From the NCBI GenBank assembly GCA_019359615.1, contig JAHHHA010000006.1:1-64000 (forward strand): a stretch of 64,000 bases of DNA, given 5' to 3'. The translations under genes were made by a program, and so were the position numbers. Positions within the stretch are counted from its first letter, which is position 1, and each line of letters starts with the position of its first letter. The DNA is from Cyanosarcina radialis HA8281-LM2. Its GTDB lineage: Bacteria > Cyanobacteriota > Cyanobacteriia > Cyanobacteriales > CCAP-1448. Below are positions 1 through 64,000 of the stretch, piece after piece. Under the pieces are notes generated by a model. The model was not told where the DNA came from, did not search any database, and saw nothing but the letters and a program-made list of their open reading frames with translations.

Positions 1-99
1 TGAGCGTTAGGATGCGGCATTGATTTTAAGGCTCACAGGACTTCTTCCCTCTTGACTAAGCATCTTTTAGTTTATGACTTTTTCCCTCTTTTTAACTGG

Positions 100-558
100 T
101 CACTTATTTCCGCCAGCTTGGTCTAGCAAGATCAGAACGAAATATTCGGCACGGCTACCAGTTGATAGTCTGAGTCGGGGGTTTCCAGGGATGACTAATC
201 GAGCCGGTGAAGGATAGAAGGCGGCGACTCCCGATTTCGTGAAACAATCGGCAAACCACCCCAGAAAGTAACCCAGAACTAGGGCTTGCCAGGATTGCCA
301 ACTAACGAAGATCAGGGGCAAGAAAAGAAGAGCGATCGCACCTGTGGCTACAAAACTATGAGTGATGCTGCGGTGGGGGTAGCGTTTTTCCAGAAAGCGG
401 CTGAGGGGAAATAAGACTCGCCCTACTAGGCTTTTGCCAGTATCAACGTCGGGAAGCTGCGAAGCTAGAGCGGCAATTCCTAAAGTAATTGGTTCGGCGG
501 TGGAAAGGGCAATGGAAGTGACGCAGACACTTAAACAGATGTGGGTGACGTTCATCAT
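100..558 (-). CDS. YdjM/DUF457-like membrane-bound putative metal-dependent hydrolase
   Basis: This 152-residue protein resembles inner-membrane YdjM-type (DUF457) proteins. Visible features are an early Asp-rich motif in ASQLPDVDTG, the HRSITHSF motif in the middle, and three hydrophobic segments. These His/Asp positions are the putative metal ligands of the family; no substrate is established. An in-frame start further upstream exists at 669, but the extra 37 residues are encoded by ATCCAAA-type heptamer repeats, so the paired ATG codons at 558/555 are preferred. It is shorter than many relatives and ends in a polar tail, so a C-terminal truncation is possible. It is the last gene seen on the left side of the integrated element. 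Confidence 0.6.
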   Translation of the reverse strand: MMNVTHICLSVCVTSIALSTAEPITLGIAALASQLPDVDTGKSLVGRVLFPLSRFLEKRYPHRSITHSFVATGAIALLFLPLIFVSWQSWQALVLGYFLGWFADCFTKSGVAAFYPSPARLVIPGNPRLRLSTGSRAEYFVLILLDQAGGNK

Positions 559-559
559 T

Positions 560-616
560 TCGATTTTGGATTTTGGATGAGAGGATTTTGGATTGACGAT
601 TTTAGATTTTTGGTGT
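560..616. repeat. ATCCAAA-type short tandem heptamer repeat (STRR)
   Basis: Degenerate tandem copies of GGATTTT (complement ATCCAAAA) sit directly upstream of the YdjM-like gene. Such heptamer arrays are a known feature of cyanobacterial genomes and have no known function. Confidence 0.8.
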
Positions 617-670
617 GGGATTGGTGTGGTTTTGTCGGCTGCGGATGGTTTTAATTGAGGTGACACCAAT

Positions 671-1084
671 TTAAAAAAAGAACTGGGCAGATGGCTTCGC
701 CAAACCTAGACAGAGAAGCCTATTCGCAATCCAAAATCCAAAATCCAAAATCCAAAATGGTATGACAACCATGGCAACTATTTCATCGGTTTCAGCCATG
801 AGGCTTTTGAGCTTCGATTCGGGGACGATTTCTGCTTCTGCTAATAGTTCGAGCCAATACAAAGTTTCGTCTCCTTCTTCCTCAACAATGCTGAGTTTGT
901 GAAGAATATCGGCGGTTGATTTGGCGCGGCAAGCAGCCCGATAGTTAGCTCCTACTGATGTCCCAGAACGCAGTAGTTGTTTGCCAATTACTTGAGCGGA
1001 AGTCTTCTCCGGCAATGCCTCAATCAGCCGAATTATCCTCAATCCCAACTGTTTGGTTCTCTGTTTAAACTCTTGCTCGTTCAT
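671..1084 (-). CDS. S23-type four-helix bundle protein with repeat-encoded C-terminal tail
   Basis: Residues 1 to about 108 match the four-helix bundle family first seen as 23S rRNA intervening-sequence protein: an all-helical Lys/Arg/Glu-rich protein with the family motif region SGTSVGANYRAA near residues 40-52. Members often accompany mobile elements; their molecular role is unclear. The last about 28 residues (from IPFWILDFGF onward) are translated from an invading heptamer repeat, so the native stop codon has been lost and the tail is likely non-functional. It lies between the YdjM-like gene and the AAA ATPase on the same strand. Confidence 0.75.
   Translation of the reverse strand: MNEQEFKQRTKQLGLRIIRLIEALPEKTSAQVIGKQLLRSGTSVGANYRAACRAKSTADILHKLSIVEEEGDETLYWLELLAEAEIVPESKLKSLMAETDEIVAMVVIPFWILDFGFWIANRLLCLGLAKPSAQFFF
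727..759. repeat. STRR heptamer array inside the 3' end of the S23-type gene
   Basis: Four tandem ATCCAAA units. They are read in frame as part of the C-terminus of the four-helix protein. Confidence 0.85.
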
Positions 1085-1132
1085 AATCCAAAATCCAAAA
1101 TCTAAAATCCAAAATCGAAGTAATCCAAAATC
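1085..1132. repeat. STRR heptamer array between the ATPase and S23-type genes
   Basis: About six degenerate ATCCAAA units fill the whole 48-bp gap between the two genes. Confidence 0.85.
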
Positions 1133-2059
1133 CTATTGTCCTAACTTCCCGGATTTGCGAGGCAAGCTATAGAGCATCAGTCGGAATATCCCTACGGCTA
1201 CAGTTAAAATGCCACCAATCAGATAGAGAGTGGTGGAGTTTACCCCTAAGCCGATCAGTCGCACGACGGTAAATACCATCAATCCGGCAATTAAGAAGGG
1301 GGTGCCGTCGATCCATTCGGTATGATCTGGCGAGGTGTCGTCTAACCCTAGATATTCTTCCTTCACTACTCGTCGCGCTAGCATCGGGTTTCCTCCAACT
1401 CGTTGCTGTAAGGAGGCTAGTTGGGCTGGATGCAAAGTAATACCCAGTTCTTGGGCGGCGGCGACCATGATTTCTCGAATAGCCTTAGAAGGAAGCGGTT
1501 CGAGTTCGATTCGCGGTAGTTTTAAAAAAATGTCCCGCGCTGGGGGAAAGGTAGCAAGGAGTAATAACGGTTGACCTGCGGCGTGCAATTCTTCCAACCA
1601 GCACCGCAGGGAGACTGGCAGGCGATGGGCGTTGTCGCACACTAAGAAGGCGGTGTGTTCGGAGAGGAAATCGGCGATCGCAGATTGGAGTTCGCTGGTG
1701 GTGAGGGACTTGCCTTCCAAAGAGCAGGTTTCTACTCCTAGTTGTTCGGCTACCGATTGGAGGGTTTGCTTGACGGTGGCGGGAGAAGCGATCGCTACTA
1801 GATATCCCAACTGTTCTAACTCGGCGGCGACGGCTTCGCCCAAAAAGCTTTTGCCGCAGCCAGATTCGCCCACTACTAGCAGGCTGGAGTCGGCTTTGAG
1901 GGCAGCGACGATCCGGCGTTTTTCTCTGGGTCTATAGAGGGTGGGGGAAACGGAACCGATCGAGAGACTTTGCCTCTCTGCGCCATCTGGGGAGACGGCA
2001 TAGGTATATACCCGCTCCTCACCGCTCTTCAGTTTCCGTCGTCGTCTCTCGATCGGCAT
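1133..2059 (-). CDS. AAA ATPase with C-terminal transmembrane anchor (GspA/TniB-like fold)
   Basis: This 308-residue P-loop ATPase has a Walker A motif GESGCGKS at about residues 64-71 and a Walker B-like strand FLVCDNAH near 139-146, arranged as in the ExeA/GspA, TniB and ORC-like AAA family. The catalytic acidic residue after the Walker B Asp is replaced by Asn, so ATP hydrolysis may be weak. After about residue 250 there are two strong membrane segments, followed by a short basic tail. The gene follows a small membrane ORF, which it overlaps, and a charged helical protein; the three probably form one operon. The substrate is unknown; a role in DNA positioning or transfer at the membrane is inference. 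Confidence 0.6.
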   Translation of the reverse strand: MPIERRRRKLKSGEERVYTYAVSPDGAERQSLSIGSVSPTLYRPREKRRIVAALKADSSLLVVGESGCGKSFLGEAVAAELEQLGYLVAIASPATVKQTLQSVAEQLGVETCSLEGKSLTTSELQSAIADFLSEHTAFLVCDNAHRLPVSLRCWLEELHAAGQPLLLLATFPPARDIFLKLPRIELEPLPSKAIREIMVAAAQELGITLHPAQLASLQQRVGGNPMLARRVVKEEYLGLDDTSPDHTEWIDGTPFLIAGLMVFTVVRLIGLGVNSTTLYLIGGILTVAVGIFRLMLYSLPRKSGKLGQ

Positions 2060-2207
2060 CGGTATCGGTAATAATTTCGGAATTTGGGATTTGGGATTTG
2101 GGATTTGGGATTGTTTGGCTGGTGGCCGATCGCAGGGATAGCCAAGTGAGTGACACAGCAGCGATCGCTACTCCCAACACCAGGCTGAAAGCCGCGCCGA
2201 CGATAAT
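2019..2207 (-). CDS. Possible small single-pass membrane protein (62 aa)
   Basis: An open frame from an ATT codon that overlaps the stop codon of the preceding gene by one base (TAATT) runs to a TGA inside the 5' end of the ATPase gene. It encodes a membrane helix within the first 28 residues (core VGAAFSLVLGVAIAAV), a stretch translated from a heptamer repeat, and an acidic/Thr tail. The tight overlaps on both sides and the clear membrane helix support it. The non-standard start and repeat-derived middle weigh against it. Confidence 0.35.
   Translation of the reverse strand: MIVGAAFSLVLGVAIAAVSLTWLSLRSATSQTIPNPKSQIPNSEIITDTDADRETTTETEER
2081..2112. repeat. STRR heptamer array (GGATTTG type)
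   Basis: Four to five tandem GGATTTG units inside the small membrane ORF. Confidence 0.8.
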
Positions 2208-2743
2208 TAGTTCTGTTCTTCTTCGTCGGCGGATTCGAGTAAGAGATTGCTGCTGCCATTGCTCGATGGCGGCAAGCCATTCATCCCACCTGGTAGCGGC
2301 GCTCGGCTTGCCAGTTGCGCTAGGCGGGTTTGGGCTAAAAAAACTTCTGGTTCGTAGGCGGCGGCTATGCCTCTCATCGCTAGTTTGAGATTGTTTCTGG
2401 AGTCTTCCACCTTTTCTTTGAGTTCGGGAATTGTGAATTCTCCGGTGGCGAGGTAGTACATGGTGAGGGCATCGCTACTGACCCGGAGAGCGGCGGCCCG
2501 GTGTTGGGCGGCTTCGTCGATGTCTTTGAGATCTTCGCTGGCGACGGTAGCGGTTTGCTCTTGGGCGGCTTCCTCGGCGACAGCGGCGGCGCTGCGACGT
2601 TTTTTGGTTTTAGCGGTGCGGCGCTTGACTTCTTCTAGGACTTCATCGGGGTACTCGGTGGCTGGCGCGTGCCCCATTTCTAGGGCGATCGCTTCCACTT
2701 TACGGCGAGTGCCGTGCTGCATCAGTTGTTCAATTGTTACCAT
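2207..2743 (-). CDS. Hypothetical charged helical protein (178 aa)
   Basis: I do not recognise this family. The protein has a short N-terminal segment, a Lys/Arg- and Ala/Glu-rich middle (residues about 35-75) likely to form an extended helix or coiled coil, a more ordered region at about 80-135, and an acidic Ser/Asn-rich tail. It has no membrane segment or signal peptide. It overlaps the upstream 88-residue gene by 14 bp and abuts the small membrane ORF, so it is translated as part of the ATPase operon. A structural or adaptor role beside the membrane ATPase would fit, but this is inference. Confidence 0.55.
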   Translation of the reverse strand: MVTIEQLMQHGTRRKVEAIALEMGHAPATEYPDEVLEEVKRRTAKTKKRRSAAAVAEEAAQEQTATVASEDLKDIDEAAQHRAAALRVSSDALTMYYLATGEFTIPELKEKVEDSRNNLKLAMRGIAAAYEPEVFLAQTRLAQLASRAPLPGGMNGLPPSSNGSSNLLLESADEEEQN

Positions 2744-2996
2744 GGTTTCTTCCTATTTTTTGGATTAGTTCTCTCCGGCTACCGCCCCTGGCGTAATGGC
2801 TGTTGACTGCCCTCAACTGCTCGAATTGCTCTCGATTAAAGGATCTCAGCTTAGGAGGGAACCCCAGATCGGCACACCATTGACCGATCAGTCCTTGACT
2901 TAAAGGATGCTCTGGAGCGCGTCCTCTTTCTTCAGAAAGAATTAGTATGGCTGCACCCCTGGTGATTTCTTCGGTAAATGTTGACGACTTCATCAT
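2730..2996 (-). CDS. Hypothetical small protein (88 aa)
   Basis: No family is recognised. This soluble, mixed-charge 88-residue protein begins at paired ATG codons (2996/2993). It is the first gene after the 22-bp iteron array and overlaps the next gene by 14 bp, so it is probably the promoter-proximal gene of the operon that includes the membrane ATPase. The iterons may therefore control it. Confidence 0.55.
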   Translation of the reverse strand: MMKSSTFTEEITRGAAILILSEERGRAPEHPLSQGLIGQWCADLGFPPKLRSFNREQFEQLRAVNSHYARGGSRRELIQKIGRNHGNN

Positions 2997-3011
2997 TAAT
3001 TGGCGATCGCT

Positions 3012-3121
3012 GGTTGTTTAGCCATTAAACAGTGGTTGTTTAGTCATTAAATAGTGACTGTTTATTCATTGAACAGTGGCTGTTTAGCCATTAAATAGTG
3101 ACTGTTTATTCATTAAACAGT
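3012..3121. repeat. Five tandem 22-bp iterons with palindromic core
   Basis: Five contiguous units start at 3012, 3034, 3056, 3078 and 3100. Across unit boundaries they form inverted repeats, the clearest being ACTGTTTA-TTCAT-TAAACAGT. The 22-bp period equals two helical turns, so bound proteins would sit on one face. This is typical of plasmid iterons or partition/operator arrays. They lie between the HTH gene (3144-3770) and the 88-residue gene. Confidence 0.8.
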
Positions 3122-3143
3122 GGCTCTTTCTTGACTTTCATAC

Positions 3144-3770
3144 CTATTTTATTGTTTCTGGTGGTTGTTCGTTGAATTCGACATCCGCCACTAACTCCTC
3201 CAATCGTCCATTCGATCTGTTTCTCAATTCAGAATTATTCAGCACCCGCCATGCCGTTTGCCTGCCGATCTTTCCCGATTTGAGGAACGTCCAACTTCCT
3301 CGTCTGTAGGCTCGATCTTTTTTCCTGGTAACGGGTTTAACTCCGATTAATTGCTGGACTTCGGCTGTGGTTAAAAGCCAGGATGAAGCTCTAGCCTGAT
3401 CAAGCTCTTTCAGATACCAAAGCGGGTTGTGGGGTCTAAGAGAAGCGATCGCCTTGACTAGTTCTCCTGTCCATTGACTGTCTGCTAAAGTGTCTATCAC
3501 CCCGTCTATTGAACTGTCTATTATCCTGTCTGCTGAGGCGTCTAATTGAGCAATTTCCACGGGAGTAATTGGAGTAAAAGAAGCCATGGTGTTTCCTGAT
3601 TTCTTTAGATGCTCCGATAGCCGATCTAGCTGTTCGATTTGCTCCGGTGTAGCATAAACATGACCGTTATTATCTTTAGCTAAAGAGATGTTGAGGGCTT
3701 CGCACCAGTTGTAAATTGATTGCCTAGTTTTGAGGTGATAGCGTGCTAAAAGTTGCTTAATCTTCATCAC
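3144..3770 (-). CDS. HTH DNA-binding protein (208 aa), candidate iteron or partition binder
   Basis: The N-terminus reads as a helix-turn-helix of MerR/excisionase type (KTRQSIYNWCEALNIS at about residues 15-31, then a Tyr/Thr turn and a Glu/Leu helix). The middle (about 70-100) is an Asp/Ile/Ser repeat encoded by GTCTAT words every 12 bp. The C-terminal half has a second possible DNA-binding segment (TTAEVQQLIGVKPVTRKK) and a basic region around 150-180. There are no membrane segments. It sits between two repeat arrays, which suggests it binds one of them. The specific role, replication or partition control, is inference. Confidence 0.6.
   Translation of the reverse strand: MMKIKQLLARYHLKTRQSIYNWCEALNISLAKDNNGHVYATPEQIEQLDRLSEHLKKSGNTMASFTPITPVEIAQLDASADRIIDSSIDGVIDTLADSQWTGELVKAIASLRPHNPLWYLKELDQARASSWLLTTAEVQQLIGVKPVTRKKDRAYRRGSWTFLKSGKIGRQTAWRVLNNSELRNRSNGRLEELVADVEFNEQPPETIK
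3492..3545. repeat. GTCTAT words at 12-bp period within the HTH gene
   Basis: GTCTAT occurs at 3492, 3504 and 3516, with variants at 3529 and 3540, a period of 11-13 bp. The same word at the same spacing occurs upstream of the gene at 3780 and 3792. Confidence 0.65.
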
Positions 3771-3779
3771 GATCTAGGT

Positions 3780-3846
3780 GTCTATTTTATGGTCTATTAC
3801 TCGATCGACAGTGGTAGTTTTCATCTGTCTATTACCCAATAGACAG
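3780..3846. promoter_or_regulatory. Operator-like region upstream of the HTH gene
   Basis: It contains GTCTAT at 3780 and 3792 and a perfect inverted repeat CTGTCTATT-ACCC-AATAGACAG at 3825-3846. The position directly upstream of the HTH gene suggests autoregulation. Confidence 0.6.
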
Positions 3847-3878
3847 GTGTAATCACTCCGCAACTAGAAAAGAAAGAC

Positions 3879-5534
3879 TCAATCGGCTTCAGTAATTAAG
3901 CTCGTCGAGCGGCGGGATTCGATCGCAGATGTTTTCTCATCATCAGGAAATGCTGAAGCCATTACGGTAGTTTTATCAAGCAAAGCTCGAATTTCCTCAG
4001 CGATTGCTACGGCGGCATCGTTCGCGTGGACTTCGAGGACAGCGATCGCTCGTTGCATTACTTCCTGAAAAGGCAGCCTATTCTTGAGGCGTTCCCAGAT
4101 CGCTAGCACTTGCTCGTCTGTGAAATTTTCACAGTGATTGAGAAATCCGATCGTCCACTCGTTGCTGACGGTGGCAGGTGGGGTGGCAAAGGGGCGTTCC
4201 TCTGCTAAAGTGTCTGGCGGGCCTTGATTGCGATCGATATCTGGTAGTAGCTGACCGTTTTTGAGATGAAGTCCGAAGCGGTCTTCTAACTGTTTGAGTT
4301 CTTCCCCAACGCTGGAAAATTCGGAGTTATGGTTCTGCAACTCAGAACTCTCTGTTGCTAACTCCGAAATTGGAACTCCGAACTCCGAATTCCGTTCGCG
4401 CAGCGTTTCCGCAGGAAATACTCCTAACTCAGAATTCTCTAAGACTTCTACCTCCTCCAGAGCAATCCAACTAGAAAGGCGATCGCGTCCAGCAGGATCG
4501 TCATAGGCCACTTGTACTCCTGGCACTTTGGGATTGATATTGCAGATCGTTCCCAGTTGCCCTCGAACTTTAACTCGACTACCTTTGGTAATGCCCGACT
4601 GGGAAATTTTCACAACGAACTCTCGCTCGTTGATGATGTTGCAGATGGTGCGGTAGCCAGAAGCTGGCAATTTGAGAAATTCGGCAATCTTCCGACTGCT
4701 CCAGATGCGGCGCTCGTCGTCTAAGGGCAGTCGCTCGCGGCTGTCTAGGAACATTTCGATCCGCCGCCGTTGGTCGGCAGGTCGCAAGGGTACGCCGTGG
4801 TCTGTGTTCTCGGCACAGTTGAAGATGACGATCTCTGGCAGGCTGGCACGGCGAACTTCAACCAAAAGCAAGCAAGCGGCTTTTCTGGCAGCTTTGGTGC
4901 GGTGGTGGCAAGCGGCATAAAGTTGACCGTCATCGCCCAGGAAAACGACTGGCAGGGGTGGGCGCTGGAAATCCCAAAGATGGCGATCGTTTGATGCCAT
5001 CCGTTCGGCATATTCTTCAATCTTGCTCTCGTCTTCCCAAGCGCGGGGTTGGGTGCCTGCGTCAGTGACGATTTGGTTGGGGTCAACCCATTTGAGATTT
5101 TGGATTTTGGATTTTGGATTTGGGATTGCTGTCAAGGATGAGTCTGACGATTCTCCACTACTTAATAGGGAGTTGTCCAAAGGAGCAATCTTCATCTTTC
5201 CTTCTCCCTCACCCCCTCTCTCCCTTACCCCCTCCTCTTCAAATGTTTGAGTAGATGGGGTGGTAGTGCGATTCGCCTGCGGCGACCCTATGCGCTCGCC
5301 AGAATCTAATTCCATCAGGGTTGATTTCGACTGACTCGCTCCATTCAAACCGTCCGATGGTTCTGATGGGGAGCAGATCGCCTCCACTTTGCTAGTCTCG
5401 ACCCATTTTTTTCGGTTGCTGTCCCCATACTGGATTTGAGTTTGCCCGGTGCGATCGCCTTTACCATGGGGAATCAGCACTTCCGCTTTTTCGATCTTCC
5501 CGACTCTAACAAGAGTACCTTTGGTAATAGTCAT
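3879..5534 (-). CDS. ParB-like nuclease-domain protein with repeat-derived insertions
   Basis: This 551-residue protein starts at the ATG at 5534, chosen because an excellent Shine-Dalgarno GGAGGTGA lies just upstream. The centre (about residues 150-270) is a ParB/Srx-type domain: it begins WVDPNQIVTDAGTQPR and has CHHRTKAARKA, equivalent to the GERR..A box of ParB, with His-Arg in place of Glu-Arg-Arg. An HTH-like segment follows. The N-terminal part and a later segment resemble small beta-barrel (KOW/SH3-like) modules (GTLVRVG, GSRVKVRGQLG). Two stretches, IPNPKSKIQN and a run of NSEL/NSEF units near 370-420, are translated from heptamer repeats. A role in segregation or replication of the element is likely. 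Confidence 0.65.
   Translation of the reverse strand: MTITKGTLVRVGKIEKAEVLIPHGKGDRTGQTQIQYGDSNRKKWVETSKVEAICSPSEPSDGLNGASQSKSTLMELDSGERIGSPQANRTTTPSTQTFEEEGVRERGGEGEGKMKIAPLDNSLLSSGESSDSSLTAIPNPKSKIQNLKWVDPNQIVTDAGTQPRAWEDESKIEEYAERMASNDRHLWDFQRPPLPVVFLGDDGQLYAACHHRTKAARKAACLLLVEVRRASLPEIVIFNCAENTDHGVPLRPADQRRRIEMFLDSRERLPLDDERRIWSSRKIAEFLKLPASGYRTICNIINEREFVVKISQSGITKGSRVKVRGQLGTICNINPKVPGVQVAYDDPAGRDRLSSWIALEEVEVLENSELGVFPAETLRERNSEFGVPISELATESSELQNHNSEFSSVGEELKQLEDRFGLHLKNGQLLPDIDRNQGPPDTLAEERPFATPPATVSNEWTIGFLNHCENFTDEQVLAIWERLKNRLPFQEVMQRAIAVLEVHANDAAVAIAEEIRALLDKTTVMASAFPDDEKTSAIESRRSTSLITEAD
4310..4440. repeat. AACTCCG-type heptamer repeats inside the ParB-like gene
   Basis: Degenerate AACTCCG/AACTCAG units are read in frame as repeated Asn-Ser-Glu. 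They are interrupted at about 4393-4420 by a copy of the dispersed GCGCAGCG-TTTCCGCAGG-type cyanobacterial repeat. Confidence 0.6.
5091..5127. repeat. STRR heptamer array inside the ParB-like gene
   Basis: Five GGATTTT/GGATTTG units are read in frame as the IPNPKSKIQN segment just before the ParB domain. Confidence 0.8.
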
Positions 5535-5606
5535 CCCTTCACCTCCACAGAACTGTAGCCAAACCAAATCGTCTGTCGTTCCATTCCTTCAACATGGCGC
5601 TGTTCA

Positions 5607-6530
5607 TTATTCCTCCTGGATTGAGCTATTTATTTCCACCCCCTCAGAGGTGTCTGTGTTTTTTGTCTCTTTTTCTACCCAGTCGCCTTGTCGCCACCAA
5701 TTTCCTTCCTTGTCCCAAAGACCATCGAAAGTGGGATCGAGCTTTTTTATCCGCCCGTCTTGCAATCCTTGGGCGATCTGTTCCTCTACAACACGCTGCC
5801 CGTTGCCGTAGCTAGCGCGATCGATATCTCCTTGCTTTCCAGGTAGTACGTCCGTTCTTTCTCGGCTGTAAACCTGCCAGTACATTCCTAGAAGTTCTTC
5901 AAAATGTGCTGCGCTCCACGACTCCACAAGCACTACCTTCTCTGGCATTTCGTTCGCTTTTCTTTGACAAAAAGCCATAAATTTCTCTCTCTCGCTTTCT
6001 GAGAGAGTTTTGAGGAAATCTGAATAAGTCTTATTAGTCTTAAGATCGTAGGACTTATCAGCCATAAGCTTTTCAGGCTTCGGTCGCGACTTGGGAGACG
6101 CAGCCGCGACATTGGTGTCGCCATTGCGACAGGGATGACGCTCTAGCGACGTGGATGTCGCGCTCGCGACATCCACGTCGCTAGACAAGGCTGATGTCGG
6201 AACCGCAATCCCATTACCTACCGTGGTATTTACCGCTTGGTGTATCGCGTGCTGGCTGCGGACTCGGAAATTAAATCTGGTAATTTCCAGATCTATTAGC
6301 TCTAGTTCGGCGAGCTTGAGAACTGCTCTTTGCACTGTACGCTGGCTGATTTGCAAAGATGTGGCGATCGCTTTGGTACTGGCTTCTTTAAACTTCTCGC
6401 CAAATGGATCGAGCGTTCGCAGGTAGTAAAGCACCCTCAGTTCGCTGTGGTTTAACTTTTGAGAGAGTTCCACCCATTCCAAGTTTTGTAGCGGGTAAAA
6501 CTTTCCGGCAATTTTGGGAAGATTAGTCAT
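5607..6530 (-). CDS. Winged-helix replication-type protein (307 aa)
   Basis: The start is set at the ATG at 6530 (AGGAACC upstream), giving MTNLPKIAGKFYPLQN, an N-terminus typical of cyanobacterial plasmid proteins. Residues about 20-100 form a winged helix: NHSELRVLYYLRTLDPFG, then an ATSLQISQRTVQRAV recognition helix and the wing. A Ser/Thr/Ala linker (about 110-150), partly encoded by a 42-bp palindrome, joins it to a C-terminal region with Trp-rich segments (DGLWDKEGNWWRQ). Such proteins occur as plasmid replication or transcription factors. No nuclease or primase motif is visible, so initiation by DNA binding is the most that can be inferred. Confidence 0.6.
   Translation of the reverse strand: MTNLPKIAGKFYPLQNLEWVELSQKLNHSELRVLYYLRTLDPFGEKFKEASTKAIATSLQISQRTVQRAVLKLAELELIDLEITRFNFRVRSQHAIHQAVNTTVGNGIAVPTSALSSDVDVASATSTSLERHPCRNGDTNVAAASPKSRPKPEKLMADKSYDLKTNKTYSDFLKTLSESEREKFMAFCQRKANEMPEKVVLVESWSAAHFEELLGMYWQVYSRERTDVLPGKQGDIDRASYGNGQRVVEEQIAQGLQDGRIKKLDPTFDGLWDKEGNWWRQGDWVEKETKNTDTSEGVEINSSIQEE
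6143..6184. repeat. Perfect 42-bp palindrome inside the replication gene
   Basis: Two perfect 18-bp arms, each beginning CTAGCGACG at its outer end, flank a 6-nt centre CGCTCG. The palindrome is translated as Ser/Asp/Val/Ala/Thr linker. Neighbouring sequence at 6108-6130 carries related GCGACA...TGTCGC pieces. Confidence 0.85.
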
Positions 6531-6543
6531 AAAGGTTCCTAAT

Positions 6544-6849
6544 TCATCCTTTGCGGTGTTGAGGGGGAATGGCCAGTAACTTGGCAAATTCCACCACGTT
6601 GACTTGCCAGCTAGGGCGGACAGCACCTACTTTCCCCTTGTGGCGGTAGTGGATGCCGCATTTGAGATCGGTGTTTTTCTCAAGTTGGGCTTGCTGAATC
6701 TCCTCGATCAAACGGTGGCGACTCACCCCCAAAATTGCCGCTGCTTTAGCTGGAGATAGCCACGGACCGTCAATACTGTGAGCGGACAAAATCTGACTCA
6801 TCCACTCAACTTTTTGCTCTAGCACCCGAACTCGCTGCTCTATGCTCAT
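6544..6849 (-). CDS. Small HTH (excisionase-like) DNA-binding protein
   Basis: This 101-residue protein has an N-terminal coiled segment (residues 1-25), then a helix-turn-helix LSPAKAAAILGVSRHRLIEEI at about 31-51, followed by a hydrophilic wing with Tyr-Arg-His-Lys and a Trp-containing strand. The fold matches excisionase/MerR-like HTH_17 domains. It stops just before the replication gene starts (13 bp apart), so the two are probably cotranscribed. It may be a recombination directionality factor or a replication regulator. Confidence 0.65.
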   Translation of the reverse strand: MSIEQRVRVLEQKVEWMSQILSAHSIDGPWLSPAKAAAILGVSRHRLIEEIQQAQLEKNTDLKCGIHYRHKGKVGAVRPSWQVNVVEFAKLLAIPPQHRKG

Positions 6850-6861
6850 TGACCGTTTTTC

Positions 6862-7098
6862 CTAAGCCACGCGATCGTCACTATCACCGTCGCCAGAAAG
6901 TTCGGGCAGGTTTTTGTCTTTGCCCTGCTTGGCAGCTAGAACTTCCTCAAAAATTGGTAAAGCTAACAGCCCGATTCGGACTAAAAACTCCACCATCCGA
7001 GTTTTCCCTAATCCCCACTGAGATGCCGCCTGGGATACTTGGGAGTAGAGTTCGGCATCGATGCGGGCGTGTGGCTTGTAACGATCGCTGATTTTCAT
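6862..7098 (-). CDS. Ribbon-helix-helix protein (CopG-like), 78 aa
   Basis: The ATG at 7098 is preferred over 7155 because the sequence from MKISDRYKPHARIDAELYSQV is a canonical ribbon-helix-helix opening: a basic strand, then a helix with SQVSQAASQWGLGKTRMVEF. A charged Asp/Gly tail ends the protein. It is the first gene of a leftward unit and faces the XRE gene across palindromic operators, so it probably autoregulates and controls copy number or transfer genes. Confidence 0.65.
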   Translation of the reverse strand: MKISDRYKPHARIDAELYSQVSQAASQWGLGKTRMVEFLVRIGLLALPIFEEVLAAKQGKDKNLPELSGDGDSDDRVA

Positions 7099-7136
7099 TT
7101 GCGGATTGCGTTTCGCATTTATCCATACTATAGGCT

Positions 7137-7195
7137 TGCGTATTGTGTAACGCAATACGCAAAAGCGAATCTTGGATCTTGGACTGCGTTACGCA
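7137..7195. promoter_or_regulatory. Operators between divergent RHH and XRE genes
   Basis: The inverted repeat TGCGTATTG-TGTAACG-CAATACGCA (7137-7161) and a second palindrome TGCGT-T-ACGCA (7185-7195) share TAACGCA/TGCGTTA half-sites. They lie between the divergently transcribed genes, the expected position for a lysogeny- or copy-control switch. Confidence 0.6.
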
Positions 7196-7244
7196 CAACC
7201 GTCATAATGAAAGAGTCAAATAGAGTCAATCGAGCAGGGGTAAA

Positions 7245-7907
7245 ATGCCAGTGTGTGCCACCAGGCGAAACCCTTCTGGGCTGTGGACGAAATCGGGGTT
7301 ATTGAGGCTAGGCAAGATCGTTGCTCAAGCTCGGAATGCGCGGGGATTGAGCCAGAGGGAAGCGATTAGATTTATTGCCGAAAAGACGGGACGGACGATC
7401 GCCGACAAAACGCTGTCGAATCTGGAAAATGGCGTGGGCGAGCCGAAGTACTCAACGCTGGCGATCGTCGCGGCGGCTGAATTGGTGCGTAACGCACAGA
7501 CCAAAAAAGCGTTAACGGTGCGGGATTTCTGCGAGATTGCGGCGGAAGAATGGATTCCAGCCCAACTGGAATCGAGTACGGCAGACGATCTATGGATGCC
7601 ATCTCCACGGGAATGGCAAAGGTTGTCAAGCTTGTTCGTTCGGTCGATGGATGCCATCGGGATCGATATCTACTCGGCTTCAGAGAAGTCGGGGGTTTCA
7701 GTGGTTCAACTTGGCGCGTTGGCAGAGAATCAAGCTGGATACAGTATGTGGATCGATACTCTGGAGAAACTCTGTCCGCTACTTTTCCAAGTAGAGCAGT
7801 GGCAAGAAACCACTGCTTTGATTGCCAGCGATACGCGCTCCGCGCACGCAAGCGATCGCACTTATGCTGGGCGGGTTGAGGATTTACTTAAAGATCTGAA
7901 ACGATGA
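7245..7907 (+). CDS. XRE-family regulator (220 aa)
   Basis: Residues about 22-85 are an XRE/Cro-type helix-turn-helix (LGKIVAQARNARGLSQREA...LSNLENGVGEPKYSTL). The C-terminal portion, about 100-210, is an uncharacterised all-soluble domain rich in Trp and Leu. It contains no Ser-Lys peptidase motif, so this is not a LexA/CI-type self-cleaving repressor as far as can be seen. It is the only rightward gene in this element and is divergent from the RHH gene across shared operators, suggesting a master switch. Confidence 0.75.
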   Translation: MPVCATRRNPSGLWTKSGLLRLGKIVAQARNARGLSQREAIRFIAEKTGRTIADKTLSNLENGVGEPKYSTLAIVAAAELVRNAQTKKALTVRDFCEIAAEEWIPAQLESSTADDLWMPSPREWQRLSSLFVRSMDAIGIDIYSASEKSGVSVVQLGALAENQAGYSMWIDTLEKLCPLLFQVEQWQETTALIASDTRSAHASDRTYAGRVEDLLKDLKR

Positions 7908-8301
7908 AAGTAGCTACTAAAACGGGTTGAGATAGCCATATGAGTTGGGCTTGAATCGTGGTGGCAATTTGATTGCCAAAGCGATCGAGGATGACTAAGT
8001 GTTGGGTAGCGATTTGATGCTGCTGCAACTGAGACTTGAGATCGAACCACTGTTGAGGATCGGAAAAATAGTTGGGCGCGTATTCTTCTACTGGAAGTTG
8101 GCAGAGGAGTTTATAGGGGTGGTTTTGAGCCAAAATTCGATCGGTAGATCCGTCTATGACTGCGGTTGGTTGTTTAATGGCTTGGATAGACCAGTTGATG
8201 GCGGTCACTTTGGCATCAAATTCTGCTCGTTCTGGACTGTCGAACAAGTTAGGGCAAACATAAGAATCGATGTCAGCAGAACGTCCTTTATAGCTATACA
8301 A
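7888..8301 (-). CDS. Hypothetical PAS-like protein (137 aa)
   Basis: The protein reads as a single PAS-like fold: AVIDGSTDRILAQNHPYKLLC, a Pro-rich turn, a helix with DLKSQLQQHQ, and a terminal strand pair LVILDRFGNQIATTIQAQ. It starts at TTG and overlaps the 3' end of the convergent XRE gene by 20 bp. There is no effector domain, so it would act as a stand-alone sensor, partner domain or fragment. Family assignment is by pattern only. Confidence 0.5.
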   Translation of the reverse strand: MYSYKGRSADIDSYVCPNLFDSPERAEFDAKVTAINWSIQAIKQPTAVIDGSTDRILAQNHPYKLLCQLPVEEYAPNYFSDPQQWFDLKSQLQQHQIATQHLVILDRFGNQIATTIQAQLIWLSQPVLVATFIVSDL

Positions 8302-8517
8302 GAGGCGATCGCCTTGTGCGATCGTGAATAATTCAAAGATGGCATTTTGAAAAAATTATTTTCATCTTCAAAGTCTGGAAAAAGTGACAACCTTACGATC
8401 TTCCTCGCTTTTGGCAGGTCAAGTCTCTTTGCTCCAAGAAAGCAGTTAGTGATTGGAGGGATTTAGTGTGCCGCAGGCAATTGTTGCGAATTGACCATAG
8501 ACAATTGTTTTGGTCAA

Positions 8518-9636
8518 CTAACCTAAAAGCTTTTCCGCTTGAGTCATTAACTCAAAGGCTGTTTGATGGTGTCTCTCTTGTAAAAATAGGTGGTAGATCC
8601 GACAGTGTACGTCTACTGAATGCCCCATCCATTTAGCCGCGATCGCCACATCTACTCCCAGGGCTGCGGTTCTGCCTGCATAGGCGTGACGCAAGTGGTA
8701 GGGCGGAAAAGGAATGCCCAAGTCCTGTTTAAAAGTTTTAGAAACTACTGCTCCTAGATCGTTGTTGTTCTCGGCTTTGGGCAAGGGGGGCTTCTTTACA
8801 TCCCACAGTTGAAATTCTGACAGCCAGGCTGAAGAACAGGGGTAGCACAATCTTTCACCCGTCTTGGTTGACGCTAAAACTCGTAAGACTCCAGGCGAAG
8901 AAGCCAGGCGAGATGTATCTAAATGCCAAAGTTCGTGCGGTCTAATGCCAAATGTGGCTATGACTCCGAAGCTCCAGCGCCAAGCGGGATCGGCAATTTG
9001 GTAGTACCAGGCTTCGATCTCCTCGTCGCTGGGCAAATCTCTGGGGGAAACGTGTTTGGGGCTGTAGGCACCAATTAAGGGTTTGAAGTTACATTCAATG
9101 CCCGCGATCTCGGCTAGTTTCTGACAGGCTACGACCCAACGCTTGCGATTGCGGGTTTCTGGGCGCGAGCGTTTGAGAATTGCTGCTTTGAGGAGGTCGG
9201 TACTCAGCAATTCTTCGGCTGGCAAATGTCGGAAGATGGCAGTGAATTCTTTCTTGAAGGTGTTGAGTTTCGTGGGGGTCTGAGGACGCGACTCAAAATA
9301 GTTTTGAGTAAATTTTTCGACCCATTCGCCAATTGTAGTTCGATCGGTCTGGAGAACCTGCGTTGATTGCTGTTGTTTGAGATACGGTGTCCAGTCAAAT
9401 GTCTTACTGTCAAGCAGTACGCTGATTTCTTTTGCCTTGGCTTCTGCTAGCTTCAACCCAATTGGATTAGCAGAAATACCCAAAGCTAAACTCCGTTGTT
9501 TGCTGGCTATTTCTCCTGGCTGTGGTGGAAAAGTTGCACGCAGATAGAGCTTGCCACCTACCTTTCTAATTTGTACTCGAATGTTAGCCGTTTTCAGCCT
9601 GCCATTAGCCTGACCGATACGTCCGTCAATATCCAT
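8518..9636 (-). CDS. Tyrosine recombinase (integrase), Arm-binding type
   Basis: This 372-residue phage/ICE-type integrase has an N-terminal arm-DNA-binding domain (about 15-85) and a SAM-like core-binding domain (about 105-185). The catalytic domain carries Arg in FGIRPHELW, Lys in ASTKTGERL, HLRHAYA, MGHS, and the nucleophile Tyr in CRIYH. All catalytic residues are present, so it is probably active. Its start lies about 130 bp from the tRNA 3' end, marking the tRNA as the integration target. The gene order int-regulators-replication matches an integrated plasmid-like element. Confidence 0.9.
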   Translation of the reverse strand: MDIDGRIGQANGRLKTANIRVQIRKVGGKLYLRATFPPQPGEIASKQRSLALGISANPIGLKLAEAKAKEISVLLDSKTFDWTPYLKQQQSTQVLQTDRTTIGEWVEKFTQNYFESRPQTPTKLNTFKKEFTAIFRHLPAEELLSTDLLKAAILKRSRPETRNRKRWVVACQKLAEIAGIECNFKPLIGAYSPKHVSPRDLPSDEEIEAWYYQIADPAWRWSFGVIATFGIRPHELWHLDTSRLASSPGVLRVLASTKTGERLCYPCSSAWLSEFQLWDVKKPPLPKAENNNDLGAVVSKTFKQDLGIPFPPYHLRHAYAGRTAALGVDVAIAAKWMGHSVDVHCRIYHLFLQERHHQTAFELMTQAEKLLG

Positions 9637-9766
9637 TTACCTAAATCTTACCTAAATTTAATGGTCTATTACCATCAAATATACCTGTTTAATTGACTGT
9701 AATTAATCGGATTTAGGGATGGGAAAGGGGAGCGAAAGCCTTGCTGAGAGAGGGAATGATAGTCAA

Positions 9767-9849
9767 TCCAGAGTGCTGGGGTCGAACCAGCCTTGGGATT
9801 CCTCCCACGGATTATGAGTCCGCTGCCTAAACCGCTCGGCCAACTCTGG
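9767..9849 (-). tRNA. Type II (long variable arm) tRNA with CAU anticodon
   Basis: The cloverleaf reads: acceptor CCAGAGT/ACTCTGG with A discriminator, D-arm GCC...GGC, anticodon stem GCGGA/TCCGT with loop CTCATAA (anticodon CAT, plus-strand 9814-9816), variable-arm stem GGGA/TCCC, and T-arm GCTGG-TTCGACC-CCAGC. No CCA is encoded. CAU normally belongs to short-variable-arm Met or Ile tRNAs, whereas the long arm and body resemble Tyr/Ser/Leu tRNAs. Identity is therefore uncertain. Its 3' end is the integration site of the element to the left. Confidence 0.8.
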
Positions 9850-10000
9850 AAGTGCTATTTATTGTAGCAAGCTGTGGGATCTCGAACCACTGAAGTTAGC
9901 ATGAAAGCATTCCAGTCAGTTTTAGATTATGATAATTGACGAGTTATTTTGGGCTTGGCGGCACTAAGAGCGAGCGAAAAACCCTGAAGTGAAGAATTGT

Positions 10001-10666
10001 ATGAAAATCAATTACACGGTATGGCTGACATCAATTTTGCTCCTGCTGATGGTAGGTTTCGGCCTTACCACCGGAACTGTAGGGTTTTCTTTGGGTGACT
10101 CTGCTCTCAAAGGGGTAACGCAGCCTGAGAGTCGGCCTGGGAAAAAGATAGGTGGTAACAAGCAGATTCATATCGGTAAAGAGGGACTGGAAATCATCCC
10201 AGAAGAAGACATCCTGGCTAAGGTCAGGGTAAAAATCTACAACGATGGCAAAGCTGGGGCTGGAAAAAAACAATCGGAATCTAAGGTCAAGAAGAAATCG
10301 ACCGAATCGGAAGAAACTAGCTCCGAAGAAACCAGATCCGAACCAACCAGATCCAGGCGAACTCGATCGAGGCGCACTAGATCGGAAGAGGCTAGCACTG
10401 ATGAAACTAGATCTGAAAGCCGGAGATCGAGAAGAAGATCCAAGCGCACTAGATCGGAAGAGGCTAGCCCTGATGAAACCAGATCTGAACGCACTAGATC
10501 GAGAAGGAGATCCAAGCGCTTGAGATCGGAAGAGGCTAGCACTAATGAAACCAGATCTGAAAGCCGGAGATCTAGGAGAAGATCGAGCAGAATTAGATCG
10601 GAAGAGTCTAGCTCCGAGCGACCCAGAAGATCTTCAAGGAGCCGCAGGCGGTCTTCTGAGGAATAA
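10001..10666 (+). CDS. Secreted Arg/Ser/Glu-repeat protein (221 aa)
   Basis: The protein starts MKINYTVWLTS with a clear signal peptide or membrane anchor (hydrophobic about residues 8-28); a GTG 12 bp upstream is an alternative start. After a linker of about 60 residues comes a low-complexity region of alternating basic and acidic residues. It is built from 24-residue repeats (RSEEASTDETRSESRRSRRRS type) encoded by a 72-bp tandem repeat. No enzymatic domain is visible. The protein may be an extracellular or periplasmic polyampholyte, but no function can be assigned. It stands alone between a tRNA and queC. Confidence 0.6.
   Translation: MKINYTVWLTSILLLLMVGFGLTTGTVGFSLGDSALKGVTQPESRPGKKIGGNKQIHIGKEGLEIIPEEDILAKVRVKIYNDGKAGAGKKQSESKVKKKSTESEETSSEETRSEPTRSRRTRSRRTRSEEASTDETRSESRRSRRRSKRTRSEEASPDETRSERTRSRRRSKRLRSEEASTNETRSESRRSRRRSSRIRSEESSSERPRRSSRSRRRSSEE
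10379..10594. repeat. 72-bp tandem repeat (three units plus partial)
   Basis: Units begin with AGATCGGAAGAGGCTAGC at 10379, 10451 and 10523. A fourth partial copy begins at 10595. The period is exactly 72 bp, or 24 codons, so copy-number change keeps the reading frame. Confidence 0.9.
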
Positions 10667-10743
10667 ACAAGAGATTGGGTTTGGAGTCTAAAAAGTGAGA
10701 AGCGTGGAGCGAGATCGACCCGATTCGATCTCGCCTTAATACC

Positions 10744-11427
10744 CTACGACTGGAAGCTATAGGGAAGCGGATCTTTAAGCCCCAGTTCGGCAAAAGCAGC
10801 AAGTCGCAACTGGCAGGAATCGCAAACCCCACAAGCTAACTCCTCGCCAGCATAGCAAGACCAAGTTTTCTCCCAAGGAACGCCGAGACGATTTCCTAAT
10901 TCCACGATCGCGGTTTTCTTCAGATCGATTAGCGGCGTAACAATAGCAATCGGTTCTCCTTCCCGTCCCTGTTTCGTGCCTAACCGAAATACTTCCTGCA
11001 TGGCTTGAATGTAATCGGGGCGGCAGTCTGGATAGCCAGAATAATCTAAAGCATTGACTCCAATATAAACTCGTTGTGCTTCGATCGCTTCGGCGTAAGC
11101 TAAAGCGAAGCTCAAAAAAATCGTGTTGCGAGCCGGAACGTAAGTGATGGGAATCGATGCTGACATTTCCTGCAAGGAACGCTCTGTTGGCAAGTCAATT
11201 GCCAGATCTGTTAATGCCGAACCACCCCAAGCTCTTAAATCGAATTGCACCACTTGATGCGCCGCCACGCCAGCACTCAGAGCGATCTTGGCAGCGGCCT
11301 CTAACTCTCGTCGGTGTCGTTGCTGGTAGTCAAATGAGAGAGCATAGCATTCCCAACCATCTTTCTTAGCTTGATAGAGAACCGTCGAGGAATCTAACCC
11401 TCCAGATAATAAAACGACCGCTTTCAT
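10744..11427 (-). CDS. queC: 7-cyano-7-deazaguanine synthase QueC
   Basis: QueC converts 7-carboxy-7-deazaguanine to preQ0 with ATP and ammonia, a cytosolic step of queuosine synthesis. The 227-residue length is typical. The PP-loop SGGLDSS lies at residues 8-14, the conserved VPARNTIFLS region near 115-125, and the zinc-binding Cys cluster SCYAGEELACGVCDSCQLR near 190-208. No other que gene is adjacent. I see no preQ1 riboswitch in the upstream 330 bp. Confidence 0.95.
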   Translation of the reverse strand: MKAVVLLSGGLDSSTVLYQAKKDGWECYALSFDYQQRHRRELEAAAKIALSAGVAAHQVVQFDLRAWGGSALTDLAIDLPTERSLQEMSASIPITYVPARNTIFLSFALAYAEAIEAQRVYIGVNALDYSGYPDCRPDYIQAMQEVFRLGTKQGREGEPIAIVTPLIDLKKTAIVELGNRLGVPWEKTWSCYAGEELACGVCDSCQLRLAAFAELGLKDPLPYSFQS

Positions 11428-11770
11428 CGTGAAATTCTCCTTATCAGTTATATGAATAATATTTATCTAAGTTATGGATCTCGACGATCGTTGTTGTCAT
11501 CGCCAATCGAGTTCGGATCTTTGTAACCTCCATCCGCTGGTCGTTCTAAGTAATTATCTCTAGTGGATCTGACGGTCGATCGAAGATGGCGATCGATATT
11601 CAGGCTAAAATCGCTAAGAATTCGATTGCTGCTTGAGGAACATCAACCTCCCTTTTAAATTCTTTACAATAAGAACCGCTATGGTACTATCTGGATGGTC
11701 TAAGGCAGCTAACTGTGGTTAACTGACCTCATGCCAGTGGTGGAGGAGTATATTAGGAGTGCAAAATAGC
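11428..11770. promoter_or_regulatory. Intergenic region with promoter for the oxidoreductase
   Basis: The region separates divergent queC and the oxidoreductase. On the plus strand TTTACA (11663-11668) and TACTAT (11685-11690) are 16 bp apart and form a plausible housekeeping promoter. An AGGAG ribosome site at 11755-11759 decides the ATG at 11771. Nothing else is recognised. Confidence 0.5.
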
Positions 11771-12844
11771 ATGTCAGCTAGACATCTCGATGCCCATTTG
11801 CAACGAAAGGGAATGCCACCCATTAAAATCGGCGTAGTCGGCGTTGGCAATATGGGACAACATCATACTCGAATTTTGACAATGCTCAAGGATGTTGAGC
11901 TAGTAGGGGTAGCAGATATCAACGTCGAACGAGGTTTAGACGTTGCCAGTAAGTATCGAGTCCGCTTTTTTGAAGATTATCGCGACCTTTTACCCTATGT
12001 CGATGCAGTGTGCGTGGCTGTCCCCACTCGCTTGCATTATGAGGTAGGTATGGCTTGCCTCCAAGCTGGGATCGATGTCTTAGTGGAAAAACCAATAGCC
12101 GCCAGCATTGCTGAGGCTGAGTCTTTGGTGAACACCGCTGCTGAGTATGACTGTATTTTGCAAGTCGGGCACATCGAACGGTTCAATCCAGCCTTTCAAG
12201 AACTCTGTAAAGTCCTCAAAACCGAAGAGTTGCTGGCGATAGAAGCTCACCGCATGAGTCCCTACTCTCACCGGGCCAATGATGTCTCTGTAGTTTTGGA
12301 TTTGATGATCCATGACATCGACTTGATGCTGGAACTAGCAAACTCGTCGGTCATTAAGCTGACCGCTAGCGGCTCTCGTGCTTCTAACTCTGGTTACTTA
12401 GATTACGTCACCGCTACATTGGGTTTTGCTAATGGCATCGTCGCTACTTTGACATCTAGCAAAGTAACGCACCGCAAAGTCCGTCAGATTTCGGCTCATT
12501 GTAAAAATTCCTTGACAGAAGCAGATTTTCTCAATAATGAAATTCTGATCCATCGGCAAACTACAGCCAACTATATGACCGATTACGGTCAGGTGCTATA
12601 TCGCCAAGATGGTCTAATCGAAAAGGTATACACCAGCAATATCGAACCTTTACACGCTGAATTAGAGCATTTTGTTAACTGCGTCCGAGGCGGCAATCAA
12701 CCCTCTGTAGGAGGCGAGCAAGCACTAAAAGCATTGCGGCTAGCAAGTTTAATCGAACAAATGGCTCTTGACGGTCAAGTTTGGCACCATCCAGCTTGGG
12801 AAGAACGTCGCGAGTTGACTTCGCCGATGATTACAGTCAGCTAA
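11771..12844 (+). CDS. Gfo/Idh/MocA family NAD(P)-dependent oxidoreductase
   Basis: This 357-residue protein has an N-terminal Rossmann domain with the dinucleotide motif GVVGVGNMGQHH (about residues 20-31), the family motif EKPIAASIAEAE near 110-121 containing the catalytic EKP, and a C-terminal alpha/beta substrate domain (VGHIERFNPAF, then HDIDLMLEL). Substrates of the family are sugars and derivatives such as UDP-sugars or inositols; the specific one cannot be read off. Start ATG 11771 is preferred over GTG 11759, which overlaps the Shine-Dalgarno. Confidence 0.85.
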   Translation: MSARHLDAHLQRKGMPPIKIGVVGVGNMGQHHTRILTMLKDVELVGVADINVERGLDVASKYRVRFFEDYRDLLPYVDAVCVAVPTRLHYEVGMACLQAGIDVLVEKPIAASIAEAESLVNTAAEYDCILQVGHIERFNPAFQELCKVLKTEELLAIEAHRMSPYSHRANDVSVVLDLMIHDIDLMLELANSSVIKLTASGSRASNSGYLDYVTATLGFANGIVATLTSSKVTHRKVRQISAHCKNSLTEADFLNNEILIHRQTTANYMTDYGQVLYRQDGLIEKVYTSNIEPLHAELEHFVNCVRGGNQPSVGGEQALKALRLASLIEQMALDGQVWHHPAWEERRELTSPMITVS

Positions 12845-12883
12845 TTGCGCTCTGTGGTAGTCAAAAACTTCGCCCGACAGACC

Positions 12884-12906
12884 GACAGGGGTGCAAAACC
12901 CCTGTC
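12884..12906 (+). terminator. Hairpin after the oxidoreductase gene
   Basis: GACAGGGG and CCCCTGTC form an 8-bp stem with a TGCAAAA loop 40 bp past the stop codon. No T-run follows, so termination efficiency is uncertain. Confidence 0.45.
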
Positions 12907-12915
12907 TCATACCTT

Positions 12916-12935
12916 GAGTCCTCGGAAGAGGACTC
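12916..12935. repeat. GGAA-tetraloop hairpin
   Basis: GAGTCCTC-GGAA-GAGGACTC is a perfect 8-bp hairpin between the oxidoreductase gene and the left attachment site. Confidence 0.5.
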
Positions 12936-12982
12936 AGTTAGCATTTGCAAGCGAATGAGTTGATAAAGAAGATCGAATTTAA

Positions 12983-13000
12983 CGGGTCTGACGGGACTCG
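12983..13000. other. attL: left attachment copy of the tRNA-Asp 3' end
   Basis: CGGGTCTGACGGG then A then CTCG, matching 17 of 18 bases at 30443-30460. It represents the displaced tRNA 3' end at the host-element junction. Confidence 0.85.
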
Positions 13001-13056
13001 TATACTATATGCTATATTGGCTTCTAGAGACACTTCTAGCCAAAGACAGAGCTAGA

Positions 13057-13076
13057 TTACTAGAGTATTACTAGAA
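13057..13076. promoter_or_regulatory. Putative integrase arm-type sites, left end
   Basis: TTACTAGAG (13057-13065) and TTACTAGAA (13068-13076) are direct repeats 11 bp apart, immediately before the integrase gene. Matching copies lie at 30306-30315 and 30364-30372. Confidence 0.55.
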
Positions 13077-13078
13077 AG

Positions 13079-14329
13079 ATGTATAGCACTACCACAAGCC
13101 ACTGGGGTCTGATCAGAGTTTCTACAGATAAGGGCTACCTACGCTTACAATTCCCGTCAGCCCTTAGTCGCACCTTCTACGGCAAGCGCCAGTTCTTTAA
13201 AGGTCTGGGTAGACCAGATACGCCCCAAAATCGGGAATGGGCTGAAAGATTAGTCAGCAGGATGCAAGCTGACATTGACCATCCTGATGCTTCTAAGTTG
13301 TTCGATCCGTCCTTAGAGAAATACTTAGGCATCAAGGTTGATAATGTGATCGCTCATCCCAGTAGTAATTCACTTCAATTGAAAGAGTTATGGTTTGAAT
13401 TTATTGAATTTAAATTGAGGACGGGTAAGATTGCTCAAACCACTTATAAAACCAGATACAAACGGACTTTCTCTAATTGGTTAGAACCGTATTTAGATGA
13501 GACTCTTTCGTATGAATTAGCAGAGAGAATTACTTTCGATCTGTTAGATAAAGTCTACAAGCCTAATTTGAAAAAAATGATAACAGCCTTGAAAGAAGCT
13601 TGCGATCGAGCAATCGGACAAGGAAAGTTACATTGCAATTTTTTTGCTAATCTTACTGACAGCATTAAAGTTAGTAAGAAATCTAGGCAACTATCAGAAG
13701 AGGAAGACTATAGAGCTTTTAGCCTCAAAGAAAGGGATATTATCCTTAAATCTTTCCGTCAATCGAACAAGTTAGCAGAAAGACAAATTGCCGATTTGAT
13801 AGAGTTTTTATTTTTAACAGGCTGTAGATTGGGAGAAGTTTTTGCCCTTAAATGGCAAGATGTCAAACAAGATTGGATCGTGTTCGATGAATCTTACTCT
13901 AGCGAAACCAAAATAACTGGACCTACCAAAACTGATACTATTAGGATTTTTAGAACTAAAGGGTATGGGCGACTGAATGGTTTAATCGATCGCTTACGCA
14001 CTAAACCTCATAAAAACAGCGATTACATCTTTACTACTGTTACAGGTAAGCAATACGATCGCTATAAGGTCAGTTCTGTCTGGCTAGGAAGCGACAAAAG
14101 CAAAAACGGGGTTGCGTATTACTATCCTGGAGTTGTTGCTAGATTAGTTGATGAAGGTGATATCAGTCAGTATCTAAAGCCTAGTGCTACACGCCATACT
14201 TTTATTACTCTTCAAGCTCATAATGGGGTAGATTTGAAGCTTCTAGCTGATTCAGTAGGCAACTCTGTTGATGTCATTTACAATCACTATTTAGGAGTAA
14301 ATAGAGAAGCTACTTTGGCTGATATTTAA
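13079..14329 (+). CDS. Tyrosine recombinase (integrase) of the tRNA-Asp element
   Basis: This 416-residue site-specific recombinase has an N-terminal arm-binding region (about 1-60), a SAM-like domain (about 100-200), and a catalytic domain with FLTGCRLGEVFALKW (Arg), FRTKGYGRL (Lys), SATRHTFIT (His/Arg equivalent with His shifted), SVGNSVD in place of the usual GH motif, and YNHYLG (Tyr). The GH-to-GN change occurs in some active phage integrases. It faces into the element from attL and is followed by a strong terminator, so it is an independent transcription unit. Confidence 0.9.
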   Translation: MYSTTTSHWGLIRVSTDKGYLRLQFPSALSRTFYGKRQFFKGLGRPDTPQNREWAERLVSRMQADIDHPDASKLFDPSLEKYLGIKVDNVIAHPSSNSLQLKELWFEFIEFKLRTGKIAQTTYKTRYKRTFSNWLEPYLDETLSYELAERITFDLLDKVYKPNLKKMITALKEACDRAIGQGKLHCNFFANLTDSIKVSKKSRQLSEEEDYRAFSLKERDIILKSFRQSNKLAERQIADLIEFLFLTGCRLGEVFALKWQDVKQDWIVFDESYSSETKITGPTKTDTIRIFRTKGYGRLNGLIDRLRTKPHKNSDYIFTTVTGKQYDRYKVSSVWLGSDKSKNGVAYYYPGVVARLVDEGDISQYLKPSATRHTFITLQAHNGVDLKLLADSVGNSVDVIYNHYLGVNREATLADI

Positions 14330-14337
14330 TAGATTGG

Positions 14338-14376
14338 AAATCAGGGCTAGAGCCAATCTAGCCCTGATTTTTTATT
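14338..14376 (+). terminator. Intrinsic terminator after integrase
   Basis: A 14-bp stem AAATCAGGGCTAGA / TCTAGCCCTGATTT with a GCCAA loop, followed by TTTTA, begins 8 bp past the stop codon. It is near-symmetric, so it may also stop leftward transcription from the replication block. Confidence 0.9.
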
Positions 14377-14404
14377 CAATTATCAAGGTGCTGTTGGGTG
14401 AGCC

Positions 14405-14581
14405 TTAGTCTTGATTATCCTCTGGACAGGTAGCTCCTTTATTTATCGATCCATTTCCTCCGCAAAAAAAGCATAGATCCTCTATCAATTCCCCTTTGCC
14501 GTTGCAATAGGGACATTCTTCGTATTCTCTACTATCGTTGCTGTTGTAGTCTGAGTCAGTCCTACCAAGGAAGTTCGTCAG
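14405..14581 (-). CDS. Small zinc-ribbon protein (58 aa), unusual CTG start
   Basis: The frame ends with two DnaJ-like knuckles, ECPYCNGKGE and LCFFCGGNGS (CxxCxGxG twice), then a Thr/Cys/Pro tail and TAA. Directly upstream the only start available is CTG at 14581, which overlaps the stop of the preceding gene (CTGA). It may be translationally coupled to that gene or joined to it by frameshifting. Zinc-ribbon proteins of this size are common in phage genomes; the function is unknown. Confidence 0.45.
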   Translation of the reverse strand: MTNFLGRTDSDYNSNDSREYEECPYCNGKGELIEDLCFFCGGNGSINKGATCPEDNQD

Positions 14582-14973
14582 TCATCCTCATCGTCATCAT
14601 CGTCATCAATTTCCCCGTCTATAGCATCATCGTCATCAGGGGAAGCACCTAAAAGCTTTGGTAAATCCGGCACTTCATCGGGCTTTTTCAACCCTTGTGC
14701 AACCATAAAAGTTGACATCATTTGCCAGTTTTGTTGAGCCTTTTGTAGCTTTTCGTTCAACTCGTCAAGCTGCGTTTCTGATTTACATATATCGTTCCTC
14801 ATCCTGTAGTAGCGATTCATAGAGGTTGATTCTCCTTGAACCTTAATCTTCAAATCTTCAAGCACCTTGGCAAAATCATCGTTTTCGTCTAAGTCTGCTG
14901 TCAGTTCAATCCGTTCGTATTCGTTATTTCCTAGATGATTGTGAGCCAAATAAGATAGCGTTCTGAGTTTCAT
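14578..14973 (-). CDS. Hypothetical protein with acidic tail (131 aa)
   Basis: No family is recognised. Residues about 55-90 predict a coiled coil (NDICKSETQLDELNEKLQKA), and the C-terminus ends in a run of Asp/Glu. Acidic tails of this kind occur in phage DNA-mimic or SSB-like proteins, but nothing else supports such a role. It lies 3 bp after the 68-residue gene in the leftward replication operon. Confidence 0.6.
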   Translation of the reverse strand: MKLRTLSYLAHNHLGNNEYERIELTADLDENDDFAKVLEDLKIKVQGESTSMNRYYRMRNDICKSETQLDELNEKLQKAQQNWQMMSTFMVAQGLKKPDEVPDLPKLLGASPDDDDAIDGEIDDDDDDEDD

Positions 14974-14976
14974 GAT

Positions 14977-15183
14977 TTACTCCTGTGGTTTGCATTGGGT
15001 TACTTCAACTGCGCGATCGCACAATAATTGCCAAATAATTTCAGCTTGCTCCTTTTCAAAAATACAAGTAGCTCCACCCATTTCGACCTTGACAAAACCA
15101 TCAATGTTAGTAGCTGAACTGACTAGCTCTAGATTGATAATTTGATTGTCGATTTTGATTAATATTATTGGCGGATCGCTCAT
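14977..15183 (-). CDS. Hypothetical small protein (68 aa)
   Basis: A mostly beta-strand protein, with DPPIILIKIDNQIINLELVS at the start and a Cys-containing middle. No known family is recognised. It is part of the tightly packed leftward operon behind the replication gene. Confidence 0.55.
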   Translation of the reverse strand: MSDPPIILIKIDNQIINLELVSSATNIDGFVKVEMGGATCIFEKEQAEIIWQLLCDRAVEVTQCKPQE

Positions 15184-15198
15184 TAATTTCTCCCTTTA

Positions 15199-15396
15199 TC
15201 AGTTCAAAACCGTTCTAGAATTTAGGATGTACTGATAGATTTCTTGTCCCCATTTCTCCTGAAAAACTTCAATTGCTAGATCGACCTCTTCATCAGTTTT
15301 TGTCCTGTCAGTAGCGATCGATATCCATTCCGCGATCGCTTCCTCTGAAACGTTATGCTCGGCAAGATATGTAAAGTCATAAGCTGTTTGTGGCAT
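15199..15396 (-). CDS. Hypothetical small protein (65 aa)
   Basis: An all-helical acidic protein of 65 residues (AEHNVSEEAIAEWISIA, then DEEVDLAIEVFQEKWGQEIY). No family is recognised. It starts 12 bp after the replication gene stop, with a GAGGTACTTG ribosome-site region, so it is cotranscribed. Confidence 0.55.
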   Translation of the reverse strand: MPQTAYDFTYLAEHNVSEEAIAEWISIATDRTKTDEEVDLAIEVFQEKWGQEIYQYILNSRTVLN

Positions 15397-15408
15397 TCAA
15401 GTACCTCC

Positions 15409-21900: not shown

Positions 21901-22620
21901 ATGCCCATTCCCTCAACTGGTGGTACTACTGGCGGCACGACTGGCGGTACGACCACGACCACGACGGCAACATTGCCAGCTAAGACAGTGAGAGATGCTG
22001 CTGGGATCGACACGATCGAGCGCGGTTTAGTTGCCGCTGCACTGGCTTATCGATTCGGTTTGAGTGGAACTGCGATCGCTAATTGCCAAATTCGATTTCT
22101 GCAAAACTTCTTTGGAGAACCACCAGCGCCCAAGCATCTAATTCAAGTCGATGCTAAATTGCCCTACAACGCTAGCAACGCCATCAAAGCCGGGGGTAAT
22201 TTTATTCGTCATATAGCACAGACGGTTAGATCTACTCCGTTCCAGTTTTCTCAAATTGCTTTACCCACGCCTAACAACCCTTTGCCGATTCCAGTCGAGC
22301 CTAGTTGGGTAACGACGATCGAGACGTATTTTGCTTGGTTGGCCAATCACTTGCGAGCGGCAATCCCATTGATGGAAACACCAGATTACAACTTAATCGA
22401 AATGTATGCGATCGATGGGGTGCAACCAGTCCTGAACATCAGGCTGTTACTGCCTTACGATCCGCTGGTCTACGCTCGCAGTGGCAATTTAATTGAGGCG
22501 GTGCGTCAGGTCGTTCCGTCTCTTCCCCCTAATTTACCTAGTGGCGGTGGCAATCCCCAAACCGCGCCCCTGGTGGGTAATGGCTTTTTAATTGGCAACA
22601 ACACATTTTTAGGTAATTGA
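21901..22620 (+). CDS. Unrecognised protein with Gly/Thr-rich N-terminus (239 aa)
   Basis: The first 25 residues are a GGTT repeat and poly-Thr, a flexible leader. The body contains helices (TIERGLVAAALAYRFGLSG, SWVTTIETYFAWLANHLRAA) and ends in a Gly/Asn-rich segment (NGFLIGNNTFLGN). The flexible ends are reminiscent of phage fibre-tip or minor structural proteins. A strong ribosome site AGGAGG precedes the ATG. It abuts the next gene with a 1-bp gap. Family unknown. Confidence 0.55.
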   Translation: MPIPSTGGTTGGTTGGTTTTTTATLPAKTVRDAAGIDTIERGLVAAALAYRFGLSGTAIANCQIRFLQNFFGEPPAPKHLIQVDAKLPYNASNAIKAGGNFIRHIAQTVRSTPFQFSQIALPTPNNPLPIPVEPSWVTTIETYFAWLANHLRAAIPLMETPDYNLIEMYAIDGVQPVLNIRLLLPYDPLVYARSGNLIEAVRQVVPSLPPNLPSGGGNPQTAPLVGNGFLIGNNTFLGN

Positions 22621-22621
22621 T

Positions 22622-23206
22622 ATGGATTTGCAACCTTTCAAAGTACCAGTTTTTCCCAACATCAATAACGCAGCACAACCGCCGACTGCTCAACAAGCGG
22701 GTAACGGTAGCGATTTAATTGCACGATTCAATGGTTTAATCGACGCACTGCAACCAACGGTCCAATCCCAATGGATAGTAACGCTACCTCCTAGCACGGA
22801 TAACAATAAATTGCGGGTGTATCACCTCAATGTTGAGGAGCAAACAATTGTTACCTATAATGTTTTGTCACTGTATTTACCTAATTTAATTCGCACTTAT
22901 CAAGCAGGTGTAGATTTTACTCCTGGCAGTCAATTAAATATTTCTTCAGTCATCAGACAAGGGGGAGTAGGATATTACTTTTTCGTGTTTGAGAAAGCAG
23001 ACGGAACAGTAAAAGGAACAACTTATGTTACTGGCAACTTAAATTCAGTTCCTCCAGGGTCCGGTAGGGCTTTTGATGCTCATAAAGCCGTTGATGCTTA
23101 TGTGTCTGAGCTTCTTTCTCATCGAGTTTCTGACAGCGTGCCTTTAGTAGTATCGATGGTTGCAGGTAGTGTTAGTTTTGGACTATGGGATGAAGCCCCA
23201 GGATAA
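22622..23206 (+). CDS. Unrecognised protein (194 aa) in rightward operon
   Basis: No family is recognised. It is strand-rich with Pro/Asn/Gln linkers: an N-terminal MDLQPFKVPVFPNINNAAQP, a central TVQSQWIVTLPPST with a YHLNVEEQTIVTYNVLSLYL sheet, and a C-terminal helix (AHKAVDAYVSELLSH). It ends 7 bp before the start chosen for the very large protein. Structural role by context only. Confidence 0.55.
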   Translation: MDLQPFKVPVFPNINNAAQPPTAQQAGNGSDLIARFNGLIDALQPTVQSQWIVTLPPSTDNNKLRVYHLNVEEQTIVTYNVLSLYLPNLIRTYQAGVDFTPGSQLNISSVIRQGGVGYYFFVFEKADGTVKGTTYVTGNLNSVPPGSGRAFDAHKAVDAYVSELLSHRVSDSVPLVVSMVAGSVSFGLWDEAPG

Positions 23207-23213
23207 CTTAATT

Positions 23214-25778
23214 ATGCCGAGAGCGTTATCGTGGTTTAACAATTCGATCGATCCTTTATTACCAAGAGAAGTTAAACCACTTCTTTACAATTTTGATGAG
23301 TATCAAACTTATGACTTAATTACTTGGCAGAAAACTACGACTTATTTAGCTAATGCTTTTCCTGTATGTTTTCCTATCCCTTCTTTGTGCGATATTGATT
23401 TATCAGGTATTGACCGAACCATAGTATTAATGGAGCGGTTTACTCCGTGGGAATTTCCTTGGTGTATTAATTATGCCGATAAATTGTTTAGATTAGTTCA
23501 AACTTATAGCGGTACTGATTACTACAGAACGAATTATATTAACAATGTCAGTCATATAAACATCGATTACGTTCGGGGAATAGAGGTTTCAATTCAATAT
23601 CCTTTAGAGTGGGGAAATGAATCGCCTTTATCAACTATTAATTTCAATGACTATTTAATTCCTGTTTTGCTGGAATTAACTATTCCTGCTACTCCTGAGC
23701 CAGAAAATATCTATTTAACTTGGATGGAACGAGACGATAGTTTCTTTTATCCGCGAACCAACTACTTAGAATATACTAAACAATATCAAATCATTCAAAC
23801 TAAATCTACCTCGTTCAAATATCGGTTTAATATCGATATTCAGAAGTTTCTTATGTGTTCTTTAGAAATTTCTGGATCGGGTAGAGCTTACGGTCAGTTA
23901 ATTTCTCAGATTAAAACCCTCAAAACTAAAGGAATTTTGTATATCGATTTAGACGGACTAATTGATAAAATTCACGAGCATATTGTTAGGAATTTTCCCC
24001 GATTGTTTAAGTTAGTAGCTGCGATCGACTACACTATTACTTCGCCTGCTAACGCGATTCCGACCGTGCGGATGGATAATACTTTAGATCCTTTATTTAT
24101 TCAGTACGGCAACATCTTTACCATTAATAATATTACCTTTAGAGATCGCCCTGATAATTATCGACCAGCTTGTTTACTCAGAGCTAACAATAATTATTGG
24201 CAAAATGGCGCGATGTTACCAGATTTAGGCAAAAAGCCTTTATTCGATAGTGGCGGTGGTGTTTATCTAATTAAACCTTGTGGTTATTTGCCCGATACCG
24301 ACCGATTCAACGATGGTGTAAATCATTCAGTTCTAGATTTTACTGGAACTGATAATGCTAATTGGAGGTTTTATTTCAGTGAATTAGCAGTACAAATTCC
24401 AATTAACGGTCAATATTACTTAAACCATCCCTCTAGACCTAATTTTAATTATACTTACGGTTTGAACCTGATTAGTCATAGGAGTTTAGCAGACTTATTA
24501 ATCAAACAATACAATTCGTTATTAAAGAAAACATTAGGCTTAAAATACGTCGATAACTTTATTATTAGTGTTTCTCAGGACAGCGGATTGTTTTACGAAG
24601 GAGGAAGAGATGCTGACGTTTTTACTTGGAAGATTGTAGTAGAGCCAACGGAGTCAGCCTATGTTCCTAACAGTACGGAAAACGTTTTCAACTTTATTGC
24701 TGACGAAGTTACTAGCGTTTATAGTGGCATTCAAAATCCTAGCAATATGTATCTTCATACTGAAACAATTACAGTAACGGGAACGGAAACTTACTATTAC
24801 TACTTGAACGATGCCGATTTAACAACTCCGTGGGCTGGAGCAGCGCCACAAATTACTGACGAGCAATATTTACAATTAATCGACAATCGGAAATATGAAT
24901 TAGATCGGGGAGAGCTAGCCGAATTTATGCCAGATTCTATTAGGATTAAAGAAATTCATGCAGCTTTACAAGCAGAAAAATTCGCTACTGACGAAACGAG
25001 TTCGCTACCCAGAATTGCTAATCTAGGCTACTACATCGAACGAGTGGCGAGGGTTCTGGGAATATCGGTCAACCCTGACGGCAGTATCAAAAGCATTCGT
25101 CAGAAAGGTTTTGTCGAACCAGGTGAGGTCATTCCTGCTGGTTGGTACTTCGGACAGTGGGGAGAGAATGAAGGATCGACCCATCAACCAGGGGCATCTG
25201 AGGGAGTAGCTGAGGGCAAGCGCGACGGCATCGTTTACGAGAACCGCAGCAATCGCTTGATTCTTGAAGGTGGGACTTTAGACCAACCTTTAGGGGATGT
25301 AAAAAACGCTGTAATCAAACCTGGTCAGTACGTCCTCTGCGAGAACATTCCCCAACTCCTCGATGCTGTCCTCGACGATCTAGACGCGGCGCTGAACTGG
25401 CAAGAAGCGGCGGCCGGTTACGTTCCGACACCTGAAGGTAAGCCAATTTGCCTTTATGAAGGGATGCACAGCTTGATCGCCGAGATTGCTTATATGCTCT
25501 CTGCCATGTCAGCCCATACCAGTGAAGGCTATATCGCCGGATTGGTGACGCAGCAGATCGCTAAAGAGATTTTACAGGGGTTAGGATTGCCGATCGATGT
25601 CGGCAAAATCGAGGTCGATATCGGTTTTGACTACCCTGGTGAAGTGCCTTATCCCAAGTTGAAAGATAATTCTTCTACCATTGCCGAGCAAATCGGCTGG
25701 GTGCTGGCTAACTTGTCGATTTTAGTCGGGCAAAAAATCAAACTTGTCGAGTCGTTACCCTCTGCTGTCGAACCATGA
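23214..25778 (+). CDS. Very large unrecognised protein (about 854 aa), putative main structural/fibre protein
   Basis: The start is placed at ATG 23214 with AGGA 10 bp upstream; ATG 23190 is possible. Residues about 1-540 are rich in Tyr, Asn and Ile and look almost entirely beta, with no collagen or coiled-coil pattern. From about 600 the sequence changes: helical, Ala/Glu-rich, with a Gly-rich turn QWGENEGSTHQPGASEG and later EMAYML/ITQQI-type helices, and base composition becomes clearly GC-richer. The split suggests a chimera of two domains with different histories. No lysin, protease or polymerase motif is seen. The largest protein of a late-type operon is often a fibre, tape-measure or spike. 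Confidence 0.6.
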   Translation: MPRALSWFNNSIDPLLPREVKPLLYNFDEYQTYDLITWQKTTTYLANAFPVCFPIPSLCDIDLSGIDRTIVLMERFTPWEFPWCINYADKLFRLVQTYSGTDYYRTNYINNVSHINIDYVRGIEVSIQYPLEWGNESPLSTINFNDYLIPVLLELTIPATPEPENIYLTWMERDDSFFYPRTNYLEYTKQYQIIQTKSTSFKYRFNIDIQKFLMCSLEISGSGRAYGQLISQIKTLKTKGILYIDLDGLIDKIHEHIVRNFPRLFKLVAAIDYTITSPANAIPTVRMDNTLDPLFIQYGNIFTINNITFRDRPDNYRPACLLRANNNYWQNGAMLPDLGKKPLFDSGGGVYLIKPCGYLPDTDRFNDGVNHSVLDFTGTDNANWRFYFSELAVQIPINGQYYLNHPSRPNFNYTYGLNLISHRSLADLLIKQYNSLLKKTLGLKYVDNFIISVSQDSGLFYEGGRDADVFTWKIVVEPTESAYVPNSTENVFNFIADEVTSVYSGIQNPSNMYLHTETITVTGTETYYYYLNDADLTTPWAGAAPQITDEQYLQLIDNRKYELDRGELAEFMPDSIRIKEIHAALQAEKFATDETSSLPRIANLGYYIERVARVLGISVNPDGSIKSIRQKGFVEPGEVIPAGWYFGQWGENEGSTHQPGASEGVAEGKRDGIVYENRSNRLILEGGTLDQPLGDVKNAVIKPGQYVLCENIPQLLDAVLDDLDAALNWQEAAAGYVPTPEGKPICLYEGMHSLIAEIAYMLSAMSAHTSEGYIAGLVTQQIAKEILQGLGLPIDVGKIEVDIGFDYPGEVPYPKLKDNSSTIAEQIGWVLANLSILVGQKIKLVESLPSAVEP

Positions 25779-27064
25779 ACCTTTCCGATTTTGGGGGAGA
25801 AGGAATCACCGATCCCTCCGATGTCATTCAGTTTTATCGCGATCTTGGGCAAGAAGTCATAGATTGGTTCATGCCGCCTGCTTATGCTCCTGAAGCACGG
25901 CCAGGGCTACCAGACGGACCTTACGGCGTGCCGATTCCTCCGGTCTATACTCTGCCGCGATTCCTACCGGACCCGCCGCGTACCCCTCTCCCCCTCCCCC
26001 CCAAATGGGAACCGCCGCCATCGCCCGTCGTCCGCGAACCGATTGCAGCGCCTAAGCTTCCACCCCGACGGATTAAGGCCGATCCGGTGACTCGCACGAC
26101 CGATCGCCCTGGAGTGACGATCCAACAGTCGTTAAGCGATCGTCAATTTGGATGCTTGCTACACGTCCCGATTTCTGATGCTTGTATCGTCATCGATCTT
26201 TGTACGGGCGATTTTAGTGCTGAAGAGTTACAGAAAAAGCAAGATGAAGGTTTTATTAGGTGGCTGACTAGTTCTGTCGGGATTGATTCTGGGGTAGTCG
26301 ATACGATCGAAACGATCGCCGATCTGACTGAGAAAATTGCTGATGTGGCAGTAATTTTTCTCCCACCTCCTTACAAAGTTGTAGCTAAGGTAGCGAGCGA
26401 AGTAGCTGGCAAAATTAATACAGTTTTTGGTTTAGGAAATGTCATCGATTTCTTCACCGGAGCGAGCAGTCAATCACAAAATGTTAGTGGGTTATCGGCG
26501 ATCTCTACCGTGCCTAAATGTATTAAATATAATGAATGTAAAACTCCTGCTCCGGTATCAGCAAAAGCAACTGAAATTTTTGCTCCTAAGCCAGAAGTTA
26601 TTGATGAATGCTTTGTGCCGATTAGAAACTTCAAGAGTAACGAACCGGATGGGATTGGATATAAAACCGAATTACAAATTATCTTTGCTAATTATAGAGG
26701 CGAGACAGCCAAACGGATATCCGTACCAGATCCAAAAACCAATTTAGTCAAAGAAGACATTATTAATGCGTTAGTTGAAGGAACTGGCAAGGATACACAA
26801 GTCTATTTCGGCTTGCTCAAAGTTGAATGCAATATTACTACATATGGCTATATCCGTCATTATACTGGAACTAAAGAAGAAGGAGATAAGTTATTAACAT
26901 CTCTAGCTCGACTATCTAATGGAAATGTTGTCGAACATAGCCTGAGAGCTAGCGATAGATTTAGAGAACTTAAAGCTGGATGGTATCAAGCCTATAGGGC
27001 TTATATTATCGAGTTTAATAATAATGGAGGTAAAGTAATTTGTCGTAAATTCAAGTTGCGCTAG
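25775..27064 (+). CDS. Unrecognised protein with Pro-rich N-terminal third (429 aa)
   Basis: It starts with ATGA overlapping the previous stop. Residues about 30-100 are extremely Pro-rich (PPRTPLPLPPKWEPPPSP), a likely extended spacer. Then comes a Cys-containing region, an amphipathic/hydrophobic stretch near 180-225 (IADVAVIFLPPPYKVVAKVA), a CxxxxC pair near 250, and a C-terminal alpha/beta domain (VYFGLLKVECNITTYGYIRH, ending KVICRKFKLR). The hydrophobic stretch could insert in a membrane. Family unknown. Confidence 0.6.
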   Translation: MNLSDFGGEGITDPSDVIQFYRDLGQEVIDWFMPPAYAPEARPGLPDGPYGVPIPPVYTLPRFLPDPPRTPLPLPPKWEPPPSPVVREPIAAPKLPPRRIKADPVTRTTDRPGVTIQQSLSDRQFGCLLHVPISDACIVIDLCTGDFSAEELQKKQDEGFIRWLTSSVGIDSGVVDTIETIADLTEKIADVAVIFLPPPYKVVAKVASEVAGKINTVFGLGNVIDFFTGASSQSQNVSGLSAISTVPKCIKYNECKTPAPVSAKATEIFAPKPEVIDECFVPIRNFKSNEPDGIGYKTELQIIFANYRGETAKRISVPDPKTNLVKEDIINALVEGTGKDTQVYFGLLKVECNITTYGYIRHYTGTKEEGDKLLTSLARLSNGNVVEHSLRASDRFRELKAGWYQAYRAYIIEFNNNGGKVICRKFKLR

Positions 27065-27096
27065 TGCTATAATTGAATCAGTTTTGAGGAGCTATT

Positions 27097-27282
27097 ATGC
27101 CATTTTACCAAGTTACATTAACTTCTGAGCCTTTCATTGTTGGTGCTAGTTCGGAATCAGAAGCGATAACAGAAGTTTTAGACCGAATCGAGGATGATTC
27201 GCTATACCAAATCGAAGAAGTCGATGATAGTGAAGTTAAAATTGAACTGAAAAAAATTAAGGAAGTAGCTGATGAAAAATAG
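27097..27282 (+). CDS. Small acidic protein before the lysis cassette (61 aa)
   Basis: A compact beta-alpha-beta pattern (FYQVTLTSEPFIVGASSESE, then a helix AITEVLDRIEDD and acidic strands). No family is recognised, and there is no signal peptide or membrane segment. A GAGG ribosome site precedes the ATG. Its last 11 bp overlap the endolysin gene, indicating coupled translation; it could be a lysis accessory or inhibitor. Confidence 0.55.
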   Translation: MPFYQVTLTSEPFIVGASSESEAITEVLDRIEDDSLYQIEEVDDSEVKIELKKIKEVADEK

Positions 27283-28117
27283 AGAAATACAAGAACTGTT
27301 GATTAAATTCGGGATTTTAGATCCCCCAGCAGATGGGGCGTGGGGCGTACAATCCAAACGGGCGCTAGCTTACTTTCAAAAGCTTAAAGGATTAACAGCT
27401 AATGGAGAAATTGACGATCGCACTCTGCAAGCTCTCTCAACTACAACTGAGTTAATCCCCATCAAGTTCGGCAATGATTTTGCCAGTCACATTATCAGAT
27501 ATATGCTCGACTTAGGCTATTTTGTCAGTCGAGGAAAGGGACTTTACAACATCGTTTACATTGAAGATGTAGAGGATGATTGGGAACCAATCCCCAGAGA
27601 AAACCCGAACATATTTAACGATCGGGGTGTAGTTATTGAAATCGGTGAGGATGGCGTACCGAGATTCTTGTGCAACGACTTGTGTACTACCGAACCAGGG
27701 ATACCAGGAACGATCGGGCCCAAACGACACCCCCAAGGAGCGGCTAGAATTGAATTCGGTCAATATAAAGGTTGGGGCTGGGGATATCACCGAGGTAAAT
27801 ACCGCGCCCTACGGCAAGTCAAGCCGATCGTCGTTTGTCGGGACTTAAATAAGGATTACAGTCGCGCGGGCGATCGCAGATATCGCGGCAACTTTGGCAT
27901 CAACCAGCATCACGCGGGCGATTCTTGGCGGATCGGGGAATATTCTTACGGTTGTGCTGCTAGACAGTCCCGTAAGAAACATTTTAGGTTTATGGACATC
28001 ATCGAACAGGACGTTCGTTACTTACTTGGTAAAGAAGACTATGTTTTCTTTAGTACCTTTTTACCAGGTGATAAACTCTGGTCTTTCGTGCATCAGCGAT
28101 CGACTGTAGCCGCTTGA
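27272..28117 (+). CDS. Endolysin: peptidoglycan-binding domain plus L,D-transpeptidase-like domain
   Basis: This 281-residue protein has an N-terminal PG_binding_1 repeat (about 5-55: LLIKFGILDPPADGAWGVQS, then LTANGEIDDRTLQAL). The rest resembles a cyanobacterial cell-wall domain with GAARIEFGQYKGW near 150-165, the GINQHHAGD motif near 212, and SYGCAARQ near 229-236. The spacing of His and S-x-G-C matches the catalytic His and Cys of YkuD-type L,D-transpeptidases. There is no signal peptide, so export would need a holin, and two small membrane proteins follow directly. Wall hydrolysis for lysis or entry is the likely role. Confidence 0.75.
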   Translation: MKNREIQELLIKFGILDPPADGAWGVQSKRALAYFQKLKGLTANGEIDDRTLQALSTTTELIPIKFGNDFASHIIRYMLDLGYFVSRGKGLYNIVYIEDVEDDWEPIPRENPNIFNDRGVVIEIGEDGVPRFLCNDLCTTEPGIPGTIGPKRHPQGAARIEFGQYKGWGWGYHRGKYRALRQVKPIVVCRDLNKDYSRAGDRRYRGNFGINQHHAGDSWRIGEYSYGCAARQSRKKHFRFMDIIEQDVRYLLGKEDYVFFSTFLPGDKLWSFVHQRSTVAA

Positions 28118-28119
28118 TT

Positions 28120-28386
28120 ATGAATGCCGGAGAGATAGCCACTCAATTAGGTATTGCCAGCGTCATCGGTGCATTTTGTTGGTGGACTATTCAGCGCGTA
28201 ATTGAGGTGGTGCGGGCGAACGAGCAGAACAAGAAAGAGCTAGAGCTTTTTAAAAAAGATGTCGAATTAATCAAATCGAATTTAATCCATCAAGATGCTC
28301 GGCTAGAGTACAGAGTGACTCAAATTGAGGATGTTTTAGCCAAATCTCCTAATGTTGAATACCATAAGCGACGGTTGCCGCCATGA
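28120..28386 (+). CDS. Holin/spanin-like one-pass membrane protein (88 aa)
   Basis: An N-terminal membrane helix (about residues 6-25, IATQLGIASVIGAFCWWTIQ) is followed by a coiled coil (EQNKKELELFKKDVELIKSN) and a basic C-terminus. This is the layout of small phage holin-accessory or spanin proteins and of hemolysin-XhlA-like proteins. ATG 28120 is used; TTG 28114 is possible. It starts 2 bp after the endolysin stop and overlaps the next gene by 4 bp. Confidence 0.65.
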   Translation: MNAGEIATQLGIASVIGAFCWWTIQRVIEVVRANEQNKKELELFKKDVELIKSNLIHQDARLEYRVTQIEDVLAKSPNVEYHKRRLPP

Positions 28387-28667
28387 AACCAAAGATCAAA
28401 AGCCTTTTTCAAAGCAAGACTTTTTGGAGTGTAGTTGTTGCTTGTGTTGCTGGTTTAGCTAAACCGATCGCTGAGGCTATAGACAGCCGTAAACTATCAG
28501 CTATGGATGTGGCGGCGATGGTGTTGGTGGTGACTGGGACTTTAGGGGCAGTTGTGGGTAGAGTGGATGCTACTGCTAGGATTTACACTCCTGATGGAGT
28601 ACCTGGCCCGAATAAACGCGATCTAGAGCAGTCCTTATCTTCTCCCCCTACTCTTCCTCCTGTATGA
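28383..28667 (+). CDS. Holin-like two-pass membrane protein (94 aa)
   Basis: Two hydrophobic segments (about 13-31 and 42-61), a short polar turn, and a C-terminal YTPDGVPGPNKRDLEQS segment seen in small cyanobacterial prophage membrane proteins. Size, topology and position beside the endolysin point to a class II holin. Start ATGA overlaps the previous stop. Experimental pore formation cannot be judged from sequence. Confidence 0.65.
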   Translation: MKPKIKSLFQSKTFWSVVVACVAGLAKPIAEAIDSRKLSAMDVAAMVLVVTGTLGAVVGRVDATARIYTPDGVPGPNKRDLEQSLSSPPTLPPV

Positions 28668-29200
28668 GCCAAGTTATCTATCACCTTAACGGACGCTGGC
28701 ATAAACCAGCATTGCAATTTTTCCTACTGGTTGTCTGGTTGCATTTTGCCGAGCATCTATTTCAGGTTTTTCAACTTTGGGTATTGCACTGGCCGCGGCC
28801 TCAATGTATGGGCTTGTTGGGCTTAGTCTACCCGTGGTTAATGCGCTCGGAATCGTTGCATTACGGTCATGCCCTGTTTATGCTTCTCGGTCTGGCTGTT
28901 TTACGCCCTGGTGTTGCCAGTATTGCTCTATTTTGGTGGGATGTAGCTTTTACAATTGGGTTCTGGCATCATCTCGAACACGCTTTGCTCTTAGGTCAGG
29001 CGTTAATTCGCGACAATCTTTATGACTTTGCCGCGCCCGTTAGTATCGCTCAGGTTGTAGCTCAATATTTTAGCGGTCAGCCGTTCGCTGGTCAGCCTTA
29101 TCTTCCTCGGATCGAACTTCATCTTTTTTACAATGCGATCGTCTTAGCTCCTATGCTGGCCGCTCTACATCTTCATCGGTTTCCTTCAGCTAGGTTATGA
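28664..29200 (+). CDS. His-rich polytopic membrane protein, probable cargo gene (178 aa)
   Basis: Four to five membrane segments carry conserved-looking His motifs: VVWLHFAEHLFQ, SLHYGHALFMLLG, FWHHLEHALLLGQ and RIELHLFYNAIVLAPM. The sequence reminds me of an uncharacterised membrane family of actinobacteria, which would imply transfer; this is from memory and unverified. Clustered His residues in the membrane suggest metal or haem binding. The ATGA overlap places it at the end of the lysis operon, where cargo (moron) genes are often found. Confidence 0.55.
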   Translation: MSQVIYHLNGRWHKPALQFFLLVVWLHFAEHLFQVFQLWVLHWPRPQCMGLLGLVYPWLMRSESLHYGHALFMLLGLAVLRPGVASIALFWWDVAFTIGFWHHLEHALLLGQALIRDNLYDFAAPVSIAQVVAQYFSGQPFAGQPYLPRIELHLFYNAIVLAPMLAALHLHRFPSARL

Positions 29201-29227
29201 ATTAGTTATGTTTACAGATGTAAGGCT

Positions 29228-29446
29228 TTACTCAGTTTCATTGTCTTCTAACCATTCCAGTAGATCGCTTGGTTGAACTTTAAAAGCAGAACAAATCTTA
29301 TCCATCACATCCTTAGACGGGTACTGATCCGGTTTGTTTGTTAGAGCGTAGGCTGTCGCGTTTGAGATGCCAGTAAGCTTACGAAATTGATATACACTAA
29401 TGCCCTGAAATTCAATAAAATCCTTAATCTTATTTCTCACAGCCAT
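29228..29446 (-). CDS. XRE-family small repressor (72 aa)
   Basis: A whole-protein Cro/C1 helix-turn-helix (NKIKDFIEFQGISVYQFRKL, GISNATAYALTNKPDQYPSK, then an acidic helix). It is transcribed leftward, against the lysis operon, away from a promoter region full of palindromes. It is the likely repressor for the right-end rightward transcript. Confidence 0.8.
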   Translation of the reverse strand: MAVRNKIKDFIEFQGISVYQFRKLTGISNATAYALTNKPDQYPSKDVMDKICSAFKVQPSDLLEWLEDNETE

Positions 29447-29453
29447 GGCTAGC

Positions 29454-29558
29454 TACTTACTCATACTATCTACCTAGTAAGTATAGCTGATTGACTAAGC
29501 CTAGCTAAGTAAATAGTATGTTTAATTGCTTGACTATAGCTAGTTGGTCAGCTATAGT
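29454..29558. promoter_or_regulatory. Operator cluster for the XRE repressor
   Basis: Inverted repeats TACTTACT (29454-29461)/AGTAAGTA (29476-29483) and a perfect 9-bp pair ACTATAGCT-N8-AGCTATAGT (29533-29558), with a further AAGTAA half-site near 29506. They lie immediately upstream of the repressor gene, on its divergent side. Confidence 0.6.
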
Positions 29559-29719
29559 AAGGACAGGTGACATTCAGCACCGATCGCGCACGATCGTACA
29601 AGCTTTAACCACACTTATCAGACGCGAGAGCTAGATTCCGCTAGGGGCAACGGTCAGCCCCAAAGTAGGCGCATAGTGATGCTTGTGCTGCTCACCCACC
29701 ATTAACCATGAGGCAAACT
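29559..29719 (+). other. Untranslated leader of the right-end transcript
   Basis: About 160 bp with no clear reading frame. GGGGC and GCCCC near 29644-29662 can form a short hairpin. No known riboswitch is recognised. Confidence 0.3.
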
Positions 29720-29884
29720 ATGAGCAAGATTGTCGATCACGTAGTACCCCTGAACTACTTCATGTATCAGGGTGATGCTTGGCAGAAACTCCGGTCAGTT
29801 GACCTGACTGGCTACATCCCCTGTCGGAACATCAGGACTGGCAAGATGCAAGACCTACGCTACGATACCCCAGTCATAGCTTAG
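29720..29884 (+). CDS. Small protein (54 aa) near the right end
   Basis: ATG 29720 to TAG encodes a compact Tyr/Asp-rich protein (MSKIVDHVVPLNYFMYQGDA, ending TPVIA). No family is recognised. It is preceded by GAGG and lies between the repressor operators and the next rightward gene, so it is probably controlled by the repressor. Small early genes here often encode excisionase or antirepressor, but no HTH is visible. Confidence 0.5.
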   Translation: MSKIVDHVVPLNYFMYQGDAWQKLRSVDLTGYIPCRNIRTGKMQDLRYDTPVIA

Positions 29885-29976
29885 AAACCAGGGGATAGGG
29901 TGTACTCCATCCCCCTAATAACCAATACCTCGAACATACCATGTGTAACTTTGAACGTAAAATCGGACCTGACCCT

Positions 29977-30252
29977 ATGGAACAAGCGATCGCCTCTTTA
30001 CTGCTACAGCTAGGGGTACAACTGATGCAGTCGGTCAACTGGGCCGAGTTGTTTGCCAGCGGGCCAACTGTACCGGCCAAGCTAGAGACGGTTGCCGATC
30101 TCAAAGTCTGGTTGTGCCAACAGGCCGCCAGCGGTGCGATCGCACCATCTGACCTCGCCAATGCCCTGACCCTGCTGTGTCAGTTAGAGGGCGATCGACC
30201 TATCCCCACAGCTTGGCAGAAACACGCCGCTGCTCTCCAACGGGTCAAGTAG
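29977..30252 (+). CDS. Hypothetical helical protein at the right end (91 aa)
   Basis: ATG 29977 (or 29941, adding 12 residues) encodes an Ala/Leu-rich helical protein (MEQAIASLLLQLGVQLMQSV, then VADLKVWLCQQAASG and ALTLLCQLEGD). No family is recognised. The GC-rich codon use resembles the host more than the neighbouring late genes. A strong terminator follows within 20 bp. Confidence 0.55.
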   Translation: MEQAIASLLLQLGVQLMQSVNWAELFASGPTVPAKLETVADLKVWLCQQAASGAIAPSDLANALTLLCQLEGDRPIPTAWQKHAAALQRVK

Positions 30253-30267
30253 CCTAGCCCGTCTCTC

Positions 30268-30298
30268 AGCACCCCCTACTAGCTAGGGGGTGCTTTTT
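30268..30298 (+). terminator. Intrinsic terminator at the right end
   Basis: An 11-bp stem AGCACCCCCTA / TAGGGGGTGCT with a 5-nt loop and five T residues. Confidence 0.9.
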
Positions 30299-30305
30299 GT
30301 TGGTT

Positions 30306-30372
30306 TCTACTAGAGATTTAATAGAGAGGGGGTTTAGGCTAGAATCTACTCTTTCCAGGATTTTTACTAGAA
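30306..30372. promoter_or_regulatory. Putative integrase arm-type sites, right end
   Basis: TCTACTAGAG (30306-30315) and TTACTAGAA (30364-30372) each precede a further ATT/CTAATAG stretch. They match the repeats beside attL. Confidence 0.5.
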
Positions 30373-30442
30373 ATCTAATAGACTGCTTAATTACCGAAAC
30401 TCTAAAACCCTTGCTGTATCTAGGTTAGACTATAAAAATGAG

Positions 30443-30460
30443 CGGGTCTGACGGGGCTCG
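30443..30460. other. attR within the tRNA-Asp 3' end
   Basis: CGGGTCTGACGGG-G-CTCG, the reconstituted tRNA 3' end. It matches the left copy at 12983-13000 at 17 of 18 positions. Confidence 0.85.
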
Positions 30461-30516
30461 AACCCGCAACTTCCGCCGTGACAGGGCGGTGCTCTAACCA
30501 ATTGAACTACAGACCC
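30443..30516 (-). tRNA. tRNA-Asp (GTC)
   Basis: Acceptor GGGTCTG/CAGACCC, D-arm, anticodon loop CTGTCAC with GTC, T-arm GCGGG-TTCGAGC-CCCGT, and G discriminator. No CCA is encoded. It is intact despite the element joined to its 3' end. Confidence 0.95.
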
Positions 30517-30685
30517 ATTTTTGCGCCGATCCTCATTATTTCCGATCTTGCAGGTATTTGTCAAGCAGTGGGAAAGAAATAATCGGTAATCGATACTTCT
30601 TTCCCTCGCCCGATGCTCTTACCGACAGGTAGATAATTTTTTCCAGTGGTAAAAAGAGCGGCTAAGAGTACGATCGAGCGTGCTT

Positions 30686-31117
30686 TTACGCAGCAGCAGA
30701 TGTCAATTCTGGCTCTCTATCTGCACCAGTAGGCGGCCCGTCATAGTGGGTCATCAGCAAACTACCATTAGCTAAAATCGTCAGCAGCACGCTTTGTCCG
30801 GTACCTGCGTTTCCAGGGATAGGCTTACCTGGAGTTTCAAATCCGTCGGTTGAATACCGAACGAAATCGCCATCGGTATCGAGATGTTGCCAGATATAGT
30901 AAGTTAAGGACTTATCTTCTGACTGAATTTCCATATGATGCCCAGCAAAATCGTCAGCGCGATCGCACCATGGTATCCAAGCATTACCTACAGCCTCAGA
31001 GTTTTGACTGGGGATAGTCCGATCGTTCCCTGAATACTCGGTATTGGTAAAGTTTACGGTCGATCGATACAAGTTGGTAACTACTTGTAATCCAGTAATT
31101 GTTCCAGTAGCGTTCAT
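30686..31117 (-). CDS. Hypothetical protein (143 aa)
   Basis: A soluble beta-rich protein with GTITGLQVVTNLYRSTVNFT at the start, a WIPWCDRADDF segment, and a C-terminal VLLTILANGSLLMTHYDGPP. No signal peptide is seen. I cannot name a family; the fold may be a small lectin- or propeller-like sheet. It is a single-gene unit just outside attR. Confidence 0.5.
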   Translation of the reverse strand: MNATGTITGLQVVTNLYRSTVNFTNTEYSGNDRTIPSQNSEAVGNAWIPWCDRADDFAGHHMEIQSEDKSLTYYIWQHLDTDGDFVRYSTDGFETPGKPIPGNAGTGQSVLLTILANGSLLMTHYDGPPTGADREPELTSAAA

Positions 31118-31300
31118 GGTTTTCTCCTAGTGAATTAACTAAGTAAGATGACCTCATCTTAGAAATTTCTCCTGGAGTTAAACATCTACTAAACGTCTTG
31201 ATTTGACCTCAACAAAAGCGATACAGCTTTTAAATAAAAGTCTAATAAGCTGCTATGACTTTAGTTTACATATAGCGAGTCTAAATCATTGGTGAACAAT

Positions 31301-31358
31301 CTTGTGGGGTAGGCTTCCAGCCTGCCCACTGGGACAGCCGGGACGGCTATCCCACAAG
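31301..31358. repeat. Foldback dispersed repeat
   Basis: Outer inverted repeats CTTGTGGG/CCCACAAG enclose two inner hairpins (GGCT-TCC-AGCC and GGGACAGCC-GGGA-CGGCTATCCC-like). It has the form of a non-coding dispersed cyanobacterial repeat. Confidence 0.6.
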
Positions 31359-31404
31359 TCATGAGAGAAACGCTATAGGACTTACGATCGCCAGATCGCT
31401 CGCC

Positions 31405-32382
31405 TCAATCTGGTGGCTGCGATCGAAGTCGATCGATTTCCCGTTGTAGTTCTTCAATTTGCTGCCGCAGCACGTCTAATTCTTGCTGGCTGGCGGTCGA
31501 GCCGGAAGGGATATCAACGGCGGCAGAGGTGCTTTGCTGGTAATTTCCTTGGCGAATTTGACGGTATTCTGCTGAGTTAGCCCATTCTTGCAGATAGCGC
31601 ACCCGTTCGACTAAAAAGGGATGGCTCAAGAATACTCCTTGGGCCAGGTTGTTATAAAGCAAGAATTTATAGACTTGATTGAGTCCGTCTCGATCGAGTT
31701 CTTCATATCGTTCTGATTGCCGGGTAAATTCCTCTAAACTGCATTCGTTGCTGTAATTAAGGCTTCCTCCAGCTAATTTCATCATGGCGCTCGTCACGGG
31801 CGTAAGCTCGTCGATGAGCAATAAGGCGGCGCGATCGGCTGATAGTTCTGATTTCCGCTTCCATTCGTAAAATGCCATCAGCAAGCCGCTGGTAATCAAG
31901 ATGTTACTCAAGCCGAGGGTTAATTGACCGATAAATGAAGCGGCGCTAATCGCCCAAAGAGCCATAGCATTTAAAGTGGTATGACCGCATTTAATATGTC
32001 CTAATTCGTGAGCGAGGATCGATCGAATTTCGATTTCGCTCATTAAATCTAATATCCCCGAACTGAGAATAATTGAAGGGCGTTCCTGTCCTAAAGCGTA
32101 GGCGTTAGATATGGGATTTTGAGAAACGAATAAAGCTGGTTCTGGGTAAACGTCTAAGTCCCGGACGCATTCTCGAAACATATGGTAGAGAGTGGAATAT
32201 TGACGCGGTCCGACTTGCAGGCTGTTACCCATGTGATAGACAAACTGAGGGCGTTCCGAAAGGAATTCGACAAATTTGCGAGCCACCAAATCGAAGCCAG
32301 GGATGTTGCGAAGGGCAAGTTCGGCTTCGCGATCGAGGGGATGGCGGAAGGCTTCGCTAGATATTCCAGTGTAGGTAGGCAT
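31405..32382 (-). CDS. M48 family metalloprotease
   Basis: This 325-residue Zn-protease has HELGH near residues 125-129, a downstream Glu ligand in KRKSELSADRAALL, hydrophobic helices between them, and the propeptide-like N-terminal region with NPISNAYALG typical of the family. The C-terminus (about 295-325) is a predicted coiled coil (ELDVLRQQIEELQREIDRL). Relatives degrade or mature membrane or envelope proteins. There is no signal peptide, but the internal hydrophobic segments could tether it to a membrane. Confidence 0.85.
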   Translation of the reverse strand: MPTYTGISSEAFRHPLDREAELALRNIPGFDLVARKFVEFLSERPQFVYHMGNSLQVGPRQYSTLYHMFRECVRDLDVYPEPALFVSQNPISNAYALGQERPSIILSSGILDLMSEIEIRSILAHELGHIKCGHTTLNAMALWAISAASFIGQLTLGLSNILITSGLLMAFYEWKRKSELSADRAALLLIDELTPVTSAMMKLAGGSLNYSNECSLEEFTRQSERYEELDRDGLNQVYKFLLYNNLAQGVFLSHPFLVERVRYLQEWANSAEYRQIRQGNYQQSTSAAVDIPSGSTASQQELDVLRQQIEELQREIDRLRSQPPD

Positions 32383-32555
32383 GGCGATCGCTTTTGCTGA
32401 GAAAGAAAAAGATAAATTGTACGGCTTTCTTCATCGAAAACCTCCGAGAAACCCCGCCGTTTCATGGCTTCTTAGGGATAGGAGCGGCAAACGTAGGGAC
32501 GTAGGAGAGCCAATAGATCTTTGTCTCTCACATTATAATATTGTATAATGTAAGA

Positions 32556-33728
32556 ATGGCTCAAAAAGCTTTCAAGTATCGTTTTTATCCCACGCCCGAA
32601 CAGGAAAACCTGTTGAGGCGAACGATAGGCTGCACTCGTTTGGTCTACAACAAAGCTTTGGCAGTAAGAACCCAAGCCTGGTATGAAGAACAAAAACGAG
32701 TTGGCTACAGCGATACTTCGTCGATGCTGACGGAGTGGAAGAAGCAAGATAACCTCCAGTTTTTGAATGAAGTTAGTTGCGTACCATTGCAACAAGGATT
32801 GAGACACCTGCAAAAGGCGTTCTCGAATTTCTTTGAAGGACGAGCAAAATACCCAACTTTTAAGAAAAAACGCAACGGCGGCAGTGCGGAATTCACCAAG
32901 TCGGCGTTTAAATTCAGAAACGGCCAAATCTCCCTGGCTAAATGTGTCGAACCGCTGCCGATTCGATGGAGCCGACAACTGCCCTTCGGAGTCGAACCAT
33001 CCACTATAACGGTGAAACTTGCTCCATCTGGCAGATGGACGATTTCTTTGTTGGTAGATACCCGTGTCGAAGCATTGCCGCCATCTTCTCAACAAGTTGG
33101 TGTCGATCTGGGCGTAACTACTTTGGTCGCTTTGAGTAGTGGGGAAAAAATCGCTAACCCCAAAGGGTTTAGAGCTAAATATTCTCGACTCAGAAGACAA
33201 CAGAAAGCTTTGAGTCGAAAGCAAAAAGGCTCTAATAATCGACACAAAGCTAAGGCAAAAGTAGCTAGAGTGCATCAGCAGATAACTGATGCCAGGAATG
33301 ACTTTCTTCACAAGCTGACAACTCGATTGGTGTGTGAAAACCAAACCATTGCCGTCGAAGATTTGGCTGTGAAGAATATGGTGAAAAACCGGAAACTCGC
33401 GCTCTCGATTAGCGATGCTAGTTGGGGCGAACTGGTCAGACAGCTTGAATACAAGTGCGATTGGTATGGTCGGACTTTGATTAAGATTGACCGATGGTTT
33501 CCGAGTTCTAAGCGATGTGGAGGATGTGGTCACGTCGTTAAAGAAATGCCGTTGAAGATTAGGGAGTGGAATTGTCCTAATTGTGGGACAACCCATGACC
33601 GCGACCTCAACGCTGCCAATAACATCCTTGCCGCTGGGCTGGCGGTGAAAGTCTGTGGAGCGAGCGTAAGACCGGAAAGGCATAAGCTTGATGGCAGTTG
33701 CATTGAAGCAGAAAAATCTAAGAAGTGA
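32556..33728 (+). CDS. tnpB: RNA-guided nuclease TnpB (IS605 OrfB)
   Basis: A 390-residue TnpB starting at MAQKAFKYRFYPTPEQENLL. RuvC acidic residues are present: Asp in QQVGVDLGVTTL, Glu in IAVEDLAVKNM and Asp in THDRDLNAANN. The zinc ribbon is CGGCG/CPNCG. TnpB cuts DNA guided by a reRNA made from the right end of its own element and helps the element persist. All catalytic residues are intact. GTG/TTG starts upstream (32541) are possible but MAQKAFKYR is the conserved beginning. Confidence 0.9.
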   Translation: MAQKAFKYRFYPTPEQENLLRRTIGCTRLVYNKALAVRTQAWYEEQKRVGYSDTSSMLTEWKKQDNLQFLNEVSCVPLQQGLRHLQKAFSNFFEGRAKYPTFKKKRNGGSAEFTKSAFKFRNGQISLAKCVEPLPIRWSRQLPFGVEPSTITVKLAPSGRWTISLLVDTRVEALPPSSQQVGVDLGVTTLVALSSGEKIANPKGFRAKYSRLRRQQKALSRKQKGSNNRHKAKAKVARVHQQITDARNDFLHKLTTRLVCENQTIAVEDLAVKNMVKNRKLALSISDASWGELVRQLEYKCDWYGRTLIKIDRWFPSSKRCGGCGHVVKEMPLKIREWNCPNCGTTHDRDLNAANNILAAGLAVKVCGASVRPERHKLDGSCIEAEKSKK

Positions 33729-33770
33729 TTCTTGGAATCTCCGTGCGTTCACGCCGGAGAGGATGTCAAG
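33610..33770 (+). ncRNA. Predicted omega/reRNA scaffold of TnpB
   Basis: By analogy with characterised TnpB systems the scaffold overlaps the tnpB 3' end and ends at the element's right border, here about 33770 after the TCTCCG...CGGAGA hairpin. The guide would be read from the flanking sequence from 33771. Boundaries are inferred. Confidence 0.4.
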
Positions 33771-33815
33771 ATAGAACCCTACCAATAGCAAACCCGATCT
33801 ATGACTCAACTCCTG

Positions 33816-34115
33816 TTATGCCAAGAGGTTATAGCGTTGGATGTCTGGCCCTTCAGCAATTAGTTCTGGAATCCGAGCGATCGCAGCCGCCACATAAGAT
33901 GAAGCCAGATGTGCGTCGAGATCGGCATCGCCAGCCCACTCTTCCACAAAAGTAAAAACTGTCGGCTCGGCTCGGTTTTGCAGCAGTTCGTATTTGATAC
34001 AACCATTATCCTGTCGGCTGGGTTCGATCAGACTCAGTAACAGAGCTTTCGCTTCTTCTACTTTGTCAGGAAAAGAGACGATCCGAGCTACAACGCGAAT
34101 AGTTGGACTAGACAT
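33816..34115 (-). CDS. Antibiotic biosynthesis monooxygenase (ABM) domain protein
   Basis: A 99-residue ferredoxin-like ABM protein, with an IRVVARIVSFPDKVEEAKAL first strand-helix, NGCIKYELLQNRAEP, TFVEEWAGDADLDAHL and a terminal helix. The family includes quinol monooxygenases (YgiN) and many small oxidoreductases of unknown substrate. It usually acts as a dimer. It lies downstream of the TnpB element on the opposite strand. Confidence 0.85.
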   Translation of the reverse strand: MSSPTIRVVARIVSFPDKVEEAKALLLSLIEPSRQDNGCIKYELLQNRAEPTVFTFVEEWAGDADLDAHLASSYVAAAIARIPELIAEGPDIQRYNLLA

Positions 34116-34459
34116 CAGTTGAAGAGAATTTACTATACAAAATCCAGAATACAGAATTAGAGTACAAAAAATTATTCTGAACTGAGGTTTACCGAACTCG
34201 CGTTTATTTACCAGACACGATCGCGCTTTGTCTTTGCTGCTGCCAGTTTTCCAGCCAGTTCTCTACCCAAGTTTACAAACATCAGGATCGGTTTTCCACC
34301 CTCTGGGGCGAAGCAATTGTAGGGATCGCGAAGCCTAATTTAAGGGGATTCTGCGAGGCAACAGGAACTTGTAATCCTTTGCTAGCTTGACTTTTAGCTA
34401 CTATTAGCTTTGCCTATATCCGCCCCAAATAACTCATATAGCACAAACCCTACGATCGC
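34116..34459. other. Intergenic region, no gene recognised
   Basis: About 340 bp with stop codons in all frames and no known RNA or repeat recognised. The psb34 promoter region follows it. Confidence 0.5.
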
Positions 34460-34508
34460 TTGACATTCTTTTACAATTTGTTACATTATATTTACATAAC
34501 GTTACAAA
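34460..34508 (+). promoter_or_regulatory. psb34 promoter with two perfect HLR1 (RpaB) boxes
   Basis: TTTACAATTTGTTACATT (34470-34487) and TTTACATAACGTTACAAA (34491-34508) both fit the HLR1 consensus (two KTTACAWW units separated by 2 bp), 21 bp apart. A TTGACA -35-like box is at 34460-34465 and a TACATT/TTATAT -10 candidate is at 34482-34491. The boxes overlap the core promoter. Confidence 0.75.
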
Positions 34509-34523
34509 CACCGAGAGACAACT

Positions 34524-34691
34524 ATGTATACCACCGACGAAACCGGATTGCTCAATAACTACGCCATCGAACCCAACACCTACTACGCCGAATATCCTTC
34601 ACCAGAACAACAACGCAGCTATGCAGTTCAAGGTGCGATCGCTACTTTATTCGTTACCTTGCTAATGTTAGTTTCCTTCGCGGCTAACTAA
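34524..34691 (+). CDS. psb34: Photosystem II assembly protein Psb34 (Ssl1498 family), copy 1
   Basis: A 55-residue protein with MYTTDETGLLNNYAIEPNTY at the start and a single membrane helix (about 33-53) ending FAAN, matching the Psb34/Ssl1498 light-harvesting-like family. It binds the PSII core intermediate around attachment of CP47 modules in thylakoids and contains the N-terminal motif shared with Hlips. The HLR1 boxes upstream suggest high-light control through RpaB. Confidence 0.85.
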   Translation: MYTTDETGLLNNYAIEPNTYYAEYPSPEQQRSYAVQGAIATLFVTLLMLVSFAAN

Positions 34692-34743
34692 GCCACCTAC
34701 CGCTAATTACGCTCGCCAATCGATAACCAAAGGAGAAACCACC

Positions 34744-34911
34744 ATGTATACCACCGACGAAACCGGATTGCTCAATAACTACGCCATCGAACCCAACACT
34801 TACTACGCCGAATATCCTTCACCAGAACAACAGCGCAGCTATGCAGTTCAAGGTGCGATCGCTACTTTATTCGTTACCTTGCTAATGCTAGTTTCCTTCG
34901 CTGCTAACTAA
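34744..34911 (+). CDS. psb34: Psb34, tandem copy 2
   Basis: The encoded protein is identical or nearly identical to copy 1; DNA differs at only a few third-codon positions. It has its own GGAG ribosome site 52 bp after copy 1. Head-to-tail near-identity indicates recent duplication or gene conversion. It is probably cotranscribed with copy 1 and psb35. Confidence 0.85.
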   Translation: MYTTDETGLLNNYAIEPNTYYAEYPSPEQQRSYAVQGAIATLFVTLLMLVSFAAN

Positions 34912-34959
34912 GCTTTTTGTAACTCGTTACTAGATTAATTACCACAGGAGTAAACGACC

Positions 34960-35190
34960 ATGATGATAATTCTGATTGCCGTATTTTTAATTGGTTGGGT
35001 TGCCGCTGCTGCCATTGGTACCCAAGCCTACTTCCTCGGCGAACAAACCAAACCAATCCACGAAAGAAATTGGAACTCCAATAAATTTGAAAAAGTAGCT
35101 CAAGCTGTGACTGGGAAAGAAACAGACTACAGCGATCGAATTCCTGCTTACTCAATGGATGCTTACGCTAGCAACAGCCTCTCTAGCTAA
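34960..35190 (+). CDS. psb35: Photosystem II assembly protein Psb35
   Basis: A 76-residue protein with an N-terminal membrane helix (about 2-20) followed by GTQAYFLGEQTKPIHERNW and ending PAYSMDAYASNS, matching the Psb35 (Ssl2148) family, which stabilises the CP47 module and its Hlips. AGGAG precedes the ATG. It sits 48 bp after psb34 copy 2 and is followed by a strong terminator, so the three genes form one unit with a shared PSII-assembly role. Confidence 0.8.
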   Translation: MMIILIAVFLIGWVAAAAIGTQAYFLGEQTKPIHERNWNSNKFEKVAQAVTGKETDYSDRIPAYSMDAYASNSLSS

Positions 35191-35234
35191 GCGTTTAACC
35201 CATGGCTATCTAGATTTTTATCTCCCTTTAGGTC

Positions 35235-35264
35235 AACTCCAGCCGCGCGGCTGGAGTTTTTTTG
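35235..35264 (+). terminator. Intrinsic terminator after psb35
   Basis: The stem AACTCCAGCCGC / GCGGCTGGAGTT is a continuous palindrome followed by seven T residues. Confidence 0.9.
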
Positions 35265-35289
35265 TCTTCCTTGTCTCTTCTCGCTCTCC

Positions 35290-35907
35290 TCAACAACCGC
35301 CGCTGCTACAAATAATCTGTCTCATTTTTCGCAGATTAGTTGGTAAGTCGAATTGCATTGCCTGTTCGATCAAAATCGATGGCACCGGAATCGTTGGTGT
35401 GGCTTGCACTGAGTAGGTAAGGATAGTTCCCGTGCCTGCATCTTGTAACTTTAAATCGGCAGTAAAATCGACAAAGCTGCCGCTCTCTAGCCGGAACTTA
35501 ATTTCTTGCTGCACGCTCTCAAACACGTTTAGGTAAACTTCAACCTGCACGCTGAGAAACAAAAAGGCTTTTTTGGCAACTTGGTAAAGACGTTTAGAGG
35601 CAGGTTTTAAAGTATTAGAAACTGCTGGCGGCAAAACCTCAGAGCAAACGATATCTGGGAAATAATGCACCCACCGGGGATAGTCAGTCAATTGTTTCCA
35701 AACCTGCGATCGATTCAGAGGAAAATATATCTTAGCCGTGACCGCACCACCCCAGGCTGAATGAGAACGGGTTTCGAGAATAACCTCACCAGCCATTAAA
35801 GCTGCCGACAGGGGCGGGCGTTCGTGATGCGTGTTGTCTGCTAACATATCGCTGCCGACGGACTCTGAGACGGGATCGATCGAACTAGAAGAAAAAAGTA
35901 AACTCAT
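35290..35907 (-). CDS. SRPBCC-family (START-like) protein (205 aa)
   Basis: After a Ser-rich N-terminus (about 1-40), the protein has the helix-grip pattern of SRPBCC/polyketide-cyclase-like proteins: VTAKIYFPLNRSQVWKQLTD, YPRWVHYFPDIVCSEVL, a central sheet, and a long C-terminal helix (EQAMQFDLPTNLRKMRQII). The family binds hydrophobic ligands such as lipids, pigments or quinones. It converges on the psb34-psb35 unit, so a link to thylakoid lipids or pigments is possible but unproven. Confidence 0.8.
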   Translation of the reverse strand: MSLLFSSSSIDPVSESVGSDMLADNTHHERPPLSAALMAGEVILETRSHSAWGGAVTAKIYFPLNRSQVWKQLTDYPRWVHYFPDIVCSEVLPPAVSNTLKPASKRLYQVAKKAFLFLSVQVEVYLNVFESVQQEIKFRLESGSFVDFTADLKLQDAGTGTILTYSVQATPTIPVPSILIEQAMQFDLPTNLRKMRQIICSSGGC

Positions 35908-36367
35908 GTATTTTTTGTCAATCCTCTCTCCAGAATTCCCCGTAAATACTCTAAAGTAACATTAATAACTCTTGGCGCTTTCAGCAAGGTATCCAAATTT
36001 ACTATCTATATAATCTTCGTCGCTCTCTATTAATCTTCACCACTAAAACAACAAGTTCCGCAATTTTATCCAGATTGGCGATTTCCCTGCGGGAACGCTA
36101 CGCGAACGCATAACAAATCATTTATTATCCGACCAGACTCATAAAAATAGCATAGTTCGATTGCATGATGAATTATGAATGAATACAGGAGGTAGAGACG
36201 CACCATGGTGCGTCTGTTGTAGAGACGGGTTTTGCCATCCCTGTTGTTCCCCAACCATCAACGCCCAATCGAACCCGCCCTGCCTCAGCGATAACCCATA
36301 AGCTATCGTCCGCCAACCGTCAAAAGTCGATCGAACCAGCCCTGAAAAGAGCGATCGATTCCACCTT
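35908..36367. repeat. Intergenic region with dispersed palindromic repeats
   Basis: It contains a GCGGGAACGCTACGCGAACG-type dispersed repeat (36090-36110) and a perfect palindrome AGACGCACCATGGTGCGTCT (36196-36215) flanked by TAGAGACG. No coding sequence is supported. Confidence 0.6.
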
Positions 36368-37711
36368 CTAAAATTGACTGAGCCGATCGCGAAAATACAA
36401 GCGATACAAATCGCAGCTAGGAGTAACTTCAGTCCCGTGAAGGTTCACCAACCCCAGGCTATACAGTTTATAGGCCGAAATCGAATCGATGCTGATGGGC
36501 TTATCGGCAGTCACGGTTTGTTTGAAAGCTGCTGCTAATTCTGGATGCTCTTGCAGAGTTGCCAAGTGCCCTTGCAGATAATTGCCATAAATACCAGTCG
36601 GAGTTGGCGCTTCTTCTAACAGTTGCTCGACAATTAACTCTTTCTTGAACAGGTGATAGAGGGCAATTCTCACCAGATAGGGATGTCCGCCGATGAGGGA
36701 AACGATCGCCGATAAAGGGTTTTCGGCGCGAGCATCTTTCAGCCAATCCATTCCGTAACGGCGAGCCAAATCGCGAACCTGCTCTAGGCTAAACTCTCGC
36801 AACTGAAGCGGCAAACCGATATTAAACGGCGATTGATTGATATTTAGAGGAATATACACTTCTGTAGAATGAACTACTACCAAACGCAGTTTTTGCCAAA
36901 TGGCCAAATTATTGGCTTCCTCGTGCCACACTCGCAGCAGCGGCAGAAAATCTTGAGCGATTTCGGTATGCTCGAAAATCCGGTTGACTTCATCTAGCGC
37001 TAGGACTATGGGACATTCTATTTGTGACAAGATGTGCTCTTGCAAGTAAGTAGTGCAGCTTACCTTACTGCCCAAGTCTTCATCCCAATAATCGTCCAGC
37101 TTAGATTCTAATTTGAGTTGGCGAGTGATGTTGGCACAGAACCATCGCAAAAATTTATCTAGATTTCCTAATACTACTCGATCGGCTTGTTGGAGGTTCA
37201 GTCGCACCGGGCAATAACCTTTAGTTTGAGAATAAGCAATAATCCTTGCCATCAGCGATGTTTTGCCCATTTGCCTGGGGGCTTTAACGCGCAGCAGCGA
37301 TCCAGGCTTGAGAATTTCGGCATAAGAATCGACTTCCACCGGGGGACGCTCGACGTAAAACTTAGAATCTAACGGCACTTGCCCCCCCAAAACTTCTTGG
37401 TTTTCTGAAGCGACAGCCACCATCGCAGAGGGATAGTGCAGCACTTTTCCTGGCTCTCGCTCTTTAGCCCGATGCCTCAATACTGCTTGCACGTTATTTT
37501 TTGAGATCTTTTCCCCAAAAGCCTGGGAAAGAGTTTGCCACAGCCGCGAACCGACTACCCGGATGTAATCTGGATCGTAGCCAGCCGTTTCAGCAATTTC
37601 CTGGTAGCTTTTAGCTTCCCAACATTGGCGAAACACCAGTTCTTGTACGTGGCTTAAGCGTTCGGAACCAAATACGGTATCTACCACAGCCAATGCTTCT
37701 TCTACACTCAT
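36368..37711 (-). CDS. vMAP-N / AAA-35 ATPase (447 aa)
   Basis: Residues about 1-80 match the N-terminal HTH-like vMAP domain found before many cyanobacterial signalling ATPases (RLSHVQELVFRQCWEAKSYQ...LWQTLSQAFGEKI). Then comes an AAA-like (AAA_35) NTPase with Walker A KAPRQMGKTS near 145-154, Walker B IVLALDEVNRIF near 233-244, and the HPYLVRIALYHL motif near 345. Such proteins are widespread in filamentous cyanobacteria and are suspected in signalling or conflict systems; the role is not known. It is transcribed away from the NRPS gene across a 570-bp region rich in TTACGTA words. Confidence 0.75.
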   Translation of the reverse strand: MSVEEALAVVDTVFGSERLSHVQELVFRQCWEAKSYQEIAETAGYDPDYIRVVGSRLWQTLSQAFGEKISKNNVQAVLRHRAKEREPGKVLHYPSAMVAVASENQEVLGGQVPLDSKFYVERPPVEVDSYAEILKPGSLLRVKAPRQMGKTSLMARIIAYSQTKGYCPVRLNLQQADRVVLGNLDKFLRWFCANITRQLKLESKLDDYWDEDLGSKVSCTTYLQEHILSQIECPIVLALDEVNRIFEHTEIAQDFLPLLRVWHEEANNLAIWQKLRLVVVHSTEVYIPLNINQSPFNIGLPLQLREFSLEQVRDLARRYGMDWLKDARAENPLSAIVSLIGGHPYLVRIALYHLFKKELIVEQLLEEAPTPTGIYGNYLQGHLATLQEHPELAAAFKQTVTADKPISIDSISAYKLYSLGLVNLHGTEVTPSCDLYRLYFRDRLSQF

Positions 37712-38285
37712 AATCGGTTATTTTGAGGCTTAATCCAGTATTTGCTCGCTCGCCAAGAGACTTGTAGTTTATTTTAGCTGGAATAACGATCGCGTCTCAT
37801 TTATCTGCTCTAAAGTCATATCTGTAGCTGCAAAGTAACTTAGTAACTAGCGAGATCGATCGCATTTTCACACAGACAACCCCAGAATCAGCGGTTACTG
37901 TATATTTACGTAGATAATTTTACTGATTCGTTTACCAGAATACAGGAGTGCCTACAGAAGTGACGGTCAAGCATTTAGCCAACAAACTCCGGTTGATTAC
38001 TTACGTAGTTTTACGTAACCGAGATTTGTTATTTCCGTGTTTATACGGATGATACTTAAGTGTTTTTTCCCGAAACTATAAAACAGCTTCACTTCTCTAA
38101 GTAAAAAACCGGATAAGCACTAATTAAAATGTGTTTTGAGACTCCAAGAAAATACTTACGTAAGTCTGCTGAAAGTCTGCGGTTTTTTACTTTTTAATCT
38201 TTAGGATCTAGTAGTTCAAATATTGCACCAGGCTCGATCGACGATCTGCCTAATTTCAACGTGTCAAATTTTTGGAGAATCTAAA
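37712..38285. promoter_or_regulatory. Divergent regulatory region with TTACGTA motifs
   Basis: TACGTA cores occur at 37907, 38002, 38012 and 38157, each in a TTACGTA(A/G) context; the last is the palindrome ACTTACGTAAGT. They lie upstream of the NRPS gene and could bind one regulator. No other gene is seen here. Confidence 0.5.
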
Positions 38286-41200
38286 ATGAGTAACTTATTC
38301 GCTGATGACAACGACCAAAATCCTCTTTTGCCAACAGAAACAGCATCATCGAAAATTGCTCTAGAATTGCCAGAATTATTACAACATTGGAATAACACTA
38401 AAGTCGATTATTCTTCAGCTTTGGGTATTCATCAGTTATTTGAAGATCGGGTAAGACGAAATCCAGAAAAGATTGCTATTACTTTTGAGGGCCAACAGCT
38501 AACTTATCGCGAACTAAACCATCAAGCCAATCAATTGGCGCATTACTTACAAACGCTAGGAGTTGAATCTGAAGTGTTGGTGGGAATTTGCGTCGAGCGA
38601 TCGCTCTGGATGGTAGTTGGGTTACTGGGCATTCTCAAAGCAGGCGGGGCTTACGTTCCCCTCGATCCAGCTTTCCCTCAAGATCGCTTGGCATTGATGG
38701 TGGAAGATGCCCAATTGCCAGTATTAGTTACAGAAAAAAATCTGCTGGCTGCTTTACCAGAGCATCGGGCTCAAGTCGTTTGTTTAGATACCGATGCCGA
38801 AGCGATCGCCCAACACTCTCAAACAAATCCTCATAGTTACGTTACTCCAGACAACCTAGCTTATACCATCTACACTTCTGGTTCGACTGGCAAACCCAAA
38901 GGCGTGCAAGTGCTACATCGCGGGGTGGTAAATTTCTTAACTTCTATGAGTGTAGCCCCCGGATTGACAGCCGAAGATATCTTGCTAGCCGTAACTACTA
39001 TTTCCTTCGATATTGCCGCTTTAGAACTTTACTTACCTCTATCGGTAGGGGCGCAGGTACATTTAGTCAGTCGGGAAGTTGCCTCAGATGCAGCGCGGTT
39101 GTCTCAGGCGATAGAAGAGTCGGGAGCCACTGTTTTACAAGCCACGCCCGCTACCTGGCGGATGTTGCTGGCTGGCGGTTGGCAAGGTAATTCCAGCCTG
39201 AAAATTCTTTGTGGTGGCGAAGCCATGTCTCGCGATTTAGCAGATAAGTTACTCGACAAAACCGCCGCCGTTTGGAATATGTACGGACCGACAGAAACCA
39301 CGATTTGGTCTACCGTCCATCAAGTAACGCCTGGAGAGGGACCGATTTCAGTAGGACGGCCGATCGCTAATACCCAAGTTTATATAGTAGATCCAGAACT
39401 GCAACGTCACGACGACCCCCTCAATATCTTGCCCGTCGGAGAAGCTGGAGAGTTACTAATTGGCGGAGTCGGTTTGGCGCGGGGTTATCTCAATCGCCCC
39501 GAATTGAACGAAGAAAAGTTCCTTCCCGATCCTTTCAGTGCCGAACTAGGGGCGCGGTTGTATCGCACGGGAGATTTAGCCCGCTACCTGCCAGATGGGA
39601 CGATTCAATGCGTCGGACGGATCGACCATCAAGTGAAAATTCGCGGCTTCCGGATCGAACTGGGAGACATCGAAGCCACCTTAAGCCAGTATCCAGGGGT
39701 GAGAGAAGCAGTAGTAGTCGGACATAAAGATAATTCTGGCGAACAAAGTTTAGCCGCTTACGTCATTCCCGAAACCGAAGATAACTTAACCGAAAAAACT
39801 CAACAATGGCAGCAGATTTGGAATCAAGCTTACAGCTACACTCCCAGCAGTGACGATCGCACCTTCAATACCAGCGGTTGGAACAATAGCTATACTGGGT
39901 TGCCCACCTCTGAAGAAGAAATGGCAGATTGGGTAGATCGTACGGTCGATCGCATCCTCTCTTTCCAACCGGAACGAATCTTAGAAATCGGTTGCGGTAC
40001 CGGATTGTTGCTATTCCGGTTAGTCGATTGCTGCGACCATTATGTCGGTACGGATATTGCTGAAGAGGCAATTCGCTACATCGAAGATAACTTAGATGAC
40101 AGCAATCGCGATCGAGTCAGCTTGCATTGTTGCGCCGCCGATAACTTAGCAGGAATTGAAACTGGTGCCTTCGATACGGTAGTCATCAATTCGGTAATTC
40201 AATATTTTCCCGATATGGATTACTTGGTGAAAGTTTTAACTGAAATCGCACGAGTAGTCAAACCAGGCGGTCGGATATTTGTCGGCGACGTTCGCAGCTT
40301 GCCTTTAATGAAAGCCTTCCACACCTCAGTGCAACTGCATCAAGCCCCCGATGCTTTACCTGCATCTGAGTTGCAACAGCGCATCCAAGAGAAGATCGAT
40401 CGAGAGCAACAAATGTATATTGCCCCAGAATTCTTTTTGGCGCTGCAAGAAGATATACCAGCGATCTCTCAAGTCCACACTTTACTGAAGCGGGGTAACG
40501 TCGAGAGCGAGTTAAATCGGTTCCGCTACGATGCGATTTTAGAAATAGGGACTACGGGTTACGCTCCTAACGCCCCAGTTTGGTTGAATTGGCAGCAACT
40601 AGGTTTGAACTTAAATATATTGCGCCAACACTTAGCAGCTACCCAGCCGGAATTATTGGGGATTACCCGCATTCCCAACGCTCGCACTTGCGTTGATGTC
40701 AAGGCCGTCAAATTATTACAAAACGATGCCGTGCAAACAGCCGGAGAGTTACGGGAAATCGTCAGCCGCACTGTCGGGATCGATCCAGAAGATTTATGGA
40801 GCTTGAGTCAAGAGTTATCTTATAACCTCTACATCAGCGAAGCTGCTGGTGCCACTGAAGGTTATTACGATATCGTCCTCCAGCGCCCAGAAGCAGATGG
40901 CCATGCAGCCATCCCCTCTTTCCCCACCAAAGTCTGGAGTTGCCTGCCTTGGAGCAGCTATGCCAACACGATCGAGCCTGCTAGCATTCTGCCCACCAAA
41001 GCTACCACCAACTTGGGTTCTCAGTTGCGGACGTTCTTAAAAGAAAAACTGCCTGCCTATATGGTTCCCAGCGCCTTCGTGACGATGGCAGCTTTTCCTC
41101 TAACACCAAATGGTAAAGTCGATCGCCGCGCCTTGCCAGCCCCTAACCAAGACCGACCGATTCTAGATAGCGAGTTTATTGCCCCTCGGACCTCGATCGA

Positions 41201-42677
41201 GCAAAAGTTAGCCCAAATTTGGACTCAGGTTTTGGGCATCGAGCAAATCGGCGTGAATGACAACTTCTTCGATCTAGGCGGGCATTCGCTGTTAACGGCT
41301 CAACTGCTATCTCACATCCGCGATACCTTCGAGGTAGAGTTGCCCTTAATTGCTCTGTTCCAAGCTCCTACGGTAGCAGGATTGGCAGCAGCTATAACTA
41401 ACGTGCAAAATTCTGATGCCGAAATCGCAACTGCACCTGAATTCCAAGCCGACGCGGTTCTAGACCCCAGCATTGTTGTGGATGTGCCTTATGTCGAGAG
41501 CGATCGCGAACCTCAAGATATCTTCTTAACTGGAGGTACTGGTTTCCTGGGTGCGTTCTTACTGCACGAATTGCTGAACCAAACCACAGCTACTATCTAT
41601 TGCTTGGTACGTGCCAAAACCCCCGCTGCTGCCATCCAAAAGTTGCGTTTAAACTTCCAACAATACTTACTGCCAAGCGATCGCCTAGAGCAGCGAGTCG
41701 TCCCAGTGCTAGGGGATTTAGCTCAACCCCTACTAGGAATTTCTCAAGAGCAGTTTACCGAGTTAGCCGCCAACATCGACACCATCTATCACAATGGCGC
41801 ATTTGTCAATTTAACCTATCCCTACGCCGCCTTACGTGCAGCTAACGTGTTGGGAACTCAAGAAATCTTGAAGTTAGCCAGCCGCGATCGAGTCAAACCC
41901 GTGCATTTCATCTCTACCCTCGATGTTTTCCAATCGCCCCACTATGCCCAAATGGCATCGATTCGCGAAGATGACGACTTAGGCGATGGTGTCGGTATCA
42001 CCGAAGGCTACGCTCAAAGTAAGTGGGTAGGAGAAAAACTGATGATGGCAGCCCGCGAAATCGGCATTCCCACCAGCATCTACCGCCCAGGAATGATTAC
42101 CGGACACAGCCAAACGGGTGCTTCTCAAACCAATGATTTGGTTTGCCGCTTGATCAAAGGCTTGATCCAACTGGGTACTGCTCCTACCTTAGATGTAAAA
42201 ATGAGTTTGACTCCTGTTGGTTACGTCAGTCGAGCGATCGTCCATCTGTCGCGGCAGTCTAACTCTCTGGGTAAAGCTTTCCACCTCGTCAATCCTCATG
42301 CAGTTGCCTTCCGGCGGTTCGTGCAAGAAATTCGCTCCTTTGGCTACCCCGTAGAGTGGACTAACTACCAGCAATGGCAAGAAATGCTGAAGACGGCTAG
42401 CGCCCAAAAAGATAACGCTTTGAGTCCTCTACTGTTTCTGTTTACCGATTGGAATTCGGAAAACTATTTCGAGACAGCTTCTTTAGGTTCCCAGTCGTTT
42501 GATTACCACAATACCCTGGCTGGTTTGGCAGCAAGTAACATTGCCTGTCCGACGGTAGATAGCCGATTGCTCCGCACTTATTTGTCTTACCTGATCCAGC
42601 GCGGTTTCTTAGTGGCACCGTCTGATGAAGTTGAATCTTCAGTAGAGACTAGGGAATTAGCGATCGCGATCGCCTAA
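38286..42677 (+). CDS. Single-module NRPS: A-(methyltransferase)-PCP-thioester reductase
   Basis: ATG 38286 follows GGAG; 1463 residues. The adenylation domain has YTSGSTGKPKG at about 196-206, YGPTETT at about 333 and NGKVDRRALP at about 943. It is interrupted between motifs A8 and A10 by a SAM methyltransferase (ILEIGCGTG at about 565; INSVIQYFP). A PCP follows (DNFFDLGGHSL, near 993, Ser carrier), then an NADPH reductase (LTGGTGFLG near 1082, catalytic Tyr/Lys in GYAQSKW). My reading of the pocket is DILQLGMIWK, one change from the glycine code. The product would be a small N-methylated amino aldehyde or alcohol. There is no condensation domain. Confidence 0.9.
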   Translation: MSNLFADDNDQNPLLPTETASSKIALELPELLQHWNNTKVDYSSALGIHQLFEDRVRRNPEKIAITFEGQQLTYRELNHQANQLAHYLQTLGVESEVLVGICVERSLWMVVGLLGILKAGGAYVPLDPAFPQDRLALMVEDAQLPVLVTEKNLLAALPEHRAQVVCLDTDAEAIAQHSQTNPHSYVTPDNLAYTIYTSGSTGKPKGVQVLHRGVVNFLTSMSVAPGLTAEDILLAVTTISFDIAALELYLPLSVGAQVHLVSREVASDAARLSQAIEESGATVLQATPATWRMLLAGGWQGNSSLKILCGGEAMSRDLADKLLDKTAAVWNMYGPTETTIWSTVHQVTPGEGPISVGRPIANTQVYIVDPELQRHDDPLNILPVGEAGELLIGGVGLARGYLNRPELNEEKFLPDPFSAELGARLYRTGDLARYLPDGTIQCVGRIDHQVKIRGFRIELGDIEATLSQYPGVREAVVVGHKDNSGEQSLAAYVIPETEDNLTEKTQQWQQIWNQAYSYTPSSDDRTFNTSGWNNSYTGLPTSEEEMADWVDRTVDRILSFQPERILEIGCGTGLLLFRLVDCCDHYVGTDIAEEAIRYIEDNLDDSNRDRVSLHCCAADNLAGIETGAFDTVVINSVIQYFPDMDYLVKVLTEIARVVKPGGRIFVGDVRSLPLMKAFHTSVQLHQAPDALPASELQQRIQEKIDREQQMYIAPEFFLALQEDIPAISQVHTLLKRGNVESELNRFRYDAILEIGTTGYAPNAPVWLNWQQLGLNLNILRQHLAATQPELLGITRIPNARTCVDVKAVKLLQNDAVQTAGELREIVSRTVGIDPEDLWSLSQELSYNLYISEAAGATEGYYDIVLQRPEADGHAAIPSFPTKVWSCLPWSSYANTIEPASILPTKATTNLGSQLRTFLKEKLPAYMVPSAFVTMAAFPLTPNGKVDRRALPAPNQDRPILDSEFIAPRTSIEQKLAQIWTQVLGIEQIGVNDNFFDLGGHSLLTAQLLSHIRDTFEVELPLIALFQAPTVAGLAAAITNVQNSDAEIATAPEFQADAVLDPSIVVDVPYVESDREPQDIFLTGGTGFLGAFLLHELLNQTTATIYCLVRAKTPAAAIQKLRLNFQQYLLPSDRLEQRVVPVLGDLAQPLLGISQEQFTELAANIDTIYHNGAFVNLTYPYAALRAANVLGTQEILKLASRDRVKPVHFISTLDVFQSPHYAQMASIREDDDLGDGVGITEGYAQSKWVGEKLMMAAREIGIPTSIYRPGMITGHSQTGASQTNDLVCRLIKGLIQLGTAPTLDVKMSLTPVGYVSRAIVHLSRQSNSLGKAFHLVNPHAVAFRRFVQEIRSFGYPVEWTNYQQWQEMLKTASAQKDNALSPLLFLFTDWNSENYFETASLGSQSFDYHNTLAGLAASNIACPTVDSRLLRTYLSYLIQRGFLVAPSDEVESSVETRELAIAIA

Positions 42678-42685
42678 ATCCTCTG

Positions 42686-42708
42686 GAGACGTAGCAGTGC
42701 TACGTCTC
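42686..42708. repeat. Palindromic hairpin after the NRPS gene
   Basis: GAGACGTAGC-AGT-GCTACGTCTC, a 10-bp stem starting 8 bp past the stop codon. It resembles dispersed TAGAGACG palindromes such as that at 36196 and may act as a terminator. Confidence 0.6.
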
Positions 42709-42760
42709 TACATAGGCTACGGTGTATACATAAGTTATCGGTCTGAGGTTAGGCCTTGTA

Positions 42761-42884
42761 GATCCCCCTAAATCCCCCTTTTTAAGGGGGACTTTGAGTT
42801 CTTTCCACCCTGCTTGGTGCAAGCTGCATGGCGAGGTTCCCTCGCCGCGCTTGCATCCGCTTTTGAAGGGGGGCTAGGGGGGAT
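42761..42884. repeat. Foldback (MITE-like) repeat GATCCCCCTAAATCCCCC type
   Basis: The outer arms GATCCCCCTA and the complementary GGGGGGATC (42876-42884) enclose a CCCCCTTTTTAAGGGGG hairpin and spacer. This is a commonly dispersed cyanobacterial non-coding repeat. Confidence 0.65.
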
Positions 42885-42946
42885 CTGCGAGGATTTCAGC
42901 ATCAAAACTAGAGATGTGTATACACGGTAGCTACACGGGAGAGGGG

Positions 42947-44203
42947 TTATGGCAGCGGCAGTTCGATTTGGAAGACAGAGCCTTGTCCAACCTGGCTGCT
43001 GACGGCAATTCGCCCGCCGTGGGCGGCAATAATTTGTTCCACGATCGCCAGTCCCAAGCCGGAACCACCTGTGGCTCGCCCTCGTTCCGCATCGACTCGG
43101 TAAAATCGTTCAAAGATGTGGGGTAAATCTGCCTCTGGAATCCCAATTCCAGTATCTTCTACTCGAATTAAAACCCAGCGATGGTGCGGGATCGATCGCA
43201 ACCGCACGGTGCCTCTGTCCGGTGTATACCTACAGGCATTGGTAAGTAAGTTAGCGATCGCTTGCCGCAATAAATCGGGATGGCCTCGAACCGTGACAAT
43301 TGCTTCAGGCAGTTCTAGATCGAGAGTTAAATGCCGGGCCGCAGACCGAACGGGCAAAGCCGCGATCGTCTCTTTCAATAGATCGTTCAAATTTATCAAC
43401 TGGAGCGAATCTGGGTGCAACCGTCCCGCCTGCCGTGCCAAAAACAACAAATCTGTCACCAGTTGGTTCATCGATTTAGCGGCTGCCGCAATTTTTTCTA
43501 GACGAGTATGCTTGGGCTGGCCGGCTTCAACTGGGCTGAGCAAGCCAACTTGGGCGTTGCTGAGAATCGCTGCCAGCGGGGCCCTGAGTTCGTGGGAAGC
43601 ATCCGAGGTGAAGCGTTGCAGGCTGGCGTAAGCCTCCCAAATCGGCTGCATGGCTAGCTCGCCCAAACACCAACTCGCTAAACCGATCGCCCCTAAAGTC
43701 AGAGGTACTGCGATGACCATGACGACGAGTAACTCTTGCAAGGCATCCCGCGCCCCAGTTAGCGGCATGGCGATCTGAAGATAACCGATCGTCCGTCCGT
43801 TAGAGTCAACCGGAAGCGTTAGTTGCCGCAGCCATTCGGGATCGGACTGAATGGTTTCAAAGGCTGCCCTGGCCTGAATTCGATCGCTCGGTTGCGTCCC
43901 ATAAAACTGGCGCAATCTTCCAGTGGTGGTATACCAACGGGCGTAGACTACATTGTTATCTATGGGCGGAGAATAGCTTCCTAAAATCGGTACGTTGCTC
44001 AGATCGAGCCGCTCTTGGCCCGGTTGCCACTCGTAATCGACATTGGCAACCATGATTTTGGCTTTGCTATAGAGCAAGCGATCGCTCTCTTTCAAACGTT
44101 CGACGGCTCTTTGGTAATAAATCAGACTGGCAAACAGCACCAAAATGCTGCCCATCGACAGCATAAACCAGCGGGCCAGATTGCGGCGACTACGAGCGAA
44201 CAT
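42947..44203 (-). CDS. rppB: Sensor histidine kinase, RppB-type
   Basis: This 418-residue kinase has membrane helices at about 10-30 and 160-182 flanking an extracytoplasmic sensor region. A dimerisation helix contains FTSDASHELRAPLAAI (phospho-His near 205), and the ATPase domain has an N box near 325, DTGIGI near 359 and GGSGLGLAI near 386. It overlaps the upstream response regulator by 14 bp, so the pair is one operon. The RppAB/NrsRS group responds to redox or metal signals in Synechocystis; the signal here is unknown. Confidence 0.8.
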   Translation of the reverse strand: MFARSRRNLARWFMLSMGSILVLFASLIYYQRAVERLKESDRLLYSKAKIMVANVDYEWQPGQERLDLSNVPILGSYSPPIDNNVVYARWYTTTGRLRQFYGTQPSDRIQARAAFETIQSDPEWLRQLTLPVDSNGRTIGYLQIAMPLTGARDALQELLVVMVIAVPLTLGAIGLASWCLGELAMQPIWEAYASLQRFTSDASHELRAPLAAILSNAQVGLLSPVEAGQPKHTRLEKIAAAAKSMNQLVTDLLFLARQAGRLHPDSLQLINLNDLLKETIAALPVRSAARHLTLDLELPEAIVTVRGHPDLLRQAIANLLTNACRYTPDRGTVRLRSIPHHRWVLIRVEDTGIGIPEADLPHIFERFYRVDAERGRATGGSGLGLAIVEQIIAAHGGRIAVSSQVGQGSVFQIELPLP

Positions 44204-44870
44204 CTGGATTCAAACGATACCCCATACCGTAGACGGTTTCCAACCACCGATCGACACCTACCGCTTCTAGCCCCTGCCGCAAACGTCGCACGAGGACGGT
44301 AATCGCGTTACTTGCTGGTTCGGTTCCCCACTCCCACAAGACTTGTTCGATTCGATCGCGGGAGAGTACCTGTCGCGGGTGGTGCATCAAATATTCCAGC
44401 AGTTGAAATTCGCGGGCAGACAGTTGCACTATTCGATCGCCTCGCTCTACGGTTAGAGTGGCTAAATGCAGCGTTAAATCTGCCACCCGCAAGACATCTC
44501 CTTTCCATAAGGGCGATCGTCGTCCCAAGGCCCGCACTCGTGCCAGCAGTTCAAATACGTCGGCAGGCTTGATTAAATAATCGTCCGCCCCAGCATCCAA
44601 GCCGCCGATCCTGTCGGCGATCGCATCTTTTGCCGTCAAAATCAATACTGGAGCCGTCTTTCCCAAACGGCGATATTGCTGACAAAGATCTAGCCCGCTG
44701 ACTTGAGGTAATAGCCAATCTAAAATCAGCAGGTCGTAGTCCCGCGTCGACAAGGCCCACTGGGCGATCGCGCCGTCTTCCACGCCATCTACAATATGCC
44801 CTGCCTCTGAGAGCGCCGCCTGAAGGGGTTCTAGTTGTTGGGGGTCGTCTTCAACCAGCAGAATTCGCAT
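44190..44870 (-). CDS. rppA: OmpR-family response regulator, RppA-type
   Basis: This 226-residue protein has a receiver domain with an acidic pocket in LLVEDDPQQ, phospho-Asp in LLILDWLLP (about 52) and Lys in LIKPADVFE (about 103). A winged-helix effector domain (about 130-222) ends in VYGMGYRL. Its length and sequence fit RppA/NrsR. OmpR-type regulators bind direct repeats with 11-bp period. Four such repeats lie elsewhere in this island, making it a candidate binder. Confidence 0.85.
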   Translation of the reverse strand: MRILLVEDDPQQLEPLQAALSEAGHIVDGVEDGAIAQWALSTRDYDLLILDWLLPQVSGLDLCQQYRRLGKTAPVLILTAKDAIADRIGGLDAGADDYLIKPADVFELLARVRALGRRSPLWKGDVLRVADLTLHLATLTVERGDRIVQLSAREFQLLEYLMHHPRQVLSRDRIEQVLWEWGTEPASNAITVLVRRLRQGLEAVGVDRWLETVYGMGYRLNPDVRS

Positions 44871-44949
44871 ACAGCTAACCCGGAAGAGATGTTATTTGCA
44901 GTCTATGGAAGCACCCTACAGGAAAACTTCCATCTCAGGTGAGATTCTG

Positions 44950-45402
44950 ATGGTGTCAAGATTAACTAAGCTAGTATGCAGGTTCGCGCGAGTTGAGAAT
45001 CTGAAGCATCAAAACGTGTTCTCTGACTTTTCCAAACTTCTGCATCGCACTGGTGGGGAATTCTGGCTGCCGTTACCCTCGATCGCCCTTTTATTGTGGT
45101 TTTTGGGTAACGGAACGGCAGCACTGGTCTTAAACCGCTCCTATGATTCTGCCAGCCCACTTCCGGTAGATCGGCGGCTAGCAGCCAATTTATCGGTCGC
45201 GATTTTGGCGATTAATGCTGAAATCGATCGCCGCCGAGGTGTGACTACTGTTTTGGTGAAAACCGCTGACCCAACTTTGAACAGGACGCAATACGAGTTT
45301 CCAGTCGTCCGAGCCGATCGAGTGGAAGCGGCACTGGCGCGGGAGTTAAAAATTCCTGCCAGCAAGGTGAAAAAGCTAATCGGCTACCGCATCAAAGATT
45401 GA
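44950..45402 (+). CDS. Hypothetical membrane-anchored protein divergent from rppAB (150 aa)
   Basis: ATG 44950 is preferred; an upstream start at 44896 is possible. The protein has a basic N-terminus, one membrane segment (about 40-62, LPLPSIALLLWFLGNGTAAL) and a C-terminal soluble domain with AILAINAEIDRRRGVTTVLV and a Lys-rich end. I do not recognise the family. Its divergent position next to the two-component genes suggests it is a regulated target or accessory sensor. Confidence 0.55.
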   Translation: MVSRLTKLVCRFARVENLKHQNVFSDFSKLLHRTGGEFWLPLPSIALLLWFLGNGTAALVLNRSYDSASPLPVDRRLAANLSVAILAINAEIDRRRGVTTVLVKTADPTLNRTQYEFPVVRADRVEAALARELKIPASKVKKLIGYRIKD

Positions 45403-45437
45403 GGTCAGAACGCTTGCGTGTGATTCAAAAGTGCCAT

Positions 45438-46154
45438 TTAAAATCTCGATCGAGGGCGATTTTCCGAAGCGAATAATCCCAATAAAGGGCCTAAAATCGC
45501 GCCAAAAACAAATCCTCCAGCATGGGCCCAGTAAGCAATTCCACCGCCTTCCATGCCGACATTGCTGCGGACTTGTAAGCTGGCAATTCCGTAAAAAGCC
45601 TGTTGCACAAACCAGAATCCCAGAAAAAACACGGCCGGAATTCTCAACGTAGTCAGGAAAAAGCCGATCGGCACCAGCGTCAAAATTCTGGCTTTGGGAA
45701 AGCGCAGAATATAGGCTCCGAGGACACCCGCGATCGCCCCACTCGCCCCTAATGAAGGCACGCCGGATTGCATCGAAACCGACCATTGCGCTAGCCCCGC
45801 CAGCACGCCGCAAGCCAGATAAAAGATGATAAACTTCAGGTGTCCCAATCGATCTTCGATGTTGTTGCCAAACACCCACAGGAACAACATATTGCCGCCC
45901 AAATGAAGAAAGCCTCCATGCAAAAACTGCGAGGTAATCAACGTTAACGCTTGAGGCCAAATTTGCCCGAAATTACCGCTTTGCAAACTGCTAGTGAGTC
46001 GATCGGGGACGATAGCATAGGTTTGAACGAAGCTCTGCAATTGTGGAGCAGACAAACTCAACTGATGCAGAAAAATAACAATGTTAATGCCAATTAATCC
46101 ATAAGTAACAAAGGGCGTAATCCGGGTAGGATTGTCGTCGTGAAGGGGAACCAC
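45438..46154 (-). CDS. Rhomboid family intramembrane serine protease
   Basis: A 238-residue six-helix rhomboid. Catalytic Ser lies in LGASGAIAGVLG (about 139) and His in YWAHAGGFVFG (about 212). The L1 loop region HGGFLHLGGNMLFLWVFGNNIED is complete. It cleaves membrane proteins within the bilayer; substrates are unknown. It is 12 bp downstream of the GH13 gene and probably cotranscribed. Confidence 0.9.
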   Translation of the reverse strand: MVPLHDDNPTRITPFVTYGLIGINIVIFLHQLSLSAPQLQSFVQTYAIVPDRLTSSLQSGNFGQIWPQALTLITSQFLHGGFLHLGGNMLFLWVFGNNIEDRLGHLKFIIFYLACGVLAGLAQWSVSMQSGVPSLGASGAIAGVLGAYILRFPKARILTLVPIGFFLTTLRIPAVFFLGFWFVQQAFYGIASLQVRSNVGMEGGGIAYWAHAGGFVFGAILGPLLGLFASENRPRSRF

Positions 46155-46166
46155 AATACTTCTTCC

Positions 46167-47831
46167 TCATACGAGTATCGATCGAGCAGCCCGATCGCTG
46201 CCTATGCGAAACCAGCGATAGCCATAACCTGCAAGCTCGATGGTGTGAGATGGATCTGCAATTACTTCATCGGGCCGATCTTCAAACAGATCGATCGCAT
46301 ATCTGCCAACATCCTTTTCCAGCCTCAAGGTAACGCTACAAGCTGCTGCCGCCAAGTTGTGAACGGCGATCGCCACGCCGCCTCTCCACTGGCACCGATG
46401 GGCGATGACGCTGGCTCGATCGGTTTCTAGGATTTGCCACGTTCCCCAACCGAATTCAGGACATTCCTTTCGCAGGCGAATGGCTCGCTCCATCCAATTC
46501 AGCAAGGAGTCGGGATCTCGACGTTGAACGTTAACGTTCAAGTGCTGGTAGCTGTATTCACCTTCAGAAATGACGGGTAGCACCAGTCGATCGGCGGGTG
46601 CTGGAGAAAACCCACCATTGGGGGCGTTCGACCACTGCATCGGGGTTCGGGCTGGGCTGCGTTCCTCTAACGAGAGATCGTCTCCCATGCCCAATTCTTC
46701 GCCGTAGTTAATTACTGGCGTGCCCGGTAGACTCAGCAGCAAACTATAGGCTAGCCGCAGCCGTCGAGGATCGCCCTGCACCATTGGGGCAAACCGCCGT
46801 CGGATACCGCGATCGTAGACCCACATCCGCTCGCGATCGGGTGCCAAGGCCGTGGCAATATCATCTTGTTGCCCGCTAGAAAGTCGATCGAGCGATAGTT
46901 CGTCATGATTGCGAATAAAGTTGGCCCATTGTCCGGTTGAGGTGACAGCAGGCAACTCGTTCAACGCCTCAACTAATGGAGCCGCCTTTTGTTGTGCCAG
47001 GGCCAGAAAGAGATGCTGATTGCCCCAAAAGTCAAACATCATATGTACGCGATCGCCCCCTTGGAAGTATTCAGATAGCACTGTCACTGGTGCGTTCGCT
47101 TCTGCCAGCAAAATGGCATCTCCGCGCCGCCAGGAGAGAAAATCGCGCAGTTCGTCGAGATAGACGTAGGGGTCATCGACTCTCTCGTACAGGTTGTCTG
47201 CCTGCCTCAGTTCGATGAGATAGGGAGCCGAGTCGATCCGAAAACCAGACACCCCCAGTGCCAGCCAAAATCCCATGATTTTTTGAATTTCTACCCGGAC
47301 TTCAGGATTGGTAATATTTAGGTCAGCCTGATGGTCGTAAAATCGATGAGCGTAATAGGCTTCCGTTTGGGGGTGATAAGTCCAGGTGGCTTCCTGGATG
47401 CCAGCAAAGATAATTCCTTCGGTTAAATCTGGCGGTTTCTCTTTCGACCATAGATAGTAGTCCCTGTATTTCGAGTTTTTATCCTGACAGGCAGCTTGAA
47501 ACCAGGGATGTCGATCTGAGGTGTGATTGACCACCAGATCGACGAGAATGCGAATTCCCCGTTCCTCCGCCCGACGGGTAAACTCGACAAAATCTCCCAG
47601 CGTGCCTAATTGGGGATCGACGTTGTAATAATCCATTACGTCATACCCATTATCTTTTTGCGGAGATGGATAGAACGGCATCAGCCAGATGCAAGTCACG
47701 CCTAAGCCAGATAAATAATCGACTTTCTCAGTTAACCCGATAAAATCACCAATACCATCTCCGTTTGCATCCATGAAGGTTTTGACATCGATGCAGTAGA
47801 TAATCGCGTTTTTGTACCAGAGATCGAGCAT
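46167..47831 (-). CDS. GH13 alpha-amylase/trehalose synthase-like enzyme
   Basis: This 554-residue enzyme has a (beta/alpha)8 domain with IVDLVVNHTSD region I (about 101-111), GFRIDSAPY with nucleophile Asp (about 201), ILLAEANAPV with acid/base Glu (about 243), and FIRNHDELSLD with the third Asp (about 308), followed by a small C-terminal beta domain. Motifs and length resemble trehalose synthase (TreS) and related maltose-converting GH13_16 enzymes, but the exact reaction cannot be fixed. No signal peptide is seen, so it is cytosolic. It may act with the debranching-type enzyme at the window end. Confidence 0.85.
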   Translation of the reverse strand: MLDLWYKNAIIYCIDVKTFMDANGDGIGDFIGLTEKVDYLSGLGVTCIWLMPFYPSPQKDNGYDVMDYYNVDPQLGTLGDFVEFTRRAEERGIRILVDLVVNHTSDRHPWFQAACQDKNSKYRDYYLWSKEKPPDLTEGIIFAGIQEATWTYHPQTEAYYAHRFYDHQADLNITNPEVRVEIQKIMGFWLALGVSGFRIDSAPYLIELRQADNLYERVDDPYVYLDELRDFLSWRRGDAILLAEANAPVTVLSEYFQGGDRVHMMFDFWGNQHLFLALAQQKAAPLVEALNELPAVTSTGQWANFIRNHDELSLDRLSSGQQDDIATALAPDRERMWVYDRGIRRRFAPMVQGDPRRLRLAYSLLLSLPGTPVINYGEELGMGDDLSLEERSPARTPMQWSNAPNGGFSPAPADRLVLPVISEGEYSYQHLNVNVQRRDPDSLLNWMERAIRLRKECPEFGWGTWQILETDRASVIAHRCQWRGGVAIAVHNLAAAACSVTLRLEKDVGRYAIDLFEDRPDEVIADPSHTIELAGYGYRWFRIGSDRAARSILV

Positions 47832-47907
47832 GAAAATGACGCACCGAGCAAATTAAAAACAGGTAAATGGGATGACCTAATTTGGAAGTTAGGAATAAAG
47901 CTGCAAA

Positions 47908-48039
47908 TTAGGGAGGAGTCGTTGGCGTGGGAGATACCGTACTATCCGGCGTTGGCGATACGGGTGTAGTTGGCACGCAAGCCCCTAAAACCATAGCGAA
48001 ACCTAAAAGTGCGATCGATGCCATCAAATAACGGTTCAT
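47908..48039 (-). CDS. Small lipoprotein (43 aa)
   Basis: MNRYLMASIALLGFAMVLGA followed by Cys gives a signal peptide with lipobox LGAC, then a short Pro/Thr-rich tail (VSPTPDSTVSPTPTTPP). The longer frame from 48099 lacks sense before the signal. It is probably a surface or periplasmic anchored peptide. A GTCAC direct-repeat box lies 95 bp upstream. Confidence 0.65.
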   Translation of the reverse strand: MNRYLMASIALLGFAMVLGACVPTTPVSPTPDSTVSPTPTTPP

Positions 48040-48134
48040 ACAATCCTCCAACGATCGGAAGCTAGCGCCTCGATCGATGTCAGCGAGCGTCCTAAACAAC
48101 CCGCGATTCGATCGACTCTCTAATGCTGACAGGT

Positions 48135-48155
48135 AAATGTGACCGCAAAGTGACA
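48135..48155 (-). promoter_or_regulatory. GTCAC direct-repeat box A
   Basis: Minus strand GTCACTTT-GCG-GTCACATT, two 8-bp half-sites with 11-bp period, 95 bp upstream of the lipoprotein gene. Confidence 0.6.
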
Positions 48156-48160
48156 GGCGC

Positions 48161-49717
48161 TCATAGCTCTTCTGTAAAATCCTGTTGGAGGAAGGGAGCT
48201 AGTTCCCGATTCAGTCGTCCGGCTCGGACAAACTCGGCGTAGGTATCTGCCTCAACTGCTAATAACTCCGATTTGAATTGTTCGGCGGCAAACGTTCGTA
48301 GATCGGGGTGTTCGTCCTGTAACGTCTCGATCTCTTCCTCCAAGCGAGCTATTTCGCCTTTAACCAATGTTTCTCGATAGCGGAAAAATTCCGGTTCCAC
48401 ACCCGGACGCTCTTTAGCGCCAGCCATGTGCTGTAAAACTCGTTTTAACGCGGCCAATCGAGCGATCGCTTCTGAAAACTGTTGCTGGCAGGGTTGACTC
48501 CCCAACAGGTTAAGCCATGCCAACAAGGGCTTAGTCGTCAGTCCTTGCACCAGCAGCGCGAACAACACGACCCCAAACACCGTGGCAACGATCTCTTCGC
48601 GAGCGGGCAAGATTACCGGGACGCTCAAGGCTAAGGCGATCGATACCGATCCTCTCAGCCCGCCCCACCAGATTACGGTTTGCTCTTTTAGGGGGATGCT
48701 GAATTCGGTCAGGCGATTGCTGATGGCACTCAAACTATAAATGGCGATCGCCCGCGCTATTAGCATGGCAACCAACGTCGTGACAATAATATGCAAGTTT
48801 TGCCCTAAAACGTCGAACCGAATTTGGTCGCCAATTAACAGAAAGACGATCGAGTTGACGAAAAATGCCAAAAATTCCCAAAACTCGCTGACAATAACCC
48901 GCGTTCGGGGATTCATGCCAATCCGGGAACCAAAGTTCCCCAAAACTAATCCCGTCGTTACCACCCCCATCACCCCAGAACCGCCCAAATCCTCGGCGGC
49001 TAAATAAGTGCCATAGGCAGATACTAAAGTAAACGACTGTTCGACCAGGGGTAAGTCAAATCGCTGCGTCAGGTAAGAAATGCCAAATCCGATCGAACAG
49101 CCGACTGCCGTGCCAAGACCGACCACGCGCACGAACTCAATTAGCGCCGATTGCATCGTTAAATCTGCCGTTCCCAACGGTAGTGCCACCAAAAAGCTGA
49201 AAGCCACCACTGCCATCCCATCGTTAAACAGGCTTTCTCCTTCCATCAAAACGCTCAGACGGCTACCTACGCCCAACTCTCGAAACAGGGCGACGACTGA
49301 CACCGGATCGGTGGCAGAAAGACAGGCTCCGATTAGCAATGCTGTCGTCAAAGGAACGCTTGCTAGTTGATTCAGCCCCAAGGCAATGCCTGCGATCGCT
49401 ATGCCCACGCCCAACACCGCATAGAGGCAGATCGGCAGCAGTTCCCGCTTTAGTTCCTGCCACTTTAAGTTCCAGGCAGCTTCAAACAGGAGCGGCGGCA
49501 AAAAGATCGTCAGGATCGTTTCGGGAGATAAATCTACCAATCGCACGTCCGCAAATGCCAGCCCCAGTCCCACAATTACCAGCAACAGAGTGTAAGGAAT
49601 TTGGCGGAACCAGCTAAAAAGGCGCGGCAAGGTGGCCGCGCTCAAGGAAACCAATAGCACCAGCAAAAATTGCTTCAAGTTGGTTTCGATCGCCACTTGG
49701 CTCGCAGTCGCATCCAA
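48161..49717 (-). CDS. Na+/H+ antiporter (CPA1, NhaP-like)
   Basis: A 518-residue monovalent cation/proton antiporter with about 12 membrane helices over residues 15-400. The conserved region is GACLSATDPVSVVALFRELG (the ATDP motif, about 131-150), then ESLFNDGMAVVAF (NDG, about 163), WWGGLRGSVSIALALSVP near 345-362, and a charged cytoplasmic C-terminal helix domain (about 400-518). Likely functions are pH and Na+ homeostasis, and it fits beside other ion and mechanosensitive genes in this island. Confidence 0.9.
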   Translation of the reverse strand: MDATASQVAIETNLKQFLLVLLVSLSAATLPRLFSWFRQIPYTLLLVIVGLGLAFADVRLVDLSPETILTIFLPPLLFEAAWNLKWQELKRELLPICLYAVLGVGIAIAGIALGLNQLASVPLTTALLIGACLSATDPVSVVALFRELGVGSRLSVLMEGESLFNDGMAVVAFSFLVALPLGTADLTMQSALIEFVRVVGLGTAVGCSIGFGISYLTQRFDLPLVEQSFTLVSAYGTYLAAEDLGGSGVMGVVTTGLVLGNFGSRIGMNPRTRVIVSEFWEFLAFFVNSIVFLLIGDQIRFDVLGQNLHIIVTTLVAMLIARAIAIYSLSAISNRLTEFSIPLKEQTVIWWGGLRGSVSIALALSVPVILPAREEIVATVFGVVLFALLVQGLTTKPLLAWLNLLGSQPCQQQFSEAIARLAALKRVLQHMAGAKERPGVEPEFFRYRETLVKGEIARLEEEIETLQDEHPDLRTFAAEQFKSELLAVEADTYAEFVRAGRLNRELAPFLQQDFTEEL

Positions 49718-49842
49718 TCGCGATATCTCCTGAGAAAATTCAACTTTCTACCTCATCTTCAGCCTATTTCTAGATGCTGGCTACAATCGCAAGTAAGATA
49801 CTGCTCCCAGGCGATGCCATCACCAGAGGAGAGGTATAGGTC

Positions 49843-50844
49843 TTGAAGAATATTCGCGATCGTTTTCAAGCGTTCAGGAGTCGGGGAAAAAATCCGATCC
49901 AGGTGCAGCAATTGCAAGCAGAACTGCTATCAGAATCCACCCTTGACTTCTCCTACCTGACGTTAATTCTTAGCTCCTGCGCGATCGCCACCTTTGGTTT
50001 ATTGGCAAACAGCACCGCCGTAATTATTGGCGCGATGATCGTGGCACCCCTAATGTTACCAATTCGCGGACTGGCGTTTGGAGCCTTGGCCGGTAACGTG
50101 TTGCTGTTTCGTCAAGGCTTGCTGGCGCTGGCCGTGGGAACTCTACTGGCAGTGCTGCTCGCCTGTTGTCTGGGGTGGTTAGTGGGCATTGCTAATTTTG
50201 GCAGCGAGATCTTAGGACGATCGGAACCGACGTTGTTAGATTTAGGCATCGCCATCACCGCAGGTAGCATCAGTGGCTATGCCAAAATTCAGCCCAAAAT
50301 TTCTGGCAGTCTGGCGGGAACTGCGATCGCAGTGGCGCTGATGCCACCCCTGTGCGCGATCGGGTTGGGTTTGTCTCAAGCTAACTGGTCGCTCAGTCAG
50401 GGGGCGACGCTACTCTATCTCACTAATCTGCTGGGTATTACCCTTTCGTGTATGTCGATCTTTCTGCTAGCAGGCTATGCCTCTTTGCACCGCGCCCGTA
50501 AACCTCTCACCTGGGCCTTGGCGCTCACAGCTATTTTGGTCGTTCCTTTAGGAATTAGTTTTGCTCGGTTATTGAGACAGGCACAATTGGAAACTAGCTT
50601 GCGGCAGGCGTTGTTAAATCGCACCATTACCTTTCAGCGTTTAGACCTGTTGAGCAGTCAGACAAACTGGTTAGTCGATCCTCCAGAAGTCCGGCTCAAC
50701 GTGCGGTCTAGAGAACCGATTACCTCTAGACAAATTGCCCTATTAGAGGAGTTTTTGCAACGGGAAATCGGGCAGCCGTTTAGGCTGATCTTTGTAGTCG
50801 GGCAAGTTGAAGAAATCCGCCGGAACGAGTCTAGCATTGAGTAG
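49843..50844 (+). CDS. DUF389 family membrane protein
   Basis: A 333-residue protein starting at TTG 49843, with a basic/soluble N-terminus, then membrane helices from residue 40 to 250. The signature segments are NSTAVIIGAMIVAPLMLPIR and SLAGTAIAVALMPPLCAIGL. A soluble C-terminal domain follows. The family (TIGR00341-like) is widespread and uncharacterised. It is divergent from the antiporter across 125 bp, so shared control is possible. Confidence 0.85.
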   Translation: MKNIRDRFQAFRSRGKNPIQVQQLQAELLSESTLDFSYLTLILSSCAIATFGLLANSTAVIIGAMIVAPLMLPIRGLAFGALAGNVLLFRQGLLALAVGTLLAVLLACCLGWLVGIANFGSEILGRSEPTLLDLGIAITAGSISGYAKIQPKISGSLAGTAIAVALMPPLCAIGLGLSQANWSLSQGATLLYLTNLLGITLSCMSIFLLAGYASLHRARKPLTWALALTAILVVPLGISFARLLRQAQLETSLRQALLNRTITFQRLDLLSSQTNWLVDPPEVRLNVRSREPITSRQIALLEEFLQREIGQPFRLIFVVGQVEEIRRNESSIE

Positions 50845-50899
50845 GAGCAGGCGCATTCGATCGAGCAAGATTCAAAAGCCTTATCAATGCTTTTTTCGG

Positions 50900-51406
50900 T
50901 TAGTAGAGCCAGCTTTGATACTCTGGATTGGCATCTTTCATATCTTGATAGAGCCAGACCATGCGATCGATAAACCACAGTTTGCCGAGATAGATAATGA
51001 CAGTTCCCAACAACGTAGACCAAACGTTCAAGGCAACCAGTCCCCAAACCAGGAAAATTACGCCCGATGCTGAGACGGCACTGAGAATAGAGGGAACGCG
51101 CTGGTGATGTTGGGGGACTGGAATAACGTTTCGATTCAGCCAAACTCGTTCGCCAAGGACTGCTTTTGAAGCCCAATTATTGGTTGAAGCAGGTTTGGGA
51201 AAAACGCGCGGATTAAACCAAGTCCAAAGAACCGCTAAAGCGACAGGAACGATCGCCCACCAACCCAGCCAAACGCGACTCCAAATTGCTAGGACGAGCA
51301 ACGGCAAAGCAGTGAATCGCGTCCAGACGCTCCAGGGGTTAGCATGACGCGCCCAAACCGCATCGCTCATGCTAAATATGTCTGCGATTTTGCTTTCAAG
51401 TGTCAT
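50900..51406 (-). CDS. DUF6653-like membrane protein (168 aa)
   Basis: Four hydrophobic segments grouped as two hairpins (about 30-65 and 105-145), preceded by MSDAVWARHANPWSVWTRFT, a motif typical of small DUF6653-type membrane proteins. The C-terminus (YQDMKDANPEYQSWLY) is cytosolic. Function is unknown. It converges on the DUF389 gene. Confidence 0.7.
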   Translation of the reverse strand: MTLESKIADIFSMSDAVWARHANPWSVWTRFTALPLLVLAIWSRVWLGWWAIVPVALAVLWTWFNPRVFPKPASTNNWASKAVLGERVWLNRNVIPVPQHHQRVPSILSAVSASGVIFLVWGLVALNVWSTLLGTVIIYLGKLWFIDRMVWLYQDMKDANPEYQSWLY

Positions 51407-51559
51407 AACCAGCCTCCATAATTATGGCGCAGGAAACCTATGGGGAATGCTCCCTCGATCGTAGTGGGGAGTCTGCAATATTTCGGAGAATGGCGATCGT
51501 CACCTAAATTGCCAATACTGCTAGGATAAACGATCGACAAACTTTTCTGTTGCCGATCG

Positions 51560-52927
51560 CTATGCTCTGTCAGAATTACTATTACTTAAGTTTGGCGAAC
51601 CGATCGGGGCGATCGCTGGGGAACGATCTGCGGTTGCTAGTTGATTTTCCAGTTTGACGATATAAGTTTCGTCTGGCATTTCAATTCCAGCTGCTTGTAA
51701 GGCTTCCTTGATGGCGATCGCAACTCGCGAAGTGCTTTCGAGGAACGATAACCGTCGAGAGTTAACCCAGTCCCGCACCTCAATCTTGACCCCGTTGATT
51801 CCTAACTCCCTGACTAAAATATCTGGGGGCGGCTCGGACTCCACTCCTTCAGTCTGCAACACGGCTGCCCGCAGGAGCTTTTGAACGTTTCTGATGTCAG
51901 CTTCGTAGCCGATTTCGAGCAAAATCGAACTGCGGCGAACGGTAGCGATCGTATTGTTAATAATGCTGGTGTTGAAGACCTGCTGGTTGGGAATGTAGAC
52001 AGTGCGACCGTCGTAGGTTTGGATGGTGGTGGCTCGCAGTTGAATTTGGGTGACGGTGCCTTCATGCTCGCCGATGGCGATTTGGTCGCCCAAGCGAAAC
52101 GGACGGGATGCCAGCAGAATGATGCCAGAGAAATAGTTAGCCACCACGTCCCGCAGGCTCAAACCGATCGCTACGCTCGTCAGCCCCAACGCGCCAAATA
52201 AGGTGATGAAATCGAGTCCCAAAACCCCCAAAGCCACTACGGTTCCCAACACCCAAACTCCCACAAATCCTAATTGGGCAACCAGCAGCTTGGAGTTGCG
52301 ATCTACTTCCCAGTGTCCCGTGTCTGCCATCAAAATCCGTTTGGCGCTGGCTGCCAATAACCAGGTCAAACCGATCGCCAATAACCCCCCCAGCAGGGCT
52401 GGCAATCGATCGATCGCATCCCGCTGGAATTGCCTGACGGCGAAATAGAGCCGCTGTCCGACATCGATCGCTAACGGGGGTCGATCGAATGCTCGATTTA
52501 GCTCTGCGGCCCACTGTTGCGCCAGGGTTTCCACGGGCGAGTTAAAGTCTTGGGCATCCTGCTGGGTAACGGTCATCAGCACTCGGTTGTTGACTTGGAG
52601 GGTAGCGATCGAGCGATCGGGATCGGGTTGCACCGTCACCGGAGGTACGGTGTCAAATTGTGTCAACAGGCTGGCAATCCGGCGATTGACAATTTGCGCC
52701 CGTTCGGTGGCATTTAAATCGCCCAAGCCGCCAATTTGAAAGATGGGTTGTCCTCGCACTACCACATCGGCAAAAAACAGGTTTTCTTGCGATTGCACCT
52801 CCGGGAAGGTCGGCGCAGGCAAGGGGATTTGCGCCCAAGTACGATCGCCAACTGCGATCGCCAAAGCACCTGTCAGCAGAGCCAACAACAACCACCTTTG
52901 AACGCGGGATCTACGGCCGATCGACAT
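51560..52927 (-). CDS. Small-conductance mechanosensitive channel (MscS family)
   Basis: Start 52927 gives a signal peptide (MSIGRRSRVQRWLLLALLTG, then AWAQ) and 455 residues. A periplasmic N-terminal domain (about 40-165) is followed by three membrane helices. The pore helix has GALGLTSVAIGLSLRDVVAN (about 240-262), and the beta domain has PFRLGDQIAIGEHEGTVTQI. The channel opens on membrane tension to release solutes during hypo-osmotic shock. It begins 4 bp after the baeRF gene stop, so the two are coupled. Confidence 0.9.
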   Translation of the reverse strand: MSIGRRSRVQRWLLLALLTGALAIAVGDRTWAQIPLPAPTFPEVQSQENLFFADVVVRGQPIFQIGGLGDLNATERAQIVNRRIASLLTQFDTVPPVTVQPDPDRSIATLQVNNRVLMTVTQQDAQDFNSPVETLAQQWAAELNRAFDRPPLAIDVGQRLYFAVRQFQRDAIDRLPALLGGLLAIGLTWLLAASAKRILMADTGHWEVDRNSKLLVAQLGFVGVWVLGTVVALGVLGLDFITLFGALGLTSVAIGLSLRDVVANYFSGIILLASRPFRLGDQIAIGEHEGTVTQIQLRATTIQTYDGRTVYIPNQQVFNTSIINNTIATVRRSSILLEIGYEADIRNVQKLLRAAVLQTEGVESEPPPDILVRELGINGVKIEVRDWVNSRRLSFLESTSRVAIAIKEALQAAGIEMPDETYIVKLENQLATADRSPAIAPIGSPNLSNSNSDRA

Positions 52928-52931
52928 GGCA

Positions 52932-54083
52932 TCAATAGCGAAAAATGGCAGCGAGCAGTCGGTCTTCAGGCACGTTTCCGGGTTCCACGGCGTAAACCGT
53001 CCCAGCATTGTTCAGGGTATGCAGGGCCGCCAGATCGAGCAAATCTTCGTCGCCAGCTTCGGGTCGATCGTGAATCCGCACGGCATTGGCTTCTGGGTCG
53101 AAACGACCCCAAACTTGTTCTCCCACGGGAACAAACAGGGTTTCCACCCGCTGGAAATAAGCGGCCGAAACGACCTCTTCGATCGTGCTGGCAGTTTTTC
53201 CGGTGCCTTGCAGTTCTTGAAAGCGGGCGACGGTCGATTCTTTCTCCAGTTCAAAATAGGGGCCGACGATCTGCCACGCTCGCTCGTGCAGTTCTTCTGG
53301 TTTTAAGATTTCGGGGTTGCCAGTAACGCCGTCGGGCAAGATCGGATCGTAGGTACTTGCCTGGTGGTAGAGCGGCAATAAATAGTCTACTCCTGCCAAG
53401 ACTAACGGCGATCGCTCGGTTTTCAGCAGCGACTCTAGACCGTCGCTGACTTGGCGGAAGTAACGCAGTAGGTTCTCTGGGCGCTCGTCATCCCCTGCCC
53501 CGTGACCGTGAAATATCGCCGCGCGATCGCCGCTGCTACCTTGTGGGGTGCGAGTATGAAACTGGAGGCTCTTTTCAGGATCGTCGTACTTTAACGCCTC
53601 GGCCATACTGGTGGGCATATCTGGCAACTCGACTTCGCTGACGCTGTAACGAGTTCCCTGAAACAGTCGAATTTGATTTTGGCTCAGTGCCAGAATGTAA
53701 AATTTGCCATCTCCTGACAGCAGTGGCAGCAATGGTTTGAGGTGGAAGCGATCGGTAACGACGGTTAATTCTGGAAACGCCAAGGGCAAGCAGTAGTAAC
53801 GGAATTGGTGGGGCGATCGAAAAATTGCCAGGCTGTCGCTTTGATGCTGCCAGAAGTCGTCGGTATCTAGCTCGCGAACTGGTTGCAGCAGATCTAGAGC
53901 ATCTTGTCTCCGCATTCCCAGAGCCAGTAATTGCTCCTCAGCTTGGCGCAGTAAGTTTTTGAACCGAATTGGGTTTTGCTGAGTTTCGGCCCCCAATCGT
54001 TCCATGGGAGTGTAGAGTGAAACGCAGGTTGAGTTCGATTCCGCTGCTAAAGTCGTTAATTCATCGATGGATAGTAAGTTCAT
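52932..54083 (-). CDS. baeRF-family (archaeo-eukaryotic release-factor-like) protein
   Basis: A 383-residue protein resembling bacterial relatives of the eRF1 domain: MNLLSIDELTTLAAESNSTC, VSLYTPMER, a middle domain with FYILALSQNQIRLFQGTRYS (about 128-147), and a C-terminal eRF1-3-like domain (RVETLFVPVGEQVWG, ending GTVYAVEPGNVPEDRLLAAI). Such proteins often lie with ion-channel and stress genes; a role in ribosome rescue or sensing is proposed but unproven. It is cotranscribed with MscS. A GTCAC box lies 218 bp upstream. Confidence 0.75.
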   Translation of the reverse strand: MNLLSIDELTTLAAESNSTCVSLYTPMERLGAETQQNPIRFKNLLRQAEEQLLALGMRRQDALDLLQPVRELDTDDFWQHQSDSLAIFRSPHQFRYYCLPLAFPELTVVTDRFHLKPLLPLLSGDGKFYILALSQNQIRLFQGTRYSVSEVELPDMPTSMAEALKYDDPEKSLQFHTRTPQGSSGDRAAIFHGHGAGDDERPENLLRYFRQVSDGLESLLKTERSPLVLAGVDYLLPLYHQASTYDPILPDGVTGNPEILKPEELHERAWQIVGPYFELEKESTVARFQELQGTGKTASTIEEVVSAAYFQRVETLFVPVGEQVWGRFDPEANAVRIHDRPEAGDEDLLDLAALHTLNNAGTVYAVEPGNVPEDRLLAAIFRY

Positions 54084-54301
54084 ATAACTCTGTTTTGGTT
54101 TGCTTTTGATGTGAGATTTCTACGACCCGCCTCTAGCTCCCCTCTCCAGTAAAAATAAATTTCCGTTCCCCTCTCCTTGCAGGAGAGGGCTTCTTTGAGG
54201 TGGGAGAGGGGTTGGGCGTTGCCCTGAAGCTCTGCCGAAGGGGGTGAGGACCGATCGAGGTTTTTCAAACCGGATTTGGCCTTACTTTTAGCGTTAACGG
54301 T

Positions 54302-54322
54302 AAATGTGACGGGAAAGTGACA
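54302..54322 (-). promoter_or_regulatory. GTCAC direct-repeat box B
   Basis: Minus strand GTCACTTT-CCC-GTCACATT. It is followed 12 bp later by an A/T-rich -10-like CTAAAA, upstream of the baeRF-mscS operon. Confidence 0.6.
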
Positions 54323-54340
54323 ATCTCAATCCTTCTCCAA

Positions 54341-54667
54341 CTAATTTCTGAGAATAGGTTCTAATACTTCAACAGTTTGCAGGGCGATTAAACCAGAACG
54401 AACCATTGTTTGCGCTGTTGCCAGAAAGCCATAAATTTTCTCAGGTCGATCGATGAGGGTGACGACGAGCGGTAAATCGACCGACAGCGCCAAAATATTG
54501 GCTGTCCGAATCTTGCCGCTGCTGCCAATTCCAACAACGGCCCGCGCAATCGTTATGCCTGCCATTTTTTGTTGGCGAGCCACTTCTATCAGTGCGTGGT
54601 AAAGCTGCTGGTGCTGCCAGCGATCGCCTTCAGCGATGTAGATAGTGAGTTGCGTCAGTTGAACCAC
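54341..54667 (-). CDS. DUF190 family protein (PII-like fold)
   Basis: From GTG 54667 it has 108 residues: QLTQLTIYIAEGDRWQHQQL, then ITIARAVVGIGSSGKIRTA and LPLVVTLIDRPEKIY, all hallmarks of DUF190. A longer frame to 54757 is unlikely because it would run through the GTCAC box C. DUF190 proteins have a PII-like ferredoxin fold, bind nucleotides and often accompany CrcB-type or other transporters. Here the partner may be one of the ion transport genes nearby. Confidence 0.75.
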   Translation of the reverse strand: MVQLTQLTIYIAEGDRWQHQQLYHALIEVARQQKMAGITIARAVVGIGSSGKIRTANILALSVDLPLVVTLIDRPEKIYGFLATAQTMVRSGLIALQTVEVLEPILRN

Positions 54668-54713
54668 GATCTCGTTCTCAAACTCAATGGGTGAGATCTT
54701 GAGTGTCGATCGC

Positions 54714-54734
54714 CAATGTGACCCAAAAGTGACA
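54714..54734 (-). promoter_or_regulatory. GTCAC direct-repeat box C
   Basis: Minus strand GTCACTTT-TGG-GTCACATT, 47 bp upstream of the preferred DUF190 start. Confidence 0.6.
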
Positions 54735-54774
54735 CGACGCGATCGGCTACTATCCACCTATGCTATGCAATTTG

Positions 54775-55032
54775 CTAATGCCGATGTCGATCGAAGACAA
54801 GTCCTAATAAACCGATAATTATCGCGATCGCCAACAATAAAAGCACGTTAAATTCAATGCCAGAACCCCGATCGGTATAGCTCCAGCGTAAGAGCCAAAA
54901 TGGATCGTTGCCAATCGCAAACGAAGGAACTTGCAGCAGCAAAAAGATAGCTGGTAGTCCAATATTAATTAACAGGAGCAGTAAAAACGCTCCCAGGCTT
55001 AAACGCAGGAATCTTTGCAGGCTTGATGACAT
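54775..55032 (-). CDS. Small two-pass membrane protein (85 aa)
   Basis: Hydrophobic segments at about 12-35 and 62-81 and a short polar loop with DPFWLLRWSYTDRGSG. No named family is certain. It lies 77 bp after the P-type ATPase gene on the same strand and could be a subunit or regulator of it. Leaders of this kind are common beside cation pumps. Confidence 0.5.
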   Translation of the reverse strand: MSSSLQRFLRLSLGAFLLLLLINIGLPAIFLLLQVPSFAIGNDPFWLLRWSYTDRGSGIEFNVLLLLAIAIIIGLLGLVFDRHRH

Positions 55033-55109
55033 CTCAAAAATGACGAAAAAAAGATACTTTTGCCAGCAAGCGAGTTAAATCAAGCTTGAATATTAGCTTG
55101 CAGATCGAC

Positions 55110-57833
55110 TCAATCGAGAGGAGCGAAGCGATTAACCAACGTTGCCACTAAAATCATCGGCAAGCCTACTAACAAGCAAATTAGCCATTGGCTTAAGTTC
55201 AATGGCGCTGTCGAAAATAGCGCGTTCATTAGGCTCCATTGACTGAAAATCACCTGTAAGAGTATTGCGCCAACAATCCCGATAATAATGGCAGAAGCAT
55301 CGGTTACTCGTGCGACTCTGCCGCGAATTTTATTGAAGGTTCCGACACCTAACTGACTGATGCTCAATAGATAAAAAATTCTTCCGGCAACTAATGATTG
55401 AATTGCCATCGTGCGTGCAAGGGCAATGCTTCCCGTCGTTGCTTCGATCCACTCAAATATGCCAAAAATAAGAATCCAATTAAATACAGAAATGGCAATA
55501 ATGCGTTTTAATAATCTTCCAGAAAGTAAGGGTTCTTTGGGGTGGCGCGGGGGTTGTTGCATGACCCGCTCGGACTTCGGCTCGAAGGCGAGGGGAACCG
55601 TCATGGCAATGGAATTGACCATATTCAACCACAAAACTTGTAACGCTAAAATTGGCAAATCTCTGGCCAGCAATACGCTAATTAAAATCGTCATCGATTC
55701 ACCACCGTTGACGGGTAGAATAAAGGCGATCGCTTTGAGCAAATTTCGATAAACGGTTCTTCCTTCTTCAACTGCTGCTGCAATCGAAGCAAAGTTATCG
55801 TCGGTCAAAATCGCGTCAGCCGCTTCTTTTGCCACTTCCGTCCCAGCACCTCCCATAGCGATGCCGATATCGGCTTGCTTGAGCGCGGGGGCATCGTTAA
55901 CGCCATCTCCTGTCATGGCAACGACTTCGCCTTTTGACTGCAATGCTTCCACCAGGCGTAATTTCTGTTCGGGTGCGACGCGGGCAAATACTACCCCTTG
56001 TTCGATCGCGTTTGCCAATGCTTGGTTATCCATGCGCGTTAGTTCATGTCCGGTGAAAGCGATGACTTCCCCGTGCTTTTCCAGTCCCATGCGAGACGCG
56101 ATCGCTCTTGCAGTAACGGCATGATCTCCAGTAATCATTTTTACTTGAATGCCTGCCGCTTTACAGACTGCTACGGCTCTAATTGCCTCCTGTCGCGGTG
56201 GATCGATCATCCCTTGCAACCCGATAAAAATTAGACCTGCTTCGATATCTGCGTGGTCTAATGAATTTTGCTCGTCTCTAACGGATTTTTTAGCAAATGC
56301 CAGCACCCGTAACCCTAGTTCTGCCATCGCATCGGCTTCTTCATGGATTATGTTTGGAGCGAGGGAAGTTAAATTGCCTTGGGCATCAAGCATCTGCTGG
56401 GAGCGAGAGAGAATTGCCTCAAGGGAACCTTTAACGTAAATGATTTTTCTTGGTTCTCTGCTTCGATGCAAAGTTGCCATATACTGATACTCTGACTCGA
56501 AAGGAATTACATCAATCCTGAGCATCTTTTGTTCTAAGTCGGCGCGATTGTATCCCGCTTTGTTGGCAACGACAATCAACGCTCCTTCCGTTGGATCGCC
56601 AACAACATTCCACTGCCTGTCTTTGACTTCTAGGTGAGAGTCATTACATAACAATCCAGCGATGAGACATTCTTGTAGTATGCGAGATTTATCGAGTTCC
56701 ACTGGCGCTTCATCAAGAAAGATTTCTCCCTCTGGAACGTACCCTTCACCGCTAACGTGGTATTGATGCCCTCCCGCATAGATAGCTTGCACGGTCATTT
56801 GATTTTCCGTTAGCGTGCCCGTTTTATCCGAACAGATAACTGTGGCACTACCAAGGGTTTCCACTGCGGGTAATTTGCGGATAATGGCATGGCGGCGTGC
56901 CATCCGCGAAACCCCGATCGCGAGGGTAATTGTCACGACTGCGGGTAAGCCTTCGGGAATCGCACTCACTGCCAAGGCAACGGCAGCCTCGAACATTTCG
57001 ATCCAGGAGTAACCGTATCCCAAACCAACGGCAAACGTCAGTGCAGCGACTCCCAGAATGATATAGAGCAAGGTGCGACTGAATCGATCGAATTTGCGGG
57101 TTAAGGGCGTTTTCAGGTTGGTTTGCTGCTCCATTAACTGAGAAATTCGACCCGTTTCCGTTTCTTGCGCGATCGCGACGACAATTCCCTTGCCTTGCCC
57201 AAAAGTCACGAAACTGCCCGCATAAGCCATGTTGGTTCGTTCTGCCAACGGTGCATCGGCATCAAGGATTTGCAGGTTTTTTTCGACAGCAATGGATTCC
57301 CCTGTAAGTGCGGATTCATTGACTTGCAAATTTCGTGCCGCAATCAATCGCAAATCGGCTGGTACTTTGTCTCCAGAAGTCAGTAAAACCAAATCCCCTG
57401 GGACGATTTCCGTTGACGAAATTCTTACTTTTTGTCCCTCGCGAACGATGGTTGCCTCGGTTTGCACTGAAGAAGCTAAAGCCGCGATCGCGTTTTCGGC
57501 TTTAGCTTCTTGTATGAATCCGACGATGGCGTTAATCAGCGTTACACCCCAAATGACCCAAGCATTTACCCACTCTCCTAAGATGGCCTTAATTGCCCCC
57601 GCAACGAGCAAAATATAGAGCAACGGTTGGTTGAATTGCAGCAGAAATCGCACGATCGGGCTTTTCCCCGGTTTGCTTTTGAGTTCGTTAGGGCCAAAAC
57701 GCTCTCGTCGCTTGGCAACCTCAGCCGAGGTTAAACCTGTTTCTAAGTTACTGTCTAATTGTCGAGCGACTTCGCTTCCTGCTAGATGATGCCATTGTTG
57801 CGGTAGCAAGGATTTTTGGGTTATTGCAGTCAT
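55110..57833 (-). CDS. P-type cation-transporting ATPase (Ca2+-type, PMA/PacL group)
   Basis: A 907-residue P-ATPase with a cation_ATPase_N domain (1-70), an actuator domain with [14 protein letters not shown] (about 172-185), phosphorylation motif [14 protein letters not shown] (Asp about 336), a nucleotide-binding domain, and [24 protein letters not shown] (about 640-662). It has ten membrane helices, with [11 protein letters not shown] in M4, as in calcium pumps. It exports Ca2+ or another divalent cation. Neighbouring genes are also ion related. Confidence 0.9.
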
Positions 57834-58034
57834 ATTTTATCGATAAGCTTGTTATTAATCGATCGCACGAGCTTGTATAACGATTAACTTACCGCAGTTA
57901 ATCCGGTCGCAAAATTATCGTTATGTCATGCTTTATTTGATACTTGTTAAATAATAATTTTCATCCTCCTATAGATAGGCTTAATTAAGCGATCGCAGCA
58001 GGCGTGTTGGGCTTCACTCCGTTCAACCTAATTG

Positions 58035-58636
58035 CTAATTTTTCTTGCGTCGGCGACGAGTCACCCAAATCGCTATACCTATAACTGAGGCTACCGATAC
58101 GGCTAGAGAAATCGGGCCAAAATACTTTTCCACCAACTGAAAATTTTGCCCTAGCACGTAGCCTGTATAAGTTAGCAATCCTACCCAAATCAGCGTGCCA
58201 GATCCAGAGTAGGCGATAAAAGGTAGCAAAGACATCTCTTCAAAACCCGCAGGAATGGAGATATAGGTGCGAATTCCTGGAACGAGACGGCCGAAAAACA
58301 CGACTTTTTTCCCATGTCTGTAAAACCAGCGTTTAGATTTACCCACGTCTTCGCCAGATAAACCCAGCCATCGGCCGTGGCGGTCTGCCCATTGTCTCAT
58401 GCGTCGTTCTCCCACCAGCTTGCCCAGGCGATACCAAAGCAAAGCACCGAGAACGATGCCTGTAGTTCCTGCCAGTACGACAGCAGGAAGTTGAGTTCGC
58501 CTCTTTGCACGGTAAATCCCGCTAGGGGCATAATTAGCTCTTCGGATACGGGAGGAAAAAAGTTTTCCAACAGCATCAACAGAGCAATGCCGAGATAGCC
58601 CATTGAAGAAATGGCGTTAGTAATCCAATCGAGCAT
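58035..58636 (-). pseudogene. DedA family membrane protein, single-base frameshift
   Basis: The 5' frame (58636 to about 58480) gives MLDWITNAISSMGYLGIALL...RGELNFLLS. The rest, in another frame, is VVLAGTTGIVLGALLWYRLG to the C-terminus RRRRKKN. Restoring one G near 58480 (CTGTCG to CTGGTCG) joins them into a full DedA protein of about 200 residues with EELIMPLAG, the FFGRLVPGIRTYISIPAG motif and four to five membrane helices. DedA proteins are putative proton-linked lipid flippases. The lesion may be real or a sequencing error; all other parts are intact. Confidence 0.75.
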
Positions 58637-58667
58637 AAATTTTAGATAAACTCAAAAAGCGATCGAA

Positions 58668-58880
58668 CTAGAAACGAAATCCTAGTAAATTCCAGTAGTT
58701 CAAAAACGGAATAAACATCAGGGCAGCTAGCGTGAAAATAGAGTAATGCAGTCTTCCCAAAAACGACCAATAGTTATTTCTCCATCAGTCCAAGCAACCC
58801 GCACAGAAGTTGCTTGAACTTTTGCCTGATTTGTGAATAAATAAGCGACAACTGATTTTGGTTCTTTCTTTGAAAGATGC
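58668..58880 (-). pseudogene. Remnant of a membrane-anchored C-terminus
   Basis: Two overlapping frames read NQAKVQATSVRVAWTDGEIT, then, after a shift, NYWSFLGRLHYSIFTLAALM and FIPFLNYWNLLGFRF-stop. This looks like the C-terminal tail and last membrane helix of a larger envelope protein, possibly a serine hydrolase. No intact start or body remains. Confidence 0.4.
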
Positions 58881-58980
58881 TCATAGCCTCAATAAAATGC
58901 TTTTGCAGAGATGTATTTCTCTAATAACGGGTTTGCTCGTGCAATTGTTCTGCTTTTTCTAGCAACGGGTGCGAATGAAA

Positions 58981-59001
58981 CAATGCGACCCAAAAGTGAC
59001 A
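58981..59001 (-). promoter_or_regulatory. GTCAC direct-repeat box D
   Basis: Minus strand GTCACTTT-TGG-GTCGCATT (one mismatch), about 100 bp upstream of the remnant and about 345 bp upstream of the DedA gene. Confidence 0.5.
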
Positions 59002-59017
59002 GATCTGGACGTATTGG

Positions 59018-60433
59018 CTATAGCTGCAAAATCACTCTGGCCGCGCTGAGATAGATCCACACTCCCAACACATCAACTGCTGTGGTAATAAACGGAGCGG
59101 ACATCAACGCTGGATCTAAACCAAAGGAGCGAAAGAGAAATGGTAGCGCCGAACCAGCAATGGCAGCGAGAACAGAAATCGCAAATAGACTCGCTCCCAC
59201 CGCGATCGCTACCAGCACATCTCCTTGCAGAAATGTTGCCCAGATAAATACCACCAATCCCAGCATGGCTCCGAGCAATAGCCCAGCGATCGTCTCTCGC
59301 CAGATGACCCAGACTGCCTGTTTCATCCGACTTTCTTCGGTATTGAGTCCGCGAATCACGACCGTTGAAGACTGCGCTCCCACATTTCCCCCAGCATCGA
59401 TGAGTAAAGGAATAAATGCAGCTAGGGTAACGACTTGTTCGAGAACGTCTTCCTGGCTGCGAATCACCCCGATAGTTAAAGTATTGGTGACAAATAACAC
59501 CAACAACCACAGCACCCGCTGGCGAGCAATGGCAAACAGATTGGCTTGAAAATAACTATCTTTGCTGGCTTGCAAGCCGCCCATGGCATAAATATCTTCG
59601 GTGGTTTCCTGCTCTAAAATATCTAGGACATCATCTACAGTAATAATTCCTACCAGTCGTTGCTCTCGATCGACCACGGGTAGTGCTACAAAGTCATATT
59701 CTTGAATCAGGCGGGCGGCTTCTTCTCGATCGGTATCGGTACTGACAGACACGACATCCCGCGTCATAATGCTGCTAATGGTTTGCTCCGGCCCAGCGAC
59801 AATCAGTTCTCGTAACGACAAAATTCCAGTCAAGCAGCGATCGCGATCGGTGACGTACAAATAAGAAATTGTTTCTACCCGATCGGCTAAACGTCGAATT
59901 TTTTCTAAAGCCTGCTGTACGGTTCGCTCCTCTTTCAGCGATAAATATTCAGGGGTCATCAACCGTCCGGCGGTATTGGGTTTAAACCCTAATAGCAACA
60001 CGGTGGTATCTCGTTCTTCAGGAGATAGTTGTTGCCATAGCCGCCGAACGACTTTAGCTGGGAGTTCGTCGAACAAACGCGCCCGCTCGTCCGGCGACAT
60101 CCGATCGACGATCTCCAGCAACTCTGGCTGTCTGAAGTCTTCGATTAATGCCTGCTGCACCTCAGTATCGAGATATTCGTAAACTTCAATGGCCTCATCT
60201 TTTGATAGCAGGCGAAAGGCGATCGCTTGCATGGTGTTGGGCAACGTTTCGATCGCGTCGGCAATGTCAGCCGGATGGGCCGGAACCAGCAAGGCTTTGG
60301 CCTCATTCAAGTGTCTTTCTGCCAGTAGCCTTTTGAGTTGCACTCGCAACCACTCTACATATTCCTGCTGAGAATTTGCTTGGCTCCTGGAAAACAATGG
60401 TTGTAAAGCTGAAGGACGTTCGGTTGGATTCAT
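59018..60433 (-). CDS. mgtE: Magnesium transporter MgtE
   Basis: This 471-residue protein has an MgtE N domain (about 30-145: helical repeats with DEAIEVYEYLD and DDLP/DELPAKVVRRL), two CBS domains (about 150-270: MTPEYLSLKEERTVQQALEK, IMTRDVVSVSTDTDREEAAR), a plug helix, and a C-terminal five-helix membrane domain with LIDAGGNVGAQSSTVVIRGL and ADVD-like TAVDVLGVW. It is a Mg2+ channel gated by intracellular Mg2+ through the N/CBS domains. Confidence 0.95.
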   Translation of the reverse strand: MNPTERPSALQPLFSRSQANSQQEYVEWLRVQLKRLLAERHLNEAKALLVPAHPADIADAIETLPNTMQAIAFRLLSKDEAIEVYEYLDTEVQQALIEDFRQPELLEIVDRMSPDERARLFDELPAKVVRRLWQQLSPEERDTTVLLLGFKPNTAGRLMTPEYLSLKEERTVQQALEKIRRLADRVETISYLYVTDRDRCLTGILSLRELIVAGPEQTISSIMTRDVVSVSTDTDREEAARLIQEYDFVALPVVDREQRLVGIITVDDVLDILEQETTEDIYAMGGLQASKDSYFQANLFAIARQRVLWLLVLFVTNTLTIGVIRSQEDVLEQVVTLAAFIPLLIDAGGNVGAQSSTVVIRGLNTEESRMKQAVWVIWRETIAGLLLGAMLGLVVFIWATFLQGDVLVAIAVGASLFAISVLAAIAGSALPFLFRSFGLDPALMSAPFITTAVDVLGVWIYLSAARVILQL

Positions 60434-60511
60434 ACTTGTTGCCGCTTTACCGCTAAAAGTTGAAGAGCCAAATTGGACTTAAAGAGAATAGGGAAAATTT
60501 TGGAAGTTGTC

Positions 60512-61735
60512 TTACTGGGTAATGCGAAGAATCTTATCCCCATCTGGCGGACAACTGCCGCGCCCGTCGCAATTACTGGTGGTGACGTAGAGTTCGCCAT
60601 CCGGCCCCATAATGGCTTCTCGCAACCGTCCGTGCTGTCCTTGCAAATAGACTTCGTGCTGCTGCACTCGACCGGATTGCGGATCGATGACCACTCGCTG
60701 CAATTGTTCTGCCCCCAGTGCGGCGACGATGAAATTACCCTGCCATTCAGGAATGGCTTTACCCCTGTAAATTGCCGCTCCTCCAGGCGGTAATGCCTGT
60801 TGCCAGACGATTGCTGGAGTGACTAATCCCTCTCTGGATTCGCAGCGATAAATAGTCGGCCAGCCCAAGTTATCGCCAGCCCGCGCCACGCTGACTTTAT
60901 CGTGTCCCGATCGCCCCAACTCGCCACTGGGGCCGTGGTCGCTCACCCATAAGGTCGAGTCATTTACCCAATCAAAGCCTTGAGTGTTGCGAATTCCCAA
61001 AATGTAAACTGGATTCCCAGAGAAGGGATTGTCGGCGGGTACTTGTCCGTCGGGGGTGACGCGCAAAATCTTACCAGCCAGACTGTTAGCATCCTGAGAC
61101 AGGTCTGGATCTCTCGCATCCCCCGTACCGATGTAGAGCATTCCATCCGGGCCGAAGCGAATCCGGCCGCCGTTATGGAATTGGGCAACGGGAATATTGT
61201 CAACGATCGTGCGATCGCGCTTTGCCCTCAGTCTGTCCTCAGATAGCTGCCATCGTTCTACTCGATTGACATCAGAGCCATTATCATCGGCAGTGAAATA
61301 GACGTAAAATAATCGATTATTGGCAAAATCGGGATGGGTAGCAATCCCCAACAATCCCCCTTCACCGCGATCGCTGACGTTGATGGTGGCGATCGCTTCC
61401 GGGCGTAATTTACCGTTCTGTACCAGTCGCACCCGTCCCGATCGTTCGGATACCAGCAGATCGCCATCGGGGAGAAAACCTATTCCCCAAGGAACATCCA
61501 GCCCCGTTACTACTTCTTCTACCCGCACGCTAACCTGTCCTTCGGAACCAAATCCATCTTCCACCAAAAGGCAGCTTGCTTGGGAGTCATTTGGGCGATC
61601 GGCTTGCGCCTGTTCTAAGGGAACGGTTTGAGCAGCGCCAGAGGTGTCGCCGATCTGGTTTGGGGAGGGGTTACAGGCCGCCAGTCCTAACATTCCCAAC
61701 ATTAACCCGATTGTCAAAATGTTCGATCGTTTCAT
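60512..61735 (-). CDS. PQQ-dependent sugar dehydrogenase-like lipoprotein
   Basis: A 407-residue protein with signal peptide and lipobox (MKRSNILTIGLMLGMLGLAA then Cys), hence membrane-anchored in the periplasm. The rest is the six-bladed propeller of the glucose/sorbosone dehydrogenase family: VPWGIGFLPDGDLLVSERSG, GEGGLLGIATHPDFANNRLF, HNGGRIRFGPDGMLYIGTGD, and the C-terminal GPDGELYVTTS. It oxidises aldose sugars with PQQ; the natural substrate is unknown. It lies 22 bp after the AI-2E family gene, forming an operon. Confidence 0.85.
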   Translation of the reverse strand: MKRSNILTIGLMLGMLGLAACNPSPNQIGDTSGAAQTVPLEQAQADRPNDSQASCLLVEDGFGSEGQVSVRVEEVVTGLDVPWGIGFLPDGDLLVSERSGRVRLVQNGKLRPEAIATINVSDRGEGGLLGIATHPDFANNRLFYVYFTADDNGSDVNRVERWQLSEDRLRAKRDRTIVDNIPVAQFHNGGRIRFGPDGMLYIGTGDARDPDLSQDANSLAGKILRVTPDGQVPADNPFSGNPVYILGIRNTQGFDWVNDSTLWVSDHGPSGELGRSGHDKVSVARAGDNLGWPTIYRCESREGLVTPAIVWQQALPPGGAAIYRGKAIPEWQGNFIVAALGAEQLQRVVIDPQSGRVQQHEVYLQGQHGRLREAIMGPDGELYVTTSNCDGRGSCPPDGDKILRITQ

Positions 61736-61757
61736 GTTTTCTTACCTGTTAATTTGC

Positions 61758-62864
61758 TTAAAAAGCATCTTCTTCAGTATTAGGTTCTAAAATGTCCTGT
61801 AAATAGATCGTTCGCACCATGACGAACGCCACCACCGTCAGGGGAGTCGCCGCTAAAACGCCCAACGGGCCGAATAGAATGCCCAACGCTAAGACCGTCG
61901 ATAAGCCCAAAGCCGGGGGCAGAGATACCACCTGCTGTTGGACGATCGGGGTGAGGATGTTGCCTTCAAGCTGCTGCACCACGAGATAGAACAGCGCCAC
62001 GTAAACCGCTCGAAGCGGACTGAGGGTAAAGGCAATCAAAATTCCTGGAACCGCTGCCAGCACCGGCCCGACTACAGGAATAAATTCCAACAGGGCGGCG
62101 ATGATGCCCAACACCAGAGCCAGAGGAATATCTAACAACCACAGGCCGAGACTGACGACGATGCCGATTACCACCATCGAAATAATTCGCCCTAACAGCC
62201 AGGCCCGCAGTCCTCGGACTACGCCGTCGATGACCTCCCGCGTCCGTTTTCGCCCTCTGGGGGGAACCAGGCTGACAATGCCGCTGCGATACAGATGGGG
62301 ATCGATCGCCACAAACAGTCCGATAAATAGCACGAACAGGCCATTTGCCAGCACTCCCAGCGTCAGCGTAAAGGTATCCATCACTTGAGTGAGAACGTTG
62401 TTGGGATCGAGCCAGGGATTGCTACCGCCAAAAATGCCACCGATGCCGTCTTGGCCGAATTGCTCGCTGGCGATCGCTTCGAGTTGTTCGATCGCCTTTC
62501 CCACCTGCTCTACCAGCAGGTCTGCCTGGTTGAGAATTTCTGGCACCAGGAACCAGCCTAACGCACCCAACATCAATGCCAGCAGCAGGACGATCGCTCC
62601 TAAAGCCCATTTCTCAGAGATGGGGGTTATCCGGGCCAGGGGTTTGGCCAGAGTTCTCAAGGCGATCGCCAGTAGCACTCCCAAAAAGACCAGCAGCAAG
62701 ACATCAACGACTGCCCAGGAAAACCAGGCCATCAGGATAAATAGCCCCACCACGCCAACCGCTAACAGCACGCGGCTTAGATAGCTGCGGCGATGCCGTC
62801 TTCTTGCCCCTAGCAATTTGAGGTGACGGGAATGATTCGTTCGTCGTTCTCGCGGTCGGGCCAT
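61758..62864 (-). CDS. AI-2E family transporter (368 aa)
   Basis: An eight-helix membrane protein of the TqsA/UPF0118 family with a basic N-terminus, characteristic segments RAWLLGRIISMVVIGIVVSL and LLEFIPVVGPVLAAVPGILI (about 265-284), and a C-terminal GPLGVLAATPLTVVAFVMV. Substrates vary (AI-2, Na+/H+ exchange in some). It lies 22 bp after the debranching-type gene and before the sugar dehydrogenase in the same operon. Confidence 0.85.
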   Translation of the reverse strand: MARPRERRTNHSRHLKLLGARRRHRRSYLSRVLLAVGVVGLFILMAWFSWAVVDVLLLVFLGVLLAIALRTLAKPLARITPISEKWALGAIVLLLALMLGALGWFLVPEILNQADLLVEQVGKAIEQLEAIASEQFGQDGIGGIFGGSNPWLDPNNVLTQVMDTFTLTLGVLANGLFVLFIGLFVAIDPHLYRSGIVSLVPPRGRKRTREVIDGVVRGLRAWLLGRIISMVVIGIVVSLGLWLLDIPLALVLGIIAALLEFIPVVGPVLAAVPGILIAFTLSPLRAVYVALFYLVVQQLEGNILTPIVQQQVVSLPPALGLSTVLALGILFGPLGVLAATPLTVVAFVMVRTIYLQDILEPNTEEDAF

Positions 62865-62886
62865 GCCGATCTATGCTCCGGTTGCC

Positions 62887-64000
62887 TTATACGTGGGATA
62901 ACTGTAGAGTCTCAGGTGTCCAGGGCTGCCAGGATTGCCGTTCGATCGCGATTTGCCCGGACTGCACCACAGCATCCCAGCGGGTTTGTTCCCCTTCTCG
63001 CCAGAAACGTAAATCGACCTGGGCGTTGCCAATTTCGACCTGGCGGAGCGTAATATCTGGCAACCAATCTGGTAAGGCTGGATCGACCAAAAGTAAGCCG
63101 TTGGGCGCATCTGCCTGAAGTCCCAAGATCGCTTGCAGGAGTTGAAATACCGATGCCGCCGCCCATCCTTGGGGCACGTTGGCTTCTCGATAAGGGGCGG
63201 GAAAAGCTCCAACTTGGCGATCGATCCCGCCATAGAGTTCTGGAATGCGGTAGCTGGCAAAATGGCGGGCAGCGTCAAAAATCCCCTCGGCCACCTGGGC
63301 TACTTCTGCCGTCAAGCCATATCGCTTCAACCCCATGGCAATGATGCCGTTGTCGTGGGGCCAGACCGAACCCCGGTGATAGGAAAAGGGATTGTATGCC
63401 GGATTATCGGACGACAGGGTGCGAATGCCCCAACCGCTCCACATATCCGGTTGCAGGAGCCGTCGCCCTACCTGCACCGCCCGATCTGGCCGCACGATGC
63501 CGCTCCAGAGGCAGTGTCCCGGATTGGAGGCGATCGTCTTCACTGGCTGTTTATCGGGGTCTAGGGCAAAGGCGTAGAAGCCCAACTCCTCGCACCAAAA
63601 ACGTTCTTCAAACTGGGATTGCAACTTAGCTGCTTTTTGGCGCAACTCCGCCGCCCGCTGGCCTTCTCCCAACGCCTCAAATACTTCTGCCATTCGCATC
63701 CGAGCGTCGAAGGCATAGCCCTGCAACTCGCACAGTGCCTTGGGCGCTTGCACTTGGCTGCCGTCTGGATAAACGATCGCATCCCCAGAATCTTTCCACG
63801 CCTGATTGTCGATTCCTGCTGTCGATCGCTTCTGATACTCTTGAAAGCCATCGCTATCTAAGTCGCCGTAGCGATCGAACCAATCCAAGCCGCGATCGAT
63901 CGCCTCTCGGTAGTCGTGTAATAAAGATATGTCGCCGAGCCATTTCCAGGTTTCGTGCAGGGTAATTAAAAACAGAGCCGTAGTATCCGCCGCTCCGTAA
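62887..64000 (-). CDS. Amylo-alpha-1,6-glucosidase/GDE-type glycoside hydrolase, 5' end outside window
   Basis: The frame is open to the window edge. The C-terminal 371 residues show the (alpha/alpha)6 domain of the glycogen-debranching GDE_C family: TALFLITLHETWKWLGD, RYGDLDSDGFQEY, GWKDSGDAI-like AWKDSGDAIVYPDG (about the acid catalyst Asp), GHCLWSGIV, FSYHRGSVWPHDNGIIAMG (second catalytic region) and SAAWAAASVFQLLQ-like WAAASVFQLLQAIL. Many such cyanobacterial proteins act on alpha-glucan or unknown glycosides. It leads an operon with the AI-2E exporter and sugar dehydrogenase. Confidence 0.85.
   Translation of the reverse strand, partial: YGAADTTALFLITLHETWKWLGDISLLHDYREAIDRGLDWFDRYGDLDSDGFQEYQKRSTAGIDNQAWKDSGDAIVYPDGSQVQAPKALCELQGYAFDARMRMAEVFEALGEGQRAAELRQKAAKLQSQFEERFWCEELGFYAFALDPDKQPVKTIASNPGHCLWSGIVRPDRAVQVGRRLLQPDMWSGWGIRTLSSDNPAYNPFSYHRGSVWPHDNGIIAMGLKRYGLTAEVAQVAEGIFDAARHFASYRIPELYGGIDRQVGAFPAPYREANVPQGWAAASVFQLLQAILGLQADAPNGLLLVDPALPDWLPDITLRQVEIGNAQVDLRFWREGEQTRWDAVVQSGQIAIERQSWQPWTPETLQLSHV

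Follow-up and report, generated by a model that had tools for sequence, protein, structure and literature searches.

In the extracts of PMC5878181 and PMC10194917 used here, HamD is described as a mono-modular A-T-R (adenylation, carrier, reductase) enzyme from which an amino-acid-derived quorum-sensing signal, valdiazen, is released by reduction, and PvfC as the NRPS of an autoinducer cluster. The enzyme described below is encoded in the window, by which we mean the whole 64-kb stretch analysed, namely the 64 kb at the start of contig C39 in the Cyanosarcina radialis HA8281-LM2 genome (6.5 Mb, 65 contigs). It resembles HamD of valdiazen signalling and PvfC of Pvf signalling in being a stand-alone NRPS-like enzyme. 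However, HamD and PvfC use valine or leucine, and the Pvf system an N-oxygenase as well, whereas the window enzyme is predicted to use glycine, has a methyltransferase (MT) within its A domain and has no N-oxygenase alongside (neither immediate neighbour of the gene is an oxygenase of the PvfB type).

The A-T-R layout is shared with Lys2 and the carboxylic acid reductases (TIGR03443 matched under its cut-off), but these have other substrates and no MT, and the carboxylic acid reductases are a far weaker match in the R domain. The best solved-structure match of the window MT is the NRPS methyltransferase chain 5wmm (5.7e-43), which we take to be TioS (the entry title names only an NRPS) and in which the MT is likewise inserted within an A domain. 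TioS-type units are part of an assembly line, whereas the window protein stands alone and ends in a reductase. The fungal and nematode glycine betaine reductase ATRR also lacks a condensation (C) domain, is NRPS-like and reduces a glycine derivative (PMC11050029, in extract), but it has two R domains, preformed betaine as substrate and no MT.

On the receiving side, CqsR of V. cholerae, a dCache_1 kinase, has ethanolamine and L-alaninol as strong ligands and 2-methylaminoethanol as a weak one in the extract of PMC7046293 used, and the amine motif of dCache_1AM is described in that of PMC10104139. CqsR thus binds the product types predicted for the family described here, and its likeness to the cyanobacterial sensors lies at the level of dCache_1. 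The same extract on CqsR mentions no dedicated NRPS-like synthase.

The reading that we favour, with a probability of roughly 0.55, is that a single enzyme makes one small amine: glycine is activated, N-methylated and reductively released, and the product is probably sensed or transported.

Layout of the window enzyme

The gene is preceded by GGAG at 38274-38277, 8 nt 5' of its ATG; an in-frame TTG lies further upstream, at 38223. The features are as follows.

38286..42677, + strand: stand-alone A-MT-PCP-R gene (the window gene), 1463 aa, ATG at 38286 and stop at 42677
38373..39785, + strand: adenylation domain, large part up to core A8, with pocket DILQLGMIW by alignment (PF00501, TIGR01733)
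39798..41000, + strand: N-methyltransferase domain inserted between A8 and A10, with motifs LEIGCGTG, NSVIQYFP and GGRIFVGDV (PF08242 and others; 5wmm)
41001..41180, + strand: remaining C-terminal part of the A domain, with A10 PLTPNGKVDR and K944 as tenth code residue (alignment, motifs)
41202..41396, + strand: peptidyl carrier domain (PCP), FFDLGGHSLL, Ser1001 (PF00550, motif)
41520..42611, + strand: thioester reductase (R) domain, with LTGGTGFLG, HFISTLDVF and GYAQSKW (TIGR01746, 365 bits; MxaA 4u7w, 1.2e-108; motifs)
42947..44870, - strand: convergent two-component pair, RppB-like kinase (below its NCBIfam cut-off) and RppA-like regulator (above)

The Pfam order in the protein is AMP-binding, methyltransferase, PP-binding and NAD_binding_4 (Male sterility), the Pfam scan returning no Condensation domain, and the NCBIfam models TIGR01733 for the A domain (452 bits) and TIGR01746 for the thioester reductase (365 bits) both scored above cut-off. 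All motifs sought were intact (A3, A5, A7, A8, A10, MT I to III, PCP Ser, R NADPH, R Ser-Thr and R Tyr-Lys). Domain order and motifs agree with the first-pass annotation of a stand-alone A-MT-PCP-reductase without condensation domain. With A, PCP and R in one protein and no C domain, the gene has the NRPS-like A-T-R layout of the HamD and Lys2 type, and a SAM methyltransferase with N-MT motifs between A8 and A10 places it among interrupted A domains.

A structure model of the A-MT-T part was unusable (mean pLDDT 36.6) and was discarded, so that the pocket reading rests on sequence alignment. The alignment returned DILQLGMIWK, the residues that had earlier been read by eye. They had been taken to lie one substitution away from the glycine code. 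However, the extract of PMC12283262 used prints DILQLGMIWK as the signature common to four Gly-activating (MOX-type) domains, and the window pocket is therefore itself a published glycine code rather than a neighbour of one. Glycine is the predicted substrate on the best reading of this pocket.

Predicted reductive release and its product

Judging by its code, the A domain would adenylate glycine and load it onto its own PCP, and the inserted MT, as a member of the N-MT family, would use SAM to N-methylate glycine on the carrier. One or two methyls may be added to a free starter amine. Loading of the PCP and NADPH-dependent release are both predicted from the intact motifs. Without a C domain the enzyme can process only its own amino acid and, given the terminal reductase, no chain can be built. 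The best reading of the product is thus N-methylaminoacetaldehyde or N-methylethanolamine; the R domain with NADPH would release the aldehyde, which would most likely be reduced on to the alcohol.

Among solved structures the R domain is closest to MxaA (366.7 bits), compared with 120.9 bits for the best carboxylic acid reductase, and its top NCBIfam match, under cut-off, is MxcG. The list in the extract of PMC2835699 used places the R domains of myxalamid and myxochelin with the alcohol-forming ones and those of Lys2, nostocyclopeptide and saframycin with the aldehyde-forming ones. Although the R-domain sequence does not by itself decide the number of electrons transferred, N-methylethanolamine is somewhat likelier than the aldehyde because the closest solved R domain, MxaA, belongs to a pathway in the alcohol-forming part of that list. 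A reductase that halts after two electrons, releasing N-methylaminoacetaldehyde to be oxidised, reduced or condensed by another enzyme, would be in keeping with the aldehyde-forming examples, and short-chain-dehydrogenase cluster genes that could use an aldehyde lie within 8 kb of 6 of the 39 related loci described below (two of the six were checked with Pfam). The MxaA match argues against it, as does the window itself, where no short-chain dehydrogenase stands beside the gene, and we consider release at the aldehyde stage rather unlikely.

Relatives and their signalling and transport neighbours

Thirty-nine distinct stand-alone A-(MT)-T-R genes were classified in cyanobacteria. They came from GTDB contigs and from two genome sets, one of 386 spread over the phylum and one of 388 within the order, a sample rather than a census, and three duplicate rows were left out (L048 = L211, L206 = L043, L215 = L034). 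Loci were chosen by enzyme similarity, mostly before their neighbours were inspected; a second batch, fetched after the first sensor neighbours had appeared, was selected solely on R-domain match and length of the open frame. An MT is present, without a C domain, in 15 of the 39 (in L037 over two frames), and the others have no MT or another insert. No paper on A-MT-T-R layouts, under the spellings tried, or on sensor kinases paired with NRPS-like enzymes in cyanobacteria was found in the open-licence PMC literature.

A sensor kinase or response regulator lies next door on the same strand in 16 of the 39 loci, compared with 6 of 263 background genes (p = 1e-11, a value that overstates independence because the 39 loci are mutually related). 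The background came from 11 genomes, sampled as 20 segments, each of 20 kb and placed at round coordinates, and gave 263 interior genes from mechanical gene calls. When either strand is allowed, the counts become 18 of 39 and 13 of 263, the window being one of the two extra loci. By hand count, signalling genes adjoin 11 of the 15 MT-bearing genes (that of L234 is divergent); the four without are the window gene, L217, L064 and L143, where the sequence stops 229 bases past the gene.

The sensor is dCache_1 in 12 of the 15 neighbouring kinases that were aligned. The dCache region of the kinase beside L035 had 47 matches in 38 of the 388 genomes of the order. Twelve of the 17 strongest start 90-417 bp downstream of an R-domain match on the same strand, compared with none of the 30 weaker ones; partners were counted by R-domain match whatever the layout of the frame, which for some is about 1500 aa long. 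Of the five strong matches left unpaired, two have a contig edge less than 700 bp upstream. Of all the observations, this pairing argues most strongly for a link between enzyme and sensor in the relatives.

Other kinds of sensory protein also occur. Beside L142, an amino-acid-permease-like domain is joined to PAS and kinase domains, beside L034 the same type of domain is joined to GGDEF-EAL, and the sensor beside L214 starts in the same way; none of these three permease-type sensors matched the ethanolamine-type permease profile. L233 lies within a chemotaxis-type operon (CheW, MCP and CheA parts with a periplasmic binding protein), parts of which also occur at L221 and L223, and a GAF-MCP protein adjoins L061.

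Transport is the second theme. An ethanolamine-type permease lies within 8 kb in 8 of the 39 loci and is the same-strand nearest neighbour in six. TIGR00908 (ethanolamine permease) is the best match of all eight clustered permeases, but the scores shown (368.5 and 360.6) are under its cut-off of 381.75, so the assignment of substrate is only tentative. Six of these loci fall in the sister clade of the window gene (support 1.00), five by tree (L205, L208, L209, L210 and L212) and L213, which was left out of the tree, by architecture only; the remaining two, L029 and L061, are a nearby pair in the tree. At the position of the window MT, tandem PilZ (c-di-GMP) domains were found in all six sister-clade proteins tested. 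This insert had first been read as a decayed MT. For L048 the structure model of the PilZ region has low overall confidence (57.7), but its top Foldseek PDB matches include the PilZ/c-di-GMP proteins PlzA, MotI and VCA0042, in support of the fold. No paper describing PilZ within an NRPS was found in the open-licence PMC literature.

The absence of partner biosynthetic genes, which the first-pass annotation had pointed out, was borne out, as no NRPS partner adjoins the window gene. That annotation's glycine pocket, N-MT-type insert and terminal reductase stand, but the code is not one substitution off and the family had been missed. Since the neighbours of the relatives are for signalling and transport, not biosynthesis, it is misleading to call the family orphan.

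The extract on CqsR lists as ligands the alcohols that Gly- and Ala-type codes predict, and HamD is an A-T-R enzyme with a quorum-sensing signal as its product; for these reasons we propose that the enzymes of the family make amino alcohols for signalling, or are linked to their transport or recycling. On the model of the relatives, the window product would probably not be a peptide precursor but an amine, extracellular or transported, which cells sense or take up. A fuller version, which we put forward tentatively, is that one-module NRPS-like enzymes of cyanobacteria produce amino alcohols that diffuse and act as signals (ethanolamine, N-methylethanolamine, perhaps also alaninol), with dedicated dCache kinases, chemotaxis operons and permease-sensor fusions as readers; one clade would be controlled by c-di-GMP via PilZ in the A domain, and the window enzyme would be its N-methylating sister. 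If so, many cyanobacterial genomes encode a synthase and its receptor next to each other for signalling by small molecules; the family would also supply a candidate NRPS-type enzyme gated by c-di-GMP, and a path from glycine to amino alcohols that differs from the usual phospholipid-based supply of ethanolamine.

The evidence for the sensing or transport step is the genomic setting of the relatives, and this step is the least secure one where the window copy is concerned. Within the window the gene has neither a sensor nor a permease linked to it on the same strand, which counts against a signalling role here and means that, the RppA/RppB-like pair aside, the copy's own role is inferred. That pair was set aside as a partner, being on the opposite strand and of a common family, and is probably unrelated. 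The closest dCache homologues of the host genome are two weaker ones on contig C6 by a CheA-type hybrid, one of them carrying an MCP signalling domain. They might act as partner, but their subgroup never adjoins an R domain (0 of 30), which leaves that idea without support. No permease-kinase fusion of the L142 type was found in the host genome, where kinase parts alone matched.

The host has a second stand-alone A-T-R enzyme, without MT, on contig C3 (G000:C3). Its identity to the window enzyme is 64% over the A domain and 58% over the last part, and its pocket is DILQLGMVWK. Upstream, on the same strand, is a permease with TIGR00908 as best NCBIfam match (368.5 bits, cut-off 381.75); two more permeases of this type in the genome are unlinked. 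EutB (ethanolamine ammonia-lyase) was not found in the host genome, which therefore has no known ethanolamine sink, and this counts against our preferred explanation.

The product might instead serve ordinary metabolism, as a head group for phospholipids, as an osmolyte or as a store of nitrogen, the sensors of the relatives being irrelevant to the window copy. Such a role would suit a copy with no linked sensor, whose sister clade is tied to a transporter and PilZ and not to dCache kinases. We nevertheless regard it as doubtful, since the relatives are repeatedly paired with several kinds of sensory protein, a better fit to signalling.

Pocket codes among the relatives and an improbable larger assembly line

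Exact DILQLGMIWK occurs in 20 of the 39 stand-alone genes, including the window gene and L213, read across two frames, and 25 of the 39 (window included) are within one substitution of it. Of the other pockets, six are Gly-like but further off, four are DLFNNALTYK, presumably an alanine code, and four are of other kinds; the pockets of L142 and L214 are altered, which counts against the favoured reading. The four DLFNNALTYK relatives leave some room for another small substrate (alanine, serine or pre-methylated glycine), or for an MT that methylates otherwise than predicted, as codes are statistical, not structural, and the model was too poor for a check of the pocket. Such a substrate is nonetheless improbable, given that the window code agrees letter for letter with the glycine code in the extract of PMC12283262 and is conserved among relatives.

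A last alternative is that the gene survives as a remnant or displaced part of a larger NRPS line and acts in trans. This would be in line with the further NRPS loci on host contigs C21, C43 and C50 and with relative L144, a true C-A-MT-T-R terminal module, but is very improbable: the protein has no C domain for chain acceptance and starts cleanly ahead of its A domain, the C21 and C50 loci already carry their own R domains, and C-less A-MT-T-R genes recur in 15 of the 39 loci.

PilZ domains in the adenylation domain of relatives

Tandem PilZ (c-di-GMP) domains split the NRPS adenylation domain at the cyanobacterial loci L205, L207, L209, L210, L211 (the same gene as L048) and L043, and their insertion site is the position occupied by the N-methyltransferase in other relatives. 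The tandem PilZ region extends as follows.
L205: about residues 505-720
L048: reaches residue 840

Sensor genes

An amino-acid-permease-like domain is joined to PAS-kinase or PAS-GGDEF-EAL in genes adjoining the A-MT-T-R (adenylation-methyltransferase-carrier-reductase) gene at three loci.
L142:5205-7862, permease-like fusion gene
L034:5155-8817, permease-like fusion gene
L214:4664-6598, permease-like fusion gene, running to the contig edge

A chemosensory-type operon on contig C6 of the window's own genome (G000:C6, L284:3829-12478) encodes a CheA-type hybrid along with a pair of dCache proteins, of which one carries MCPsignal, and is related to the sensors linked to A-T-R genes.

Other genes at these loci and in the window

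A 4'-phosphopantetheinyl transferase gene (L034:13369-14100) immediately follows the Aliterella A-MT-T-R gene, and a XisH/XisI pair lies near three A-T-R loci, L029 (7825-8573), L208 and L210. The window itself carries a phage-integrase family gene (13079-14329) and a run of ion-transport genes (55110-64000), including those for a P-type cation ATPase and MgtE, within which lies an AI-2E family transporter (61758-62864).
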